The translations under genes and the position numbers were made by a program. A DNA stretch of 64,000 nucleotides from Cystobacter fuscus (GTDB lineage Bacteria > Myxococcota > Myxococcia > Myxococcales > Myxococcaceae), in NCBI RefSeq assembly GCF_002305875.1, contig NZ_CP022098.1:9114001-9178000 (forward strand), written 5' to 3'. The stretch's first letter is position 1, and each line of letters starts with the position of its first letter. Positions 1 through 64,000 of the stretch are shown piece by piece. The notes beneath the pieces are model-generated. The model had not been told where the DNA came from, did not search any database, and saw only the letters and a program-made list of their open reading frames with translations.

Positions 1-55
1 AGTCCGGAAGCAGATCCCGGTAGAGGACCGGCAGGCTGTCGAGCATGGGACGCAT
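1..55 (-). CDS. 5' end of an unidentified protein, truncated by the window edge
   Basis: Only the first 18 codons are inside the window, reading MRPMLDSLPVLYRDLLPD on the minus strand. A good ribosome binding site (GAGGAG) lies 9 bases before the ATG. It starts 33 bases after the stop of the MAPEG gene on the same strand, so the two could be co-transcribed. Too little is visible to assign a family. The start could also be the second Met, three codons later. Confidence 0.45.
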   Translation of the reverse strand, partial: MRPMLDSLPVLYRDLLPD

Positions 56-88
56 GAAGGGCAACTCCTCGGAGGGGGGCTGGGGGGC

Positions 89-556
89 TCAGGCGAAGAC
101 GCGGATGAGGATGAGCACCATCACCGTGAGCATGGACAGCATGCCGAAGCCGAAGCTCACCGAGCGCCAGGGCTGCATGGACTTGAGGTAGGCGATGGAG
201 TGCCCCACGCGCGCGGCGGTGAAGACGATGAGGGCGATCTTCAGGGCGAGCGACGGAGCGCCCAGCAACACCGCCACGAGGCCGAGGATGAGGAAGGCGG
301 GGATGTTCTCCAGATCGTTGCGGTGGGCCCGGAGCACGCGCGCCACCTCGGGGGGCTCCACATCGGAGAGCTGGGCGCCGAAGCGGGCCGCGTCCTCGGA
401 GTTGGTGGCCACCTTGAGCCGCGAGCGCACCACACCGGTGTAGATGCCCACGGCGATCATCTTGATGACGAGCAACACGGCACACAATGCGTAGAGCCGC
501 AAGCCCGGCAGGGCGATCAACAAGGTGGGCGAGACTTCGAAGGGCAGGTCGTTCAT
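89..556 (-). CDS. MAPEG-family membrane protein
   Basis: A 155-residue integral membrane protein with about four hydrophobic helices (roughly residues 12-40, 85-101, 103-122 and 130-154). The central stretch RAHRNDLENIPAFL matches the most conserved segment of the MAPEG family (microsomal glutathione S-transferase 1 type), and the length is typical. Characterised relatives conjugate or reduce lipophilic substrates with glutathione in membranes; the bacterial substrate is unknown. The ATG start fits the alignment. The gene is divergent from rdgC, with about 100 bases between them. Confidence 0.82.
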   Translation of the reverse strand: MNDLPFEVSPTLLIALPGLRLYALCAVLLVIKMIAVGIYTGVVRSRLKVATNSEDAARFGAQLSDVEPPEVARVLRAHRNDLENIPAFLILGLVAVLLGAPSLALKIALIVFTAARVGHSIAYLKSMQPWRSVSFGFGMLSMLTVMVLILIRVFA

Positions 557-657
557 CAGGCCTCCTCTACCAGCCGCGTCCGCGTTTGGACAGCCGGGAG
601 GGCCATACGCCGGGTGGCTTGACGGCGGACCCCGGCTTGTCCAAGTTGCCGCCCCTC

Positions 658-1317
658 ATGCCTGTCCTGAGTGGAGCAGTCACCTTCTCGCGCTTCCGGT
701 CCGCACCGGCCGGAGACGCCCCATCCGACACGAAACGCTGGCTGTCCAAGGGCCTGAAGTCCGGGCACTTCGAGCCCATCGACTTGAAGAAGACCGAGGA
801 CGAACGGGCCGCGGGCTTCGTGGAGCTGGAGAACTCCGATGGCACGGACTTCTCCACGGGCAGCGTGCTCTATGGCGAGTACGCGCTGTTCGGCTACCGC
901 GTGGACACCGTGAAGGTGCCCGCGCCGGTGCTCAAGGCGGAGCTGAGCAAGTGGGAGAAGGCCTTCGAGAAGGAGAACGGCCGGCCCCCCACCCGCGGCG
1001 AGAAGAGCGAGAACCGCGCTTCCATCAAGCACATGCTGCGCCAGCGCGCCGTGCCCTTCACCAAGGTGCACGACGTGAGCTGGAACCTGAAGACGAACCA
1101 GGTGCAGCTCTGGGCTTCCTCGCGCAAGACGGTGGAGGAGATCCTCTTCGCCATCGAGGAGTCCTTCGACGTGAAGCTCCAGCCACTCGTGCCCGTGTCG
1201 CTCGCGGCCGAGGCCGGCATCTCCGACGAGAACCTGGTCCCCACCCCGGAGCTCATCGGCATGGAGATTTCCCAGAGCGAGATCGAGAGCAACGAGGTGA
1301 GCCATGGCGACGCGTGA
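658..1317 (+). CDS. rdgC: RdgC-like recombination-associated protein
   Basis: A 219-residue protein. The reading frame is open further upstream, but the ATG at 658 (MPVLSGAVTFSRFR) gives the expected N-terminus: an initial beta strand followed by a segment like KRWLSKGLKSGHFEPID. Features resembling RdgC are the GFVELE segment, a basic central region and the late segment DVSWNLKTNQVQLWASS. Characterised RdgC is a ring-shaped dimer that binds double-stranded DNA and restrains RecA filament formation. It is shorter than the roughly 300-residue enterobacterial protein, so the assignment rests on pattern, not full-length match. Its stop overlaps the next gene by 14 bases, implying a fixed partnership. 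Confidence 0.72.
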   Translation: MPVLSGAVTFSRFRSAPAGDAPSDTKRWLSKGLKSGHFEPIDLKKTEDERAAGFVELENSDGTDFSTGSVLYGEYALFGYRVDTVKVPAPVLKAELSKWEKAFEKENGRPPTRGEKSENRASIKHMLRQRAVPFTKVHDVSWNLKTNQVQLWASSRKTVEEILFAIEESFDVKLQPLVPVSLAAEAGISDENLVPTPELIGMEISQSEIESNEVSHGDA

Positions 1318-1996
1318 GCAGGCACGAATCGAAGCGGCGTTCATGCGGGGAGACACGGGCGTCGACGGGGGCGCCACCGAGGAGGAGACGCGGGACGAGG
1401 CCCAGGTCGAGCGCGACAAGGCCCGGGAACAGCTCCTGCGGGGCCGGGCCTATCTCGGCCGCGAGTTCCTCACCTGGCTGTTGTGGCGCTCGGAGTCGGG
1501 CGGCGCGCTCGTGGACTTCGAGGGCACGGGGCTGGAGGTGCTCTACATGGGCCGCTGCACGCTTCGCGGCGTCAACGGGGACGTGACGGAGATGATGGCC
1601 AAGGGCACGCTCGCGCCCTACTCCGAGAACGTGCGCCACTCGCTGGACCGCGGGCTGCTCGTGCACCAGGCCCGGCTGCGCTTCACCCACGGCGAGAAGG
1701 TGTACGAGGTGACGCTGGACGCGGAGTTCCTCGACATCCGCGCGGCGAAGCTGCCGGAGCTCATGACGGAGGAGGAGGATGATCAGCTGCTCGAGCGGCT
1801 CTACCTCACCGAGCAGCTCTCCGGCATGGTGGACGCGCTGGTGGTGGCCTTCATGCAGGTGCGCGCCAGCCGCAACTGGAGCAAGAAGATCGTCCCGGAG
1901 ATGAAGAGCTGGATGAAGGGCGAGTCCGAGGAGCCCAAGGCCACCCAGGCGCCCAAGACCACCAAGGTCCAACTGGCCCGCGCCGCGCGCGGCTGA
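1304..1996 (+). CDS. Uncharacterised protein overlapping rdgC
   Basis: A 230-residue soluble protein whose ATG lies inside the end of rdgC in another frame (14-base overlap), so the two are translationally coupled. The N-terminal 45 residues are charged and probably helical (many E, D and R), followed by an alpha/beta region beginning GRAYLGREFLTWLLWRSESG and a basic C-terminal tail (NWSKKIVPEMKSWMKG then a K/T-rich end). No catalytic motif was recognised. Its position suggests a role with RdgC, perhaps as a subunit or regulator; this is inference from context only. Confidence 0.75.
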   Translation: MATREQARIEAAFMRGDTGVDGGATEEETRDEAQVERDKAREQLLRGRAYLGREFLTWLLWRSESGGALVDFEGTGLEVLYMGRCTLRGVNGDVTEMMAKGTLAPYSENVRHSLDRGLLVHQARLRFTHGEKVYEVTLDAEFLDIRAAKLPELMTEEEDDQLLERLYLTEQLSGMVDALVVAFMQVRASRNWSKKIVPEMKSWMKGESEEPKATQAPKTTKVQLARAARG

Positions 1997-2016
1997 GGCC
2001 CCGGAGCGCATTCTCC

Positions 2017-2973
2017 GTGACGACGCCCGGCCCCGCCCGCCTCACCTTCTTCTGCGAGCTCGAGGCCGGGCCGCTCACGGCGCTCTTCGCCACCCCGTCC
2101 GTCATCGAGCACCTCCAGGCGCTGCGCGCCAGCGTGAGCCTCGGGGTGCTCGACCTGGGCCCCGAGCGCGCGGAGGTGGTGCGGCGGTTGAACGCGGCGG
2201 GCGTGCCCGTCATCGCCTGGCAGCTCCTGCCCAAGGACCAGGGCTACTGGTTCCACCAGGGCAACGCGGCCCAGGCCGCCGGGCGCTACGCGGACTGGCG
2301 CGCCTGGACGCTCACCGAGGGCCTCCTCTGGGACGGCGTGGGCCTGGACATCGAGCCGGACATCCGCGACCTGCGACGCGCGTTGGACAGCCGCTGGCGC
2401 CTGCTGCCGGCGCTCCTGCCCCGGCTCGCGCGGGGAGGGCTGCTGCGCGAGGCCCGGGCGAGCTACCACGCGCTGATGGAGCGCATCCGGGGCGATGGCT
2501 ACCGGGTGGACAGCTACCAGTTGCCCTTCATCGTGGACGATCGCCAGGCGCGCTCCACGCTGCTGCAGCGGCTCACCGGGGTGCTCGACGTGGCCGCCGA
2601 CCGCGAGGTGTTGATGCTCTACACGAGCTTCGTGCGCCCCCACGGCCCGGGGCTCCTGGAGAGCTATGGCCCCCAGGCGCGCGCCGTGGGCCTGGGCGTC
2701 ACCGGGGGCGGCGTGGACGTGCCGGGCCTCATCGAGGTGCCGCCGCTGGACTGGGAGGAATTCTCGAGGGATTTGCGCCTGGTGCGACGGTGGACGGAGG
2801 ACGTGCACGTCTTCAGCCTGGAGGGCTGCGTGCGCCAGGACTTCCTCGCCCGGCTGCGGGACTTCGACTGGACGGGGGAGGCACGGGGAGGGCCGACGCC
2901 CCGACGGCGCGTGGCCACGGCGCGCCGGGTGGTGGGCGGACTACTGAGGGCCAGTGCCTGGTTCCCGGGGTGA
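2017..2973 (+). CDS. Uncharacterised TIM-barrel-like protein with a GH18-like acidic motif
   Basis: A 318-residue protein starting at GTG, 20 bases after the previous stop. No signal peptide. Alternating strand/helix segments (VSLGVLDLG, GVPVIAWQLLP, DGVGLDIEPD, VLMLYTSF, VHVFSLEG) look like a TIM barrel. D106-G-V-G-L-D111-I-E113 resembles the DxxDxDxE signature of family 18 glycoside hydrolases: the last Asp and the acid/base Glu are kept, but the middle Asp is Gly109. The protein may be a divergent glycosidase or a non-catalytic barrel. The C-terminal 35 residues are Arg-rich. The last 33 bases overlap the convergent gene at 2941. Confidence 0.72.
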   Translation: MTTPGPARLTFFCELEAGPLTALFATPSVIEHLQALRASVSLGVLDLGPERAEVVRRLNAAGVPVIAWQLLPKDQGYWFHQGNAAQAAGRYADWRAWTLTEGLLWDGVGLDIEPDIRDLRRALDSRWRLLPALLPRLARGGLLREARASYHALMERIRGDGYRVDSYQLPFIVDDRQARSTLLQRLTGVLDVAADREVLMLYTSFVRPHGPGLLESYGPQARAVGLGVTGGGVDVPGLIEVPPLDWEEFSRDLRLVRRWTEDVHVFSLEGCVRQDFLARLRDFDWTGEARGGPTPRRRVATARRVVGGLLRASAWFPG

Positions 2974-3420
2974 GGAACCGAAGTCGCCGAGGACGATCCG
3001 GGCGCGGCCGTCCATGGGCAGCGCGTGCTCCTCCACGGTGGGAAAGCCCTGCTCGCGCGCCAGGTCCGCCAGGTAGCGCCGCCAGGGGTTGTAGGGCATG
3101 CCGTTGTCCGAGCAGCACGGCACCACGGCGAAGGGCAGCCGGTGCCTGGCCGCGTACTCGATGATGATGCGCGTGGCCCCGTCCGGGTGCATGCCCACCA
3201 GCAGGTCGCACTCACACGGCTCGTCGAGCGTGAACATCCGCTGCTCGTAGCGCACGGGCAGGTGCTTGTGCCTCGAGTCGAACGTGGTGACGGTGCGGCC
3301 CAGCCGTGACAGGGCCTCGTTCAGACGGCCCTGTCCTCCGGCGATGTCGAAGATCCGCGGGGCGGGGAAGCGCTCGACGAGGAACCGGGCGAAGAGATCG
3401 AAACGGCGCTTGTCGGCCAT
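2941..3420 (-). CDS. Class I SAM-dependent methyltransferase-like protein
   Basis: A 159-residue protein. The segment IFDIAGGQGRLNEALSRLG (from residue 23) is a class I methyltransferase motif I that would bind S-adenosylmethionine, and DLLVGMHPDGA fits motif IV. A PCC motif (Cys102-Cys103 in VVPCCSDN) recalls the methyltransferase 32 group, where such a motif follows strand 5. The ATG at 3420 was chosen over more upstream starts because it begins just before the conserved fold. The substrate is unknown. The end overlaps the convergent TIM-barrel gene by 33 bases, so antisense effects between the two messages are possible. Confidence 0.68.
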   Translation of the reverse strand: MADKRRFDLFARFLVERFPAPRIFDIAGGQGRLNEALSRLGRTVTTFDSRHKHLPVRYEQRMFTLDEPCECDLLVGMHPDGATRIIIEYAARHRLPFAVVPCCSDNGMPYNPWRRYLADLAREQGFPTVEEHALPMDGRARIVLGDFGSSPREPGTGPQ

Positions 3421-3439
3421 GCGGTGTGCCTGCCCCTGG

Positions 3440-4063
3440 TCACGACCAGGACAGCTCGTAGTCCGTATCGTAGGCGCCCAGCGCGCGGGCATGCACCGAC
3501 ACGTCCTTGGCGCCCACGGCCTCGAGCGACGCGTGCAGCGCGCCCTCGTTGAACGGGCGGGGCACCAGGTCGCGTTTGTAGGAGAGCACGCCGTGTGACT
3601 GGCCCGTGCGCTTCATCTGATCGATGCCCGTGTTGTCGCCCAGCACCGCGTGCGTGGTCGAGGGCATGTTGTTGAGCAGCCGCAGGGGATCATTGCGCGC
3701 CAGCAGCACCAGCACCTTTCCGGCGCTCGAGGCGTAGAAGGCCTTGGAGGCCTGATAGCCCATCTCCCACATGGCCGCCGAGAAGTCCCCGTACTTCTCG
3801 CTCATGCGCCGCGCCGCGGGGTAGGCCATCTTCAGCCAGGTGCTCAGGGGGTAGTTGAAGAACTCCAGGAAGCGCTGCTCGCCGCCCAGCGCGAGACACT
3901 GATGCAGCAGCACCTCGTCTCCGAACTGGCGCAGCAGATCCAACAGACTGTTCATGAAGATGCCACGCGCCACATCCCCTGGTCCCGTGAGGGCCAGACG
4001 CGCCTGCAACTCCTCTTCCGAGCCGAGCATCAACGGGGCACCAGTATCGGATTCGTTACCCAT
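3440..4063 (-). CDS. DUF2378 / TIGR02265 family protein
   Basis: A 207-residue protein of the paralogous DUF2378 (TIGR02265) family, which is almost confined to myxobacteria and has many copies per genome. Recognisable segments are ARGIFMNSLLDLLR, YPLSTWLKMAYPAAR and LRLLNNMPSTTH. No function is established. I chose the ATG at 4063 over the in-frame TTG at 4084 because GAAGGGG sits at good spacing before it. It ends about 20 bases before the methyltransferase-like gene on the same strand. Confidence 0.8.
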   Translation of the reverse strand: MGNESDTGAPLMLGSEEELQARLALTGPGDVARGIFMNSLLDLLRQFGDEVLLHQCLALGGEQRFLEFFNYPLSTWLKMAYPAARRMSEKYGDFSAAMWEMGYQASKAFYASSAGKVLVLLARNDPLRLLNNMPSTTHAVLGDNTGIDQMKRTGQSHGVLSYKRDLVPRPFNEGALHASLEAVGAKDVSVHARALGAYDTDYELSWS

Positions 4064-4239
4064 GGGGAACACCCCTTCGTCCAACAGGTGGGTCCACTCT
4101 CCGCGCGGAGCGCTTGCCGAGCGTACTCCTGGCCACCCGCGGGAAGTATCAACTCATCCGGAGCCAGAGCGGAAGGCAATGGCCCCCGGGTGCACAGTCC
4201 CGCACGGGATGTGACATCCTACGAGAGGGAAGAATCGTG

Positions 4240-4647
4240 TCATCCACCGAGGGAGGTGGAGGCGAACACGCCGCGGCCAATGGCGAGGATGCCCCCGACG
4301 ACGAGCAGCAGGGCGCCCCCCACGGCGATGAGCGGCAGGAGGAAGCCGGGCTGGGGCCGCTTGCGGTTGATGACGAGCAGGACGTGGGCCAGCACGGCCG
4401 CCAGCAGCATGAGCGTCAGGTGGCCCCAGAGGATGGGACGGAAGGGCCAGCCGGCGCCCAGCAGCACGAGGCCCAGGAGGATCTGCGTGTCGAGCAGGCC
4501 GGCGAAGCTGGAGCCGAGGATGCGCACCTTCTTGTCCACGGGACGCTTCGTGGCGAACCCGTAGACGAAGTAGGCGAGGGCGACGAGCCCGACGAGGAGG
4601 ACCAGGTAGCGCAGCCCGGAGTGGGCCTTGAAGAGCAGAGTGAGCAT
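4240..4647 (-). CDS. Small four-helix integral membrane protein
   Basis: A 135-residue hydrophobic protein with four predicted transmembrane helices (about residues 10-30, 46-66, 70-92 and 100-126) and a short basic loop. It starts with LLFKAHSGLRYLVLL, a pattern I associate with uncharacterised membrane proteins annotated near cytochrome genes in other bacteria. It lies 42 bases downstream of the cytochrome c peroxidase stop on the same strand, so co-transcription is likely. Whether it carries heme is unknown; two His residues (in KAHSG and WGHLT) lie in or near helices and could be ligands, but this is speculative. Confidence 0.72.
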   Translation of the reverse strand: MLTLLFKAHSGLRYLVLLVGLVALAYFVYGFATKRPVDKKVRILGSSFAGLLDTQILLGLVLLGAGWPFRPILWGHLTLMLLAAVLAHVLLVINRKRPQPGFLLPLIAVGGALLLVVGGILAIGRGVFASTSLGG

Positions 4648-4689
4648 GGCGCCGCCTTCCTAATGCCCCCCGGCCCAAGAGGCGAGTCT

Positions 4690-5814
4690 TTAGGTGGGAT
4701 CCGGCTTGGGGGTGCTGGCGGTGCTGGGCGGCAGGGCCGGGGGCGCGAGCAGCTCGGGCCCGGGCAGCTCCCCGGTGAGGCTCTTGAGGAAGGCGACGAT
4801 GTCGTCCACCTCGGAGTCGCTCAGGGTCATGCCGAGCTGGTGCTTGCCCATGAGGCGCACCGCGGTGGCCAGTTCCTTGACCGAGCCGTCATGGAACCAG
4901 GGGCCGGTCTTCTCCACGTTGCGCAGGGTGGGCACGCGGAACTTGTGCATGTCCTCCTCGTCCTGCGTCACGTCGAAGCGGCCCTTGTCCTCGGTGGGGT
5001 AGTCCTCGATGAGGCCGAGCTTCTGGAAGGAGGTGCCGCCCACGGAGGGGCCGTTGTGGCACGTGGTGCAGCCGGAGCCGGCGAAGAGGTTGAGCCCGCG
5101 CCGCTCCTGCTCGCTCAGGGCCTGCTCGTCTCCGGCGAGGTACTTGTCGAAGCGCGAGGTGGTGAGCAGCTCGCGCTCGAAGGCGGCCAGGGAGCGCGCG
5201 ACGTTGGTGACGCTCACGGGCTTCTTGTCCCCCGGGAAGGCCGTCTTGAAGGACTTCACGTATTGGGGGATGGAGTTGAGCGTGGCCAGCACGTGCTTCT
5301 CGCTGGGCATGGCCATCTCCGCCGGGTTGAGCATCGGCCCTGCGGCCTGCTCCTCCAGGGTGGCGGCGCGGCCGTCCCAGAACTGGGCGATGTGGCCAGC
5401 GGCGTGGAAGACGGTGGGCGAGTTGCGGTTGCCCATCTGGCCCTTGTGTCCCGGGGACGTGGCCTTGCCGTCCACGCCGAAGGAGGCCAGGTCATGGCAG
5501 GTGTTGCAGGAGATGTCGTGGTTCTTCGACAGGCGCGGCTCGAAGAAGAGCATGCGCCCCAGGGCGATGCGCTCCGGGGAGTCCTTCTTCGCCGCGGCGG
5601 CCTGGGAGGCGGAGGGGCGGAAGAAGGAGACGAGCTTCGCGTAGGCCATCTGCGGCGGGGGCTCCGGCGCCGCGGCGGTGGGAGCCGGCGCGGCCTTTGG
5701 CGCGGCGGTGGGGGCCGGCGCGGCCTGGGGCGCGGGGGCCTCCTTGCTGCAAGAAGTGGAGAGGGCACCCAGGGACAAGAGTCCCATGCCCAGCCAGAGC
5801 CGATTGCGCTTCAT
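4690..5814 (-). CDS. Di-heme cytochrome c peroxidase / MauG-like protein, probable lipoprotein
   Basis: A 374-residue exported protein with two heme c motifs, C103-N-T-C-H107 and C249-T-T-C-H253, in the order and spacing of the cytochrome c peroxidase/MauG family. These enzymes reduce periplasmic hydrogen peroxide or oxidise bound substrates. The N-terminus has a hydrophobic signal ending STSC, a near-canonical lipobox, followed by an Ala/Pro-rich linker (residues 25-55) that would tether the enzyme to a membrane. The ATG directly abuts the stop of the upstream gene, and its strong site (GGGAGG) lies inside that gene, so expression is coupled. A paralogue is at 8154-9230. Confidence 0.9.
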   Translation of the reverse strand: MKRNRLWLGMGLLSLGALSTSCSKEAPAPQAAPAPTAAPKAAPAPTAAAPEPPPQMAYAKLVSFFRPSASQAAAAKKDSPERIALGRMLFFEPRLSKNHDISCNTCHDLASFGVDGKATSPGHKGQMGNRNSPTVFHAAGHIAQFWDGRAATLEEQAAGPMLNPAEMAMPSEKHVLATLNSIPQYVKSFKTAFPGDKKPVSVTNVARSLAAFERELLTTSRFDKYLAGDEQALSEQERRGLNLFAGSGCTTCHNGPSVGGTSFQKLGLIEDYPTEDKGRFDVTQDEEDMHKFRVPTLRNVEKTGPWFHDGSVKELATAVRLMGKHQLGMTLSDSEVDDIVAFLKSLTGELPGPELLAPPALPPSTASTPKPDPT

Positions 5815-6390
5815 CTACCAACCTCCCATCAGGAACAACACCACGGGCACTGTCCTACCATTACCCGGCCCTCCTTGGGGATGGCCCCGCCCACCGGGTG
5901 ACACGGCCAGGGTGAAGCTCATCCTTGCCGGGAGCCCTGCCCCGTCCACCCGGAGGGCAGGCTCCCGGACAGGCCCCATGGCCGCGCCCCGCCCCGCTCC
6001 GTCGCGCTGGAAGAAGAGCCGATCCACGGCCCAGGACAGCGTCAACCCGGTGGCCATCCCCAGCACGTCCCAGGTGAGATCCTTCCAGGAGAAGATGCTC
6101 CCCCGCCCCGCGTCGAAGAACTCCTTGGCCACCCCCACGCCGAGCGACAGCCCCGCGCCCGTGAGCCAGCGAGCCTCGGGCGCCGCGAAGAGGAACGCCC
6201 CCCCCGCGTAGCCCGCCACCGCCAGCCCCGCGCTCACCCCGAAGTGCGCCGCCTTGTCCGAGGACAACCAGGGATCCACCGTGGATGGCTCGTCCCACTG
6301 ACTCCAGGCCGGAAGCGGCGCGAACACCAACACGGTCAGCAACACGGTCAGCACGGCGGGTCGACTCACGAACAGGCGCATTCGCGCCAT
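5815..6390 (-). CDS. DUF2279/YfiM-like membrane-associated protein
   Basis: A 191-residue protein with an N-terminal signal or anchor (residues 8-28) ending near AWS-QWD. The segment SSDKAAHFGVSAGLAVAGY followed by an Ala/Gly-rich hydrophobic helix, and later KEFFDAGRGSIFSWKDLTWDVLG, match the DUF2279/YfiM pattern (DKxxHF, then a D...G helix). The family is of unknown function and envelope-associated. The C-terminal 50 residues are Gly/Arg-rich and not part of that pattern. The start could be 6390 or 6381. Its stop touches the ATG of the peroxidase gene, so it is the first gene of that operon. Confidence 0.68.
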   Translation of the reverse strand: MARMRLFVSRPAVLTVLLTVLVFAPLPAWSQWDEPSTVDPWLSSDKAAHFGVSAGLAVAGYAGGAFLFAAPEARWLTGAGLSLGVGVAKEFFDAGRGSIFSWKDLTWDVLGMATGLTLSWAVDRLFFQRDGAGRGAAMGPVREPALRVDGAGLPARMSFTLAVSPGGRGHPQGGPGNGRTVPVVLFLMGGW

Positions 6391-6485
6391 GACACCATCG
6401 CGAATGAGCCCACGCCAGCCTGGAGAGGGAGGAAGGGCCGCGGTTTTCGAGACGTGAGGGGAACTTGCCTCTATGATCGGGCGCC

Positions 6486-7586
6486 GTGACCCGACCTGGC
6501 ACCTCGCTCTTCGATCTGCGTACGCCCTCGCCCCGTCATCCCGGGCTCGACGCGGCCCGCGGCCTGGCCGTGGTGGCCATGGTGCTCGGGCACACGCTGG
6601 ACGCCCTGCTCGCCCCGGAGATGCGCGCCCACCCGTGGGTGCAACAGTACTGGACGCTGCGTGGCATCACCGCGCCCCTGTTCCTGCTGGTGGCGGGCTT
6701 CGCGGTGGTGGCGGCGCTCGGCTCCTCCCGGGAGCGCGCGGGCCAGACGCTGGGCCGCCGGCTGCGGCGGGCGCTGCTGCTGCTCTTCCTCGGCTACTTC
6801 GTGCACTGGCCGGGCTGGGCCACCGTGCACTGGCTCGGCTGGGGCGAGGAGTTGCGCGAGCGCCTCTTCGCCTTCGATGCCCTGCAGTGCATCGGCGTGA
6901 GCCTGGGAGTGGGCGCCGTGGTGCTCGCCCTCGCGCGCGGCACCTGGACCCGGGCCATCGCCCTGGCCGTGCTGGCGGTGGGCATTCCGCTGGCGAGCAC
7001 CTGGGCCTGGGGCGCCGCCGAGCCGGGGCCCATCGAGCTGCGGCAGGCGGTGGGCATGCCGGGCTCGCGTTTTCCGCTCTTTCCCTGGGCGGGCTTCTTC
7101 TTCGCCGGAGCGCTCACCGCCCACCTGTCGCGAGCGCTGCGGCCGGGGTGGCCCCAGGGCCTGGCGCTGGGCGCGCTGGGCGCGGGCCTGCTGGGGCTGA
7201 CCTCGCGCCTGACCGCGGACTGGAGCCCCACCAGCGCGTGGCTCGTCGCCTTCCGCGTGGGCGAGGGCCTCCTGGTGCTCGGCGCCATCAGCTTGCTGCC
7301 CCAGTTGCTCACCCGGCCCCTGGCGCCGCTGGGCCGCGCGTCCCTGTGGCTCTACGTGCTGCACCTGCCCGTGGTGTACGGCTGGGCAGGCACCGCGGGA
7401 CTCGCCGGCCGCGTGGGCCCCACGCTGGGACTGCCGGCCACGCTGCTCGTGGGCATCACCCTGCTCGCGGTGTGTTACGGAATTGCGTGGTTGGGCAAAC
7501 GCCTGGGCCGCTCCGGCCGCCAAACCCCGGATTCCTCGGCGTGGCGCGCGCGTCCGCTGCCCGTCGAGGGTGGGGCGAGGTCCTGA
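6486..7586 (+). CDS. Polytopic membrane protein, DUF1624/YeiB-type acyltransferase
   Basis: A 366-residue protein with about ten transmembrane helices and a GTG start. The N-terminal GLDAARGLAVVAMVLGHTLD is the signature of the acyltransferase-like superfamily that includes heparan-alpha-glucosaminide N-acetyltransferase and YeiB (DUF1624); the His in GHTLD is the likely functional residue. Family members move acyl groups across or within the membrane onto sugars or other polar acceptors; the substrate here is unknown. It is divergent from the DUF2279-like gene, with a 95-base intergenic region that must carry both promoters. Confidence 0.75.
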   Translation: MTRPGTSLFDLRTPSPRHPGLDAARGLAVVAMVLGHTLDALLAPEMRAHPWVQQYWTLRGITAPLFLLVAGFAVVAALGSSRERAGQTLGRRLRRALLLLFLGYFVHWPGWATVHWLGWGEELRERLFAFDALQCIGVSLGVGAVVLALARGTWTRAIALAVLAVGIPLASTWAWGAAEPGPIELRQAVGMPGSRFPLFPWAGFFFAGALTAHLSRALRPGWPQGLALGALGAGLLGLTSRLTADWSPTSAWLVAFRVGEGLLVLGAISLLPQLLTRPLAPLGRASLWLYVLHLPVVYGWAGTAGLAGRVGPTLGLPATLLVGITLLAVCYGIAWLGKRLGRSGRQTPDSSAWRARPLPVEGGARS

Positions 7587-7663
7587 GGCACCTGGAATTT
7601 GCCTCCGCGTCACTCGCGGGTTAGATGCTGCGGCACGGCCGCCTCTGGACCGAGCGAGGACCC

Positions 7664-8008
7664 ATGCACCTGATGAACAAACAGTCCGCCCTGGCCCTGT
7701 TGACCCTGGGAGTCACGGCCCTATCGGGTTGCGCGGGCGTGGCGTTCATGGGCCGCCCCGTCATCGGGACCACGTCGCTCTACGCGTCCACGTCGGCGCG
7801 CGAGTTCATCAACGAGCAGGCGCGGCTGGGCAGCAAGAGCGCCGAGGGCTGCGTGACGTCCATCCTGGGCATCGTCACCACCGGAGACGCCACCGCCTCG
7901 GACGCGGCCCGCAAGGCCAACATCACCCGCATCACCCACGTGGACCACAAGTTCGAGAACATCCTCGGCCTCTACGCGAAGTACTGCGTGACGGTGTTCG
8001 GCGACTAG
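7664..8008 (+). CDS. TRL-like family lipoprotein
   Basis: A 114-residue small lipoprotein. The signal peptide ends at a good lipobox (ALSGC), and the mature part contains the TRL-like pattern: a segment such as GTTSLYASTSA, then SKSAEGCVTSILGIVTTGDATASDAARKANI and a final hydrophobic stretch. TRL proteins are short and of unknown function. The frame is open back to 7625, but ATG 7664 has GCGAGGA just upstream and gives a proper signal peptide. It follows the membrane acyltransferase by 77 bases and may have its own promoter. Confidence 0.78.
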   Translation: MHLMNKQSALALLTLGVTALSGCAGVAFMGRPVIGTTSLYASTSAREFINEQARLGSKSAEGCVTSILGIVTTGDATASDAARKANITRITHVDHKFENILGLYAKYCVTVFGD

Positions 8009-8153
8009 CCGCCTGCCTGGCTGGCCGGGATGCGAGGCCCTCCGTGGGTTCCCTCGCTGCCCAGGAGACTGCTAGTTTCACGCTCGCTTCCGGCGTCCCC
8101 CACCTTGCTCCGACAGGAGTTCCCGGCCGCGAAGCTCAGTGAGAGCAGACTCC

Positions 8154-9230
8154 ATGACCTTCAAGACCCTCGTTCGTCCTCTCCTCGTCGTCACCGCCAC
8201 CGCCGGGGCCTCCGCCTTCGCGCAGCCGGCGCAGCCCTCCGTGGAGGCGCTGACCTCCGCCGCCCAGAACGTCATCATCCACCGCGCGCAGCTCACCGCG
8301 TTCAAGGCGCTGCCTGGCCGGTTCGAGGACGCGAAGAACCCCATCACCGCGGAGAAGGTGGAGCTGGGCCGGATGCTGTACTTCGACACCCGCCTGTCGA
8401 AGAACCAGCAGCTCTCCTGCAACAGCTGCCACGACCTGAACCGGTTCGGCGTGGACGGCAAGTCCTTCTCCACCGGCCACAAGGGCCAGCTCGGCGGACG
8501 CAACTCGCCCACGGTGTACAACTCCGGTGCCCACCTCACCCAGTTCTGGGACGGCCGCGCCGCCACCCTGGAGGATCAGGCCAAGGGCCCCATCCTCAAC
8601 CCCGTGGAAATGGCGATGCCCAGCGCCGAGCACGTCGTCGAGACGCTCAAGTCCATTCCCGGCTACGTCACCGCCTTCCAGAAGACCTTCCCCGGACAGG
8701 AAGACCCCGTCACGTACGACAACCTGGCCAAGGCCATTGGCGCCTTCGAGCGGCAGCTCGTCACCCCCTCGCGCTTCGACAAGTACCTCGCCGGGGACGA
8801 GCAGGCGCTCACCCACGCGGAGAAGGCCGGCCTCAAGACGTTCCTGGACCAGGGCTGCCAGCAGTGCCACTACGGCCCCGCCCTGGGCGGCTCGCTGGTG
8901 AAGCTCGGCGTCATCATCCCCTACCCCACCAAGGATCAGGGCCGCTACGACGTGACGAAGCGCGAGACGGACCGGATGGTCTTCCGCGTGCCCACCCTGC
9001 GCAACGTCGCGCGCACGGGGCCCTACTTCCACGACGGCTCCATCTCCGATCTGCAGACGGCCGTGAAGCTCATGGCCCAGCACCAGCTCGGCAAGCAGCT
9101 CTCCGCGGCCGAGACCCAGAACATCGTCGCCTTCCTCGACGCGCTCACCGGCGAGCTGCCCTCGAGCTACATCGCCAAGCCGTCGCTGCCCGCCAGCGGC
9201 CCCAAGACGCCGCGGCCGGACCCCACGTGA
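8154..9230 (+). CDS. Di-heme cytochrome c peroxidase, second copy
   Basis: A 358-residue periplasmic protein. The N-terminal 23 residues form a cleavable signal (ending AFA-QP), unlike the lipoprotein-type paralogue at 4690. Heme motifs are C89-N-S-C-H93 and C235-Q-Q-C-H239. The two proteins share long near-identical blocks (for example QFWDGRAATLE and RFDKYLAGDEQAL), so they arose by duplication. I chose ATG 8154 over GTG 8139 because GAGAG precedes it and it starts the signal peptide cleanly. It ends 1 base before the stop of the convergent DTW gene. Role: probable removal of hydrogen peroxide or oxidation of a periplasmic partner. Confidence 0.9.
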   Translation: MTFKTLVRPLLVVTATAGASAFAQPAQPSVEALTSAAQNVIIHRAQLTAFKALPGRFEDAKNPITAEKVELGRMLYFDTRLSKNQQLSCNSCHDLNRFGVDGKSFSTGHKGQLGGRNSPTVYNSGAHLTQFWDGRAATLEDQAKGPILNPVEMAMPSAEHVVETLKSIPGYVTAFQKTFPGQEDPVTYDNLAKAIGAFERQLVTPSRFDKYLAGDEQALTHAEKAGLKTFLDQGCQQCHYGPALGGSLVKLGVIIPYPTKDQGRYDVTKRETDRMVFRVPTLRNVARTGPYFHDGSISDLQTAVKLMAQHQLGKQLSAAETQNIVAFLDALTGELPSSYIAKPSLPASGPKTPRPDPT

Positions 9231-9231
9231 G

Positions 9232-10440
9232 CTAGTTCCCCCCACCCCGTTCCGGCTGGACATGGCCCGGTGCCATGGACCGCCGGACGGGGGGCTCGGT
9301 GGCCCGGCCCCGCTCCGCCAGGGCACGGACCACCGCCTCCAGGGCCGCGATGCGCCGACCGGCGCGCCCCCGGGCCCAGGGCTCGCACCGAGGCGCCCCC
9401 AGCAGCTCCGCCGCCTGCTCCACCCCTCCCGTCTTCTGCTTGAGCGCCCGCGCGCTCGCGAGCCGCACGTTCACCGCCTCGGGCACGGGGAAGCCGTCGC
9501 GCCGCAGCAGCTCCAACGCGAACGTCGTCCACACCGCCAGCTTGTCCCCCGGGCGCAGGAAGGCCTGGAAGCGCGCGAGGCCCAACTCCACGGACTCGCC
9601 CGCGAGCAGCTCCGCCTCGGGCAGCTCCACGTGCAGGGACGTGCTGCGCGCGAGCGGCTGGCGCGGCGCGAGCACCGCCTCCAGACGCTCGCCAGTGGAG
9701 GGACGCACCGCCACCAGGTGCACCAGCTCCGAGGGGAGGTTCTCCTCCTGGGGGTGCGCGTTGGCCTCGGCGTAGAGGAGCACCAGGTGCTCGAAGTCCT
9801 CGGAGATGGAGCGCAGCTCCAGGGGCGGACGCCAGGGGGCCTTGTAGAGGCGCTTGCGCCCCGGGCCCTCGCGCGTCGACTGACGCTCGAGCTGCGTGTC
9901 CACCATGAAGTCGAAGGCGCCGAGCAGGGTGTCGAAGCGCTCCTGGCCGCCCTCGAGCAGGCCCAGCACCTCCACCACGGCCTCGATGGTGGAGACGCAG
10001 TGGTCGGCCGGCTCGGCGCGGATGCGGTAGTTGCTCGGGCGGCGCGGGACGAAGCCGATGCGCGGCAGGCCCGCGAGCAGCGGATTCGTTTTCACCAGCT
10101 TGCGCGCGAGCGGCCAGGTGCCATCCACCACGATGAGCGTCTCGGGGGGATTCGCCCTCGCCTCCTCGAGGGACATGGCCTCCTCGCCGGGGAAGAGGAC
10201 GGCGACGCGCTCGGGGCGGGCGGCGAGCTCGGTGAGCCGGGCGTGGCCGGAGAAGTCCACGCCCACGTGCAGCTCGGAGTTGGGCAGGGACAGGTGCGCC
10301 ATGCGGGCGGTACCGATGGCCACCCGCCGCTCGCGGGGGTGCTGGAGGAAGACGACGTGGGTGCGCGAGTCCACCCGGGGCACGCGCGCGCAGTAGCACG
10401 TGGCCTGGGGACGGAGGCACCGCAGACAGAGAGAACGCAC
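9232..10440 (-). CDS. DTW-domain protein (tRNA aminocarboxypropyltransferase type) with an extra C-terminal domain
   Basis: A 402-residue protein with a GTG start. The N-terminus has a zinc-type cysteine set C5-x2-C8 and C15-x-C17 with RPQATCYC. The catalytic signature DGTW follows, then CVSTIEA, as in the DTW family (TapT/TuaA), which adds aminocarboxypropyl groups to uridine in tRNA. The DTW part ends near residue 205. The remaining about 190 residues are an additional alpha/beta domain whose last part (RLASARALKQKTGGVEQAAELLG) faintly recalls DnaQ-type exonuclease folds, without a clear acidic active site. Divergent from rsmE, another RNA-modification gene. Confidence 0.82.
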   Translation of the reverse strand: MRSLCLRCLRPQATCYCARVPRVDSRTHVVFLQHPRERRVAIGTARMAHLSLPNSELHVGVDFSGHARLTELAARPERVAVLFPGEEAMSLEEARANPPETLIVVDGTWPLARKLVKTNPLLAGLPRIGFVPRRPSNYRIRAEPADHCVSTIEAVVEVLGLLEGGQERFDTLLGAFDFMVDTQLERQSTREGPGRKRLYKAPWRPPLELRSISEDFEHLVLLYAEANAHPQEENLPSELVHLVAVRPSTGERLEAVLAPRQPLARSTSLHVELPEAELLAGESVELGLARFQAFLRPGDKLAVWTTFALELLRRDGFPVPEAVNVRLASARALKQKTGGVEQAAELLGAPRCEPWARGRAGRRIAALEAVVRALAERGRATEPPVRRSMAPGHVQPERGGGN

Positions 10441-10491
10441 CCCCGCGCTTTATCGGCCCCCGGGACTCGCGGCAAGGTAGGACAAGAACCC

Positions 10492-11241
10492 GTGAACCTG
10501 CTCCTCCTCCACGACTCGGATTTCCTCCCCGACGGCACCGTCCAGATGACGGGCCGCCGCGCCCAGCACGCCCGCGAGGTGCTCCGCGCCGAGCCCGGCG
10601 AGTCACTCCGGGTGGGCCAGCTCGGAGGGCTCGTGGGCACTGGCGAGGTGCTGGAAAACTCCCCCGGCCTGCTCCGCCTGCGCGTCACCCTCACCGAGCC
10701 GCCTCCTCCCCGAGCGGGCGTGGACCTGGTGCTCGCCATTCCCCGCCCCAAGGCCCTCAAGCGCGTGCTGCCCGCCGTGGCCCAGCTCGGCGTGGACCGC
10801 GTCGTGCTCGTCAACGCCGCCCGCGTGGAGAAGAGCTACTTCGACTCCAAGGTGCTCGCCGGGGACTTCGTCGCGGAGCTCCTCCTCCAGGGGCTCGAGC
10901 AGGCACGCGACACCCGGCTGCCCGAGGTGCTCGTGCGCGAGCGCTTCCGTCCCTTCGTCGAGGACGAGCTCGACACGCTCTTCGGCACCGAGGCGCTCCG
11001 CCTCCTGCCCCACCCGCCCGCGCCCGAGCCCCTCACCCGGGTGGGCGTCCAGGCCGCGCCGCGCGTGGTGCTCGCCGTGGGACCCGATGGCGGCTGGGTA
11101 CCCTTCGAGGCCGACCTCCTGGCGCGGCACGGCTTCCGCCCCTTCTCGCTCGGGCCGCGCATCCTCCGGGTGGAGACCGCCGTCCCCGTGCTCCTGGGAC
11201 AGCTCGCCCTGCTGAGGGCGGAGGCGCCCCACCCGGCCTGA
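10492..11241 (+). CDS. rsmE: 16S rRNA m3U1498 methyltransferase RsmE
   Basis: A 249-residue SPOUT methyltransferase. An N-terminal PUA-like barrel (residues 1-70) precedes the knot domain, which shows VLAVGPDGGWVPFEADLL and the family's C-terminal signature LGPRILRVETA. In characterised species RsmE methylates U1498 in helix 44 of 16S rRNA after assembly of the 30S subunit. The frame is open far upstream, but the PUA domain begins at the GTG at 10492 (VNLLLLHD). The gene is convergent with the DUF2914 gene, only 3 bases apart. Confidence 0.92.
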   Translation: MNLLLLHDSDFLPDGTVQMTGRRAQHAREVLRAEPGESLRVGQLGGLVGTGEVLENSPGLLRLRVTLTEPPPPRAGVDLVLAIPRPKALKRVLPAVAQLGVDRVVLVNAARVEKSYFDSKVLAGDFVAELLLQGLEQARDTRLPEVLVRERFRPFVEDELDTLFGTEALRLLPHPPAPEPLTRVGVQAAPRVVLAVGPDGGWVPFEADLLARHGFRPFSLGPRILRVETAVPVLLGQLALLRAEAPHPA

Positions 11242-11244
11242 GTC

Positions 11245-12498
11245 TCAGCCCGCCGTCACCTTGAACTCGCGCTCCTGCGTGGAGGTATCGGGCGTGACGG
11301 TGAAGGACAGGCGGCCCACCTCCCGCCCATCCTCGGTCTCCAGGGAGACGCGCCAGTCGCCAGGCCGGGGCGCCGTCAGGTACGCGAACGTGCGGAAGCC
11401 GCGATCCCTCCCGCCCTGTCCCAGGTACAGCCCATCGTAGGTGTGGAACTCCGTCCAGCCCTTCTTCGGATCGTCGTACTCCCAGCGCAACAGCAGTCGC
11501 GTGCCCTTGTCTCCCGAAGACTGGGGCTTGAAGCTCGTGGGCGCGAAGATGCTGGCGAAGAAGTAGACCCGATCGCCCGGGCGCGCCCGGAAGTCCTGAT
11601 CCCCTCTCGCCCAGGGCTCCCACCCACCGCCCTCGTGCAGCAGCCGGTAGTCGCGGCCCCAAGGCCCCTTCACCACCTGCACGTCGTGGTAGATGCCGCT
11701 CGAGAGCAGGGACAAGGGCACCGGGGGAATCGCCTTGAGCGCGTACAGGCCGAGCAGCACCACCTGCACCCCCCACCCCGGCACGAGGATGTGCCACCAC
11801 GGATGTCGGCCCTCGCGCTTCCGGCCGTGCACCAACACCGCGAGCGCGCCCATCACCGCGGCGGACAGGCCCGCGGCCCACAGGAACAACATCCCGCTGT
11901 AGTAGCCACGCACCACGGGCAGCAGGTACGCGAAGTACGAGGTGAGGCAGAAGGCGTAGAGCCCCACGCGCACCACCGGCCCCCGCGCCCGGAAGCGCGG
12001 CAGCTCGTTGGCCACCAGCACCCCGAAGACGCTCGCGAGGAACAGGAACGACGTCAGCCCGGAGGCGCTCTTGAAATAGAAGAGCGTGTAGGGACTCAGC
12101 AGGCCGCCGAGCAGCAAGTGCAGCGCGTCCTCGCGAAAGCGCCACACCCGGGACAGGCCCTTTGGAGGCGCGGCGCCCTCGCGCCAGCGCAGCTCCAGCC
12201 ACAACAACCACCCCAGCACGGCGAGGAACAGCCCCTGCTTGGTGAGCGTGAAGCGGTTGTCGATGCGCGGCAGCGTGAGGATGTCGTACGCGAAGCTCGC
12301 GAAGAACAGCAGCGCCAACTCCGCCTTCGCATGGCGCGCCCGGAAGGCCCGGAGCCGCTCCGCCCACGAAGGGGCCTCGCGTGCTTCCTCCCGCGCTTCC
12401 GGCGGCGAGACGAGCCCCAGGGGTCCCACGGACGAGGACTCCGCCATCTCCGGCTCGAACGCCTCGGGCTTCTCTTCACTCAGTCGGGGGGCGGCCAC
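11245..12498 (-). CDS. DUF2914 domain membrane protein
   Basis: A 417-residue protein with a GTG start. A charged cytoplasmic N-terminus (residues 1-55) is followed by about seven transmembrane helices (roughly 60-270) and a soluble, beta-rich C-terminal domain of about 130 residues. That domain contains GDRVYFFASIFAP, WRVSLETEDGREVGRLSFTV and the ending typical of DUF2914. The family is of unknown function, and the soluble part probably faces the periplasm. It is transcribed away from the glutaredoxin operon start and lies 74 bases downstream of grxD on the same strand. Confidence 0.8.
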   Translation of the reverse strand: MAAPRLSEEKPEAFEPEMAESSSVGPLGLVSPPEAREEAREAPSWAERLRAFRARHAKAELALLFFASFAYDILTLPRIDNRFTLTKQGLFLAVLGWLLWLELRWREGAAPPKGLSRVWRFREDALHLLLGGLLSPYTLFYFKSASGLTSFLFLASVFGVLVANELPRFRARGPVVRVGLYAFCLTSYFAYLLPVVRGYYSGMLFLWAAGLSAAVMGALAVLVHGRKREGRHPWWHILVPGWGVQVVLLGLYALKAIPPVPLSLLSSGIYHDVQVVKGPWGRDYRLLHEGGGWEPWARGDQDFRARPGDRVYFFASIFAPTSFKPQSSGDKGTRLLLRWEYDDPKKGWTEFHTYDGLYLGQGGRDRGFRTFAYLTAPRPGDWRVSLETEDGREVGRLSFTVTPDTSTQEREFKVTAG

Positions 12499-12572
12499 GT
12501 CGGGTCCAGAACCTGCGCGTCACGGGGGTGCTCGGGCCCTCTCGCGTCAGCACGAGAGGGCCTCGGGGAGAC

Positions 12573-12893
12573 TCAGGCCGGGGCCTTGCCCGCCACCAGG
12601 TCCGCCAGCTCGCCGCGCTCCTCCAGCTCCATGAGGATGTCCGAGCCACCCACGAACTTCCCGTGGATGAACACCTGCGGAATGGTGGGCCAGTTGGAGT
12701 AGTCCTTGATGCCCTGGCGTACCGCCGGGTCGGCCAGCACGTCCACCGTGTGCACCTCGCCGTGCTGCTGCAAAATCTGCAGCGCGCGCGCGGAGAAGCC
12801 GCACTGGGGGAAGAGCGCGTTGCCCTTCATGAACAGCACGATCTTGTGGTTCTTCACTTCAGCGTCGAAACGGGCCTTGAGCTCCGGAGACAT
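12573..12893 (-). CDS. grxD: Monothiol glutaredoxin, Grx4 family
   Basis: A 106-residue protein with the CGFS active site (QCGFSARA), the preceding MKGN motif, the WPTIPQVF cis-proline segment and GGSDILMEL, all hallmarks of Grx4-type monothiol glutaredoxins. These bind a 2Fe-2S cluster with glutathione and pass it on, often together with BolA proteins. The ATG at 12893 has AGGAG nine bases upstream and is preferred over the in-frame GTG three codons earlier. It lies 15 bases after the BolA-like gene, a pairing that fits their physical partnership in Fe-S and iron control. Confidence 0.95.
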   Translation of the reverse strand: MSPELKARFDAEVKNHKIVLFMKGNALFPQCGFSARALQILQQHGEVHTVDVLADPAVRQGIKDYSNWPTIPQVFIHGKFVGGSDILMELEERGELADLVAGKAPA

Positions 12894-12908
12894 CTCTCTC
12901 ACTCCTGG

Positions 12909-13166
12909 TTAGCGGGACCCGAGCTTCTTCCACTGCTCGGGCGAATAGGTCTTGAGCGCCAGCGCGTGCAGCTCGCCGGACTTCAACCACTGCTGCAGCG
13001 GCGCGTACACCAGTTGGTGCTGCTCCACCATGGACTTGCCGGCGAAGGACGGGCTCACCACGCGCGCCTCGAAGTGGTCGCCCGTGCCGGTGGTGTCGTT
13101 CACGTCCACTTCCGAGCCGGGCAGCGCGCCGAGAATCCGCTCGCGGATGAAATTCGGATCAAGCAT
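12909..13166 (-). CDS. BolA-family protein
   Basis: An 85-residue protein of the BolA/IbaG family. It has DHFEARVVSPSFAGKSMVEQHQLVY, the core with a conserved His-containing loop, and ends with ELHALALKTYSPEQWKK; the HALAxKTYxPEQW segment is the family signature and contributes the His that coordinates a Grx-bridged 2Fe-2S cluster. The start ATG overlaps the stop of the upstream YqgE gene (ATGA). Its position between yqgE and grxD supports a BolA-Grx cluster-transfer pair. Confidence 0.92.
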   Translation of the reverse strand: MLDPNFIRERILGALPGSEVDVNDTTGTGDHFEARVVSPSFAGKSMVEQHQLVYAPLQQWLKSGELHALALKTYSPEQWKKLGSR

Positions 13167-13711
13167 CAGTTCAGTCCCTTCCCCTTGAGCAGCATGGCGG
13201 GATCCACCCCCATGCTCTTCAGGGTGCTGTCCCATAGCAGACCCGGGTCGCCTTCGAGCACCGGACGAGCGGAGGCCTCGGCGAAGAGCCAGGTCCCCGA
13301 GGCCAGCTCGTTCTCCAACTGGTGGGGACCCCAGTTGGCATACCCCAGGCAGAAGCGCAGGTGGGACGACGGGTCCTTGAGCAGGGGGCCGAGCGTGTCC
13401 AGGGTGAGGCTCAGGTAGAGCCCGGGCACCACCTCGTGCTTCTCCGTCACCTGCTCGTTGTTGTGCAGCACGAAGCCCCGATGATTCTCCACCGGGCCCC
13501 CCATGAAGACGGGCTGCCGGGAGCGCTCGGGGGCGATCGCCAGGGACTGGTTCTTGGCCAGGTCTCCCAACGTCAGGGAGGCCCCCCGGTTGATGACCAG
13601 GCCCATCGAGCCCGCTTCCCCATGCTCGAGCATGAGAACCACCGAGCGCCGGAAGTTCGAGTCCGTCAGTTGTGGCATCGCCACGAGGAGGCCAGGAACG
13701 AGTGTCTGCAC
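13166..13711 (-). CDS. YqgE/AlgH family protein (UPF0301)
   Basis: A 181-residue protein beginning (GTG) with the family pattern [27 protein letters not shown], followed by [20 protein letters not shown] and [16 protein letters not shown]. The family's molecular function is unsettled; AlgH was named as an alginate regulator in Pseudomonas, and structures suggest small-molecule or protein binding. First gene of a three-gene operon with the BolA-like gene and grxD, sharing ATGA with the former. The region before the GTG has no strong ribosome binding site, so the exact start is less sure than the family. Confidence 0.92.
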
Positions 13712-13787
13712 AGAGGGAAGTTTCCGCCCTTCCCCCTCTCAGCGCAACCCATTCGTCCCCCAGGCCCATGCCAGGGCCCGCGCGGGC

Positions 13788-14237
13788 CTAGTGCCAGCTC
13801 TTGTGCTGGGACTGGAGCGCCTGGGCGAGCTTCTCCGGGTTGAGGGGCTTGCCGATGAACAGATCCGCGCCCAGGCCCTTGCACTTGCGGGCCATGGACG
13901 CGTCGCTCATGGCACTCACCCCGATGAGCACCGACTGGGGGAACTTCTCCCGCAGCCGGGCCATGAGGTTGGTGCCGCTGCGGCCGGGCAGGAAGACGTC
14001 CACGATGGCCGCGTCCATGCGCTTGTTGCGCACGGCGAACTCGGCCTCCTCGGCGCTCCCCACCGGCAGGGCCTCGTAACCCCACTGGCTCACCAGCTCC
14101 ACCAGCAGCTCGCGGTGCGCCGGATCATCCTCGACGATCAGGACCGAGCCCTTGACCTGTTCCAGCTTGAGGTTGTCGTCATCCCGGGTCCGGGCGTGAC
14201 CCGTGGCGATGGGAAGCTCCTCGTTGACGATGGACAT
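13788..14237 (-). CDS. Single-domain response regulator (REC)
   Basis: A 149-residue protein with a 30-residue flexible N-terminus and one receiver domain. The acidic pair is in [10 protein letters not shown], the phosphoacceptor Asp in [10 protein letters not shown], the switch Ser in IGVSAM and the conserved Lys in [10 protein letters not shown]. No output domain is present, so it probably acts by protein contact, as is common for the many stand-alone receivers of myxobacteria. ATG 14237 (AAGG upstream) is preferred over 14267. No kinase gene is adjacent; the neighbour upstream on the same strand is a yqgE-type operon on one side and a peptide transporter on the other. Confidence 0.85.
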
Positions 14238-14345
14238 GGCAACCTTCGCTGAAGTGAGAGAGTTCATTTGATAGGCAACGGATGCATCCGGGCCTGGGAT
14301 TCCACATTAGGCACTGCCCTTCGGAACCGCCTCCCCCCCCTCGGG

Positions 14346-15155
14346 CTAGACGCGGCGCGTTCCCGCCCCAAGTCCCTGGGAAGCAAGAGAGGCGCCAAGC
14401 ACCACCAACACCAGGAGTATCCACGCGGGTAGCACCACGCGTGTGCCTCCTTCGTAGATGAGCGCGGCATAGCTCGTGCCGAGGTAGCGGCCGAGCGACA
14501 TGGGTTCCATCCGAGCGATGCCGAAGAAGCTGATGGTGGATTCCGTGAGGATCGCCGTGGGCAGGCGGCTGAGGAAGACGGCGAGGACGAAGGGACGCAG
14601 GGCCGGCCAGAGGTGGACGCGCGAGAGGTGCCACCGCCCCGCCCCGAGCGCCCGGGAGGCGGCGACGAACTCCTGGGCCTCCAGGGTGGCGAGCCGGTTG
14701 CGGAACATGCGCGCCGGCCCCGCCCACCCCACCAGCGCCAGGGACACCACCATCAGGCCGAAGGGGCCGAGCCCGCCCGCCTGCCCGGCGTCCAGGAGGG
14801 ACTGCCCTGCCAGTTGCAGCACCATCACCACCAGCACGTCCGGCAGGGCGAAGAAGGCATCCACCCCGCGCAGGATCTGATGCTCCAGCCAGCCCCCGGC
14901 GCCACGGGCCGCCATCGCCACCCCGAGCCCCACCGCCGTGGACACCGCCCCCGCCGCGAGGCCCACCACCAGGGAGACCCACAAGCCCCCGAATGCCAGC
15001 TCGCACACACTCCGGTCCGGGTGGGAGGGATCCATGCCCAGGGGGCAGGTGTGGGACAGGGCCTCGGGGAACATCCGGCCGGCAAGCCAGCTCGCGAGCC
15101 CCAGGCCCACGAGCAGCACGAGCCCGACCCAGGCCCTCGGGGGGACGCGGCTCAT
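14346..15155 (-). CDS. Oligopeptide-type ABC transporter permease (DppC/OppC-like)
   Basis: A 269-residue inner-membrane protein with about six helices. The cytoplasmic EAA loop, which docks the ATPase, is EAQEFVAASRALGAGRWHLSRVHLWP (residues about 157-182). The position after an OppB-like gene and the loop sequence identify the second permease of a peptide/nickel-type importer. Its ATG overlaps the stop of the upstream permease (ATGA). There is no ATPase gene downstream: the next gene on this strand is the response regulator. Confidence 0.85.
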   Translation of the reverse strand: MSRVPPRAWVGLVLLVGLGLASWLAGRMFPEALSHTCPLGMDPSHPDRSVCELAFGGLWVSLVVGLAAGAVSTAVGLGVAMAARGAGGWLEHQILRGVDAFFALPDVLVVMVLQLAGQSLLDAGQAGGLGPFGLMVVSLALVGWAGPARMFRNRLATLEAQEFVAASRALGAGRWHLSRVHLWPALRPFVLAVFLSRLPTAILTESTISFFGIARMEPMSLGRYLGTSYAALIYEGGTRVVLPAWILLVLVVLGASLASQGLGAGTRRV

Positions 15156-16036
15156 GAGGAGACCTCCCGGGCGCGGGGATCCACGAGGAAGCGGACGACT
15201 TCCACCGCCAGGCCGACGACGACGAGCAGCGAGGCGAACACGGTGGTGGACACCACCACGACGGCCACCTGCTTCTGGAGCACGGCGAGGACGTAGAGCT
15301 GACCGAAGTAGGGCAGGCCGAAGACGCGCTCGGCGGCGAAGGAGCCGGCGAGCAGGGCGGTGGCCACGGGGCCCACGGCATCCAACAGGGCGGGCAGCAC
15401 GTTGGGCAGCACGTGGCGCCAGAGCACGACGCGGGGAGACAGGCCCTTGCCGAGCGCGGTGCGCACGTAGTCACGCGCCAGCTCCGTGTCGAGCGCGTCC
15501 ACCACCAGGGTGCCCAGGAAGATGCCGGGCCACACGGAGATGACGAGCGCGGCGCAGAGCTCGGGCAGCAGGTGGCCGCGCTCCACCACCTCGGGGGCGA
15601 GCAGCAGCGCGGGGATGAAGACGGGCGTGCCGAAGGCGATGGCGGGCAGTACGTCGGAGAGCACGGCGAGCCGGCCCCGGCGCCACCTCGCCCGGAGCAG
15701 CGCGTAGGCCAGGGCCCACCCGAGCGCGAGCACGAGCGCCACCAACCCCACGCCCACGCTGCCCGACAGCTTCCACGCCAGCTCATCCCCGGTGACACCC
15801 TGGGCGCTCGTGCCCAGCCGCTCGCCGCGCACGAGCTTCTGCCACGGCCGCAGGAAGCCAAGCGGCTCGCCCAGGCCGAGGTCGCGGCGATAGGAGGCGA
15901 GCACCTCGGGTGGCACCTGCCGCTTGGACTCGTCCTCGCTCGTGAGGGGCAGCGCGGCCATGAGGAAGTAGGACGCGAGCGCCACCACGGGAACGAGCAC
16001 CAGTTGGCGGCCCAGGCGGACGAACACGGGAGACAT
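15152..16036 (-). CDS. Oligopeptide-type ABC transporter permease (DppB/OppB-like)
   Basis: A 294-residue inner-membrane protein with six predicted helices. After the first helix comes a long periplasmic segment (PLTSEDESKRQVPPEVLASYRRDLGLGEPL), typical of OppB/DppB, where the family consensus is LGLDxPL. The EAA-type loop reads ARDYVRTALGKGLSPRVVLWRHVLPN. It starts 3 bases after the substrate-binding protein gene and overlaps the second permease, so the three genes form one operon. Confidence 0.87.
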   Translation of the reverse strand: MSPVFVRLGRQLVLVPVVALASYFLMAALPLTSEDESKRQVPPEVLASYRRDLGLGEPLGFLRPWQKLVRGERLGTSAQGVTGDELAWKLSGSVGVGLVALVLALGWALAYALLRARWRRGRLAVLSDVLPAIAFGTPVFIPALLLAPEVVERGHLLPELCAALVISVWPGIFLGTLVVDALDTELARDYVRTALGKGLSPRVVLWRHVLPNVLPALLDAVGPVATALLAGSFAAERVFGLPYFGQLYVLAVLQKQVAVVVVSTTVFASLLVVVGLAVEVVRFLVDPRAREVSS

Positions 16037-16039
16037 GAT

Positions 16040-17737
16040 TCAGCGCGCCTCCGTGGGGGGCCCGGCCCGGCGCAGGTCGCGCAGGGACAGGAAGTTGAAG
16101 GGGTCCACGTCCACGCCGTGCAGGAAGGAGCGGACCCGGAAGTAGCGGTCCGGATGGTAGAGCGGCGCGATCACCGCCATCTCGTCGAGCAGGAGCGCCT
16201 GGGCCTGGGCGTACAGCTCGCGCGCCCGGGCGATGTCGGCCTCGGCGTCGGCCTGATCCAGCAGCGACTCGAAGCGGGCCATGGGCTCGCCTCCGCGCTG
16301 CGTCTCCCATCCCGTCTGGTGCAGACCATTGCGCTCGAAGAGGGTGAAGAAGGTGTTGGGGTGCGCGTAGTCCGCGCCCAGGCGGCGCAGGTAGAGATCA
16401 TAGGCCCGAGGGCCCGCGGGCGTGCGGCGGGCCACCTCGGCGGAGTAGTCCGAGCGCGCATCCAGCGTCACCTGGATGCCCACCCGGGAGAGCTGCGCGA
16501 CCAGGCGCTCGGCGATGGCCGTCTCGGGCACGAAGGAGTCCCCCGCCCGGTAGACGAGCCGCAAGGGCCGCTCGAGTCCGGGCCCCCCGGCCAGCACCTC
16601 CCGGGCCCGCTCGGGCGCGAAGTCGGGCAGCCGCGCCGCCTCCTCGGGCGTGGCGGCACCGGGCAGCTCCGGGGGCAGCAGCTCATTTCCGGGCCGGGTC
16701 CGCGGCAACAGACCCTTCATGAGCGCCTCGCGATCGATGGCCTGGGAGATCGCGCGCCGCACCTCGGGACGATCCAGCGGAGCACGCTCGGTGTTGAAGG
16801 CGAGGAAGTAGGTGGAGAGCAGCGGCTCGCGCTGGAGATCCGCCGGAGGCTTCCCCTGGAGCGCGAGGGCGCTGTCGACGAAGACGAAGTCCACCCGCTC
16901 CCGCTCGTAGAGGGCCGGACCCACCTCGGACTTGAGCAAGGTGAGCACGGGGACGATCTCCTCCCCGGGGCCGAGCGGTGGAGGAAAGGCCGAGTGCGGG
17001 TTGTGCACGAGCCGCACGCGCTCACCGGCGCGATCCCACGCCTCGACGCGGTAGGGGCCGAGCGCGAGCGGGTGTCCATCCCGGGGCCGATCGAAGTAGT
17101 CCCGGATGCCCTCCTCGCCGCGGCCCGCGAGCACCGCCGAGGGCACGGGAAAGAAGATGTAGACGTTGGCCAGACGCGAGAGGAAGTAGCCCCGAGGCCG
17201 GCTCAGGGTGACGCGCAGGGTGTGAGCATCCATCGCCTCGACGCCGGTGCGAGCGAGCGCGGCCTGGAGCTGCTCGGCCGGGGCGCGCCGCTCCTGGAGG
17301 GCGAGCACCTCCTCGGCGCCGGCGAGGTCCGCCATCTCTCCGCGCTCGCGGCCCTGGAGGGCGCGGTGCCAGCCCATGACGAAGTCCTGGGCGGTGAGCG
17401 GCGTGGTGCCATCGGACCAGCGCACGTCCTCGCGCAGGAGGAAGGTGTAGACCTCCTGGCCCGAGTCGTTGACGGAGCGCTCCCAGCTCGAGGCGAGCCC
17501 GGGCCGCACGGAGTGGTCCGGCGCGAGCGTGGTGAGGCCGCGCTGGGTGGCGAGCATGACGGGGTAGTTGGCCCAGTTGATGGGATCCGAGTAGCTCCAG
17601 TCGAGGGTGGTGGGCATCGAGGGGACGACCACCTTGACGCCCGGCTCGGGCTGGAAACCACAGCGGCCGCAGCCCGCGACCACGAGCAGCAGCGCGAGCA
17701 ACGGGGCGGAGGAAGGAGGGCGCGCGAGGGGAGCCAC
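16040..17737 (-). CDS. Peptide ABC transporter substrate-binding lipoprotein (SBP family 5)
   Basis: A 565-residue exported lipoprotein. A hydrophobic signal ends at LVVAGC, placing the lipid anchor on the Cys. The mature protein has family 5 features: VKVVVPSMPTTLDW at the start, the VYTFLLREDVRWSDGTTPLTAQDFVMGW signature, and the lobe II segment RRAISQAIDREAL. It should deliver peptides or similar ligands to the permeases encoded just downstream. The GTG at 17737 gives a proper signal peptide but lacks a clear ribosome binding site; the frame is open further upstream, into the terminator of lon, which makes an earlier start unlikely. Confidence 0.9.
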   Translation of the reverse strand: MAPLARPPSSAPLLALLLVVAGCGRCGFQPEPGVKVVVPSMPTTLDWSYSDPINWANYPVMLATQRGLTTLAPDHSVRPGLASSWERSVNDSGQEVYTFLLREDVRWSDGTTPLTAQDFVMGWHRALQGRERGEMADLAGAEEVLALQERRAPAEQLQAALARTGVEAMDAHTLRVTLSRPRGYFLSRLANVYIFFPVPSAVLAGRGEEGIRDYFDRPRDGHPLALGPYRVEAWDRAGERVRLVHNPHSAFPPPLGPGEEIVPVLTLLKSEVGPALYERERVDFVFVDSALALQGKPPADLQREPLLSTYFLAFNTERAPLDRPEVRRAISQAIDREALMKGLLPRTRPGNELLPPELPGAATPEEAARLPDFAPERAREVLAGGPGLERPLRLVYRAGDSFVPETAIAERLVAQLSRVGIQVTLDARSDYSAEVARRTPAGPRAYDLYLRRLGADYAHPNTFFTLFERNGLHQTGWETQRGGEPMARFESLLDQADAEADIARARELYAQAQALLLDEMAVIAPLYHPDRYFRVRSFLHGVDVDPFNFLSLRDLRRAGPPTEAR

Positions 17738-17773
17738 GGAGCCGGGGTTGTACCGCGTCGCTGGACGGGAGTG

Positions 17774-17816
17774 GAAAAGACCGCGGGCCCCAGGAGACGA
17801 GTCCTGGAGCCCGCGG
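17774..17816 (-). terminator. Intrinsic terminator downstream of lon
   Basis: On the minus strand, 28 bases after the lon stop, a 15-base-pair stem (arms 17781-17795 and 17802-17816, one mismatch) with a six-base loop is followed by TCTTTTC. It separates lon from the peptide-transporter operon. Confidence 0.85.
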
Positions 17817-17844
17817 GGACTACACAACCTTCAAGCCGGGGCCC

Positions 17845-20268
<2,424 letters not shown>

Positions 20269-20501
20269 GTATTCGCCACCTGCCTGCTTGCCACCCTGGA
20301 CAGCAAGCCCCTGTAAAAGTTTCCCGCTCGGACACCCAGAGTCCGGGCAGGGTGAAGACGGCTTCTATAACACGCCGATTCTAGCGGCCGTTCCCTGCGT
20401 GAAAGATGGGGAACGTTGTCCTGCGAGCAAGGGAACACCCCGCCATCCCCGGGTGTCCGGTCGCTGCTTTGGCGGCCCCAGGCCCTTTTTCCGCCGAATG
20501 A

Positions 20502-22544
20502 TTAAGGGGCCCATGTAACGCCCAGGGTGCTGGAGAGAAAGGCATAGAGGTCCACACTGGACTCGATCGCCTTGGCCACTTGATCCGAGCCGCCATGGCC
20601 CGCGTTGGCCTCGATGCGCAGCAGGGCGGGCGCCGGGGAGCACGCCGCCTGCACGGCGGCCACGAACTTCCTGGCATGCAGGGGATCCACCCGATCATCG
20701 TGGTCCGCGGCCATCATCAGGAGGGCGGGGTACCCCGTGCCCGGCCGCACGTGGTGGTAGGGCGAGTAGGCGTGAATCACCTGGAAATCCGCGGAGTTGT
20801 CGGCGGTGCCGTATTCGGGGATCCACGTCTTGCCGCTGCCGAACAGGTGGTAGCGCACCATGTCGAGCAACGGCACCTGGCACACCACCGCGCCGAACAG
20901 GTCCGGGCGCTGGGTCATGGCGGCCCCCACCAGCAGGCCTCCGTTGCTGCCCCCGGAGATGGCCAGGCGGCCCGGGCGGGTATAGCGCTCGTGGATGAGG
21001 AACTCGGCCACCGCGTGGAAGTCGTCGAAGACGTTCTGCTTGCGGTGCAGGCGGCCCGCCTCGTGCCAGACCGTGCCGTACTCCCCACCCCCGCGCAGGT
21101 TGGCCACCGCGTACACCCCGCCCGCGTCCAGCCACGGGAAGATGCTGGCGCGGAAGGACGGCAAGAGGCTGATGTTGAAGCCCCCATAGCCGGTGAGCAG
21201 CACGGGCCGGTCGCCATCGCGCTTCAGGTCCCGGCGGTGCACGAGGAACACGGGCACCCGCGTGCCGTCCTTGGAGCGGCAGAAGGCCTGCTCGACGGTG
21301 TAGCGCTCGGGCTCGAGGGGCAGCTCCACCCGGGCCCAGGTCTCCACGCGTCCGGTGGACACGAACGTCTTGTAGACCTGGGGGGGCGTGACGAAGGAGC
21401 TGAAGACGAACCACGCCTCGTCCCTGTCTTCCAGGCCGTAGAGGTTGCTCGCGGCGCCCACGCCCGGCAGGGCCACGTCGCACACGGGCTCGCCCCCGAG
21501 CGTCAACAGGCGCACCCGGGTGGTGGCGTCCTGGAGGTACTCCAGCGCCAGGTGGCCCCCGACGATGTGGAGGCCCTGGAGCGAGGCCACGGGCTCCTCC
21601 GGGACAAGCTCCTTCCAGTCCGCGCGCCCGGGCCGCTCCGGCTCCACCCGGAAGACGCGCTGGCGCGGAGCCCCCTCGTCGGTGAGGACGTAGAAGGTGT
21701 CGCGCCAGACGTCGAGCGAGTACTTGGCGCCCTCGCCCTTCACGAGCAGGCGGAAGTCCTTCTCCCCCACCCGCTTCCACCAGATGTCGTTCTCGCTCCA
21801 GCCGCGGGTGACGTAGACGAAGAGGTACTGGCCATCCCGGCTGACGTGGCCGTTGAGGAACGTCTTGGGGTCGCCGGTGCGCGGGTGCACCACGGGGTCC
21901 GCGTCCGGAGGCGTGCCCAGGCGGTGCAGACGCAGCTCGGTGTAGCCGGGCCGCTCGGCCACGGGGATGGAGGGGTCCGTGGGCAGCCACGCGTAGTAGA
22001 AGGACGCGCTGTCCGGCGTCCAGCTCGGCGAGGCGTACTTGGCCCCGGGGATGACGTCCACCTCGCTCCACGTGCCCGAGTCCACGTCCAGCACATGGAG
22101 GATGGCCTCGTCCGCGGCGTTGGGCTTGCGGGTGAAGGCCAGCTTGCGCCCGTCCCACGAGGGCGACCACAGGCCGAGCGACACCGTGCCGTCCGTGCTC
22201 CAGGTGTTGGGATCCAGCAACACCCGCTCCTCGCCCTTCTCGCCCTCGCGCCAGTAGAGGACGGCCTTCTCCTTGTCCTTGTGGGTGCGGACATAGAAGT
22301 AGCGCTCGCCGCGCACGGCGGGCGCGGACAGGGACTCCACGTAGAAGAGCTCGGTGAAGCGCCGGCGCAGGGCGTCGCGGCCGGGCACCCGGGCGAGGTG
22401 CTCGCGGGTGAAGGCGTCCTGGGCGCGCATCCACGCCTGGACCTCCGGGGAGCGCTCGTCCTCCAGCCAGCGATAGGGGTCGGGCACCGGCACGCCGTGC
22501 AGGGTGTCCACCACCGCCTCGGTCCTCGTGGGCGGGTAGTTCAT
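20502..22544 (-). CDS. Prolyl oligopeptidase (family S9A)
   Basis: A 680-residue cytosolic-type enzyme without a signal peptide. The N-terminal block ([18 protein letters not shown]) and the beta-propeller precede an alpha/beta-hydrolase domain with the nucleophile Ser533 in ISGGSNGG, the Asp in HDDRVDP and the His in NAGHGG. It cleaves after proline in peptides up to about 30 residues, excluded from folded proteins by the propeller. Long stretches agree with the structurally studied Myxococcus xanthus prolyl endopeptidase as I recall it. It sits between clpX and lon, suggesting a role in finishing peptides left by those proteases. Confidence 0.96.
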
Positions 22545-22575
22545 TCCGGGCGGGTCTCCTTCAGTGACGGCGCGG

Positions 22576-22630
22576 GCAAGACAACGCCCCCGGCTCTTCC
22601 ACGCGGGCGCGCGGGAGGGGCGGGGGCGTT
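22576..22630 (-). terminator. Probable terminator downstream of clpX
   Basis: A perfect 10-base-pair stem (arms 22583-22592 and 22621-22630) with a 28-base GC-rich loop that can itself fold, followed on the minus strand by GTCTTG. It lies 22 bases after the clpX stop and just before the prolyl oligopeptidase gene. The short T-run makes it moderate. Confidence 0.55.
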
Positions 22631-22651
22631 CGGGGAGTCACCAGGACTCCG

Positions 22652-23938
<1,287 letters not shown>

Positions 23939-24081
23939 GTAAGCCCTCGCTGCAAACCGCCTGGAGGTGCGCTCTCACCGACCAGCCCGCTCCCCCTGCC
24001 CACGACCAATCTAGTCAGTCCCCTTGGGGGCCGTCCACGCACCTGTGGGATACTTAACGCCCTTGAACCGCCGGCGCCGGG

Positions 24082-24126
24082 AAACAAAAGCCGGAGACGC
24101 GGTACGTCATTCCCGCGGCCCCGGCT
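24082..24126 (-). terminator. Probable intrinsic terminator downstream of clpP
   Basis: On the minus strand after the clpP stop, an interrupted stem (arms 24089-24094 and 24121-24126, with an inner GCGG/CCGC pairing) is followed by TTTGTTT. It would end tig-clpP transcripts before clpX, possibly incompletely. Confidence 0.6.
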
Positions 24127-24147
24127 CGTGACTGCCTGGAAGGAGTC

Positions 24148-24765
24148 CTACTTGCGCTCGCCCGGGGGCAGGAGGATCTTCCGGGGGTTCTGCACCTCGT
24201 CGATGATGCCGTAGGCCTTGGCCTCGGCGGCGCCCATGAAGTAGTCGCGATCCGTGTCCTTTTCGACACGCTCGATGGGCTGCCCCGTGTGCTTGACGAT
24301 GAGCTCGTTGAGCTTGGCGCGCATCCGGAGGATTTCCTTGGCCTGGATCTCGATGTCCGTGGCCTGCCCGCGCACCCCGCCCAGAGGCTGGTGGATCATG
24401 ATGCGCGAGCTGGGCAGGGCGTAGCGCTTGCCCTTCGCCCCGGCGAGCAGGAGCACGGCGCCCATGGAGGCCGCCTGGCCCACGCAGATGGTGGACACGT
24501 TGGGCTTCACGTACTGCATCGTGTCATAGATGGCGAGGCCCGCCGTCACCGACCCGCCGGGCGAGTTGACGTAGAGGTTGATGTCCTTGTCCGGATCCTC
24601 GGACTCGAGGAACAGGAGCTGGGAGACGATGACGTTGGCCACGTCATCGTCGATCTCCGTCCCCAGCATGACGATCCGGTCCTTCAGGAGCCGGCTGTAG
24701 ATGTCGTACGAGCGCTCTCCGCGGTGGGTCTGCTCGATGACATAGGGAACGGGCATGAAGGGCAT
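24148..24765 (-). CDS. clpP: ClpP protease, catalytic subunit
   Basis: A 205-residue serine protease subunit with the complete triad: Ser100 in GQAASMGA, His125 in IMIHQPLGG and Asp174 in DTDRDYF. The N-terminus [26 protein letters not shown] and [15 protein letters not shown] are typical. Fourteen copies form the proteolytic chamber served by ClpX. The start ATG at 24765 could also be the internal MPVPYVIEQ three codons later. It lies 36 bases after the trigger factor gene, the usual tig-clpP operon. Confidence 0.98.
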
Positions 24766-24801
24766 GGCAACCTCGGGAAGGAGCGTGGAACGAAAAGACG
24801 C

Positions 24802-26082
24802 CTAGGAATACTTCGCCTGGCCCTTGAGGAATTCAATCGTCTTTTCTTCGCGGAGTCGCAGGCTCAACCCCTGCCGCTCCTCGGGCCCCTTGAAGTACTT
24901 GCGGACGACGTCGATGGACTGGTTGGCCTCCTTGGCCAGCTCGGCGATCTTCTTCTCCACGTCCTCGTCGCTCGTCTTGAGGTTCTCCTTGAGCGCGATG
25001 GACTCGAAGAGCAGCGCCCCGCGCACCTCCCGGAGGGCCTCCTCGCGCAGCTCCTCGCGCAGCCGCGCGAAGTCCAGGTTGAGCCGGCGCGGATCCATGC
25101 CCATGCGCGCCATGGCGCGCAGCCGCTGCTCGAGCATCTGATCGATGGTGCGCTCCACCATGGAACGGGGCACCTCGAACGCGTTGCGCTCGACGAGCGC
25201 CTTGATGAGGGCCTCGCGCTCCTCACCCTGCGCCTTGTTCTTCTTGTTGAGCTCCAGGTCGGTGCGGATCTTCGTGCGCAGCTCCGCGAGCGACTGCGTC
25301 TCGCCCGCCTCCTTGGCGAAGTCGTCGTTGAGCTCGGGGATGATCTTCTTCTTGAGCCCCTTCACGTGGAACTTGAAGCGGGCCGTCTTGCCCTTCACGT
25401 CCTCGACGCGGTAGTCGGCCGGGAAGGTGTAGTCCAGCTCCCGGGTCTCGCCCACCTTGGCGCCCTCGAGCGCCGCCACGTTGGACTCCACCAGCTCACC
25501 GGGCGCCAGCTCCACCGTCACGCCCTCGGCCTTGCTGCCGGGGAACTCCTTGCCGTCCACGAGCGCCTCGTAGTCGACGGTGGCGAAGTCGCCCGCCTGC
25601 GCGACGTCCCGGCCCTCGACCGCATCGAGCCGCGCCATGTTCTGGCGCAGTTGCTCCAGGCGCTCGTCCACCTCGGCGTCCGTCACCTGGGAGTCCACAC
25701 GCGTGAGCGGCAGGCCCTGGTAGTCCTTGGCCTCCACCTGGGGCTTGACCTCGACGCGGGCCTCGAAGGTGAAGGGGGCGTTGGTCTTCAGGCCCGAGTT
25801 GTTCAGCACCTGGGGAGGAGCCACCGCCTCCACCTTGTGGTCCCGCACGGCCTCCAGCCAGGCGCTCTGCACCACGCGCTGGATGACGTCGTCCTCCACC
25901 CGCTCACGGAAGCGCTGCTCGAGGATGCGCCGGGGCACCTTGCCCTGCCGGAAGCCGGGCAGCTTCACCTGCTTGCCCAGGGCGGAGTACGCGCGGGTGA
26001 GTTCCTCGGCCACGCGGGCGGTGTCGACCTCGATGGAGAGCTTCTTCTCGATGGGAGAGAGCTCCTCGACCTGGACCTTCAT
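24802..26082 (-). CDS. tig: Trigger factor, ribosome-associated chaperone
   Basis: A 426-residue protein with all three domains: the ribosome-binding tail (residues 1-115, with the signature [15 protein letters not shown], where the family consensus is GFRxGKxP), a peptidyl-prolyl isomerase domain (about 150-240, [17 protein letters not shown]) and the long helical chaperone domain to the C-terminus. It binds nascent chains at the exit tunnel and isomerises prolyl bonds. First gene of the tig-clpP operon; a tRNA-Leu gene lies 116 bases upstream on the same strand. Confidence 0.97.
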
Positions 26083-26198
26083 GTGATGCCTCGCTCGCGC
26101 CGGCCCCCAGAGGGCGCCGACGTGTCGGATGGGTGAAGAGATGTGGGGGTCCGCGTTTAGGAGATAGGACAGGCCCGGTCAACGCGAAAGGGCCAGAG

Positions 26199-26280
26199 TG
26201 GGCGAGGAGGGACTCGAACCCTCACACCTTGCGATACCAGATCCTAAGTCTGGCGCGTCTACCAGTTCCGCCACCCGCCC
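26199..26280 (-). tRNA. tRNA-Leu (anticodon TAG)
   Basis: An 82-base cloverleaf on the minus strand. The 7-bp acceptor stem pairs GGGCGGG with CTCGCCC (one G-T), the discriminator is A, and the anticodon arm CCAGA-CTTAGGA-TCTGG gives TAG. The long variable arm fits the leucine class. The T arm is GAGGGTTCGAGTCCCTC. CCA is not encoded. It reads CTA and CTG-type leucine codons. Only a weak GGCCC/GGGCC hairpin without a T-run lies between it and tig, so read-through into tig is possible. Confidence 0.95.
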
Positions 26281-26348
26281 GGGTGCGCTGCCGTGCCCCC
26301 GCTCCGGCCAACAACCCCGGAACCCGGCACCGGCCATCCAGGGAGCGG

Positions 26349-26388
26349 GAAAAGAAACGGGGCCCCCTCATCTCTGAGGGAGCCCCGT
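26349..26388 (-). terminator. Intrinsic terminator after tRNA-Lys
   Basis: A 14-base stem (arms 26357-26370 and 26375-26388, one mismatch) with a TCTC loop (plus strand), followed on the minus strand by TTCTTTT. It starts 9 bases after the tRNA-Lys 3' end. Confidence 0.85.
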
Positions 26389-26396
26389 CGTGTCGT

Positions 26397-26469
26397 TGAG
26401 AGCGGAGGGAATCGAACCCACAACCTATGGATTAAGAGTCCATTGCTCTACCAATTGAGCTACGCTCCC
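26397..26469 (-). tRNA. tRNA-Lys (anticodon CTT)
   Basis: A 73-base cloverleaf on the minus strand. The acceptor stem is GGGAGCG with CGCTCTC, the discriminator A, the D arm TAGCTCAATTGGTAGAGC, the anticodon arm ATGGA-CTCTTAA-TCCAT (CTT), and the T loop GTTCGATTC. CCA is not encoded. It decodes AAG, by far the commoner Lys codon in this GC-rich genome. Confidence 0.96.
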
Positions 26470-26646
26470 GACCTTCCTACTTGCGTCGCCGAGCGGTTCG
26501 TCACCACGCGTCGACGGGGACGGCTTGTACGTTTCCACGCCGCCCACGTCAAACTCTTTTTTCGCACCCGTTTTCGCCTCCCCCGCCCGCTCGCCCGAGC
26601 CCTCCGCGATCCCCTGTCCGCCCTCCGGCCGCCCTCGAAAGGGGCC

Positions 26647-26676
26647 TGAACATCCGTATAGCCGGACGGATAGAAT
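26647..26676 (+). promoter_or_regulatory. Candidate promoter for the Bet-like gene
   Basis: TGAACA and TAGAAT separated by 18 bases, about 80 bases before the ATG at 26759. A short inverted repeat (ATCCGT...ACGGAT) fills the spacer and could be an operator. Weak match to a sigma-70-type promoter; judged by eye only. The rest of the 289-base gap between tRNA-Lys and this gene holds nothing else I recognise apart from the hairpin at 26711. Confidence 0.3.
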
Positions 26677-26710
26677 GACCTTGCTACAGGGTTGAATCAG
26701 TCCCGAGCGC

Positions 26711-26737
26711 GGGCGGACGGTGGTCGTCCGCCCTTTT
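26711..26737 (+). terminator. Terminator-like hairpin in the leader of the Bet-like gene
   Basis: GGGCGGACG pairs with CGTCCGCCC over a short loop (26711-26733) and is followed by TTTT. It lies 21 bases before the start codon, downstream of the candidate promoter and just before the ribosome binding site GGAGAAG. Position suggests an attenuator, or alternatively a terminator of an unrelated upstream transcript. Confidence 0.5.
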
Positions 26738-26758
26738 CGAAGGCGGAGAAGAAGCGGA

Positions 26759-27841
26759 ATGGAAGCGCACAACAAGGTGGATACGACGGCCGGACAGTGG
26801 AACCCCGAGCGCGTGGAGCTCATCCGGCGGACCATCTGCCCCCGAGGCATCGGGGACGACGAGTTCGCCCTCTTCATTGAACAGTGCAAGCGCTCCGGGT
26901 TGGACCCGTTGCTCAAGGAGGCCTTCTGCGTGGCCCGGCGACAGAACGTGGGGAACCGGGAGCGGCCCAACTGGGTGTCCCGGCACGAGTTCCAGCCCTC
27001 GGAGGCGGGGATGCTGGCACGTGCCGAACGCTTCCCGGACTTCCGCGGCATCCAGGCGAGCGCGGTGTACGCCGAGGATGAGATCATCGTGGATCAGGGC
27101 AAGGGCGAGGTGGTGCACCGCTTCAACCCGGCCAAGCGCAAGGGCAGCCTGGTGGGCGCCTGGGCGCGCGTGGTGCGCGACGCGAAGCTGCCCGTGGTGG
27201 TGTGGCTGGACTTCGCGGGCTACGTGCAGCAGACGCCCCTGTGGGCGAAGATTCCCACGACGATGATCGAGAAGTGCGCGCGTGTGGCGGCGCTGCGCAA
27301 GGCGTACCCCGAGGCCTTCGGCGGACTGTACGTGCGCGAGGAGATGCCGGCCGAGGAGTTCGACGCCCCGAGCGAGCCCGCCGCCCCGGCGGCTCCGGCC
27401 AACTACGAGATGCTCGGCACGAGGCCCGGTCCGGTCAAGGCGTCCTTCCCCACCTCCGCGCGCGAGGTGCGCGAGGAGAAGGAGCCGACGCCCGCGCCGG
27501 TGCAGGAGCTGGCCAGGGAGAAGGAACCCGCGCGTGAGCCCGAGCCCACTCCGGAGCCCGTGAAGGCGCGCCCCGCCGCCGAGCAGGCGGGCACGAGCGA
27601 GGCCCCGCCCGCGAAGCTCAAGAGCGCGTCGGTGGTGGTGGCGTTCGGCAACAACAAGGGGAAGATGGCCTCGGAGCTCAGCGACGAGGAGCTCGCCGAG
27701 ACCATCGACCTGGCGCACGAGAAGCTGATGGAGCAGCCCAAGGCGAAGTGGGCCCGGGCGATGCGCGAGAACCTCGCGGCGCTGGAGATCGAGGCCGAGC
27801 TGCGCTGCCGTGTTCCGGCGGCGAACGACGCCAAGGTCTGA
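26759..27841 (+). CDS. Bet/RecT-like single-strand annealing recombinase
   Basis: A 360-residue protein. Residues about 10-205 match the phage lambda Red-beta type: LIRRTICPRGIGDDEFALFIEQ, SGLDPLLKEAFCVARR, then PLWAKIPTTMIEKCARVAALRKAYP and EAFGGLYVREEMP. Such proteins anneal complementary single strands during recombination. Residues about 210-290 are a Pro/Ala/Glu-rich linker. The C-terminal part (VVVAFGNNKGKMASELSDEEL) resembles the ExoX-like C-terminal motif found in some nucleases and annealing proteins. ATG 26759 has GGAGAAG upstream; the open frame before it is ignored. No exonuclease or phage gene accompanies it; it sits alone among tRNA genes. Confidence 0.85.
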   Translation: MEAHNKVDTTAGQWNPERVELIRRTICPRGIGDDEFALFIEQCKRSGLDPLLKEAFCVARRQNVGNRERPNWVSRHEFQPSEAGMLARAERFPDFRGIQASAVYAEDEIIVDQGKGEVVHRFNPAKRKGSLVGAWARVVRDAKLPVVVWLDFAGYVQQTPLWAKIPTTMIEKCARVAALRKAYPEAFGGLYVREEMPAEEFDAPSEPAAPAAPANYEMLGTRPGPVKASFPTSAREVREEKEPTPAPVQELAREKEPAREPEPTPEPVKARPAAEQAGTSEAPPAKLKSASVVVAFGNNKGKMASELSDEELAETIDLAHEKLMEQPKAKWARAMRENLAALEIEAELRCRVPAANDAKV

Positions 27842-27864
27842 AGTGGAAGTGAAGCAGTCCCCGG

Positions 27865-27893
27865 CGGCGGCACCCTCGACGAGGGGGTGCTGC
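27865..27893. terminator. GC-rich hairpin between the Bet-like gene and tRNA-Arg
   Basis: An imperfect inverted repeat (GGCACCCTCG / GAGGGGGTGCTG) between two convergent transcription units: the Bet-like gene on plus and the His-Arg tRNA pair on minus. It has no T-run on either side, so function as a bidirectional terminator is tentative. Confidence 0.4.
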
Positions 27894-27895
27894 TG

Positions 27896-27969
27896 TGCGC
27901 CCAGAGGGACTTGAACCCCCAACCCTCGGCTTCGAAGGCCGATGCTCTATCCAGTTGAGCTATAGGCGC
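27896..27969 (-). tRNA. tRNA-Arg (anticodon TCG)
   Basis: A 74-base cloverleaf on the minus strand. The acceptor is GCGCCTA with TGGGCGC (one T-G), the discriminator A, the anticodon arm TCGGC-CTTCGAA-GCCGA (TCG), and the T arm GGGGGTTCAAGTCCCTC. CCA is not encoded. It follows tRNA-His by 20 bases on the same strand, so the two are one transcript. It reads CGA and probably other CGN codons. Confidence 0.95.
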
Positions 27970-27989
27970 GGGAAAGAGGGTTTCAGGTG

Positions 27990-28064
27990 GGCGGCCAACC
28001 GGGATCGAACCGGTAACCTCAGGAGTCACAGTCCTGCGCTCTAACCAGTTGAGCTATGGCCGCC
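27990..28064 (-). tRNA. tRNA-His (anticodon GTG)
   Basis: A 75-base cloverleaf on the minus strand counting the extra G at position -1, which faces C73 as required for histidyl-tRNA synthetase. The acceptor is GCGGCCA with TGGCCGC, and the anticodon arm CAGGA-CTGTGAC-TCCTG gives GTG. CCA is not encoded. First of a two-tRNA unit with tRNA-Arg(TCG). Confidence 0.96.
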
Positions 28065-28297
28065 ATCACGGGCGAAAACCGTGCTGAAACGCGGGGCTTC
28101 CCTACCGTGGAAACCGGCCGAACACAAGCCCTTTGTGGGGACCCGGCCTCCAAAGCCGGTGTCGGCATCCCCCACCACCAGGAGCGGTGTGTCCATCAGT
28201 TCCCACCGCTCCTGGCCCTCCCTCCAGTAGCACGACTCATGGCAGGCGGTGGACCCCCTCGGCCGAGGCGTCGACCGACTGCCTGCGGGAAGCAGAC

Positions 28298-28480
28298 CTA
28301 CCGGGTGCTCAGCATCACCCGCTTGTACCCGCTGAAGGCAGGCACCGCCTTCCGCTCGAGCTTCTCCATCACCGTCTCGGTGAAGTAGAGATGTTGCGAA
28401 AAACCTTGCCGATGGCCTCGTGCCGGGTGTTGACCCAGCGCTGAAAGACATTGTCTTTGTAGATCAGAGACACTTGACTT
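28298..28480 (-). pseudogene. Possible broken remnant of an unidentified gene
   Basis: Reading the minus strand, one frame gives a protein-like stretch ending VFQRWVNTRHEAIGKVFRN and a second frame continues with LYFTETVMEKLERKAVPAF and SGYKRVMLSTR before a stop at 28298. The two halves look like one protein interrupted by a frameshift near 28390, and no start codon is evident. I do not recognise the family. The remaining sequence from 28065 to 28297 holds no convincing gene. Confidence 0.35.
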
Positions 28481-28531
28481 GAGAAACCCTGCTCGTGTTG
28501 TCTGCCATACCCATGTGGCTCACAGCAGGAA

Positions 28532-28567
28532 AGCCGCAGGTGTTTGACACAGCCGCAGGTGTTTGAC
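28532..28567. repeat. Tandem 17-base direct repeat
   Basis: AGCCGCAGGTGTTTGAC occurs at 28532-28548 and again at 28551-28567, a 19-base period. It lies beside the gene remnant, 30 bases from the terminator after map. It could be a duplication scar or a protein binding site. Confidence 0.7.
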
Positions 28568-28593
28568 TCTGGAACACGCCACCGCGAACGCAA

Positions 28594-28633
28594 GCAAGGC
28601 TCCCCGCCCCACCGAGGCCGGCGGGAGGGAGCC
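28594..28633 (-). terminator. Probable terminator downstream of map
   Basis: On the minus strand, 11 bases after the map stop, GGCTCCC(T)CCCGCC pairs with GGGCGGGGAGCC (arms 28620-28633 and 28598-28608) and is followed by TTGCTTGC. The T-run is poor. Confidence 0.5.
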
Positions 28634-28643
28634 CAAGCAGCAC

Positions 28644-29420
28644 TCAGCGGCGCGTGAGAACCACCGGACCATGACCCGTGATGGCCACGGAGTGCTCGAC
28701 GTGGGCGGCGAGCCGACGATCCTGGGTGACGGCGGTCCACCCATCACCGAGCACCTCGATATCCTCCCTGCCCGCGTTGACCATCGGCTCGATCGCCAGC
28801 ACCATGCCCCGCTTGAGCCGGAGTCCATGGCCGGGCGAGCCGAAGTTGGGGACCGAGGGAGACTCGTGCATGAAGCGCCCGATGCCGTGCCCGCAGAACT
28901 CCTTCACCACGGAGAAACCATGCTTCTCGACGTGGCTCTGGACGGCCCAGCCAATGTCATCCAGGCGGTTGCCATGGACGCAAGCGGCGATGGCCTTGTC
29001 CAAGGACGCTCGCGTCACTTCAATCAGCCGGCGCGCCTCCTCGCTGATGGTTCCAATCCCGATGCTCCGGGCCGAGTCAGCGCAGAAGCCTTCCTTGTAA
29101 CAAGCGAAGTCGATCCCAATGATGTCCCCATCCTTGAGGATCACGTCCTTCCTCGGGATGCCGTGGACCACCACCTCATTCACCGAGGTGCAGAGCACTC
29201 CGGGGTACGGGGGCGCGCCATGCGGCGCGTATCCCAGGAACGCCGAGGTCGCTCCAGCCTTGGTCATCACCTCGTTGGCAACCTCGTTGAGCTCCCATGT
29301 GGACACACCCGGGCGACAGGCGGCCTCGACAGCATCGAGAACGTCCGCGACAATCAAGCCAACCCGCCGCATCTTGGCGATGTCATCGGCGGTCTTCAGG
29401 GTAATGGATGAGGAACTCAT
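28644..29420 (-). CDS. map: Methionine aminopeptidase, type I
   Basis: A 258-residue cytosolic metalloenzyme that removes the initiator Met. All five metal ligands are visible: the two Asp in GIDFACYKEGFCADSARS, the His in GHGIGRFMHESP, the Glu in LAIEPMV and the final Glu in AHVEHSV. The substrate-side His is in VNEVVVHGIP. Length and lack of insertion fit type Ia. It stands alone between two tRNA groups, with its own upstream region; a 10-base perfect palindrome CGAACGTTCG (29430-29439) lies 9 bases before the ATG. Confidence 0.97.
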   Translation of the reverse strand: MSSSSITLKTADDIAKMRRVGLIVADVLDAVEAACRPGVSTWELNEVANEVMTKAGATSAFLGYAPHGAPPYPGVLCTSVNEVVVHGIPRKDVILKDGDIIGIDFACYKEGFCADSARSIGIGTISEEARRLIEVTRASLDKAIAACVHGNRLDDIGWAVQSHVEKHGFSVVKEFCGHGIGRFMHESPSVPNFGSPGHGLRLKRGMVLAIEPMVNAGREDIEVLGDGWTAVTQDRRLAAHVEHSVAITGHGPVVLTRR

Positions 29421-29841
29421 GATCCGTCACGAACGTTCGCGGGTGATGCACCCGAAGCCCTCTGCTCGTCGAGCCGGATGCACATAAAGCCTACTGATGG
29501 CACCAAATCTCAGCAGATAACTTGCCCCCAGTGCAGTCAAGAAGGAACTGCGGTCGACTACTCGCCAGGTAACCGCTAGAGGGATTGAGCGGATTGTCTT
29601 GTCACTGCTCATCGCGAGCCGCGACGAGCCATGATTGCACCACAGCACATGGAGCATGTTCGCCCTGAGAGGGTGTTGAACTGGGACAAGCAGGCTCCGG
29701 GCATCACCTGAGCAGTCATGAGCTGCACGCAGCAGCCGGCCGAGGCGCACGCGAACCAGAACCTCAAAGGCCGCACCAGCCCGTTGGCTCGAACCCGCGC
29801 GGCGCGCCGTCTCCCCTCCCCCTGAATCCCTGACAGGAGGA
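29421..29841. other. Intergenic region upstream of map, no gene recognised
   Basis: About 420 bases between map and the terminator after tRNA-Arg(TCT). It is less GC-rich than its surroundings. The part nearest map must carry its promoter; TTGACT and TATCTG on the minus strand (29540-29535 and 29519-29514) are 15 bases apart, a weak candidate. A minus-strand open frame across this region runs through the terminator and into the tRNA and has no protein-like pattern. No repeat or RNA was identified. Confidence 0.5.
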
Positions 29842-29895
29842 GAAAAAAGAAGGGGTTGGAATCCGAGGGAACTCATCCCAGGAACTCCAACCCCT
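29842..29895 (-). terminator. Strong intrinsic terminator after the Pro-Arg tRNA pair
   Basis: On the minus strand, AGGGGTTGGA and following bases (29895-29876) pair with TCCAACCCCT (to 29851), with one short interruption and a TGAG loop, then TCTTTTTT. It starts 8 bases after tRNA-Arg(TCT). Confidence 0.9.
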
Positions 29896-29902
29896 AGAGG
29901 TA

Positions 29903-29976
29903 CGCGCCAGGCGGGACTCGAACCCACGACCCTCGGCTTAGAAGGCCGATGCTCTATCCAGCTGAGCTACTGGCAC
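29903..29976 (-). tRNA. tRNA-Arg (anticodon TCT)
   Basis: A 74-base cloverleaf on the minus strand. The acceptor is GTGCCAG with CTGGCGC (one T-G), the discriminator G, the anticodon arm TCGGC-CTTCTAA-GCCGA (TCT), and the T arm GTGGGTTCGAGTCCCGC. CCA is not encoded. It decodes AGA and AGG, rare codons in this genome. Co-transcribed with tRNA-Pro, 23 bases upstream. Confidence 0.95.
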
Positions 29977-29997
29977 CCAAGCCGTATGACCCAACGA

Positions 29998-30073
<76 letters not shown>

Positions 30074-30137
30074 ATGAAGGTGCCTATTCTTGCTGCATCC
30101 GCACCGGACGCGCAAGGACAACCTTCCTGACGCCTGC

Positions 30138-30746
30138 TCACCTTCCGACGGTTCCGCTTCCGGCCAGCGCCAGCAGACGGGGCTTCATCTTCGAGAAGGC
30201 CGCGCCCCGGTGCGACACCGTGGCCTTCTCCTCCGACGTCAGCTCCGCCAGGGCACGCCCTCCCGGCAGCTCGAAGACCGGATCATACCCGAAGCCGTGC
30301 GAGCCTCTGGGCGCGTGGCCGATCCGGCCCTCGCAGCGGCCCACCTCCACGAAGGACGTCTCCGAGCCGGGAAGCGCCAGGCACAGCGCGCAGACGAAGG
30401 CCGCGGTGCGCCGCTCGTCGGGAACCCCGGACAGCTCCGCGAGCAGCTTCTCGTAGCGCGCGCGATCATCCCCCTCGGCGTAGCGCGCCGAGTGCACACC
30501 GGGACGGCCGCCCAGGGCATCCACGCACAGCCCCGAGTCATCCGCCAGGACGGGCAGCCCGCTGGCCTCCGCGTAGGCGCGGGCCTTCTTCCGGGCGTTC
30601 TCCTCGAACGTGGCGCCATCCTCCACGGGCTCGGGGATGGGGGGCAGGTCCTTGAGGGAGACCACCTCCACGGCGTCGCCCACGAGGCCGCGCAGCTCGC
30701 GCAGCTTGCCCTGATTGGTGGTGGCGAAGAGCAGACGGGTCTTCAT
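30138..30746 (-). CDS. rdgB: XTP/dITP diphosphatase (Ham1/RdgB family)
   Basis: A 202-residue enzyme that hydrolyses non-canonical purine triphosphates (XTP, dITP, ITP) to monophosphates, keeping them out of nucleic acids. Visible signatures: the N-terminal FATTNQGKLRE, FEENARKKA, VLADDSGLCVDALGG (catalytic Asp), GFGYDPVF and the C-terminal VSHRGAAFSKM. It starts 4 bases after rph on the same strand, the common rph-rdgB operon. Confidence 0.97.
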   Translation of the reverse strand: MKTRLLFATTNQGKLRELRGLVGDAVEVVSLKDLPPIPEPVEDGATFEENARKKARAYAEASGLPVLADDSGLCVDALGGRPGVHSARYAEGDDRARYEKLLAELSGVPDERRTAAFVCALCLALPGSETSFVEVGRCEGRIGHAPRGSHGFGYDPVFELPGGRALAELTSEEKATVSHRGAAFSKMKPRLLALAGSGTVGR

Positions 30747-30750
30747 GCGC

Positions 30751-31467
30751 TCAGACTCCCAGGACCTTCGCCTGCGCCTCGGTGAGCTGGCGGATGGCGG
30801 CCAGTCCCGCGTCCAGCATGACGTCCAGCGTCTTGCGGTCGAACATCTTGTGCTCGGCGGTGCCCTGCACCTCGACGATGCGGCCGTCCCCGGTGGCCAC
30901 CAGGTTCAGGTCCACGTCGGCCGAGGAGTCCTCCTCGTAGTCCAGGTCCACGCGCACCTCGCCGTTGACCACGCCCACGGACACCGCGGCCAGGGGCAGG
31001 AGCTTGGGCATGGTCTTCATCACCCCGCTCTTGTGCAGCTTGCGCAGGGCGAGCGCCAGGGCCACGTAGGCCCCGGTGATGGAGGCGGTGCGGGTGCCGC
31101 CGTCCGCCTGGAGCACGTCACAGTCCAGGGTGAAGGTGCGCACGCCCAGGCCCGGCAGGTCCACCGAGGCACGCAGGGCGCGGCCGATGAGCCGCTGGAT
31201 CTCCAGCGTGCGTCCGGTCTGCTTGCCCTTGGCGGCCTCGCGCTGGGTGCGGGTGTGCGTGGAGCGCGGCAGCATGCCGTACTCGGCCGTCACCCAGCCG
31301 GAGCCCTTGCCCATCAGGTGCGGCGGCACCCGATCCTCCACCGAGCACGTGACGAGCACGCGCGTGTGGCCGAACTCCACCTGGGTCGAGCCCTCGGCGT
31401 GCAGGGTGATGCCAGGGGTGAGGGTGACGGGGCGCAGATCCAACGCGCCTCGATTGAAGGACCGCAT
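30751..31467 (-). CDS. rph: Ribonuclease PH
   Basis: A 238-residue phosphorolytic 3'-5' exoribonuclease that trims tRNA precursors. Signatures: [74 protein letters not shown] and the late Asp-rich [13 protein letters not shown] six-subunit ring is expected. The ATG at 31467 fits the family start ([12 protein letters not shown]). It is followed by rdgB and then two tRNA genes, so the operon clusters tRNA and nucleotide quality functions. Confidence 0.97.
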
Positions 31468-31550
31468 GGGGAGACTCCTCGCAACGGGGAACGGCGCCGC
31501 TCTCTAGCAGACGCCCGGCCCGCTTGTCCGGGGGGAATGGCCGCCCCGGG

Positions 31551-32360
31551 TCAGGGCGCGGTGGGAGCGGCCACCGCGGGGGACCGGGGGGCATCGCGCT
31601 TGCGCACCTCGGCGAGGAAGGCCTTCACCCCCCCGGAGATGGCGATGGCGAGCTTCTCCTGGTAGTCGGCGCGCGTCAGACGGCTGCCCTCCTCGGGGTG
31701 CGACAGGTAGCCCACCTCGATGAGGACGGCGGGCGCCTCGACGCCATTGAGGACGTAGAAGGGCGCCTGCAACACGCCCCGGTCCGAGCCCCCAGAAGCC
31801 GCGATGAGCTTCGGGTGGATGGCGTAGGCCAGGCGCGAGGAGTCCTGGTGCGTCTCGGTGCGCGCGAGATCATCCAGGATGAAGGCGAGCGTGGAGTCAC
31901 CCCGCGAGGCGCGAGCCGCGGGGGCCTCGGCGTTCTCCCGGTCCGCGGCCGCGCGCGCGGTGGCGTTGGAGGCGCTGGCCGAGAGGAAGTACGTCTCCAG
32001 CCCCTGCACACGCGCGCGGGTGCGCTTGGTGGGCATGGCATTGCAGTGGATGGACAGGAAGAGATCCGGCCGCTGCTTGTTGGCGAACTCCACCCGCTCG
32101 GGCAGGGGCAGCGACACGTCCTCGTCGCGCGTCATCAGCACCTGCGCGCCGAGCTCCTTCTCCAGGTGCTCGCGCACGCGCTGGGCGATCTGCAGGGCGA
32201 TGTCCTTCTCGAGCACGCCCGTGGGACTGGTCGCCCCGTCCTGGGCGCCCCCGTGGCCCGGATCCACCACGATGCGCGCGGGACGCTCGGCCGCGCGCGA
32301 GGCCAGGGGAGCGAGGAGGAACGCGAGGCAAGGGACGAGGACGCGGAGACGGGACGTCAT
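31551..32360 (-). CDS. N-acetylmuramoyl-L-alanine amidase, Amidase_3
   Basis: A 269-residue exported zinc amidase that removes peptides from peptidoglycan. The signal peptide (residues 1-23) is followed directly by the catalytic domain, without an AMIN domain. The likely zinc ligands are His in VVDPGHGG, Glu in GVLEKDIAL and His in FLSIHCNA; the catalytic Glu is in LIEVGYLSHPEE. The 60-residue insert (about residues 125-185) fits the family's regulatory helix region, which in AmiB/AmiC blocks the active site until an EnvC- or NlpD-like partner binds. Confidence 0.93.
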   Translation of the reverse strand: MTSRLRVLVPCLAFLLAPLASRAAERPARIVVDPGHGGAQDGATSPTGVLEKDIALQIAQRVREHLEKELGAQVLMTRDEDVSLPLPERVEFANKQRPDLFLSIHCNAMPTKRTRARVQGLETYFLSASASNATARAAADRENAEAPAARASRGDSTLAFILDDLARTETHQDSSRLAYAIHPKLIAASGGSDRGVLQAPFYVLNGVEAPAVLIEVGYLSHPEEGSRLTRADYQEKLAIAISGGVKAFLAEVRKRDAPRSPAVAAPTAP

Positions 32361-32433
32361 GCCGGCGCGGGATGCTACCCGAGTCGGCGCACCGCGGCGA
32401 ATCCGCCCCGGGCACCCGCTCGCCCGCTCCTAA

Positions 32434-33486
32434 TCAGCCGACGACCTCGATACCGGGGCGACCCTCGCCCACCTCACCGATGAGGGCCACGTCCACCCCC
32501 GCCCGCTCCAGCGCCCGGAAGGCCTTGGCCGCGTCCCGCGCGGGAACCGAGGCCAGCAGGCCGCCGTTGGTCTGCGCGTCGGCGAGCACCCACTGGATGT
32601 CCTGGGGCAGGCCCTTGGGGAAGCGCACCTTCTTGCCCACGTGGGCGAGGTTGGACTTCGTGCCCCCGGGCACCACGCCCTGCTGCGCCAGCGCGGGCAC
32701 CTCCGCGAGGATGGGGATGCGCTCCAGGTCCAGGAAGCCCCGGGTCTTGGCGCCCGTCATCATCTCCAGGAGGTGACCCAAGAGGCCGAAGCCCGTCACG
32801 TCCGTGAGGGCATTCACCTTGAACTTGCCCGAGGCGAACACCTCGCCCGGCTTGCGGTTGAGCGTGGACATCTGCGCCACCACGCGCTGGGTGAGCTCCG
32901 CGGAGGCCAGCCCCCGCTTGATGGCCGTGGTGGCGATGCCCGTGCCCAGGGGCTTGGTGAGCAGCAGCACGTCCCCGGGCTTCGCCCCGGCGTTGGTCAG
33001 CACCTTCTTCGGGTGCACGCTGCCCGTCACCGCGAGGCCGTACTTGGGCTCGGGATCCTTGATGGAGTGCCCGCCCAGGATGGGGATGCCCGCCTCGTCC
33101 GCCTTGGCCTGGCCGCCCGCGAGGATGCGCGACAGCTCCTCCAGGGGCCTGTCGTCGGGAAAGCCCACCAGGTTGAGGGCGAACAGGGGCTTGCCGCCCA
33201 TGGCGTAGATGTCCGAGAGCGCGTTCGCCGCGGCGATGGCCCCGAAGTCGTACGGGTCGTCCACCACCGGCGGGAAGAAGTCCACCGTGCTCACCAGCGC
33301 CAGGCCCGGCGCCATCCGGTACACGGCCGCGTCGTCGTGGGTGTTGAAGCCCACCAGCGCCTTCGAGTCCTTCGTGGGCTTCAACTTGCCCAGCACCCGC
33401 GACAGGTCCGCCGCCGGCAGCTTGGCCGCGCACCCCGCGCAGTGGGACAGCTCCGTCAACCGGCGCGGCTTCTGCTCCTCGGACAC
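32434..33486 (-). CDS. selD: Selenide, water dikinase (selenophosphate synthase)
   Basis: A 350-residue enzyme making selenophosphate from selenide and ATP, the donor for selenocysteine and selenouridine. The N-terminal catalytic segment SHCAGCAAKL places Cys19 and Lys22 opposite the catalytic Cys17 and Lys20 of the E. coli enzyme; the residue is a TGC cysteine, not a TGA selenocysteine. Other signatures are DDAAVYR, STVDFFPPVVDDPYDFG, ANALSDIYAMGG and GILGGHS-type ILGGHSIKDPE. The start is GTG, 11 bases after the FHA gene. No other selenium gene is in the window. Confidence 0.96.
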   Translation of the reverse strand: MSEEQKPRRLTELSHCAGCAAKLPAADLSRVLGKLKPTKDSKALVGFNTHDDAAVYRMAPGLALVSTVDFFPPVVDDPYDFGAIAAANALSDIYAMGGKPLFALNLVGFPDDRPLEELSRILAGGQAKADEAGIPILGGHSIKDPEPKYGLAVTGSVHPKKVLTNAGAKPGDVLLLTKPLGTGIATTAIKRGLASAELTQRVVAQMSTLNRKPGEVFASGKFKVNALTDVTGFGLLGHLLEMMTGAKTRGFLDLERIPILAEVPALAQQGVVPGGTKSNLAHVGKKVRFPKGLPQDIQWVLADAQTNGGLLASVPARDAAKAFRALERAGVDVALIGEVGEGRPGIEVVG

Positions 33487-33497
33487 ACGGACTCCCG

Positions 33498-34442
33498 TCA
33501 GCTCGCGCGCACGTACTCGCGCTTGATGAGTTGCAACACCGTCTCGGCCGCCACCACGTCGTCCTGCTGCGCGTGGTTGAGCACCTCGGCGAGCGAGCCG
33601 TGGTTGTGCACCAGTTGCAGCACGTCCAGGAGCTCCGGCGTCAGCTCGCGCAGGGGCGCCGTCATGGGCGCGGCCAGGGTCAGCCGGGCACTCATGGCGG
33701 GCAAGTCCTTCTGGATGCGCTTGTACTCGTCCAACTGCCGCAGCGCGTCCATCAGCAGCGCCTCGGTGGACGAGTCCATCTCCACCATGAACTCCTGCGG
33801 GTCCGCCGGCCGCAGCTCGAAGTCACCCTGCTCCCAGGTGATGATGCGGTTGAAGCTCTTCTGCGGCCCCAGGTTGTGGTTCTCGTCGATGACCGCGTAG
33901 TACACGCGGCCCTGGCGCAGGTAGATCTTCCCCTGCTGCTGGCTGCCCACCACCAGCACGCCGTTCTTCTTGGACGTGTGGAAGAGCTGGAGCAGGTCGG
34001 GCAGCGGAATCTCCTCGATCTTCCCCGTCATGGACGAGGCCTTCGTCGAGGTGCGCGCCGCCTGCACCGCGACCTCCTCGAGCCGCTGCTTGGCCACGGC
34101 GTCGTCGACCTCGCCCGCGCCCACGCCCTGGTGGATGAGCTTGAGGATGGAGGTGCCGATGAGGATGCGGTCGCCTTCCTTGAGCGTCGACTGCTTCACC
34201 TTCTCGCCATTGACGAACGTGCCGTTGGTCGAGCCCAGGTCCTCGATGGAGATCTGCCCCGCGCCGTTCACCGAGATGCGCGCGTGCTTGCGCGACACCA
34301 TGTCCTCGACGAGCACCATGTCGAGTTCGCTGGAGCGGCCGATGACGATCTGCTTGCCGGCCTTCAGCGGGAACTCGCCTCCCTGGTACTTGCCGGAGAT
34401 GAACTTGAGCGCGTACGTCTTTCCCGGAGTCGGAGTGCTCAC
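33498..34442 (-). CDS. FHA domain plus DUF4388 protein
   Basis: A 314-residue signalling-type protein. The N-terminal FHA domain (about 20-95) has IGRSSELDMVL, SRKHARI and GSTNGTFVNG, the phosphothreonine-binding set. The middle part (about 140-240) is a DUF4388 domain (SMTGKIEEIPLPDLLQLFHTSKKNGVLVV and GKIYLRQGRVYYA), a family abundant in myxobacteria. The C-terminal 60 residues are helical. It probably recognises a phosphorylated Ser/Thr kinase target. GTG start with GAGG upstream; the start overlaps the stop of a possible 12-codon leader (see 34439). Confidence 0.9.
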   Translation of the reverse strand: MSTPTPGKTYALKFISGKYQGGEFPLKAGKQIVIGRSSELDMVLVEDMVSRKHARISVNGAGQISIEDLGSTNGTFVNGEKVKQSTLKEGDRILIGTSILKLIHQGVGAGEVDDAVAKQRLEEVAVQAARTSTKASSMTGKIEEIPLPDLLQLFHTSKKNGVLVVGSQQQGKIYLRQGRVYYAVIDENHNLGPQKSFNRIITWEQGDFELRPADPQEFMVEMDSSTEALLMDALRQLDEYKRIQKDLPAMSARLTLAAPMTAPLRELTPELLDVLQLVHNHGSLAEVLNHAQQDDVVAAETVLQLIKREYVRAS

Positions 34443-34477
34443 GGAGCTGCGACCTCGATGGTGAGTAGTGCTGCCAT
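34439..34477 (-). CDS. Possible 12-codon leader peptide upstream of the FHA gene
   Basis: On the minus strand an ATG preceded by GGGAGAGGG opens MAALLTIEVAAP and stops at a TGA that shares GTGA with the GTG start of the FHA/DUF4388 gene. The ribosome binding site is better than that of the FHA gene itself, so the leader could load ribosomes that reinitiate. Such a short frame may be chance. Confidence 0.3.
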   Translation of the reverse strand: MAALLTIEVAAP

Positions 34478-34538
34478 GGCCCTCTCCCGTCCAGCCACCC
34501 GCCCAGTCCCGAGAGCCCAGTGAGAAACGGCGCCTAGC

Positions 34539-35249
34539 CTACATGAGACCGGGCGAAAAAAAGAATTCCTCCTCACGCCGAATCAAAGAGAGCTGGCGCT
34601 GCCCCTTGTCGTCCACGGGCTGGGAGGGAAGGTCGCCCTCCAGGCGCCACAGCTCGCTGGCCAGCGCGTCGTCCCGCTCCAGTCGCACGTACCAGGCCTC
34701 CACCCGGTAGCGGCGCTTGCTCAGGCTCAAGATGCGCTCCAGCTCCTCCCCTCCCCCCATGTCCGCCGGAGCGCCCGGCAGAAGCAGGGAGCGCAGCGCC
34801 TCGGGCTCGCCCGCTTCCAGGGCCCTGCGCCGCGCCTCCAGCACGCCCACCACCGCCGCGAGCCGGGGCGCGGCCAGGTTCTCCGGCACCCACTCCCGCG
34901 AGCGGCGCACGAAGGGCACCCGCTCCACGCCCAGGGAGCTGACCTCGGTGCGGCCCAGCCGGCCCTTGAAGTCCAGGGTCGCCCAGGCCACGGCGCGCTC
35001 GCCCCCCGGCGCCACGTCCACCGTGATGCGCGCGAAGTGGTGCACCTGGCCCTGGAGCGGCTCGGCCACCCCGGGCACGCGCAGCGTCAGGCCGTCACTC
35101 TCGGTGCGCTTGAGCCAGGTGATGACCTCCACCTCCGGCCCGGTCGCCAGCCCCAACATGCGCGGCATCAACACCAGGACCGAGACCCCCGCGGCCAGCA
35201 GGGCGATGATCACTCCGCCCGCCCGGCTCCAGTCCTCCGTGCTCCTCAC
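34539..35249 (-). CDS. Uncharacterised single-pass membrane protein
   Basis: A 236-residue protein with one N-terminal transmembrane helix (about residues 11-33) and a soluble domain of about 200 residues facing the envelope. The domain starts with beta segments (VEVITWLKRTESDGLTLRV) and ends helical. No known motif. Its GTG overlaps the stop of bamD (GTGA), so the two are translationally coupled; a role in outer membrane biogenesis is an inference from this coupling. Confidence 0.78.
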   Translation of the reverse strand: MRSTEDWSRAGGVIIALLAAGVSVLVLMPRMLGLATGPEVEVITWLKRTESDGLTLRVPGVAEPLQGQVHHFARITVDVAPGGERAVAWATLDFKGRLGRTEVSSLGVERVPFVRRSREWVPENLAAPRLAAVVGVLEARRRALEAGEPEALRSLLLPGAPADMGGGEELERILSLSKRRYRVEAWYVRLERDDALASELWRLEGDLPSQPVDDKGQRQLSLIRREEEFFFSPGLM

Positions 35250-36025
35250 GAGCCGAGCATCCTCCGGGCACGCTCGGCGGCGGGCGTCCCCGGGAGCATC
35301 TCGATGACCCGCTGCAGGGTGCGCTGGGCCTCGGCGGCATTCGTCAGCCGCACGTAGGCCGCGTGCAGATCGAACAGGGCCCGCTCATCCAGCGGCGTGC
35401 CCGGGTAGTTCTTCAGCAGGGTCTCCAGCCGCTGCGCCACCGCCTTCCACCGCTCGCGCCGCGCGTAGAAGGACGCCACGTACAGCTCGTGCCGGGCCAG
35501 CCGCAGGCGCGTCGTGTCGAGCGCCTCCTTCGCCGGCGCCACGTACTGCGAGTTCGGAAACTGGCGGATGAACGCGTTGAGCGAGGAGAACGCCGCCTGG
35601 ACCTCGGTCTGGTCCTTCTCCGCCCCCGGAGGCACGAGGAAGAACTCCGAGGGAGCATCCTCGAAGTGGGTGCGTGCCGTGCGGTACGCGGCGTAGTCCA
35701 CCTTGGGGTGCGTGGGGTGCAGCTTGATGAAGGTCTGGAACTTCTCGCGCGCCTCGGCGTAGCGCTCCTGGGCGAAGTCGAGATCCGCCAGCCTCAGCTC
35801 CGCCTCGTTGGCCACCTCGAGGTAGGGGAACTTGGTGCGCACATGCTCGTAGTACTTCTCGGCCTGGAGGAAGTCCTTGCGCTCGAGGGCCTCGTCGCCC
35901 AGGCGGAGGTTGGACTCGGCGACCGCGGCGTAGTCGGGCTCTCCCACCTGGCCGGTGGAGAGGGCGGCGCAACCCGGGACGGTGCACAGGACGGCGGACA
36001 GACAGACGGCTCGAAGAAGACGCAT
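35246..36025 (-). CDS. bamD: BamD-like outer membrane assembly lipoprotein
   Basis: A 259-residue lipoprotein: signal peptide with lipobox VPGC, then tetratricopeptide-type helices (AVAESNLRLGDEALERKDFLQAEKYYEHVRTKFP, and the BamD hallmark YAEAREKFQTFIKLHPTHPKVDYAAYRTA). It would be the periplasmic component of the BAM complex that inserts outer membrane proteins. ATG 36025 was chosen because it begins the signal peptide; the frame is open upstream into recX. It lies 13 bases after recX and overlaps the next gene. The sequence is typical length for BamD. Confidence 0.88.
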   Translation of the reverse strand: MRLLRAVCLSAVLCTVPGCAALSTGQVGEPDYAAVAESNLRLGDEALERKDFLQAEKYYEHVRTKFPYLEVANEAELRLADLDFAQERYAEAREKFQTFIKLHPTHPKVDYAAYRTARTHFEDAPSEFFLVPPGAEKDQTEVQAAFSSLNAFIRQFPNSQYVAPAKEALDTTRLRLARHELYVASFYARRERWKAVAQRLETLLKNYPGTPLDERALFDLHAAYVRLTNAAEAQRTLQRVIEMLPGTPAAERARRMLGS

Positions 36026-36038
36026 GGAGGGGGACAAG

Positions 36039-36545
36039 CTAGTCGTCCGGCCCCGAAGGTTCCAGCATCGCGTCACCGAGCACCCGCTGGACGATGTCCT
36101 CGGAGAAGCCCCGGCTGAACAGGAGGCGGCCCGCCCGGGCCTTCTCCCGGGCATCCAGCTCCCGACCCGACAGCCCCCGCTGCTCCAACACCTGGCGCGC
36201 GGCCTGTTCCGCGTCGAACTCCAGCGCTCCACTGGCCGTGGCCACCGCCGCGCCCGCCGCCTCCGGGCTCACGCCGTGGGCCTCCAGCCGCCGCCGCACC
36301 TCCTCGGGGCCGTACCTCCCCCCACCCAGCAGCCGCTCGGCCTGGTCCCGGGCGAAGCGCTCGTCGTTCAGATAACCCCAGCCCTCCACCCGGGCGAGCG
36401 CCCGCTCACGCACCGCCTCGGCGTACCCCTTGCGCTCGAGCGCCACGAGCAGCTCCTGCCGGCTGCGCGCACGCGCCTTGAGCAGCCGCAGGCAGGCGTC
36501 CGTCGCGCGTCCGACTTCCGCGTCCGTGGCATCCTCGGAGTCCAT
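36039..36545 (-). CDS. recX: RecX family regulatory protein
   Basis: A 168-residue helical protein of the RecX family, which binds RecA filaments and blocks their extension. Diagnostic segments: CLRLLKARARSRQELLVALERKGY, GYLNDERFARDQAERLL and GPEEVRRRLEAHGVSPE. ATG 36545 gives the usual length; the frame is open to 36593 but would overlap the divergent gene at 36580. recA is not adjacent, as it is in many bacteria; instead recX leads an operon with bamD. Together with rdgC this makes two RecA-antagonist genes in the window. Confidence 0.9.
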   Translation of the reverse strand: MDSEDATDAEVGRATDACLRLLKARARSRQELLVALERKGYAEAVRERALARVEGWGYLNDERFARDQAERLLGGGRYGPEEVRRRLEAHGVSPEAAGAAVATASGALEFDAEQAARQVLEQRGLSGRELDAREKARAGRLLFSRGFSEDIVQRVLGDAMLEPSGPDD

Positions 36546-36556
36546 CGACGCTTGTC

Positions 36557-36568
36557 TAGCATGTGCTA
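36557..36568. promoter_or_regulatory. Palindrome in the recX divergent promoter gap
   Basis: TAGCATGTGCTA, a perfect palindrome with five-base arms around TG, sits in the 34-base gap between recX and the divergent gene at 36580. It could be an operator shared by both. It does not obviously match a LexA box. Confidence 0.3.
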
Positions 36569-36579
36569 ACAGGCGCGGC

Positions 36580-37320
36580 ATGCACCCCCTCATCGCCCGC
36601 TACCTCAGCCCCGAAGCCGCCCGCGAGACGCTCCAGAAGGAGAAGGATGGCGCCCCGCTCGGACCCGAGGAGCGGCTGTTCGCCCAGACCGCCGCCGACC
36701 ACCCCGAGCAACGCGCCACGTTGATGGGCACCTCGGGCCGGCGCCACCTGTCCTCGGATGCCGAGGCCGCCGTCGTCTTCCTCGCCGCCTACGCCGCCAC
36801 GCGCGCCATCGCCGAGGACCCCACCCTCTCCGCCGCCACCGCCCGGGCGCGCGAGGCCCTCAAGGCCGAGGGCGCGAGCGACACCGAGACGGACGCCTTC
36901 CTCGCCTCCATCCTCATGGAGGAGGCCTTCGGCTACGAGCAGGAGGTGGAGATGTTCGACAGCACCTACGTCCAGGAGACGCTCGGCGAGGTGCCCGCCC
37001 TGGCCGCGCTCACCCGGGAGCAGGTGGATGCGCTCATCATCGGCTTCGAGCGCTCGGCGCGCGACGAGGCGGAGCGCAACGTCCGGGCGCGCCTGGCCCG
37101 GGCGCTCATCAACGGGGCGTGGGACGAGGGCCCCACCCCCATCAACCCCGAGCACATCGAGGCGCTCTACGAGGCGGAGATCGAGGGCAAGCCCGAGGCC
37201 GAGATGGAGGCGGGCCTGCGCGCCACCGTGGACTTCCTGCAGGTGCTCGCGCGCGAGGGGCTCGTCGGCCCCCAGCGCCTGTCCCGGCTCCGGGCCCAGC
37301 TCGGCGACGAGGAGGCCTGA
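36580..37320 (+). CDS. Uncharacterised soluble alpha-helical protein
   Basis: A 246-residue acidic protein rich in Ala, Glu and Leu, apparently all helical (for example AAVVFLAAYAATRAIAED and VDALIIGFERSARDEAERNVRARLARALI). No signal peptide, membrane segment or catalytic motif. The ATG at 36580 starts MHPLIARYLSPEAARETL; the longer upstream frame would run through recX. It is divergent from recX and convergent with the PilT gene. Function unknown. Confidence 0.8.
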   Translation: MHPLIARYLSPEAARETLQKEKDGAPLGPEERLFAQTAADHPEQRATLMGTSGRRHLSSDAEAAVVFLAAYAATRAIAEDPTLSAATARAREALKAEGASDTETDAFLASILMEEAFGYEQEVEMFDSTYVQETLGEVPALAALTREQVDALIIGFERSARDEAERNVRARLARALINGAWDEGPTPINPEHIEALYEAEIEGKPEAEMEAGLRATVDFLQVLAREGLVGPQRLSRLRAQLGDEEA

Positions 37321-37353
37321 AGCGCGAGCCGGCCTCCCGTCCCCGTCGGCGCG

Positions 37354-38739
37354 TCAGAAGCGCTCGATCTGGAAGTCGTCGTCCGCCGCCGGAGCCGCGG
37401 GGGCGGGCGCCGGAGCGGGCGCTGGAGCAGGCCGGGCGGGCGTGCCCTGGACGGTGGGAATCGACGTCCGGGAGCCCATCGCGGCGGGAGCGGACGGACG
37501 CTGCGGAGTGCCCTGGACGGAGGGAACCCCCGCGCGAGAAACGGGCGTGGGACGGGAGGGCGTGGCGGGCGGCACCGGGGCCGGCTGGGTGTTCTGGCCG
37601 AAGCCCGCCGTGCCCGGCACGGCACGCGCGCCCCCGCCCTCGAAGTTGTCCCACTTCGAGTCCGAGGTGGCGCTGATGCCGGAGAAGCGCAGCGCGAAGT
37701 CATCCGGGTTGGTGGCCTGCCGGTGGGCCTCCTCGTAGGTGACGAGCCCCTGCTTCACCAGTGACATGAGCGACTGATCGAAGGTCTGCATGCCGTAGCT
37801 GTCGGTGCCCTGGGAGATGGCGTCGGAGATCTCCTTGGTGCGGTCCTTGTCCTCGATCATCTCCTTCACGCGCGCGGTGCAGCGCAGCACCTCCACCGCG
37901 GCCACGCGGCCCTTGCCGTCCGCGCGCGGCACCAGACGCTGGCTCACCACCGCCTTGAGCACGCTCGCAAGCTGGATGCGCACCTGCTTCTGCTGGTAGG
38001 GCGGGAAGGCCGACACGATGCGGTTGATGGTCTCCGTGGCGTCCAGCGTGTGCAGCGTGGACATCACCAGGTGGCCCGTCTCCGCCGCCGAGAGCGCCGT
38101 TTCAATCGTCTCGTGGTCACGCATCTCGCCCACGAGGATGACGTCCGGATCCTGGCGCAGCGCGCTCTTGAGCGCCTGGGCGAAGGACATCGTGTCCACG
38201 CCCACCTCGCGCTGGTTCACGATGGAGCGCTTGTCGCGGATGAGGAACTCGATCGGATCCTCGATCGTCATGATGTGGTTGGTCTCGGTCGCGTTGATGT
38301 GATCGATCATCCCCGCGAGCGTGGTGCTCTTGCCCGAGCCCGTGGTGCCGGTGACGAGCACCAGCCCGCGCTCCTCCAGGCAGATCTTCTCCAGGATGGG
38401 CGGCAGGAGCAGATCCTTGATGGTCATCACCTTGAAGGGGATGACGCGCAACACGGCGCCCACGGTGCCGCGCTGCTGGAAGACGTTCACGCGGAAGCGC
38501 CCGAGCCCCGGCACTCCGTACGCCAGGTCCACCTCGTTGCTCTGCTTGAACTTCTCCTTCTGGAACTCGTTCATGATGCCGAAGGCCATGCGCGCGACCT
38601 CCTCGGGCGGCAGGCGCTTGCCGTCCTTGAGGGGCATCAACGAGCCGTCGACACGGAACATGGGCGGCAGGCCCGCCTTGAGGTGGATGTCGGAGGCACC
38701 GCCGCGGAGCGCAATCTGGAGGATTTCGTTGAGTTCCAT
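37354..38739 (-). CDS. pilT: PilT-type twitching ATPase with a long C-terminal tail
   Basis: A 461-residue secretion ATPase. The N-terminal PAS-like domain starts ELNEILQIALRGGASDIHLKAGLPP. The ATPase core has Walker A TGTTGSGKST, the Asp box (MTIEDPIEFL), Walker B ILVGEMRDHETIE and the PilT-type AIRNLIRE-equivalent region near QTFDQSLMSLVKQGLVTYEEA. PilT drives pilus retraction and gliding in myxobacteria. After residue about 360 comes a 100-residue Pro/Ala/Gly-rich tail with repeated VQGTPxRP motifs and a final acidic DDDFQIERF. No pil genes are nearby, so this may be a PilT paralogue. ATG 38739 chosen because it begins the domain. Confidence 0.9.
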   Translation of the reverse strand: MELNEILQIALRGGASDIHLKAGLPPMFRVDGSLMPLKDGKRLPPEEVARMAFGIMNEFQKEKFKQSNEVDLAYGVPGLGRFRVNVFQQRGTVGAVLRVIPFKVMTIKDLLLPPILEKICLEERGLVLVTGTTGSGKSTTLAGMIDHINATETNHIMTIEDPIEFLIRDKRSIVNQREVGVDTMSFAQALKSALRQDPDVILVGEMRDHETIETALSAAETGHLVMSTLHTLDATETINRIVSAFPPYQQKQVRIQLASVLKAVVSQRLVPRADGKGRVAAVEVLRCTARVKEMIEDKDRTKEISDAISQGTDSYGMQTFDQSLMSLVKQGLVTYEEAHRQATNPDDFALRFSGISATSDSKWDNFEGGGARAVPGTAGFGQNTQPAPVPPATPSRPTPVSRAGVPSVQGTPQRPSAPAAMGSRTSIPTVQGTPARPAPAPAPAPAPAAPAADDDFQIERF

Positions 38740-38826
38740 GGATGTGGCCGATGCTACACGTTCGCCCACGCACTTGAGGAGCCCCGCCCGCCCCCACGGG
38801 CTCGACTGCTCGGCCGGGCGGGCCCG

Positions 38827-38866
38827 CAAAGACAACGGCGGAGGCCTCCGAGGAGGACCTCCGCCG
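38827..38866 (-). terminator. Intrinsic terminator downstream of rpsI
   Basis: A stem of nine GC-rich pairs (CGGCGGAGG at 38836-38844 with CCTCCGCCG at 38858-38866) extended by an inner CCTCC/GGAGG, followed on the minus strand by TTGTCTTTG. It closes the rplM-rpsI operon. Confidence 0.75.
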
Positions 38867-38892
38867 CGTGCACTCCAGCGAAACCCGAGGGC

Positions 38893-39294
38893 TTAGCGCT
38901 TGGAGAACTGGAACCGGCGACGCGCGCCCGGCTGACCGTACTTCTTGCGCTCGACGGCGCGGGCATCACGCGTGAGGAAGCCGGCCTTCTTGAGCGGCGG
39001 ACGGAAGTCCGGGTTGTAGTTGCACAGCGCGCGGGCGAGGCCGTGACGGATGGCGCCGGCCTGACCACTCAGACCTCCGCCGCGCACGTTCACCTCGATG
39101 TCGATCTTGCCCTTCTGCTCGAGCACGTCCAGGGGCTGGTTGAGCACCATCTTGGAGGTCTCGCGGCCGAAGTACACGTTGATGTCGCGGCCGTTGATGA
39201 TCACAACGCCGGTGCCCGGGCGGATCCACACGCGCGCGGTGGCCTCCTTGCGGCGGCCCGTACCGTAAAAACCCTTCTCAGTGGCGGTAGCCAT
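38893..39294 (-). CDS. rpsI: 30S ribosomal protein S9
   Basis: A 133-residue ribosomal protein. Signatures: [15 protein letters not shown] at the N-terminus, [19 protein letters not shown] in the centre and the basic C-terminus [17 protein letters not shown], whose last residues reach the P-site tRNA. It lies 47 bases after rplM, the conserved L13-S9 operon. Confidence 0.99.
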
Positions 39295-39341
39295 GTCGTC
39301 TCTTCTCTAAAGGTGCGGAAAAGTGTGGAAGGAAGGAGCCC

Positions 39342-39788
39342 TTACGCCTCGACCTCGCGCGCGACCGGCTGCTGGGCGGCGTGCGGGTGGGTGTTGCCGG
39401 CGTAGACCTTGAGCTTGGTCATCATCTGACGGCCCAGCGCGTTGCGCGGCAGCATGCGGCGCACGGCGTTGATGATGACGTCCTCGGGGTGGCGCGCCCG
39501 CAGCTTGGCGAGGTTGGTGCTCTTGAGGGCACCCGGGAAACCGGCACGCGGGTGCCGGTAGTACATCTTGTCCTGCTCCTTCGTGCCCGTGACCTTCACC
39601 TTCTCGGCGTTGATCACGATGACATGATCACCCGTGTCGATCGACGGGGTGTACATCGCCTTGTGCTTGCCCTTGAGAAGGGTAGCGATCTGGCTGGCCG
39701 CGCGGCCAAGCACCTTGTCGTTCACGTCGATGACGTGCCACTGGCGCTTGATGTCCGCCGGCTTCGCGCTGTAGGTCCTCTGCGACAT
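39342..39788 (-). CDS. rplM: 50S ribosomal protein L13
   Basis: A 148-residue ribosomal protein. Signatures: RQWHVIDVNDKVLGRAASQIATLLKGKHK, GDHVIVINAEKVKVTGTK, and the C-terminal AVRRMLPRNALGRQMMTKLKVYAGNTHPH. ATG 39788 (MSQRTYSAK) is the family start. First gene of the L13-S9 operon; a 145-base upstream region carries the promoter and a hairpin. Confidence 0.99.
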   Translation of the reverse strand: MSQRTYSAKPADIKRQWHVIDVNDKVLGRAASQIATLLKGKHKAMYTPSIDTGDHVIVINAEKVKVTGTKEQDKMYYRHPRAGFPGALKSTNLAKLRARHPEDVIINAVRRMLPRNALGRQMMTKLKVYAGNTHPHAAQQPVAREVEA

Positions 39789-39812
39789 TGTTTGCACTCC
39801 AAAACTTGGGTG

Positions 39813-39829
39813 GGCGCCTCTTGGGCGCC
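39813..39829 (-). promoter_or_regulatory. Hairpin in the rplM leader
   Basis: GGCGCC-CAAGA-GGCGCC on the minus strand, 25 bases before the L13 ATG. It sits where ribosomal-protein leaders can act in autoregulation, but it is short and could be chance in GC-rich DNA. Confidence 0.3.
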
Positions 39830-39933
39830 TGAGCCTAAGCAACCGCGGGTCGACCCTGGGTACTTCCAGGTGGGCCCGGAAAGGCCGACCGTCTTAGAGG
39901 GGGCGGGGGGGCAAGTCAAGGTCGCACTGCGCT

Positions 39934-42054
39934 TCAGCGCACCACGCGCGCCGTTCCCGGAGCAGGGTCGCCCGCTCCCGGCGCCCCCCCCGCGGGAGAC
40001 GCCGGCCGAGGGGCCCCTCCCCCGCCCGCCCCCGGCGCCTTGAAGCGCTCCTTGAGGTTGGCGAAGAAGTTCTTCTCCTCGGCGGTGGGCGGGCCCTTGC
40101 GCGGTGCGTCAAGATCCACCACCTCCACGAGGGACTCGGGGATGTCCTCCAGGAAGCGCGAGGGGGTGCGGGGTACCTCCTTGCCGCGCTTGACGCGCAT
40201 GGCGGAGCGCGTGAGGTAGAGCATCTCCTTGGCCCGGGTGATGCCCACGTAGCAGAGCCGACGTTCCTCCTCGAGGTTCTGGGCCTCGCCCTGCATGCCC
40301 TTGTGGGGCATGAGCTCCTCCTCCATGCCGATGAAGAAGACCACCCGGTACTCCAGACCCTTGGAGGCATGGAGGGTCATCAGGGTGATGGCCTTGTTGG
40401 CGCCGGGCACCTCCTCCTCTTCCTGGCGGGTGTCGAGGCTCAGCCGGTTGAGGTAGGTGAGCAGGCTCGCCTTGGGGCCCTCGCGCTTCTCGAAGGCCTC
40501 GAGCGAGTTGAGGACGAAGTCGATGGACTGCAGCTTGCGCTCCGCCGCCGCCTGCGAGGTCGTCAGCGACTTGGCGTCGTCCCGGTAGCCGATCTCCTCC
40601 AGGAGCTGGCGCGTCACCTGGGCGAGCTTGCCGTGCTCGTAGCTCTCGCGGTAGCGCTCGACGAGCTTGATGAACTCCGTGACCTTGGCTCCCGCGCCCG
40701 CGGGCAGATCCTCGTAGCCCTCCGCGCGCTCCATGGCGCCCCAGAGCGTCACGCTGTCGCGTCGCGCGTGAGCCACCAGCCGCTCCATGGTGACGTCGCC
40801 GATGCCTCGCGCCGGCACGTTGATGATGCGCAGGAGCGACGTCTCGTCGCGCGGGTTGGCGATGAGCTTGAAGTAGGCGACGACGTCCTTCACCTCGCGC
40901 CGATCGAAGAACTCGCTGCCCGAGAGCACCTCGTAGCGTAGGCCCTTCTCGCGCAGCATCTCCTCGACGGGACGCGACTGGCCGTTGACCCGGTAGAGCA
41001 CGGCGATCTCATCCGGGGGAATGCCCCCGGCGACGAGCCGGGAGATCTCCTGCGCCACGTAGCGCGCCTCTTCCTCCTCCGTGGGCGCCGTCACCACCTG
41101 GATGCGCGCGCCGCCCTTGCGCTCGCTCCACATCTGCTTGGCCTTGCGCTCGGGGTTCTGCGCGATGACGGCGTTGGCCGCGTCCAGCACCACCTGCGTG
41201 GAGCGGTAGTTCTGCTCGAGCCGCACTTCCTTCCCGCCCGGGAAGTACTTGTCGTAGCTCAGGATGTTGCGCACCTCGGCGCCGCGCCAGCTGTAGATGC
41301 ACTGGTCGTCGTCGCCCACCGCGCACACGTTGCGCGTCTCCCCGCTCACCAGCAGCTTGAGCAGGTCCAACTGCGCCTGGTTGGTGTCCTGGAACTCGTC
41401 CACCAGGATGTAGCGGAAGCGCGAGGTGTACTTCTGGCGCAGATCCTCGTGCTCGCGCAGCAGCCGCGAGGGCAGGATGAGCAGATCGTCGAAGTCCACC
41501 GAGCCCTGGGCCTTGAGCCCGAGCTGGTACGCCTCGTAGACCATGTGGGCGATGAGATCGTAGTCGTCCCCCATCCCCTCCCCCAGCGGCTCGGGCACCT
41601 TGCCCGCGTTCTTCGCCTTGGAGATGAGGCCCAGCACCTTGCGCGCATCGAACGTGCGATCATCGATGCGCCGCTCGCGCATGGCGCGCTTGATGATGGC
41701 CGCCTGGTCTCCCTGGTCCGCGATGGAGAACTTCTTGGGCCAGCCCAGCCGGTGGATGTCCTCGCGCAGCATCTCCGCGCCGAAGGCATGGAAGGTGCAC
41801 ACGAGCACGTTCTGCGCCCGGGGCCCGGCCATGTGGACCAGGCGCTCCTTCATCTCCGCGGCGGCCTTGTTGGTGAAGGTCACCGCGAGGATGTTGCGGG
41901 CGAGCAGCCCATTGGGCCGCTTGTCGAGCAGGTGGACGATGCGGTGGGTGATGACGCGGGTCTTCCCGCTTCCCGCTCCGGCCAGCACCAGGAGGGGGCC
42001 CTCGGTGGTGACCACGGCTTCACGCTGCGGGGCATTGAGCTTCGAGAGGTCCAT
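39934..42054 (-). CDS. uvrD: UvrD/PcrA/Rep-type DNA helicase
   Basis: A 706-residue superfamily 1A helicase. Motifs in order: Q motif LNAPQREAV, Walker A GAGSGKT, TFTNKAAAEMKERL, the Walker B region ILVDEFQDTN, DDDQCIYSWRGA, LEQNYRST, VNGQSR and the late LMTLHASKGLEYRVVFF with GITRAKEMLYLT. It unwinds DNA 3'-5' in nucleotide excision and mismatch repair. It is slightly shorter than typical UvrD, and ends with a Gly/Pro/Ala-rich tail of about 30 residues. UvrD, PcrA and Rep cannot be separated from sequence alone. Divergent from the gene at 42089, with only 34 bases between. Confidence 0.94.
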   Translation of the reverse strand: MDLSKLNAPQREAVVTTEGPLLVLAGAGSGKTRVITHRIVHLLDKRPNGLLARNILAVTFTNKAAAEMKERLVHMAGPRAQNVLVCTFHAFGAEMLREDIHRLGWPKKFSIADQGDQAAIIKRAMRERRIDDRTFDARKVLGLISKAKNAGKVPEPLGEGMGDDYDLIAHMVYEAYQLGLKAQGSVDFDDLLILPSRLLREHEDLRQKYTSRFRYILVDEFQDTNQAQLDLLKLLVSGETRNVCAVGDDDQCIYSWRGAEVRNILSYDKYFPGGKEVRLEQNYRSTQVVLDAANAVIAQNPERKAKQMWSERKGGARIQVVTAPTEEEEARYVAQEISRLVAGGIPPDEIAVLYRVNGQSRPVEEMLREKGLRYEVLSGSEFFDRREVKDVVAYFKLIANPRDETSLLRIINVPARGIGDVTMERLVAHARRDSVTLWGAMERAEGYEDLPAGAGAKVTEFIKLVERYRESYEHGKLAQVTRQLLEEIGYRDDAKSLTTSQAAAERKLQSIDFVLNSLEAFEKREGPKASLLTYLNRLSLDTRQEEEEVPGANKAITLMTLHASKGLEYRVVFFIGMEEELMPHKGMQGEAQNLEEERRLCYVGITRAKEMLYLTRSAMRVKRGKEVPRTPSRFLEDIPESLVEVVDLDAPRKGPPTAEEKNFFANLKERFKAPGAGGGGAPRPASPAGGAPGAGDPAPGTARVVR

Positions 42055-42088
42055 TGCGCGCGGAACGGGGATACCCTTTGATTCTCCC

Positions 42089-42709
42089 GTGCGCGACTAT
42101 TCTCTCCTCCGCCCCCTGCTCCTGCTCGCGATCGTGTCGGGCCCCGCCTGCACCAACGGTGGAAAGCCGACACCCGGAGTCGCGGACGGCCTGGCCGAGG
42201 ACGCCCCGGCCTCCTTTCCGTGCGTGCACTTCGAAGCGCTCCAGCGCTTCCTGCCCGAGGAGCTGGAGGGACTGCCACGCGCCCGGGACGCGGGCTCCAC
42301 GGGGCGCTACGGCGACGTGTCCGTCAGCGAGGCCGAGCGCAGCTACTCGCGTGGAGAGGATCGCGAGGTGAAGGTGCGCATCGTGGACACCTCGCTGGGG
42401 GACAAGCTGGGGCAGGCCATCCTCGCCGCGGCCGAGGAGGCCAGGGACCGGGAGCAGAATGATCCCACCGCCCCCATCTTCTGGAAGGACAAGGAAGCGG
42501 TGGGCTTCGTACGCTACGACGCGGCGAGAACCCTGGCGGAGGCGAGCCTGTTGGTGGGCAACCGGTACGTGGTGGCGGTGAGCAGTCGAGGTTTTCCGGG
42601 CACAGTGGAGGTGCGCCGGGTGGCGCATGACATCGATCTCCGGGGGCTCGCCCGGTTGGAGCCCTCCCCCGGTGGCGAGGACGCGCGAGGAAAGGAGCAT
42701 CCGTGGTGA
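42089..42709 (+). CDS. Uncharacterised exported protein
   Basis: A 206-residue protein with a GTG start and a hydrophobic N-terminal signal (VRDYSLLRPLLLLAIVSGPAC); the Cys at its end suggests a lipoprotein although the lipobox is imperfect. The mature part has a folded appearance with VSVSEAERSYSRGEDREVKVRIVD and RYVVAVSSRGFPGTVEVRRV. No family recognised. It overlaps the following Cys-rich gene by a few bases and is probably its operon partner. Confidence 0.72.
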   Translation: MRDYSLLRPLLLLAIVSGPACTNGGKPTPGVADGLAEDAPASFPCVHFEALQRFLPEELEGLPRARDAGSTGRYGDVSVSEAERSYSRGEDREVKVRIVDTSLGDKLGQAILAAAEEARDREQNDPTAPIFWKDKEAVGFVRYDAARTLAEASLLVGNRYVVAVSSRGFPGTVEVRRVAHDIDLRGLARLEPSPGGEDARGKEHPW

Positions 42710-43194
42710 AGGACAATGGGTCGCGGGGAGGCGTGCCAGACGCGCTCGCGGAATCCCGGGCACGTGAGGTGGTGGCCGCACTGGGCAAGCGCGAGTTCCT
42801 GGACCAGTTCCAGCAGCTCACCCGGCAGATGGCGGCGGACCCCGGCAACCCGGGCTCCTACGCCTGCGAGGGCTGCGAGCGGTGCGCCAACTGCATGTTC
42901 TGCCACGACTGCGACAGCTGCTACCAGTGCACGCACTGCACCCGGTGCGTGCTGTGCCACAACTGCTCGCACAGCGTGGACTGCAAGCAGTGCCACCACT
43001 GCGCCTACTGCCAGCAGAGCGAGAACTGCACCAACAGCGCCTACCTGGTGCTCTGCCGCAACCTCTCCGACTGCAACTACTGCTTCGGCTGCGTGGGCCT
43101 GTCCAAGAAGGACTTCCACATCCTCAACGTCCCCTTCCCACGCGCCGAGTACTTCAAGCAGGTCAAGCGCCTGCGCGCGGAGATGGGCCTGTAG
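42703..43194 (+). CDS. Cysteine-rich CxxC-repeat protein of unknown function
   Basis: A 163-residue soluble protein with 21 cysteines, nearly all between residues 53 and 131 and mostly spaced every third residue (CxxCxxC), for example CERCANCMFCHDCDSCYQC. Relatives in databases are often mis-labelled caib/baif family. A three-residue period suggests either metal clusters (zinc or Fe-S) or a compact solenoid. The N-terminal 50 residues are helical and cysteine-free; the end is basic (FKQVKRLRAEMGL). No signal peptide, so likely cytosolic. Start GTG 42703 or the adjacent GTG 42706; GGAAAGGAG precedes it, and it overlaps the upstream stop. Confidence 0.8.
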   Translation: MVKDNGSRGGVPDALAESRAREVVAALGKREFLDQFQQLTRQMAADPGNPGSYACEGCERCANCMFCHDCDSCYQCTHCTRCVLCHNCSHSVDCKQCHHCAYCQQSENCTNSAYLVLCRNLSDCNYCFGCVGLSKKDFHILNVPFPRAEYFKQVKRLRAEMGL

Positions 43195-43217
43195 CGCGGG
43201 CCCCTCCCCGGGGGCGC

Positions 43218-44402
43218 TCACAGCACGCGGAGGATGAGCACCTTGAGGTACTCGGTCTCCGTGAGGCCCCCGAGCACCGGGTGATCCAACCCCGCGCCCC
43301 GGCGCTCGAGGATCTGCACCGGCCGCTTCGCATCCGCGGCGGCCGAGAGCACCATCTCCTCGAAGTCCTCGCGCCCGAGCTTGCCCGAGCACGAGCAGGT
43401 GACGAGCAGCCCCTCGGGGCGCAGGCACTTGAGCGCGCGCAGGTTGAGCTCGTGGTAGGCGCGCAGCGCGGTGGCCAGGCCCTCGCGCCGCTTGGCGAGC
43501 CCCGGAGGATCCACCACCACCGTGTCGAAGCGCTGGCTGGACTCGGAGTAGCGGCGCAGCACGTCGAAGGCGTTGGCGTTCTCCACGGTGACGTTGGTGC
43601 GCCCGTTGCGCGCCACGTTCTCCCGCGCGCGCGCGGCGGCCCCCGCGTCCTGCTCCACCGCCACCACCGAGTCACACGAGCGGCTGAGCGCCAGCGCGAA
43701 CCCGCCGTGGTAGCTGAACAAGTCGAGCGCCGCGCCCCGCGCGAGCTGGCCCGCGCGCAGGTGGTTGTCCACCTGATCCAGGAAGGCCCCCGTCTTCATG
43801 TCCCCGAGCAGGTTCACCTCGAAGAGGTTCTCCCCCTCGTGGTAGCCGAAGCGCGCCTCGCCCTCGCCGTGCAGCAGCCGCACCTCGCGCGGCAGGCCCT
43901 CGAAGTCCCGGCCGCTGGCGTCGTCGCGGCACACCACGTGCGTCGCCCCGGTGAGCTCGGCCAGGGTGCGCGCCACCCACTCCTTGCGCGCGTCCATGCC
44001 CTCGGAGAGCGTCTGCAGCGACAAGCCCGCGCCATAGCGGTCCACGAAGAGCCCGGGCAACAGGTCCGCCTCGCCGTGCACCAGGCGCAGGCCGTCGCGG
44101 CCCTTGAGCGGCGCGCGCCGCGCGAGCGCCAGCTCCAGACGGTGGCGCAGGAAGGCCTCGTCCACCTTCTCCTCGGCGGGACCCTTGCGCGTGAGCAGCC
44201 GCAGCGCGAGCGGCGAGTGCTGGGCGTAGAAGGCCTGGCCCACGGGGTTGCCCTGCGGGTCCACCACGGACACCACCGCGCCCTTGTCCTGCGTGTCGGG
44301 CAGCTCCACCAGCTCGGTGCGGTACACCCAGGGAGAGCCCCGGCGCAGCGTCTTGGCGCCCTTGAGGCTCACGCGCACGGTGGGAAGCGGGGAGCGGGCC
44401 AT
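43218..44402 (-). CDS. RlmI-like class I rRNA methyltransferase
   Basis: A 394-residue protein with an N-terminal PUA domain (residues about 1-75) and a methyltransferase domain of the RlmI/YccW family. Seen: GLFVDRYGAGLSLQ, motif I AALDLFSYHGGFALAL, motif IV FDTVVVDPPGLAKRREGL, and VTCSCSG near the C-terminus, which holds the usual catalytic Cys region. Characterised RlmI methylates C1962 of 23S rRNA; the target here may differ. ATG 44402 has GGAG upstream and is preferred over GTG 44414. It lies 8 bases after the TPR-zincin gene on the same strand. Confidence 0.88.
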   Translation of the reverse strand: MARSPLPTVRVSLKGAKTLRRGSPWVYRTELVELPDTQDKGAVVSVVDPQGNPVGQAFYAQHSPLALRLLTRKGPAEEKVDEAFLRHRLELALARRAPLKGRDGLRLVHGEADLLPGLFVDRYGAGLSLQTLSEGMDARKEWVARTLAELTGATHVVCRDDASGRDFEGLPREVRLLHGEGEARFGYHEGENLFEVNLLGDMKTGAFLDQVDNHLRAGQLARGAALDLFSYHGGFALALSRSCDSVVAVEQDAGAAARARENVARNGRTNVTVENANAFDVLRRYSESSQRFDTVVVDPPGLAKRREGLATALRAYHELNLRALKCLRPEGLLVTCSCSGKLGREDFEEMVLSAAADAKRPVQILERRGAGLDHPVLGGLTETEYLKVLILRVL

Positions 44403-44410
44403 GTCGCGCG

Positions 44411-45601
44411 TCACTCCAGGCCCCGGGCGGCCAGCTCCTGGTCGTCCTCGCCCCGGAGGTGTCCCACCTCGTGAAGCAGCGTCACCTTGATTTGTTCCCG
44501 TAGTTCCTCCCGAGTGCGCACCGCGCGGGCGAGGTTGAGTCGATAGAGCGCCACCGAACGGCAGGGCGTTTCCGTACCATCACACGGCTCGTTCAGGGGC
44601 GGGCCACGAAAGAGGCCGAGAATCGCCGGCGACAGGGGCGGCTCGCCCGAGAGCAGATCATCGTCCGCGGGCAGCTCCTCGGCGCGCACCGGGACTCCAG
44701 CCAGGTCCTCGCGCATGTCCTTGGGCAGCGCCGCCACCGTGCGCGCCACCTCCTCGCGGAACTCGGCCTCGGTGGGCAGGGGCGGATCGGGGAAGTCGCG
44801 CGGAGCGAGCGCGCGCGCCTTGTCGAAGTGCTCGCGCGCCTGCTTCCACTTGCCCTCGCGCTCCAGCAGCAGCCCGAGGTGGTAGTGCGCGTGCGCCCCG
44901 TGCGCCGGATCATTCAACAGGCCGGTGAAGGCCGTGCGCGCCTCGCGGAAGCGGCACAACTCGAAGAGGGCCAGGGCCTTCTCGTAGGAGGCCTCGGGGT
45001 GGTGGGGCTCGCGCGCGAGCACGAGCTGGGCGCGCTGGAGCGCCTCGCCGGCCTGCCCCAAGTCGTTGAGCGCCATGGCCGCCACGAGCGCGAACTGGGG
45101 AAGCATCTCCGGCACCTCGTCCACCTGGGACAGGCCCCGCTCGGCGTAGAGCGCCCCCAGCTCGTCGAACTCCCGGCTGGAGGGAAGCTGGACGGCATAC
45201 AGGTGGGCCGCGCCGAGCAGGGCGTCCAGATGGCCGGGATTGAGCGCCAGCGCTCGCGCATAGGCCACCTGGGCCTCCGCGGTGCGCTCGAGGGCCGCCA
45301 GGGCATTGCCCCTCGCGGCGTGGGCCGTGGCGTCGTCCGGATCCAGCGCGGAGGCCTGGGCGGCGCAGGAGAGGGCCTCGGCGTACTTGCCGCCCTCGAG
45401 GTAGCCCAGGGCCGCGTCGAGCGGCATCCCCCCGTCCGCCTTGCACGGAAGCAGGGGCTCGGCGAGCGAGGAAGCAGGCGCGGCGGTGGTGGGGGCCTCG
45501 ACCACGCCCGCATCGGACACGGGCGAGGGCGCCGGAGCGGACGTCCGCTGACAGGCACCGAGGAGCAGGAGACAGAGGGCGAGCGGACCGCGCCAGGACA
45601 T
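44411..45601 (-). CDS. Lipoprotein with TPR repeats and a C-terminal zincin-like metallopeptidase motif
   Basis: A 396-residue protein. A signal with lipobox LLGAC anchors it to the membrane. Residues about 55-265 are tetratricopeptide-type repeats (AEALSCAAQASALDPDDATAHAARGNALA, EAQVAYARALALNPGHLDALLGAAHLYAV). The C-terminal 100 residues end with TLLHEVGHLRGEDDQELAARGL, an HExxHxxGxxD zinc motif like the minimal MMP-like (zincin_1, DUF1025-type) proteins. The enzyme activity is unproven. Encoded between a DHH phosphoesterase and an RNA methyltransferase. ATG 45601 chosen because it begins the signal peptide. Confidence 0.8.
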   Translation of the reverse strand: MSWRGPLALCLLLLGACQRTSAPAPSPVSDAGVVEAPTTAAPASSLAEPLLPCKADGGMPLDAALGYLEGGKYAEALSCAAQASALDPDDATAHAARGNALAALERTAEAQVAYARALALNPGHLDALLGAAHLYAVQLPSSREFDELGALYAERGLSQVDEVPEMLPQFALVAAMALNDLGQAGEALQRAQLVLAREPHHPEASYEKALALFELCRFREARTAFTGLLNDPAHGAHAHYHLGLLLEREGKWKQAREHFDKARALAPRDFPDPPLPTEAEFREEVARTVAALPKDMREDLAGVPVRAEELPADDDLLSGEPPLSPAILGLFRGPPLNEPCDGTETPCRSVALYRLNLARAVRTREELREQIKVTLLHEVGHLRGEDDQELAARGLE

Positions 45602-45678
45602 GGGGACGCGCAGGCTACGGCATCGCCCCGACCCCGGGAAGAGGTCTGCGGCCCACACGCCCGGCCGCCCGCCCTCCC

Positions 45679-46635
45679 TCAAGTGGACAGCTCGGAGAGG
45701 ATCTCCTGGAAGGCGGCGCGAGCGCGGGGCAGTTCCGCGGGCTTGAAGCTGATGGCGGACACCACGGGGTGCCCTCCGCCGCCGTAGCGCGAGGCGATGG
45801 CCGCCAGGTCGTGCGTGCGCGTCTCGGGGCGCCAGGGGTTGGAGCCGAGCGACACCTTGGCGCGCGAGGCCCCCTGCCCCACCCACAGCGTGTAGCGGGC
45901 CTCGGGGTAGAGGGCGTAGGCGATGAACTTGTTGAGGCTGTCCACCCCGTCGTCCGCGAGATCGAAGGACACCACGCCGCGCTCGTAGCGGGCACGCGCG
46001 CGCACCAGCTCGATGTGGCGCTGGTGACGCTCGAGCAGCGGCGCGAGCGGCCCGGCGATGAGCGGCGAGGCGGCGATGGCCGCGAGCGACTCGGTCTGCA
46101 TCCGCTCGATGACCTGGGGGATGAGCGCCGCGTCCTTGGTGGCCTCCAGCACCGTCATGATGCGCAGGGCCGGCTCCTCCAGCGCCACCGCCATCTGGGG
46201 CGTGGGAAACTGCGCCCCATCGATGATCTCCGCCCAGTGCAGCAGCTCCTTCAGGGGCGAGGGATCCCACCCGAAGCGCTCGCGAGCCACGTCCGCCAGG
46301 TAGACGGTGCAGCTCTTGCGGTGCGCGTCATGGAACTTGCGGCCCCCGGTGTCGGCGCGGAAATGGGCCTCGTCCCCCGGCTGCTGGAAGGCGGAGACGT
46401 GGTGGTCGAACCACCAGGTGAGCCGGGCATCCTGGCTGTAGCGGAAGTCCACGATGGCGTTTTCCTCGCCCGTGAAGACCGCCGGATCGATGGCCGCTCC
46501 CCCCGCCTGATGGGACAGCCCCCGGTAGCTGAAGCGCACGTCGGCGCGGATGCGCTCCCGGTAGAACCGGCTGAAGACCGCCGCGCTCGCGGCCCCGTCG
46601 AAGCAGTTGTCGTGGAAGAGCACCTGGACGTTCAT
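45679..46635 (-). CDS. DHH-family phosphoesterase
   Basis: A 318-residue protein. N-terminal VLFHDNCFDGAASAAVFSRFY has the motif I Asp, and WWFDHHVSAF is the DHH motif III. Near the C-terminus SRYGGGGHPVVSAISF is the DHHA1 signature (GGGH) that binds substrate phosphate. RecJ, NrnA and c-di-nucleotide phosphodiesterases share this layout; the substrate here, perhaps short oligonucleotides or a dinucleotide, cannot be told from sequence. The first gene of an operon with the TPR-zincin lipoprotein. Confidence 0.88.
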   Translation of the reverse strand: MNVQVLFHDNCFDGAASAAVFSRFYRERIRADVRFSYRGLSHQAGGAAIDPAVFTGEENAIVDFRYSQDARLTWWFDHHVSAFQQPGDEAHFRADTGGRKFHDAHRKSCTVYLADVARERFGWDPSPLKELLHWAEIIDGAQFPTPQMAVALEEPALRIMTVLEATKDAALIPQVIERMQTESLAAIAASPLIAGPLAPLLERHQRHIELVRARARYERGVVSFDLADDGVDSLNKFIAYALYPEARYTLWVGQGASRAKVSLGSNPWRPETRTHDLAAIASRYGGGGHPVVSAISFKPAELPRARAAFQEILSELST

Positions 46636-46800
46636 GGGTCCGCCTTACCCCACGGACCCCGGGGGTGTGGATGAAAAGACTCGACGAAACGAGCCATTCC
46701 CATGGGATTGGTGAACGAATTTTGGAATCCCGCCCTCAGGACGAGACGATCGTTGACTCCAAACCCTTGAAATCCCGTGGGTGGCCAGTAGGCAAGGGCC

Positions 46801-46816
46801 TGGCACCTGGCATGCA
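46801..46816 (+). promoter_or_regulatory. Candidate sigma-54 promoter
   Basis: TGGCACCTGGCATGCA has the GG and GC doublets of the -24/-12 element at the correct 10-base spacing (one mismatch in the -12 element). It lies 57 bases before the ATG of the small gene at 46873. Sigma-54 control is widespread in myxobacteria. Confidence 0.35.
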
Positions 46817-46872
46817 TGAAACCTTGTGACCCCCGGGGAATCGAACACGGGGCAAAGCAAGGAGGATGGAGC

Positions 46873-47106
46873 ATGGCCAGGACGACGACCCAGAAGCGCG
46901 GCGCGGTTCAACGGCAGGGACGGCGAGTCATGCCGACGATGCGCCGCACGGCACAGCGCAAGGCGACGGCCGCGAAACTCACGCTGGGAGACCTCATCGC
47001 GGCGGCCTACGACACGGCGGCGGGCGACAGCCTCGAGGTGCTCAAGCTCGTCACCTCGCCGCAGATGGAGCGGGTGCTGGGGCGGCGTATCGTCCTGTCG
47101 CGCTGA
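46873..47106 (+). CDS. Small basic protein of unknown function
   Basis: A 77-residue protein with a very good ribosome binding site (AAGGAGGATGGAGC before ATG). The first 35 residues are strongly basic (many R, K, Q and T), followed by LTLGDLIAAAYDTAAGDSLEVLKLVTSPQMERVLGRRIV, a likely two-helix segment. The basic start could bind nucleic acid; no family recognised. It stands alone between divergent and convergent neighbours, behind a candidate sigma-54 element. Confidence 0.72.
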   Translation: MARTTTQKRGAVQRQGRRVMPTMRRTAQRKATAAKLTLGDLIAAAYDTAAGDSLEVLKLVTSPQMERVLGRRIVLSR

Positions 47107-47142
47107 GTCTCTCCCGCCCCAGGGCGGACCGGCGGACGCCCC

Positions 47143-47400
47143 TCAGGGCAGATCCGTGACGGAGAAGTACTGATGCTCGGTGGGCTCACCCGCGAGCAGC
47201 TTGCCGAAGTCCTCGGCGTTGTTGGGATGGACGAGGAAGGTCCCCGCGGGCGTCTCCAGACGCACCGGCCCGGGCTGGCCACCTTCACCCGTCTGGGACT
47301 CCGGACTGCCCGACATGCACGTGGCCTGGTTGGAGCGCGAGGCCGTGACGGTCGCGCAGCCCGACAGCATCAGCAGACACAGCGCGGCATGACGTTTCAT
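47143..47400 (-). CDS. Small lipoprotein, unknown function
   Basis: An 85-residue protein: a short signal (MKRHAALCLLMLSGC) with lipobox LSGC, then a polar region ending in PAGTFLVHPNNAEDFGKLL and SVTDLP. GGGAGG lies 9 bases before ATG 47400. No family recognised. It follows the larger lipoprotein gene on the same strand but a strong terminator lies between, so it is a separate transcript or read-through product. Confidence 0.72.
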   Translation of the reverse strand: MKRHAALCLLMLSGCATVTASRSNQATCMSGSPESQTGEGGQPGPVRLETPAGTFLVHPNNAEDFGKLLAGEPTEHQYFSVTDLP

Positions 47401-47492
47401 TTCAGCTACCTCCCGGAATGAGTGGCCGTGAAGCGGCGAAGGGGCCGCCTGCGTACGCCGGCCGCAGCCCGGAGGCAAGGGAGGTTCTCCTT

Positions 47493-47538
47493 CAAAACAC
47501 GACACCCGCCCCCTGGGGTCGCCAGGACGCGGGTGCCG
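47493..47538 (-). terminator. Intrinsic terminator after the 47567 lipoprotein gene
   Basis: CGGCACCCGC / GCGGGTGTCG on the minus strand (arms 47538-47529 and 47509-47500, one G-T pair) with an inner CCTGG/CCAGG helix, then TGTTTTG. Confidence 0.8.
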
Positions 47539-47566
47539 GAAGTGTCCACCGCGAGGAAGCGGAGAA

Positions 47567-48979
47567 CTAGCGGGGCTGCCAGCGCGGACGGTGGTCGTCG
47601 CCGCGGTTGCTCAGCACGCGATGATTCTCGCCACTCCAGTTGTGGCTGATGAGCGTGCCGACCTTGATCGTCTCGGCGGTCGTGGCCGCCGGATCGATCT
47701 TCTGCACCTTGAGCTGCGCGCCCGAGACGTAGGCGAGGAACTGCCCGTCCGGAGAGAAGGACGGGAGGGTGGCTTCATCGGCGAACTTCAGCTCGTCGCC
47801 AGCCGGGGCCCCCGTGGCCGGGTCGATGCGCCGCACGTAGACGACGTTGCCCTGCTGTCCGCCGCAATTGGCGCCACTGCACAGGTAGGCGTCACCCACG
47901 AGAGGCTTGAAGTAGAACACGCGGACGTAGGCGACATGCGTGCCACCCGGCGCCCAGGTGTGGTTGGCGATGTACGACTTGAGCTGGCCGGTGGCGCTCG
48001 CGGCACCTTCGTCACGTGCCAGCGCGATCTCGTTCGGCGTGGAAGCGGCCGCCGCGGTGTTGATGGTGTAGAGCCCGGTCAACGGAGTGAGGATGCTCGC
48101 CTCCTCCTGACCCTTGGCATCGAGGTACAGCACGACGCCATTGGCCTTGTTGTGCAACGGCTGCTCGGCAGTCGTGGAGACCCCGGACACCGAACTGCTG
48201 CTGGTCTCACCCAGCACCCGCTTCAACAGGCCGAGGCCATTCGCGCTGTAGACGAAGCTGGCGCCATCGGACGCCCACGAGGGGAAGACGCCCGTTTGAG
48301 TGGTCGACACGGCGGGACCCGAGCCGCCGTAGGTCCAGATGCCCGTGGTGGCGGTGGCGGAGGACTGGCTCCAGGCGATGGTGCTGGACGGCTCCCACTC
48401 CATGTAGCGGAAGTCCGTGGTGTTGGCCGCGTCCGCGGCGCCGGTGGCGAGCGGGGTCGCCGCCTGGGCCGCCGAGAAGGGAATGCCACGCGAGACGAGC
48501 GACACGGTGTTGTCGGCGGCGATCTCCACGAAGGCCACCGCCGAGCCCGCGGGATTCCAGCGGGGGAACTTGTTCGTGGTCGCGGAATCCTCGCTCAGCC
48601 GCGTCGGCGAGACGGCCTTGTTGAAGGGCACGACCACCGCATAGGACGGAGTCTGCGCCGAGCCCACTGGTCCGACCGTCACCGCAATGTGCAGCGGCGC
48701 GCACTTGCTCTCGGCACAGTACAGGCCCGCCATGCAGCTCGCGGTGGTGGTGCAGGCCTCGCCCTCGTTGAGCGTCATGTCGCCTGGCTGCTGCGTGCCC
48801 CCATCGTCTGGCTGCTGTGTACCCGCGTCGCCCGGCGGCGGCGTCGTACCCGCGTCATCGGGCTGCTGCGTACCCGCGTCCCCGGGCGGAGGTACCGGGT
48901 TGTCATCTCCTGACGGACATCCTGTCACCACCAGCATCAGCGCTCCCATGAGCGCACCGACGACATATCGCTTGGCCAT
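47567..48979 (-). CDS. Lipoprotein with a predicted beta-propeller (TolB-like)
   Basis: A 470-residue lipoprotein with lipobox VVTGC. Residues about 25-68 are a low-complexity linker of repeated PPPGDAGTQQPDD units. Next a small Cys-containing motif (EACTTTASCMAGLYCAESKC) typical of myxobacterial surface proteins. Residues about 100-470 contain repeated segments such as FPRWNPAGSAVAFVEI, FPSWASDGASFVYSANG and PSFSPDGQFLAYVSG, the WSPDG pattern of TolB/WD40-like PD40 propellers. It probably binds another envelope protein or a ligand; no catalytic motif. A terminator follows. Confidence 0.82.
   Translation of the reverse strand: MAKRYVVGALMGALMLVVTGCPSGDDNPVPPPGDAGTQQPDDAGTTPPPGDAGTQQPDDGGTQQPGDMTLNEGEACTTTASCMAGLYCAESKCAPLHIAVTVGPVGSAQTPSYAVVVPFNKAVSPTRLSEDSATTNKFPRWNPAGSAVAFVEIAADNTVSLVSRGIPFSAAQAATPLATGAADAANTTDFRYMEWEPSSTIAWSQSSATATTGIWTYGGSGPAVSTTQTGVFPSWASDGASFVYSANGLGLLKRVLGETSSSSVSGVSTTAEQPLHNKANGVVLYLDAKGQEEASILTPLTGLYTINTAAAASTPNEIALARDEGAASATGQLKSYIANHTWAPGGTHVAYVRVFYFKPLVGDAYLCSGANCGGQQGNVVYVRRIDPATGAPAGDELKFADEATLPSFSPDGQFLAYVSGAQLKVQKIDPAATTAETIKVGTLISHNWSGENHRVLSNRGDDHRPRWQPR
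48783..48891 (-). repeat. Coding tandem repeat in the lipoprotein linker
   Basis: DNA repeats of about 33-48 bases encode the PPPGDAGTQQPDD units near the N-terminus of the 47567-48979 gene (three similar copies). Such repeats can change copy number and lengthen or shorten the linker. Confidence 0.7.
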
Positions 48980-49110
48980 TTCCGAGTCCTCTCAAAAACC
49001 GCTGCATGGATAGGTGCTCTTGGCGTAGTGGCCAGGTGCAACCGGCTTCGGCTTTCGAGCCGCTGTCTGCGGGTGAACGCCAGCGGGCAGATGCCTCACG
49101 GACCTTTCCG

Positions 49111-49908
49111 ATGATTGACACCCACTGCCATCTCGACGCGTCACGTTTCGATCCGGACCGGAGCGAAGTCATCGCCCGGGCCTGGGCCGCCGGCCTGCAC
49201 GGCATCCTCGTGCCCGGAGTGGGCCCGGAGAACTGGGAGCCCCTGCGGGAGATGTCACGCAGCGAACCCCGCCTCCAGATAGGACTCGGCATCCATCCGC
49301 AGATGCTGCCGCACCTGCCGCCCGAGGAGGACGAGGTCCACCTGGAGCGCCTGGACGCACTGCTCGGGCTCGGCGGCGCCATCGCCGTGGGCGAGTGCGG
49401 GTTGGATGGGCCCTCGGCCGCGGGTGCCCCGATGGAGCGGCAGGTGACGGTGCTGCGGCGGCACCTGGAGCTCGCGCGCAAGCACGGGCTGCCCGTGCTG
49501 ATGCACTGCTTTCGCGCCCACCCCGCGCTCATCGAGCTGCTCAAGCACGAGCCCCTGCCCGAGGCCGGCATCCTCATGCACAGCTACGGCGGCGGCGTGG
49601 ACCTGGCGCGCTTCTACATCCAGAAGGGCTGCCACTTCTCGTTCGCGGGCCCCGTCACCTGGGCCGAGGCGCGCAAGCCCCTGGACGCCCTGCGGGTGAT
49701 TCCCCCCGAGCGGCTCATGGTCGAGACGGATGCCCCGGACCAGGCCCCCACCCCCCACCGGGGGCAGCGCTCGGAGCCGGGCTACCTGCCCCGGATCATC
49801 GAGGGCATGGCGCGCGTGCTCGGCGAGCCGGTGGAGGTGCTCGCCCAGCGGACGACCGAGAACGCCCGCCGCTTCTTCCGGGAAGCCTTCCCCACCCCTT
49901 CGCTGTAG
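49111..49908 (+). CDS. tatD: TatD-family metal-dependent hydrolase
   Basis: A 265-residue protein with the amidohydrolase layout of TatD: N-terminal MIDTHCHLD (metal ligands), GECGLDG (bridging Glu), VLMHCFRAHPALI and ILMHSYGG (His ligands) and VETDAPDQAP (catalytic Asp). TatD enzymes are DNA 3'-5' exonucleases or have D-tyrosyl-tRNA related activity reported. ATG 49111 starts the family at its usual Met; the upstream frame is discarded. It lies 26 bases before tcdA and may share its operon. Confidence 0.9.
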   Translation: MIDTHCHLDASRFDPDRSEVIARAWAAGLHGILVPGVGPENWEPLREMSRSEPRLQIGLGIHPQMLPHLPPEEDEVHLERLDALLGLGGAIAVGECGLDGPSAAGAPMERQVTVLRRHLELARKHGLPVLMHCFRAHPALIELLKHEPLPEAGILMHSYGGGVDLARFYIQKGCHFSFAGPVTWAEARKPLDALRVIPPERLMVETDAPDQAPTPHRGQRSEPGYLPRIIEGMARVLGEPVEVLAQRTTENARRFFREAFPTPSL

Positions 49909-49934
49909 GGAGGCGGTCGCGCTATAGAGGCCCC

Positions 49935-50801
49935 ATGGAACCGCAGCCCCCTGCCCCCGAGACCCTCCCCGCCCCCACCGTGCCGCCCGAGGCGCCCGAG
50001 CCCAAGCCCTTCAAGCTGCACCGGCGCTTCGATCGCACCGGCCGCCTGCTGGGGGACCCGGCCATGGAGCGCCTGTCCAAGGCTCGCGTGGTGGTGTTCG
50101 GCCTGGGTGGCGTGGGCAGCTACGCCGCCGAGGGCATCGTGCGCAGCGGCGTGGGCCAGCTCACCCTCGTCGACTTCGACACCGTGTGCGTCACCAACTC
50201 CAACCGGCAGCTGCACGCCACCGTGAGGACGGTGGGCAAGCCCAAGGCGGAGCTGATGGCCCAGCGCTGCAAGGAGATCAACCCCGACGCCGACGTGCGG
50301 CCCCTGCGCGAGTTCTACCGGGACGAGCTGGCCGATCAGCTCCTCTCCCCGGGCAGCTATGACTACGTGGTGGACGCCATCGACAACGTGAAGGCCAAGC
50401 TGCACCTGCTCCACCGCTGCGTGAGCCTGGGCATCCCCGTGGTCAGCTCCATGGGCGCCGCGGGCCGCCTGGATCCCACCGCCATCCGCGTGGAGGACCT
50501 GTGCGAGACGCACATGGATCCGTTCGCCAAGGACATCCGCAAGCTGCTCAAGCGCAAGTACGGCGTGAACACGGACCGGCCCACGGGCATCACCGCCGTC
50601 TACTCCATCGAGACGCGGCGCCAGCCGCTGTCCCTGCGCTACGACGCGGACGACGGCTTTTCCTGCGTGTGCCCCAACGACAATGACTTCCACACCTGCG
50701 AGCGCCGTACGCAGATCGACGGCAGCGTGGCCTTCGTCACCTCCGTGTTCGGCATGAACGCGGCGGGCGTGGTCGTACGGCGGCTGTCGGTGGGCCGTTA
50801 A
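49935..50801 (+). CDS. tcdA: tRNA threonylcarbamoyladenosine dehydratase (TcdA/CsdL)
   Basis: A 288-residue ThiF/E1-type ATPase. A 30-residue Pro-rich N-terminus precedes FDRTGRLLGDPAMERLSKARVVVFGLGGVGSYAAEGIVRSG (nucleotide binding), LVDFDTVCVTNSNRQ, and VDAIDNVKAKLHLL. It cyclises t6A at position 37 of ANN-decoding tRNAs to ct6A. The ATG at 49935 fits. It follows tatD closely and is convergent with the nuclease gene, only 12 bases away. Confidence 0.93.
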   Translation: MEPQPPAPETLPAPTVPPEAPEPKPFKLHRRFDRTGRLLGDPAMERLSKARVVVFGLGGVGSYAAEGIVRSGVGQLTLVDFDTVCVTNSNRQLHATVRTVGKPKAELMAQRCKEINPDADVRPLREFYRDELADQLLSPGSYDYVVDAIDNVKAKLHLLHRCVSLGIPVVSSMGAAGRLDPTAIRVEDLCETHMDPFAKDIRKLLKRKYGVNTDRPTGITAVYSIETRRQPLSLRYDADDGFSCVCPNDNDFHTCERRTQIDGSVAFVTSVFGMNAAGVVVRRLSVGR

Positions 50802-50813
50802 GCCCCCGCCCCG

Positions 50814-51764
50814 CTACGCCGCGCGCACCGCCGCCTCGCGTCCACAGGGGCGGCGGAAGACGCACCGGGCACACGTGGCGGCGTCCTCCGCCTGGGGAAA
50901 GGCGGACTCCTCCCTGGGCGTGTTGGTGGCCGGCTCCGCCAGCAGCGAGCGCATGCGCGCCACGCTCTGCGTGAAGCGGGTGCGGAAGCCCTCCATGGCG
51001 TCCTGGTCCACCTGCACCTGATGCTCCAGGCCATCGTTGAGGTACACGAGCGAGGCGCGCACCTTCTCCAGCGGCACCCGGTAGCGCTGGGACACGTAGA
51101 GCGCATAGCCCAGCACCTGCTCGTCGTACCCCTCGCGCGCCTTGCCCGTCTTCCAGTCCACCACCACCGTGAAGCCGTCCGCGTCCGTGTAGGCGAAGTC
51201 CGGAATGGCGAAGACCTTCACCCCATCCAGCGTGAAGGAGGAGAAGTCCGCGCCCGCGTCCACCTCCAGCCACTGCGCGGGCTTGAGCGAGCGCGCCAGT
51301 GCCGGCCAGCGCGACTGGAAGAACCAGGCGATCGCCGAGCGCACCGTCTCCGCGTTCTGCTTCCAGGCCTCGTCCGCAACGGGCTCGTCGTACTCGTGCT
51401 CCATCAGGCCGCTGAACGTCTTGCGGCCCTTCTGGGTCCGGTACGCCTTGCCGCGCGAGAGGCGGAACTCCTCACGCATGCGCGAGAGCGCCCGCTCCTC
51501 CACCTTCGCCGGCTCCACCGGGAGCCCCGCGCGCCAGTTGAGCAGCGCGTCCTTGAGGGCGTCGTGCACGATGTTGCCCGCCCACGTGTAACGATTGCCC
51601 AGCTTCTTGAGCAGGTACAGCTCGCGCACCTCCGGCGGCGCCCCCGCCTCCCACCCACCCCAGGAGCGGTAGTAATAGAGGTAGTACGCCCGGGAGCACT
51701 CCTGGAGTTTCTCGTGACGGCTCTTGGACCAGGAGAAGTCGTTGGTGAAGGACGCGCGCGGCAT
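50814..51764 (-). CDS. PD-(D/E)XK nuclease with a Cas4/AddB-like Fe-S cysteine set
   Basis: A 316-residue protein, RecB/PDDEXK superfamily. Near the N-terminus SWSKSRHEKLQECSRAYYLYYY has the entry Cys; the nuclease core has GVKVFAIPDFAYT and TVVVDWKTGK (the D...D-W-K equivalent of the PD-(D/E)XK motif), followed by QVLGYALYVSQRY (motif IV-like QxxxY). At the C-terminus CARCVFRRPC is a CxxCx5C, which with the N-terminal Cys forms the Fe-S staple of Cas4 and AddB. It has no helicase or CRISPR neighbour. ATG 51764 chosen; the frame is open to 51827. Confidence 0.84.
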   Translation of the reverse strand: MPRASFTNDFSWSKSRHEKLQECSRAYYLYYYRSWGGWEAGAPPEVRELYLLKKLGNRYTWAGNIVHDALKDALLNWRAGLPVEPAKVEERALSRMREEFRLSRGKAYRTQKGRKTFSGLMEHEYDEPVADEAWKQNAETVRSAIAWFFQSRWPALARSLKPAQWLEVDAGADFSSFTLDGVKVFAIPDFAYTDADGFTVVVDWKTGKAREGYDEQVLGYALYVSQRYRVPLEKVRASLVYLNDGLEHQVQVDQDAMEGFRTRFTQSVARMRSLLAEPATNTPREESAFPQAEDAATCARCVFRRPCGREAAVRAA

Positions 51765-51876
51765 GGACGCTGGGCATCCTAGACCAAGGCCTCGCTGATC
51801 CAAGAAGAAGGACAGGCGAGCAGGCACACCCCGGCAGGTCCTTCTCCGCCTTCAACGAGTCGTTAAGGTGCGCCCC

Positions 51877-52686
51877 ATGGCAACCCAGGACTTTCGAGGC
51901 AAGGTGGTCCTCATCACCGGCGCCTCCAGTGGCATCGGCCGGGCGGTGGCCCGGGTCTACGCGGCCCAGAGCGCCCACCTGGTGCTCGCCGCGCGTCGTG
52001 AGTCGGCCCTTCGCGACACCGCGCGTGAGGCGGAAGCACTCGGCGTCCGAGCCCTCCCCGTGTGCTGCGACATCACCCGTGAGGAGGACGTGGCCCGTCT
52101 CGTGCGCGAGACGGAGACGGCCTTCGGCGGGCTGGACATCCTCGTCAACAACGCGGGGCTCGGGCTCTACGGCCCCGTCGAGGGCTTCAGCGAGGCGCAG
52201 CTGCGCCAGGTGTTCGAGGTGAACTTCTTCGGCCTGGTGCGTGTCACCCGCGCCGCCCTGCCGCTGCTGCGCCGGCGCGCCCCCGGCTCGCAGGTCATCA
52301 ATGTCAGCTCCGTGCTGGGCCACCGTGGCCTGCCCCTGCTCGGCGGCTATGGCTCGTCCAAGGCGGCGGTGAACCTGCTCACCGAGTCGCTGCGCGCCGA
52401 GCTCGCCACCGAGGGCATCCGCGTGCTGCTCGTGTCGCCGGGTCTCACCGAGACGGAGTTCCGCGACGCGCGCCTCAACGCCGAGGGCTGGGCCCAGGAC
52501 ACCATCCCCCTCAATGCCATGAGCGCGGAGACCGTCGCCCGAGCGCTCGTGCGCGCCAGCCGCCGGGGCAGCCGCGAGACGGTGCTCACCCTTCCCGGCC
52601 GCGTCATGGTGCTCGCCAACCGGCTCGTGCCCGGGCTCTTCGATCGCGTGGCCCGCCGCATCGCCAATCCCGCCCGGCGCCCATGA
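51877..52686 (+). CDS. Short-chain dehydrogenase/reductase
   Basis: A 269-residue classical SDR: cofactor motif LITGASSGIGRAVARVYA, NNAGLGLYG, catalytic Ser in INVSSVLGH and Tyr-Lys in GGYGSSKAAV. The basic residue after the glycine motif (AARRESAL) suggests NADP preference. The C-terminal 30 residues extend with a hydrophobic then basic stretch. Substrate unknown. Its stop overlaps the start of mutY (ATGA), so the two are translationally coupled although unrelated in function. Divergent from the nuclease gene. Confidence 0.9.
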   Translation: MATQDFRGKVVLITGASSGIGRAVARVYAAQSAHLVLAARRESALRDTAREAEALGVRALPVCCDITREEDVARLVRETETAFGGLDILVNNAGLGLYGPVEGFSEAQLRQVFEVNFFGLVRVTRAALPLLRRRAPGSQVINVSSVLGHRGLPLLGGYGSSKAAVNLLTESLRAELATEGIRVLLVSPGLTETEFRDARLNAEGWAQDTIPLNAMSAETVARALVRASRRGSRETVLTLPGRVMVLANRLVPGLFDRVARRIANPARRP

Positions 52687-53813
52687 GCCCCTCCCGCAAG
52701 CGCGCGCCCTCCCCCACCCCACTCCTCATCGAGCCCTTGCGCCGCGAAGCCCTGCGCGAGGGCCTGCTCGCCTGGTACGACCGGCAGAAGCGCGACCTGC
52801 CCTGGCGCCGCACGCGCGATCCCTACGCCATCTGGCTCAGCGAGGTGATGCTGCAGCAGACGCAGGTGGCCACCGTCATCCCCTACTGGGAGAGGTTCCT
52901 CCAGCGCTTCCCCACCGTGGCGGCGCTCGCCACCGCGCCGCTGCCGGACGTGCTCGCCGCGTGGCGGGGGCTCGGCTACTACTCGCGCGCGCGCAACCTG
53001 CACCTGGCCGCCCAGGACGTGGTGGCGCGCTACGGCGGCAAGCTGCCCTCCACCGCCGCCGAGCTGCTCACCCTGAGAGGCTTTGGCCGCTACACCGCGG
53101 GGGCCGTGGCCTCCATCGCCTTCGGCGAGCCCGCGCCCCTGGTGGATGGCAACGTGGCCCGCGTCTTCTCGCGCCTCTTCGAGGTGGAGGGCCTCCCGGG
53201 AGACCGCGTGCGCGAGGCCCGGCTGTGGGCGCTCGCCACCGAGCTCGTCTCCCCCGAGCGGCCCGGAGACTTCAACCAGGCCCTCATGGAACACGGCGCC
53301 ACCGTCTGCCGGCCGGACAACCCACTGTGCCTCCTGTGCCCCGTGCGCGAGGACTGTCTCGCCTGGCGTCACGGCCGCGTGAACGAGCTGCCCCCGGCCA
53401 AGGTGCGCGCCCCCCCCAAACGGATGACACTCGCCCTGGCCGTCTGGGCGCACGAGGGTCGACTCCTGCTCGCCCGGAGAGAAGAGAAGGGACTCTTCGG
53501 TGGCTTGTGGGAATTGCCCGCCGCGGAGATCGAAGCGGACACGCCCGACTCGGAGTCCGCTGGCAAGCTCACCCAGGCGCTCGGCACGCCGGTGCGGGTG
53601 GAGGCCGCGCTCGGCACCGTGCGCCGCCAGCTCACCCACCGCAGCCTCACCCTCCGCCTGTTGCGCGTGACGGGCTCGAACCACCCCACGCGCGCTCCCG
53701 CCTTCCGCGAGCTGCGCTGGTGCACCCCCGAAGAAGCCTCCTCGCTCGGCATGAGCACCGCCATGCACAAGGCACTCGAGGCCGCGCTCGAGGCCGGCGT
53801 GCTCCCGGCCTGA
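52683..53813 (+). CDS. mutY: A/G-specific adenine glycosylase MutY
   Basis: A 376-residue base excision repair enzyme removing A opposite 8-oxoG. The catalytic Glu is in WLSEVMLQQTQVATVIPYW, the HhH and Asp in LRGFGRYTAGAVASIAFGEPAPLVDGNVARVF, and the 4Fe-4S cluster cysteines are in CRPDNPLCLLCPVREDC (Cx6Cx2Cx5C). The C-terminal third (about 240-360) is the MutT-like domain that recognises 8-oxoG (LFGGLWELPAAE). The ATG overlaps the SDR stop. Confidence 0.97.
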   Translation: MSPSRKRAPSPTPLLIEPLRREALREGLLAWYDRQKRDLPWRRTRDPYAIWLSEVMLQQTQVATVIPYWERFLQRFPTVAALATAPLPDVLAAWRGLGYYSRARNLHLAAQDVVARYGGKLPSTAAELLTLRGFGRYTAGAVASIAFGEPAPLVDGNVARVFSRLFEVEGLPGDRVREARLWALATELVSPERPGDFNQALMEHGATVCRPDNPLCLLCPVREDCLAWRHGRVNELPPAKVRAPPKRMTLALAVWAHEGRLLLARREEKGLFGGLWELPAAEIEADTPDSESAGKLTQALGTPVRVEAALGTVRRQLTHRSLTLRLLRVTGSNHPTRAPAFRELRWCTPEEASSLGMSTAMHKALEAALEAGVLPA

Positions 53814-53820
53814 GCCGCTC

Positions 53821-53836
53821 TGTCGGTTAGCCGACA
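53821..53836 (+). terminator. Hairpin after mutY
   Basis: TGTCGG-TTAG-CCGACA, a perfect six-base-pair hairpin 7 bases after the mutY stop, without a T-run. May stabilise the 3' end or act as a weak terminator. Confidence 0.35.
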
Positions 53837-53945
53837 AGCACGGCTCGAGCGTGTCGCATCGATGACGATCGTTCCAGGGATCGATGCCTCGCGCACGAAG
53901 AGCTGCCAATGCTGTCGGCAGCCGTTTTTCGACCCGAGGATTCCC

Positions 53946-54239
53946 ATGGCACGCGCACAGGCCAAGACGAACAACTCCAACAAGTCCTCCTCCAAGAAGC
54001 CGGAGGCCCCGCCCCCCGCCGCGACGCCCATCACGAACGTGGCCCCCGTGGCGCAAGCCGCCCCCGCGAAGAAGGAGACCCCCGCGGTGCAGGCCGCTCC
54101 CGCCCCGACCCGTAGTCGCCCCTCCGCGGAGCAGATCTCCCGCCGGGCCTACGAGCTGTTCCTCGCGCGCGGCGGGGAGCACGGCCACCATGACGAGGAC
54201 TGGGTCCAGGCCGAGCGCGAGCTGCAGCTCGGACGCTGA
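53946..54239 (+). CDS. DUF2934 protein with an Ala/Pro/Lys-rich N-terminus
   Basis: A 97-residue protein. The last 35 residues, SAEQISRRAYELFLARGGEHGHHDEDWVQAEREL, are a complete DUF2934 domain (consensus IRxRAYELWLxxGxPxGxDxxxWxxAExEL), function unknown. The first 60 residues are disordered, rich in Ala, Pro, Lys and Asn. ATG 53946 was chosen as the only start giving a sensible N-terminus; no strong ribosome binding site. It ends 3 bases before the convergent MetE-like gene. Confidence 0.82.
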   Translation: MARAQAKTNNSNKSSSKKPEAPPPAATPITNVAPVAQAAPAKKETPAVQAAPAPTRSRPSAEQISRRAYELFLARGGEHGHHDEDWVQAERELQLGR

Positions 54240-54242
54240 AGC

Positions 54243-55334
54243 TCAGCTCACGAGCGAGGGGCGGATCGGTGACGGCCGGGCCGCCCTCGCGTCCAGGAGC
54301 CGACGCCGCGCCTCCGCGAGCTGTTCGAGGACACGTTCGGCCTCCACCCCGGTGCGCAGGGCCAGGCCGCACGCGGGCGTCAGCAACATCTGGCCGCCCA
54401 TCTGTTCGAGCGAATGACCCGGAGGCAGCGCCGCCTCGAGTGACACCTCGACCGCGTCCACCAGCTCCCCCACGTCGTAGGTGGACGCGAGGTCCGTGGG
54501 GATGATGCCCAGGCTCAGCGTCGCCCCCGAGTCCAGGAAGCGCGCCAGGGGGCCCGTCTCCTCCAGCACCGCGTCCAGCGACAACCGGACGTCCAACGAC
54601 AACACGTCCAGCCCCGCGTCCAGCAGGCTCGCCCAGTCCGTGTTGCCGCAGCAGTGCACCCCCACCAGCGCGCCCTCGCGCTGAAGCGTCTCCACCAGCA
54701 GCCGCAGCTCATGCGAGGCCCGCTGGTGCCAGGGATCGGCACGCGAGAAGGCCGCCCATCCCGGCTCGTCCAGGAAGAAGAGGGGCGTCGTCCCCGCGCG
54801 CCGCAGGGCCTTCACCATCGCCCGCGCGCGCGCCCGCGTCAGCCGGAAGATCGCCGTGTCCAGCCCTGGCTCCTCCAGCGCCGCCCTGCCCTCGCTCGTG
54901 CGCGTCGCCAGATTCACCGTGAAGGGACCGGCGAGCTGCGCCTTGGCGAAGGCAAGTGCGCGGCGCTCCACCTCCTCCAGGAAGGGACGCCAGGCGAGAC
55001 TCGCCTCCGGCGAGGGCTCGAAGGACGCCAGCTCTCCCGAGGACAACGCCGCCTCCAGCCGCGCCTCGAAGGCCTCGCGTCCCGCGGACCATGCCGCGAG
55101 TTCCACGGCGCACCGCCCCGCCTCGTCGAACCCCAGGCCCGGCAGCCCCTCGAGTGCCTGGGGAATCATGAACTCCGCGGGTCTGCCCACCGGAAGCTGG
55201 GGCAGGAAGGGGATGTCCAACGCGAACGCGGTCCGCAGACCCGGCTCGAGCTGGGTGTACGGCAGGCTTCCGATGCCCGTGGTGGCGTGGGGGGGCAGCA
55301 GCGCGAGGGCACGGCGGGCGGCCGACGTGCTCAT
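54243..55334 (-). CDS. MetE/UROD-like protein (cobalamin-independent methionine synthase fold)
   Basis: A 363-residue TIM-barrel protein with the C-terminal layout of MetE/uroporphyrinogen decarboxylase-like proteins. ATTGIGSLPYTQ at the N-terminus resembles the family's TTxIGSxP start; VGVHCCGNTDW offers His and Cys zinc ligands, and LLTPACGLALRTGVE a third Cys, matching the H-C-C set of MetE. The N-terminal half of classical MetE is absent, so it could be a corrinoid-dependent or other thiol methyltransferase. It overlaps the preceding alpha/beta hydrolase gene (ATGA). Confidence 0.75.
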   Translation of the reverse strand: MSTSAARRALALLPPHATTGIGSLPYTQLEPGLRTAFALDIPFLPQLPVGRPAEFMIPQALEGLPGLGFDEAGRCAVELAAWSAGREAFEARLEAALSSGELASFEPSPEASLAWRPFLEEVERRALAFAKAQLAGPFTVNLATRTSEGRAALEEPGLDTAIFRLTRARARAMVKALRRAGTTPLFFLDEPGWAAFSRADPWHQRASHELRLLVETLQREGALVGVHCCGNTDWASLLDAGLDVLSLDVRLSLDAVLEETGPLARFLDSGATLSLGIIPTDLASTYDVGELVDAVEVSLEAALPPGHSLEQMGGQMLLTPACGLALRTGVEAERVLEQLAEARRRLLDARAARPSPIRPSLVS

Positions 55335-56230
55335 GTCGCCGCGTCCAGGGCCACGCGGCCCGGCCCCTCGAACCAACGCTCCATCGTCTCGAGGAACAGC
55401 TCGGGACGCTCCATCATCGGGGTGTGTCCGATGTCGGGGTACTCCACGTAGGTCCAATCCGGACGGACCCTGGCCAGCTCGCGCGAGTTGGCCACCGGCA
55501 CCATCTGATCATCCGAGCCCTGCACGAGCAGGGTGGGCACGCGGATGCTCCGCTCCAGCTCGCGGAAGCGCGACTTGCGCAGCAACAGGCTCACGAGCGA
55601 GCGCGCCGCCTGGAGGAAGGCCTCATGGGACCAGGGCATGCGCGCGTGGCGCTCGCGGGCGAACTCCAGATGCGCGCGAACCAGCTCCTCGGGGAAGCGG
55701 CCGATGTCACGGCAGCACAGCGCGAGCTGCTCGCGGGCCAGCGCCTCCGGAGTCATGCGCGCCGAGCGCCGCCGCACGAAGAACTCGCCCACGCCAGGAA
55801 TCGAGTAGAGGAGGAACAGGGAGAGGACGTTGCGCTCCATCCGCGAGTCCTCCGCCCGGGGTTGCGCGGGAGCCACCAGCACGAGGCCGGAGACGCGCCC
55901 GGGATTGCGGGCCGTCTGCAGCACGGAGATGGCGCCACCCATGGAGTTGCCCACCAGGATGACGGGCGCGGACGGAGACACCTTCTGGATGAAGCGGTCC
56001 AACAACACCTGATTGGCCGGGAGCGCCGCCGAGCGGCCCGCCAGGGGCGTCAAACCAAAGCCCGCCAGATCCACGGCCACCACCCGCGCGTGCCGTGCCA
56101 GTCGCGGACCCACGCCCATCCAGTTGTGGTGCGAGCCTCCCAATCCATGCACGAGCACCAGGGTCGGCCCGGAGCCGCCGAAGTCCATGAAGTGCACGGG
56201 GCCGTCGATATCGAGCGTGCGCGTCAACAT
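55331..56230 (-). CDS. Alpha/beta hydrolase
   Basis: A 299-residue soluble enzyme of the alpha/beta hydrolase fold. The oxyanion loop is VLVHGLGGSHHNW, the nucleophile Ser lies in LVGNSMGGAI, the Asp in VQGSDDQMVP and the His in DIGHTPMME. Family members are esterases, lipases, epoxide or C-C hydrolases, so the substrate cannot be given. Its gene leads an operon with the MetE-like protein. Confidence 0.9.
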   Translation of the reverse strand: MLTRTLDIDGPVHFMDFGGSGPTLVLVHGLGGSHHNWMGVGPRLARHARVVAVDLAGFGLTPLAGRSAALPANQVLLDRFIQKVSPSAPVILVGNSMGGAISVLQTARNPGRVSGLVLVAPAQPRAEDSRMERNVLSLFLLYSIPGVGEFFVRRRSARMTPEALAREQLALCCRDIGRFPEELVRAHLEFARERHARMPWSHEAFLQAARSLVSLLLRKSRFRELERSIRVPTLLVQGSDDQMVPVANSRELARVRPDWTYVEYPDIGHTPMMERPELFLETMERWFEGPGRVALDAAT

Positions 56231-56297
56231 GCCTCCTGCCTACCACGTTCCCTCGCGATTGCTCCGGCTCCCCACCGGCTGGTAAACCCGAGACCAC

Positions 56298-57380
56298 ATG
56301 GCCGAGTTCCCAGAGACCACCTCCGCCGCGTTGAAGCTCCTGGAACGCGCCCGGCACCACGTGCGCACCCGTTCACGAAACGAGGCGTACTACCAGGCAG
56401 GGGACCGCTTCTCCGAGCTCTTCCTCGGCAGGACCTTCCAGGTGGAGCCCGACTACTACCGGGCCGTGGGCACGGACTACTCCGCCATCGACTGGCTCTA
56501 CGAGGAGCTCGCACAGGGTGCGGCACTGACCCGGCAGACCCTGGACGCGGTGACGGAGCAGTTGCAGGAGATGACCCGCCCCGAGCCCGCCCGCGCCGCG
56601 CTCGGACCGCTCCAGGCCGCGCTCCACTCTCCCTCGTGCGCCCTGCTCGACGTGTGCCGGGCCCTGCTGGGCGCCATCACGGTCCTGGGCCAGGACACCC
56701 TAGGCGCCCGGGGTGTTCCCGCGGCGCTCGTCCAGGACTGGTTGGAGTTGTGGTCGGACCGCCTCTGGCGGCAGAACAGCCAGCAGGCGCGGCTCGCCCT
56801 CCTCATCCAGGTGATGCGCGCCGCCCCGGAGGACAGACCCGGGCGGCTGGCCGCGCTCGGGGACGAGCAGGACGCGTTGAGCGCGCAGGGCACCGACTTC
56901 GAGCAGGGCGTGCACGAGTACCTGGAGCGCTACGCCGAGACGGGTGCGTCCTCCGTCGCCCTGGCGGGCGGCCTGCCCTTCGCCCGCGCGCTCACCCCGA
57001 GGGATCTGGAGAAGCTGCTCGGGGTGCTGCGCGAGGACTCGGACTTCCTCGGGGGCGTGGCGCGCCTGCTGCGCTTCGCCCAGGACGTCCGGTTCGATCC
57101 CTCCGAACCCCTCAACTCGGGGGTGATGGGTTACGCGGCCGAGCACCGCCAACGCCTCACCGACATCGACGCCACGCGCCTGCCCCGGGAGGAGCTCGAC
57201 ACCCGGTTGAGGCAGGTCTGGACGGACAACTCCGCCCGGATCCGCCGGGAACTCGACGCGGTGGTGGCCTCGCTCGGAGACGAGCCCCTGCGCCCCCTGC
57301 TCCAGGGTTTCGTCCAGAGCGTCTGGGCCGTGGCCTCGCGGCTGACCGACGCCGGACACGACCCACGTCCGGGCCCCTGA
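56298..57380 (+). CDS. Uncharacterised helical protein
   Basis: A 360-residue soluble protein, largely alpha-helical (for example SAALKLLERARHHVRTRSRNEAYYQAGDRFSELFLGRTF), rich in Leu, Ala and Arg. No signal peptide, transmembrane segment or motif recognised. It is divergent from the hydrolase gene (67 bases apart) and convergent with the TetR gene. Confidence 0.75.
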   Translation: MAEFPETTSAALKLLERARHHVRTRSRNEAYYQAGDRFSELFLGRTFQVEPDYYRAVGTDYSAIDWLYEELAQGAALTRQTLDAVTEQLQEMTRPEPARAALGPLQAALHSPSCALLDVCRALLGAITVLGQDTLGARGVPAALVQDWLELWSDRLWRQNSQQARLALLIQVMRAAPEDRPGRLAALGDEQDALSAQGTDFEQGVHEYLERYAETGASSVALAGGLPFARALTPRDLEKLLGVLREDSDFLGGVARLLRFAQDVRFDPSEPLNSGVMGYAAEHRQRLTDIDATRLPREELDTRLRQVWTDNSARIRRELDAVVASLGDEPLRPLLQGFVQSVWAVASRLTDAGHDPRPGP

Positions 57381-57439
57381 CCTCGCACCCGGCGACTGGC
57401 GCCGCCGCATCCTCGGAGCTGGATGCGGCCTCCCGCGCG

Positions 57440-58027
57440 CTATGCCCGCAGCAGCTCGTCCAGGCGGGCCTGGACCGTGGTGTCGACGGGCGAGCCTTCA
57501 CTGAGCGCGCTCACCACCGCGCCATCCAGGACGGCGAGCACCAGTTGGGGACTGGGGAGGCGTGTACCGCCGGGCAGGGCGGCCGCGATGAGCTCCGCCA
57601 GCGCCTCGTCGAGGTCCGCGCGTCCCCGGGCGAGCACCGCCGAGAAGGCCGCCCGGCGCCCGCACGCCACCAACAGCTCGTAGTGGGCCTGGATGGCGCC
57701 AGGACCTCCGGACGGGAGCATCGCCTGGGTCACCCACCGGGCCAGGTCCGCCTTCTCCGGGTGCGCCCGAGCGAGCCGCGTGGTGCGACGGACCTGCTCC
57801 ACCCACTGGCGCAGCATCTCCGCGAGGGTCTCGGCGATCAGCTCCTCCAGGGAGGAGAAGTAATAGGTGACGGCGGCGAGGGGCACCTCGGCCGCGTCCG
57901 CGACGGAGCGGGCACTCACGGCCTGGAGGCCCCCCGTCCGCAGCACGTGCGTGACGCCCTCGATGAGCCGCGCCCTCCGCTGCCGCCCCCGCTCCTGGCT
58001 CGTCCCCCGTGGGCCCGGGGGTGACAT
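57440..58027 (-). CDS. TetR-family regulator of the Gdx transporter operon
   Basis: A 195-residue TetR-type repressor. The N-terminal HTH is RRARLIEGVTHVLRTGG, LQAVSARSVADAAEVPLAAVTYYFSSLEELI, where the YYFxSxEELI motif is the family signature. The C-terminal ligand domain is helical. Its ATG overlaps the stop of the transporter gene (ATGA), so it is second in a two-gene operon and probably represses it from the palindrome at 58365. Confidence 0.92.
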   Translation of the reverse strand: MSPPGPRGTSQERGRQRRARLIEGVTHVLRTGGLQAVSARSVADAAEVPLAAVTYYFSSLEELIAETLAEMLRQWVEQVRRTTRLARAHPEKADLARWVTQAMLPSGGPGAIQAHYELLVACGRRAAFSAVLARGRADLDEALAELIAAALPGGTRLPSPQLVLAVLDGAVVSALSEGSPVDTTVQARLDELLRA

Positions 58028-58350
58028 CAGTGGCCGCCCCCGGACAGGGCGAGTCCGATGACACCGATGACGATGAACCCGATGGAGGCAAGCTTCACCC
58101 CGGACACCGACTCGCCGAACAGGAGGATGCCGAGCACGGCGGTCAGCGCCGCACCGATGCCCGTCCACACGGCGTAGGAGGGCCCCGCCGGCAGGGACTT
58201 CATCGCCCAGGCCAGACCCCCGAAGCTCATCGCCGCCAACACCAGGAACACCACGCTGGGCACCGGCTGGGTGAAGCCCTCGGACTTCTTGAGCGCGAGC
58301 GCCCACCCACTCTCCAGCACCCCCGAGACCATCAGAACGAACCAGGCCAT
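58027..58350 (-). CDS. sugE: SMR-family exporter of the Gdx/SugE subtype
   Basis: A 107-residue four-helix membrane protein. The essential Glu13 lies in SGVLESGWALALKKSEGFT. Helix 3 has the AVWTGIGAALTAVLGILLFGES signature, which marks the Gdx (SugE) subtype rather than the Qac subtype. Characterised Gdx proteins export guanidinium in antiport with protons as antiparallel homodimers. First gene of an operon with a TetR regulator. Confidence 0.93.
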   Translation of the reverse strand: MAWFVLMVSGVLESGWALALKKSEGFTQPVPSVVFLVLAAMSFGGLAWAMKSLPAGPSYAVWTGIGAALTAVLGILLFGESVSGVKLASIGFIVIGVIGLALSGGGH

Positions 58351-58364
58351 GACATCCCTCGAAG

Positions 58365-58380
58365 TGGTACGGATGTACCA
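58365..58380 (-). promoter_or_regulatory. Candidate TetR operator upstream of the Gdx gene
   Basis: TGGTAC-GGAT-GTACCA is a perfect palindrome with six-base arms, 14 bases before the Gdx ATG, positioned to block the promoter or initiation. It is the likely target of the TetR regulator encoded in the same operon. Confidence 0.6.
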
Positions 58381-58451
58381 TTTTCGGAGAACCCTAATGA
58401 ACCGGGCTCTCCTGGGCCAGGAAATCGTGTGCCGGGGATGACAGCGGTGGA

Positions 58452-59039
58452 TCAGCGCTCGCCTTCGTCGACGATCGCCTGGATCGCGGCCTCCAACCAG
58501 CGACGGGTGGAGGAGTGGCGCACCTCGGCGAGCTGTGGGAGGGGCAACAGCCGCCAGCTCATGAGAAAGCCGTTCCAGAGGATGTTGAGCCGCGCCGCGC
58601 GCCCCTCGGCATCCGGGGGACCCAGCCAGCGAGCCAGGGGCTCGATCGCCTTCTTGTGGAGCAGCTCGACACTCGTCGCGTGCGCCTCGGGATCGGCCGC
58701 CGAGAGGATCAGCATCATCAGTGGGCCCGGGGAATCCTGCACGCCGAGGAAGATGGACACCACGTTCTCGCCGAAGCGGCGCCTGTCTCCCTGAAGCATC
58801 GGGGTGATGTCGAGCACCTGCTCCAACGTCTCCCGGTACAGCCCCTGCTTCGAGCCGAAGTAGCGATTGACGAGCGAGGAGTTCACCCCGGCCAGCTCCG
58901 CCACATCCCGCACTCCAGTGTTGGCGAAGCCCCGCGTGGAGAACAGCGTCTGCGCGGCGGAGAGCAGGGCGGCACGCGTGCGATCGGCGTCTCGCTGCCG
59001 CGTCGACGTCTTGGGGTCGCTCGGTCGGGATGTGTACAC
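58452..59039 (-). CDS. TetR-family regulator divergent from the monooxygenase
   Basis: A 195-residue TetR repressor: the HTH is [59 protein letters not shown], and the C-terminal domain resembles the TetR_C_17-type ([14 protein letters not shown]). GTG start with a weak upstream site. It is divergent from the Baeyer-Villiger monooxygenase gene; the 94-base gap holds inverted and direct repeats (59038-59100) that are likely its operator. Confidence 0.9.
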
Positions 59040-59076
59040 GGCTGTTTACTTACGATAGGGATTGCGTTATGTCCAG

Positions 59077-59100
59077 CGATGTAAACGGCTGATTACATCG
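59077..59100 (+). promoter_or_regulatory. Candidate operator between the TetR and monooxygenase genes
   Basis: CGATGTAA-ACGGCTGA-TTACATCG is a perfect inverted repeat with eight-base arms, 33 bases before the monooxygenase ATG. A partial copy of its centre, ACGGCTGTTTAC, lies at 59038-59049, overlapping the TetR start codon (compare ACGGCTGATTAC at 59085-59096). The arrangement suits a TetR dimer repressing both divergent genes. Confidence 0.65.
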
Positions 59101-59133
59101 AGAGCGGCTGCCGAGCCGAAAGGACGTGTGCGG

Positions 59134-60947
<1,814 letters not shown>

Positions 60948-60951
<4 letters not shown>

Positions 60952-62612
60952 GAGCCTCCATGTCCCGATTCCTCTCCAAGTCCCTGGCCGCCTGTCTGTT
61001 GATGGCGGGTGGTCAGGTCCTGGCCGCCCCTCCCAAGACCTACCGCCAGGAAGTGGTGGTGGCCGGCTCCCACTTCCAGGGCGTCCACGGGCTCGTCGTG
61101 GATGGCAAGGGGCACCTGCTGGCCAGCAACCTGCTCGGCCGGACGGTCCACTCCGTCGACCTGGGCACGGGCGCGGTGAGCACCCTGGTGGGGCCGCCGC
61201 TGGGCGGCGCGGATGACGTGACCCTGGGTCCCGACGGCTCGGTCTACTGGACGGGCTTCTTCACCGGCGAGTTGATGCGGCGCACCCCGGATGGAAAGAC
61301 GCGCGTCATCGCCAGGAATCTGCCGGGCCTCAACTCGCTGGCCTTCCGCCGCGATGGCCGGTTCTACGTCACCCAGCTCGGCCGGGGCGATGATGCGCTG
61401 TGGGAGGTGGACCCGAGCGGGAAGAAGCCGCCTCGGCTGGCCATCGCCAGGCCCGGCTTCCTCAACGGCTTCGAGTTCGGCCCGGACGACAAGCTCTACG
61501 GCCCGATCCTGCTCAAGGGGCAGATTGCCCGGGTGGACGTGGACACGGGCAGCATCGAGGCCGTGGCGGAGGGCTTCGCGATGCCGGTCGCCGTCAATTT
61601 CGACGCGCGCCGCGAGAACCTCTACGTGGTCGACTCGGCGCGGGGCGAGCTGGTGCGCGTCCGGCTGCCCACGGGCGCCAAGGAGGTCGTCGCGAAGCTG
61701 CCCACCGGGCTCGACAACCTGGCCGTGGGCCCGGATGACCTCGTGTACGTGTCCAACATGGTCGACAACGACATCCGCGTGGTCAATCCCGCCGATGGTT
61801 CCGTCCGGCTCCTGGTCGAGTCGCGCCTGGCCGTGCCCTCCGGCCTCGCCGTCGCCCCGGATGATCCGGAGGAGCAGCTGTACGTGGCGGACGTGTATGC
61901 CCTGCGCCGGGTGGGCGGGCGCGATGGGAAGATCACCCAGACGACCCGCGTCCTCTCCTCCCCGCTCAACTTCCCCATGAACGTGAGCCTGAGCGCGAAG
62001 CATGTGGTGCTGAGCACGGCCTACCTGGGGGACCGGAGCAGCGTGCAGGTGCTGGATCGGACCACGGGAGACATCCTGCGGACGATTCCCAACGCGAATG
62101 GCGTCCAGGCCGCGCTCGAGCTCGCCGATGGCACGCTGCTCGTCGCCGAGGCCACCACGGGCCGGCTCGTCCGGGTGGACACCGCCGAGCCCGCGGGGAC
62201 CACGGTGCTCGCCGAGGGCCTGGAGGGACCGGTGGGTCTCGCGGCCGACACGGAGGCGGAGGAGCCGGGGGTGTACGTCACCGAGGTGCGCTCGGGGAAG
62301 GTGACCCGGGTGCGCCTGTCGGATGGCGCCAGGCGCACGGTGGCCAAGGGCCTCAAGGCCCCCGAGGGCATCGCCCGGCATCCGGACGGCGGGCTGATCG
62401 TCGCCGAGGTGGGCCGCAAGCGGTTGGTGCGCATCGAGCCGGCCACGGGCCGACTGAGCGTCATCGCGAGCGGCCTGCGCATCGGTGTGCCCGAGAGCGC
62501 GGGCCTGCCGCCGGGCTACCTCCCCACGGGGGTGGCGGTAGGCGGCTCGGGAACCATCTACCTGACGTCCGACATCGAGAGCGCCCTCTACCGCTTCGTC
62601 CCGGTGCCCTGA
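60948..62612 (+). CDS. Exported NHL/SMP-30-like beta-propeller protein
   Basis: A 554-residue protein with an N-terminal signal peptide (ending about QVLA-APP), then repeated segments in the pattern [63 protein letters not shown] and [21 protein letters not shown], spaced about 45 residues. This is a six- or more-bladed propeller of the SMP-30/gluconolactonase or NHL type. No lactonase metal set was verified. ATG 60948 overlaps the monooxygenase stop (ATGA); 60960 is possible. If a lactonase, it could open the BVMO's lactone products, an inference only. Confidence 0.8.
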
Positions 62613-62645
62613 GAGCCGCGCTTCGCCCAGGCACGCGGTTGAAAC

Positions 62646-62675
62646 GGGTCCGGGCGGACGACTCCGCCCGGACCC
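62646..62675. terminator. Perfect hairpin between convergent genes
   Basis: A 13-base-pair perfect stem with a CGAC loop (arms 62646-62658 and 62663-62675), 34 bases after the propeller stop and 15 before the terpene cyclase stop. No T-run, so likely a bidirectional block rather than a classical terminator. Confidence 0.6.
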
Positions 62676-62690
62676 ATCGCTCGCGCCCGG

Positions 62691-64000
62691 CTACTCGTAC
62701 TGACGCCGCTGCATCATCAGCAGGGCGCACAGCTCGAAGGCCGTGTCGATGCGCTCCATGCGGTAGAGCTCCTTGGAGATCCAGCACTTCACCTTGCCCT
62801 CGGCCGGGGCGCCGGGGGTGTAGTTCTGCAGCATCCACCGCGAGGCCCGATCCAACGCCGGGGAGATGCCGTGGTGGTGCAGGCCATGGCGCTCCAGGAA
62901 ACCGAGCATCAGCACGGCGTAGGAGGTCTCCGTCATGTTCGAGCGGCCATCGGAGCTCCAGCCCCCGTCCGGGAGCTGCGCGGAGAGCACCGACTCCAGC
63001 GCGCGGCGCACCGCGTCCGTGTGCGGCGAGCCGACGAGGCCGACCACCGAGTGGAACGTGGTGTACAGCCACGAGCGGCTCCACTTGTCGAAGGACCAGC
63101 GGCCACTGGGCTCCTGGCGCTCGAGCAGGTAGCGCTGGAAGGGGGCCAGCTCGTCGCTGTCCTGGCCCAGCAACATCAGGGCATGGAGGCAACGGGCCGT
63201 CAGCGTCGGCGAGGACTGCATCTCTCCCGGGTAGGCGATGAAGTGGTCGTCCCGCTTGAAGCGGTAGAGCACCGCCGGATCCACCGGAAGACCCATGGCG
63301 TGCATGACGGCCACCACCGCGCTCGTGTCGTCACCGTCCTGGAGGAAGTAGTCGCTCATGCCGATGCCGTTCGGCCCGAGCGCCCGGGTCAGATCCCCCA
63401 GCACGGAGTTCACGTAGGGCGCCAGACGCGGCTCCTGCAGCACCCCGCCCATGAGCAGGGCATAGAGGACGAAGGACTGCTCGAAGTAGTTGTGCGGCCC
63501 GCCCACCGGCACGAGTCCGGGAGTGGACGACGCGGTCGACAGCCCGCTCTCGCGCAGGTACTCCCGGGCGCGATCGACGAACGGCGTCAGCTCCGGCCGG
63601 CCCGAGGCGGCCTTCACCCATGCCGCCGTCGCGGACGGGCTGTGCCCCACGCTCCCCGCCCCATCGATCAGGTTCGCCGTGGGCTCCTGGCCCCAGGTCT
63701 CCCAGACGTGCAGCCACGGCACGCCGGGCGTCACGGGCAGCTTCGCGATGATCTTCCGCTTGCGCTCCCCCAGCGCCATCAGCTGCGCGTAGGGCGTGCG
63801 CGGCAGTTGCGCCTCGCCCAGCCCGAGCTGATTCAACAACGCGGGCACGAGGATCTCCGCGGCCACCGGCAGCTCCTCCGGATGCAGCGTGGCCCAGTGC
63901 GGCGCCTGGGCGCGCAGGAAGCGCACCCCCGCCTCACAGGCCTCGTGCGTGCGCGGGTGCTGGGGAAAGCGGCGCAACGCGAGGATGGCGGACATCGTGG
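62691..64000 (-). CDS. Class II terpene cyclase (squalene-hopene or diterpene cyclase type), N-terminus outside the window
   Basis: The visible 436 residues form the C-terminal part of a class II cyclase; the frame is open through the right edge, where sequence like TMSAILALRRFPQHP and the later LPVAAEILVPALLNQL match a region well inside the family, so at least 60-150 residues are missing. The acid DxDD motif is DGDD in LQDGDDTSAV (63327-63338), and the domain contains QW-type repeats QEPSGRWSFDKW and QLPDGGWSSDG. It would protonate and cyclise a polyprenyl substrate (squalene-like or geranylgeranyl diphosphate). The Met at 63995 is almost certainly internal. Confidence 0.88.
   Translation of the reverse strand, partial: TMSAILALRRFPQHPRTHEACEAGVRFLRAQAPHWATLHPEELPVAAEILVPALLNQLGLGEAQLPRTPYAQLMALGERKRKIIAKLPVTPGVPWLHVWETWGQEPTANLIDGAGSVGHSPSATAAWVKAASGRPELTPFVDRAREYLRESGLSTASSTPGLVPVGGPHNYFEQSFVLYALLMGGVLQEPRLAPYVNSVLGDLTRALGPNGIGMSDYFLQDGDDTSAVVAVMHAMGLPVDPAVLYRFKRDDHFIAYPGEMQSSPTLTARCLHALMLLGQDSDELAPFQRYLLERQEPSGRWSFDKWSRSWLYTTFHSVVGLVGSPHTDAVRRALESVLSAQLPDGGWSSDGRSNMTETSYAVLMLGFLERHGLHHHGISPALDRASRWMLQNYTPGAPAEGKVKCWISKELYRMERIDTAFELCALLMMQRRQYE

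Follow-up and report, generated by a model that had tools for sequence, protein, structure and literature searches.

In the window, the 64,000-nucleotide stretch of Cystobacter fuscus DNA analysed here, the region between a TetR-family regulator gene (tetR) and a divergently transcribed BVMO gene reads, from its sequence and that of related loci, as a conserved two-operator TetR switch, a member of a familiar type. Comparison among myxobacteria shows one 18-bp palindrome in two copies, spaced 46 or 47 bp and tied to this TetR. We consider it highly probable that these copies make up an autoregulated TetR control region in which two operators, O1 and O2, flank one shared face-to-face promoter region, with TetR on O1 repressing both genes, TetR on O2 repressing the BVMO operon only, and a ligand releasing the repressor. 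The most interesting features are a probable small shared regulon and a set of orphan modules, which keep both sites next to no tetR gene.

The sequence-only reading of this DNA had described an inverted repeat with eight-base arms, CGATGTAA-acggctga-TTACATCG (59077-59100), and a copy of its central part, ACGGCTGtTTAC (59038-59049, 11/12 identical), between the divergent genes, and both are present as described. Their extents needed redrawing: the palindrome is real, with the outer CGA/TCG of the eight-base arms falling outside the widely conserved motif, and the copy is equally real but its left edge at 59038 cuts O1, because the copy belongs to a larger site that begins at 59033. Over this longer stretch, TGTACACGGCTGTTTAC at 59033-59049 matches 59080-59096 at 15 of 17 positions and represents a second full site. 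The operator type shared by O1 and O2 is 18 bp long, TGTAcACnnnnGTgTACA, the unit redrawn from relatives being TGTAcAC-nnnn-GTgTACA (18 bp), and the two centres lie 47 bp apart (Table 1). Taken alone, the inverted repeat is weak evidence, because the window has many perfect 8-bp-arm repeats (75 with loops of 0-20, six with a loop of exactly 8); in dinucleotide shuffles of the 94-bp intergenic stretch, such a repeat is present in 0.96% of 5000. The 15/17 direct repeat was reached in 2 of 1000 shuffles of 59020-59133, and when the motif from relatives was scored over the 64 kb, only O1 and O2 reached at least 13/14 and no site in the window scored 12/14. The strong evidence for putative operators is their conservation among relatives rather than the inverted repeat itself.

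Table 1. Positions of the putative operators, predicted promoter elements and neighbouring genes in the window
Feature	Positions	Strand	Remarks
Putative operator O1	59033-59050		TGTACACGGCTGTTTACT; spans the tetR start codon and the predicted tetR -10 / BVMO -35
Putative operator O2	59080-59097		TGTAAACGGCTGATTACA; spans the predicted BVMO transcription start
Predicted BVMO -35, TTTACT	59045-59050	+	inside O1; predicted from conservation and 17-bp spacing in 24/28 modules
Predicted BVMO -10, TATGTC	59068-59073	+	predicted from the conserved block TTATGTCCA
Predicted tetR -35, TGGACA	59070-59075	-	predicted; exact in 18/24 tetR modules
Predicted tetR -10, TAAGTA	59047-59052	-	7 nt before GTG; predicted from hexamer and gap in 22/24 loci
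tetR	58452-59039	-	195 aa; GTG start at 59037-59039, inside O1; TetR_N + TetR_C_16
BVMO Shine-Dalgarno-like GAAAGGA	59118-59124	+	read from sequence; in many aligned leaders
Type I BVMO-like flavin monooxygenase	59134-60951	+	605 aa; FMO-like + Pyr_redox
SMP-30/gluconolactonase-like beta-propeller protein	60948-62612	+	SGL E 3.8e-16

Between the operators, conserved columns form a left block, TTTACTTA, and a right block, TTATGTCCA, around a more variable middle. On the plus strand the pattern TTTACY-N17-TA[TC]RT is found at a spacer of 17 in 24 of 28 modules and at 18 in one, with none of the 28 matching at the other nine spacers within 12-22, and on the minus strand 7 nt separate the end of TGGACA-N17-TAAGTA from the tetR start codon. 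These blocks look like face-to-face overlapping promoters, the -35 of each lying over the -10 of the other; the assignment is a prediction because a consensus scan of 58900-59200 gave no sigma-70 match, nor was a terminator found in that interval. The exact TGGACA occurs in 18 of 24 tetR modules (17 of them at the same distance) versus one of four orphans, a difference only suggestive of tetR -35 loss in the latter (p 0.08). Orphan L096 has lost the tetR -35 and has TATATG as the other -10, which fits the face-to-face promoter reading. By eye, no Shine-Dalgarno sequence precedes the tetR GTG in the 20 O1-bearing loci, and the tetR mRNA is probably leaderless, which would set its GTG start inside tetR's own operator. 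All 20 O1-bearing tetR genes start with GTG followed by TAC and all four tetR genes without O1 start with ATG, an association that amounts to two independent events at most. The likely overlapping promoters and leaderless start, like the further genomic modules described below, were absent from the sequence-only reading.

With the promoters placed in this way, a TetR dimer on O1 would cover the tetR -10, start site and start codon together with the BVMO -35 and would repress both genes. A dimer on O2, which lies over the predicted BVMO start site and upstream of the predicted tetR -35, would add a further lock, confined to the BVMO-lactonase-like operon. Because of these predicted overlaps, O1 occupancy should silence both genes and O2 occupancy BVMO only, and it is from position that we infer the dual control of tetR and BVMO by TetR on O1 and O2 that the earlier reading had proposed. 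A ligand, which at a guess could be the BVMO's ketone substrate or a product, would then free TetR and turn on the enzymes and the repressor together.

For the comparison, 98 relatives were searched, and 19 TetR loci, all full-length and with an identity of 60% or more, were recovered from 15 genomes; a named-genome scan contributed five myxobacterial loci (Polyangium L104, L106, L109 and L110; Myxococcus xanthus L108), making 24 myxobacterial tetR loci, with those of Sphingomonas (L111) and Comamonadaceae (L113) kept separate. Duplicates were counted once (L103 = L010, L105 = L011, L107 = L013), and loci holding only tetR pieces (L016, L017, L035, L036, L037, L112, L114) or matching the DNA-binding part only (L115-L117) were left out. 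The gene facing tetR is a BVMO in 19 of the 24 loci, Coq4-like in two (L007, L033), none of the searched enzyme genes in two (L031, L032) and a gene with no assigned identity in one (L015). O2 scores at least 12/14 in all 24 tetR loci (three at 12/14), O1 at least 13/14 in 20, and the pair is intact (both at least 13/14) in 20, including four Polyangium genomes, all of these being counts over related loci and hence not independent. Among loci that keep the TetR-BVMO pair, where an unconserved repeat would have spoken against the sequence-only reading, O2 is retained in 19 of 19 and O1 in 16 of 19, so the repeat is conserved, and the view that two dimer-sized palindromes, one over the regulator's GTG, lie between the divergent TetR and BVMO genes is supported. 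O1 was lost with tetR kept in one Myxococcus-type lineage (L009, L011, L108) and in one paralogue (L015).

The spacing of the sites is constrained too: among 24 two-site modules (20 with tetR, four without), the centres lie 47 bp apart in 15 and 46 bp apart in the other nine. A paired pattern with its gap left free between 20 and 36 (17 values) gave 19 matches in 14 of 58 family genomes and none in the control; all 19 have a gap of 28 or 29, which corresponds to centres 46 or 47 bp apart, and all 14 genomes carry a TetR of the present type. The O2 of the window, one of the most diverged, does not fit this strict pattern: its right arm is degenerate (GATTACA), which is why the module is missing from the 19 matches. 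At the level of genomes, a site with at most two mismatches is found in 8/8 that have a full-length TetR ortholog versus 3/51 that lack one (59 genomes; Fisher 7e-8, relatedness uncorrected), and single off-module places with at most one mismatch number 11 in the 58 family genomes. Outside the myxobacteria, Sphingomonas montanisoli (L111) has just one site of this type, located between a divergent TetR (53%) and BVMO (64%), and since only one site is kept there, the two-site form may be a myxobacterial elaboration. The more distant TetR of L113 (38%) has no site and no BVMO within its 8.5 kb. In L012 (G051), O2 is tandemly duplicated, with a third site 29 bp beyond it, and L036/L114 show a tetR remnant beside an SGL gene tail, as if a module had been deleted.

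A rigid distance between sites could also point to cooperative assembly. In Mycobacterium tuberculosis, EthR-EthA and rv0077c-rv0078 are described as divergent pairs of a TetR-family repressor and a BVMO with a common intergenic promoter region, and EthR is reported there as a homo-octamer on the operator between ethR and ethA (PMC5403819). TetR dimers polymerising over O1, spacer and O2 as one long operator would likewise keep the spacing fixed, but we regard such an EthR-like oligomer as improbable. The usual module contains only two palindromes (the third site of L012 being the exception), and pairwise identity drops to 0.61 at the spacer centre versus 0.93-0.99 in the arms, values that come from the 24 modules, out of 28, in which both sites score 13/14 or better, and that are inflated by this choice of good pairs. 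Moreover, at about 4.4-4.5 helical turns, 46-47 bp puts the dimers on opposite faces, so that simple side-by-side contact is disfavoured, and the 17-bp promoter spacers may be all that keeps the spacing rigid. The region resembles EthR-EthA in that a TetR-family gene diverges from a BVMO gene (19/24 tetR loci), and it differs from the homo-octamer reported for EthR in presenting two discrete sites that are, judging from their sequence, of dimer size.

A scan of the source genome for further copies, as the sequence-only reading had suggested, uncovered three paired modules. In the 12.35-Mb genome, five places lie within one mismatch of TGTAMACNGYNGTKTACA, all of them in these modules, and the sixth module site has two mismatches; the many weaker matches are noise, because at up to three mismatches 107 forward matches compare with 45 for the reversed control. 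At G000:C1:7317437-7318073 (L031, L100) the genome encodes a 70% identical TetR paralogue with both operators kept, and the third module, at G000:C1:10415366-10415429 (L091), precedes a second BVMO-SDR-Coq4-like set; it has a MarR-type gene upstream and no tetR next to it. The second TetR and the two further paired modules suggest a shared regulon, and TetR and its 70% identical paralogue probably share the three paired modules of this genome. None of the searched enzyme genes was found beside L031 or L032, though tetR and both sites are kept at each; recent loss could be an alternative account of their persistence, and in the L031 genome what remains of the leader continues into DNA readable as a convergent gene.

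Four orphan modules carry both sites with no adjacent tetR: two (L091, L092) precede a second BVMO followed by SDR and Coq4-like genes, one (L096) a Coq4-like gene and one (L134) a BVMO. Orphan modules were found via their sites and the two-site count among them is partly selected; the three BVMO orphans were also recovered by an enzyme-led control. Between L091 and L092, ungapped identity is 37.5% over the 40 bases left of O1, as compared with 100% for O1 and O2. Beyond these diverged bases the left flanks share a 55-base stretch (94.5%), whose end lies 112 and 159 bases from O1, so the flanks have undergone rearrangement, not mutation alone. Since orphans and enzyme-less tetR modules alike keep both sites, both seem to matter to whichever gene remains. 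The enzyme-led control covered 24 BVMO genes (E 1e-100 or better) in the 15 genomes with a full-length TetR. The 14 BVMO genes beside tetR all have O2, and 12 of them also O1; the 10 without an adjacent tetR have both sites in three cases (L151, L158, L155), one site in none and neither in seven (hypergeometric 120/346104 = 3.5e-4). Among the seven is a third BVMO gene of the source genome (G000:C1:4100408-4102222, L157), 84% identical, with no operator and no adjacent tetR; six BVMO genes in relatives share this site-less form, so the regulon does not take in every BVMO. Among Coq4-like genes (45 matches, 30 with loci examined), both sites occur in three loci, two of these beside tetR, and no site in 27. 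The operator, on the evidence of these controls, tracks tetR and a few scattered genes, not the enzyme family.

These counts also bear on the idea that only O2 is an operator, O1 resembling it through a chance overlap of start codon, -10 and -35, which we judge slightly less probable still than cooperative assembly. The right arm of O1 does read GTTTACT in 23 of 24 pairs, off the palindrome and as promoter elements demand, and two lineages have lost O1 with O2 retained. However, all 24 paired modules, including tetR-less ones that need no start codon, have exactly TGTACAC as the left arm, an arm that a promoter does not require, and all 20 O1-bearing tetR genes use GTG then TAC; nor does any of the 10 BVMO genes without tetR show O2 alone. 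Least probable by some way, despite four paired modules without a neighbouring tetR and the MarR-type gene upstream of L091, is that the repeats serve another regulator or form RNA hairpins in the BVMO leader, given that O1 lies in the promoter and outside that leader, that TetR is present in each of the 14 genomes with the paired pattern and that Sphingomonas places its single site beside the same TetR-BVMO pair.

Beyond the two-operator switch itself, we tentatively consider a broader possibility, which on balance we doubt: that the two-operator, two-promoter segment is a portable myxobacterial cassette, selectively kept after loss of the repressor or enzyme gene, with near-identical reading heads of paralogous repressors jointly running scattered BVMO, SDR and Coq4-like modules and with a leaderless start codon built into its own operator. 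This proposal is weakened by the seven of 10 BVMO genes without tetR that have no sites. A possible further regulon member is a GFO/IDH/MocA oxidoreductase gene, the same gene being preceded in two species, at different distances, by single sites of the same type (L093:5190-5207, L097:6101-6118).

The closest known parallel to the arrangement of sites is Tn10 tetR-tetA, where a TetR-family dimer controls divergent genes with overlapping promoters, including its own, from O1 and O2 between them (PMC4788846). As in Tn10 tet, a regulator and its target diverge around two copies of one operator-like site; the present region departs from it in operator sequence, in the 46-47 bp between the copies, in the position of O1 over the start codon of the regulator, in having a BVMO operon as target where Tn10 has a pump, and in the existence of paired modules that no regulator adjoins. 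By analogy, the region would work like the Tn10 tet and EthR-EthA systems, with the question of EthR orthology left aside. Among the literature matches listed, as represented by titles and abstract starts, no paper describing the present region was recognised; PMC9257966 reports that C6-AHL upregulates a TetR-family gene in two myxobacteria, in passages that do not equate it with the present tetR. Through the comparison, a myxobacterial BVMO family gains a well-supported operator sequence and a predicted regulon of small size, together with a compact sensor module with which the inducing ketone or lactone could be sought, and the modules that lack regulator or enzyme and keep both operators are natural experiments on the need for two sites.

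The protein predicted to read these sites has an N-terminal helix-turn-helix domain (TetR_N, PF00440, E 2.7e-14) and a C-terminal TetR_C_16 domain (E 2.1e-15), both above cut-off, and its predicted structure is all-helical and TetR-like (mean pLDDT 77.8), with a weaker C-terminal part. The helix-turn-helix region is highly conserved in 19 aligned TetR proteins, that of L015 being the most divergent. TetR-family chains appear among the 50 fold matches listed for the model; we also considered the fold as a guide to ligand class, but the matches listed spread over HlyIIR, EthR2, FadR, RutR and other regulators with mostly tied Z scores (10.6-11.9), so no ligand is suggested. EthR itself is absent among these 50, which carries no weight either way. 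In sequence comparison with Rv0078 (EthR2), only the N-terminal, DNA-binding part of the present TetR_C_16-type regulator is matched.

Type I BVMOs are recognised by the fingerprint FxGxxxHxxxW[PD] between two Rossmann motifs, and the BVMO translation contains the 12-residue fingerprint with GGGFGG before it and GTGATS after it, which places it in Type I. Its best NCBIfam match is PtlE (779.8 bits, under the cut-off of 1100 for that model). The BVMO stop overlaps the SGL-like gene by 4 bp and the two genes probably form one operon; an SGL-like gene follows BVMO in 16 of 19 TetR-BVMO loci (11/14 and 5/5 in two locus sets), and an SMP-30/gluconolactonase-like protein would be a sensible partner for an ester- or lactone-making enzyme. 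The mymA operon of M. tuberculosis likewise combines a BVMO with esterase and SDR partners, and SDR-, esterase-, SGL- and Coq4-like genes are recurrent around the present modules; gene order and partners differ, as does the type of regulator, which for mymA is VirS.

Convergent with the BVMO operon, positions 62691-64000 of the window hold a squalene-hopene-cyclase-like gene that might supply a terpenoid substrate; such a gene adjoins the operon in L076, and an SDR gene intervenes in L077. On the other side of the regulator, a second TetR-like gene (TetR_C_31; 57440-58350) lies on the same strand directly after a gene for a SugE-like small multidrug-resistance transporter, which it perhaps overlaps. 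Finally, the palindrome ATGTACGCGGCCATGTACAT recurs in six scanned genomes; the source-genome copy (G000:C1:3689788-3689807, L095:4788-4807) sits inside a long open frame, and its recurrence may reflect coding conservation only.
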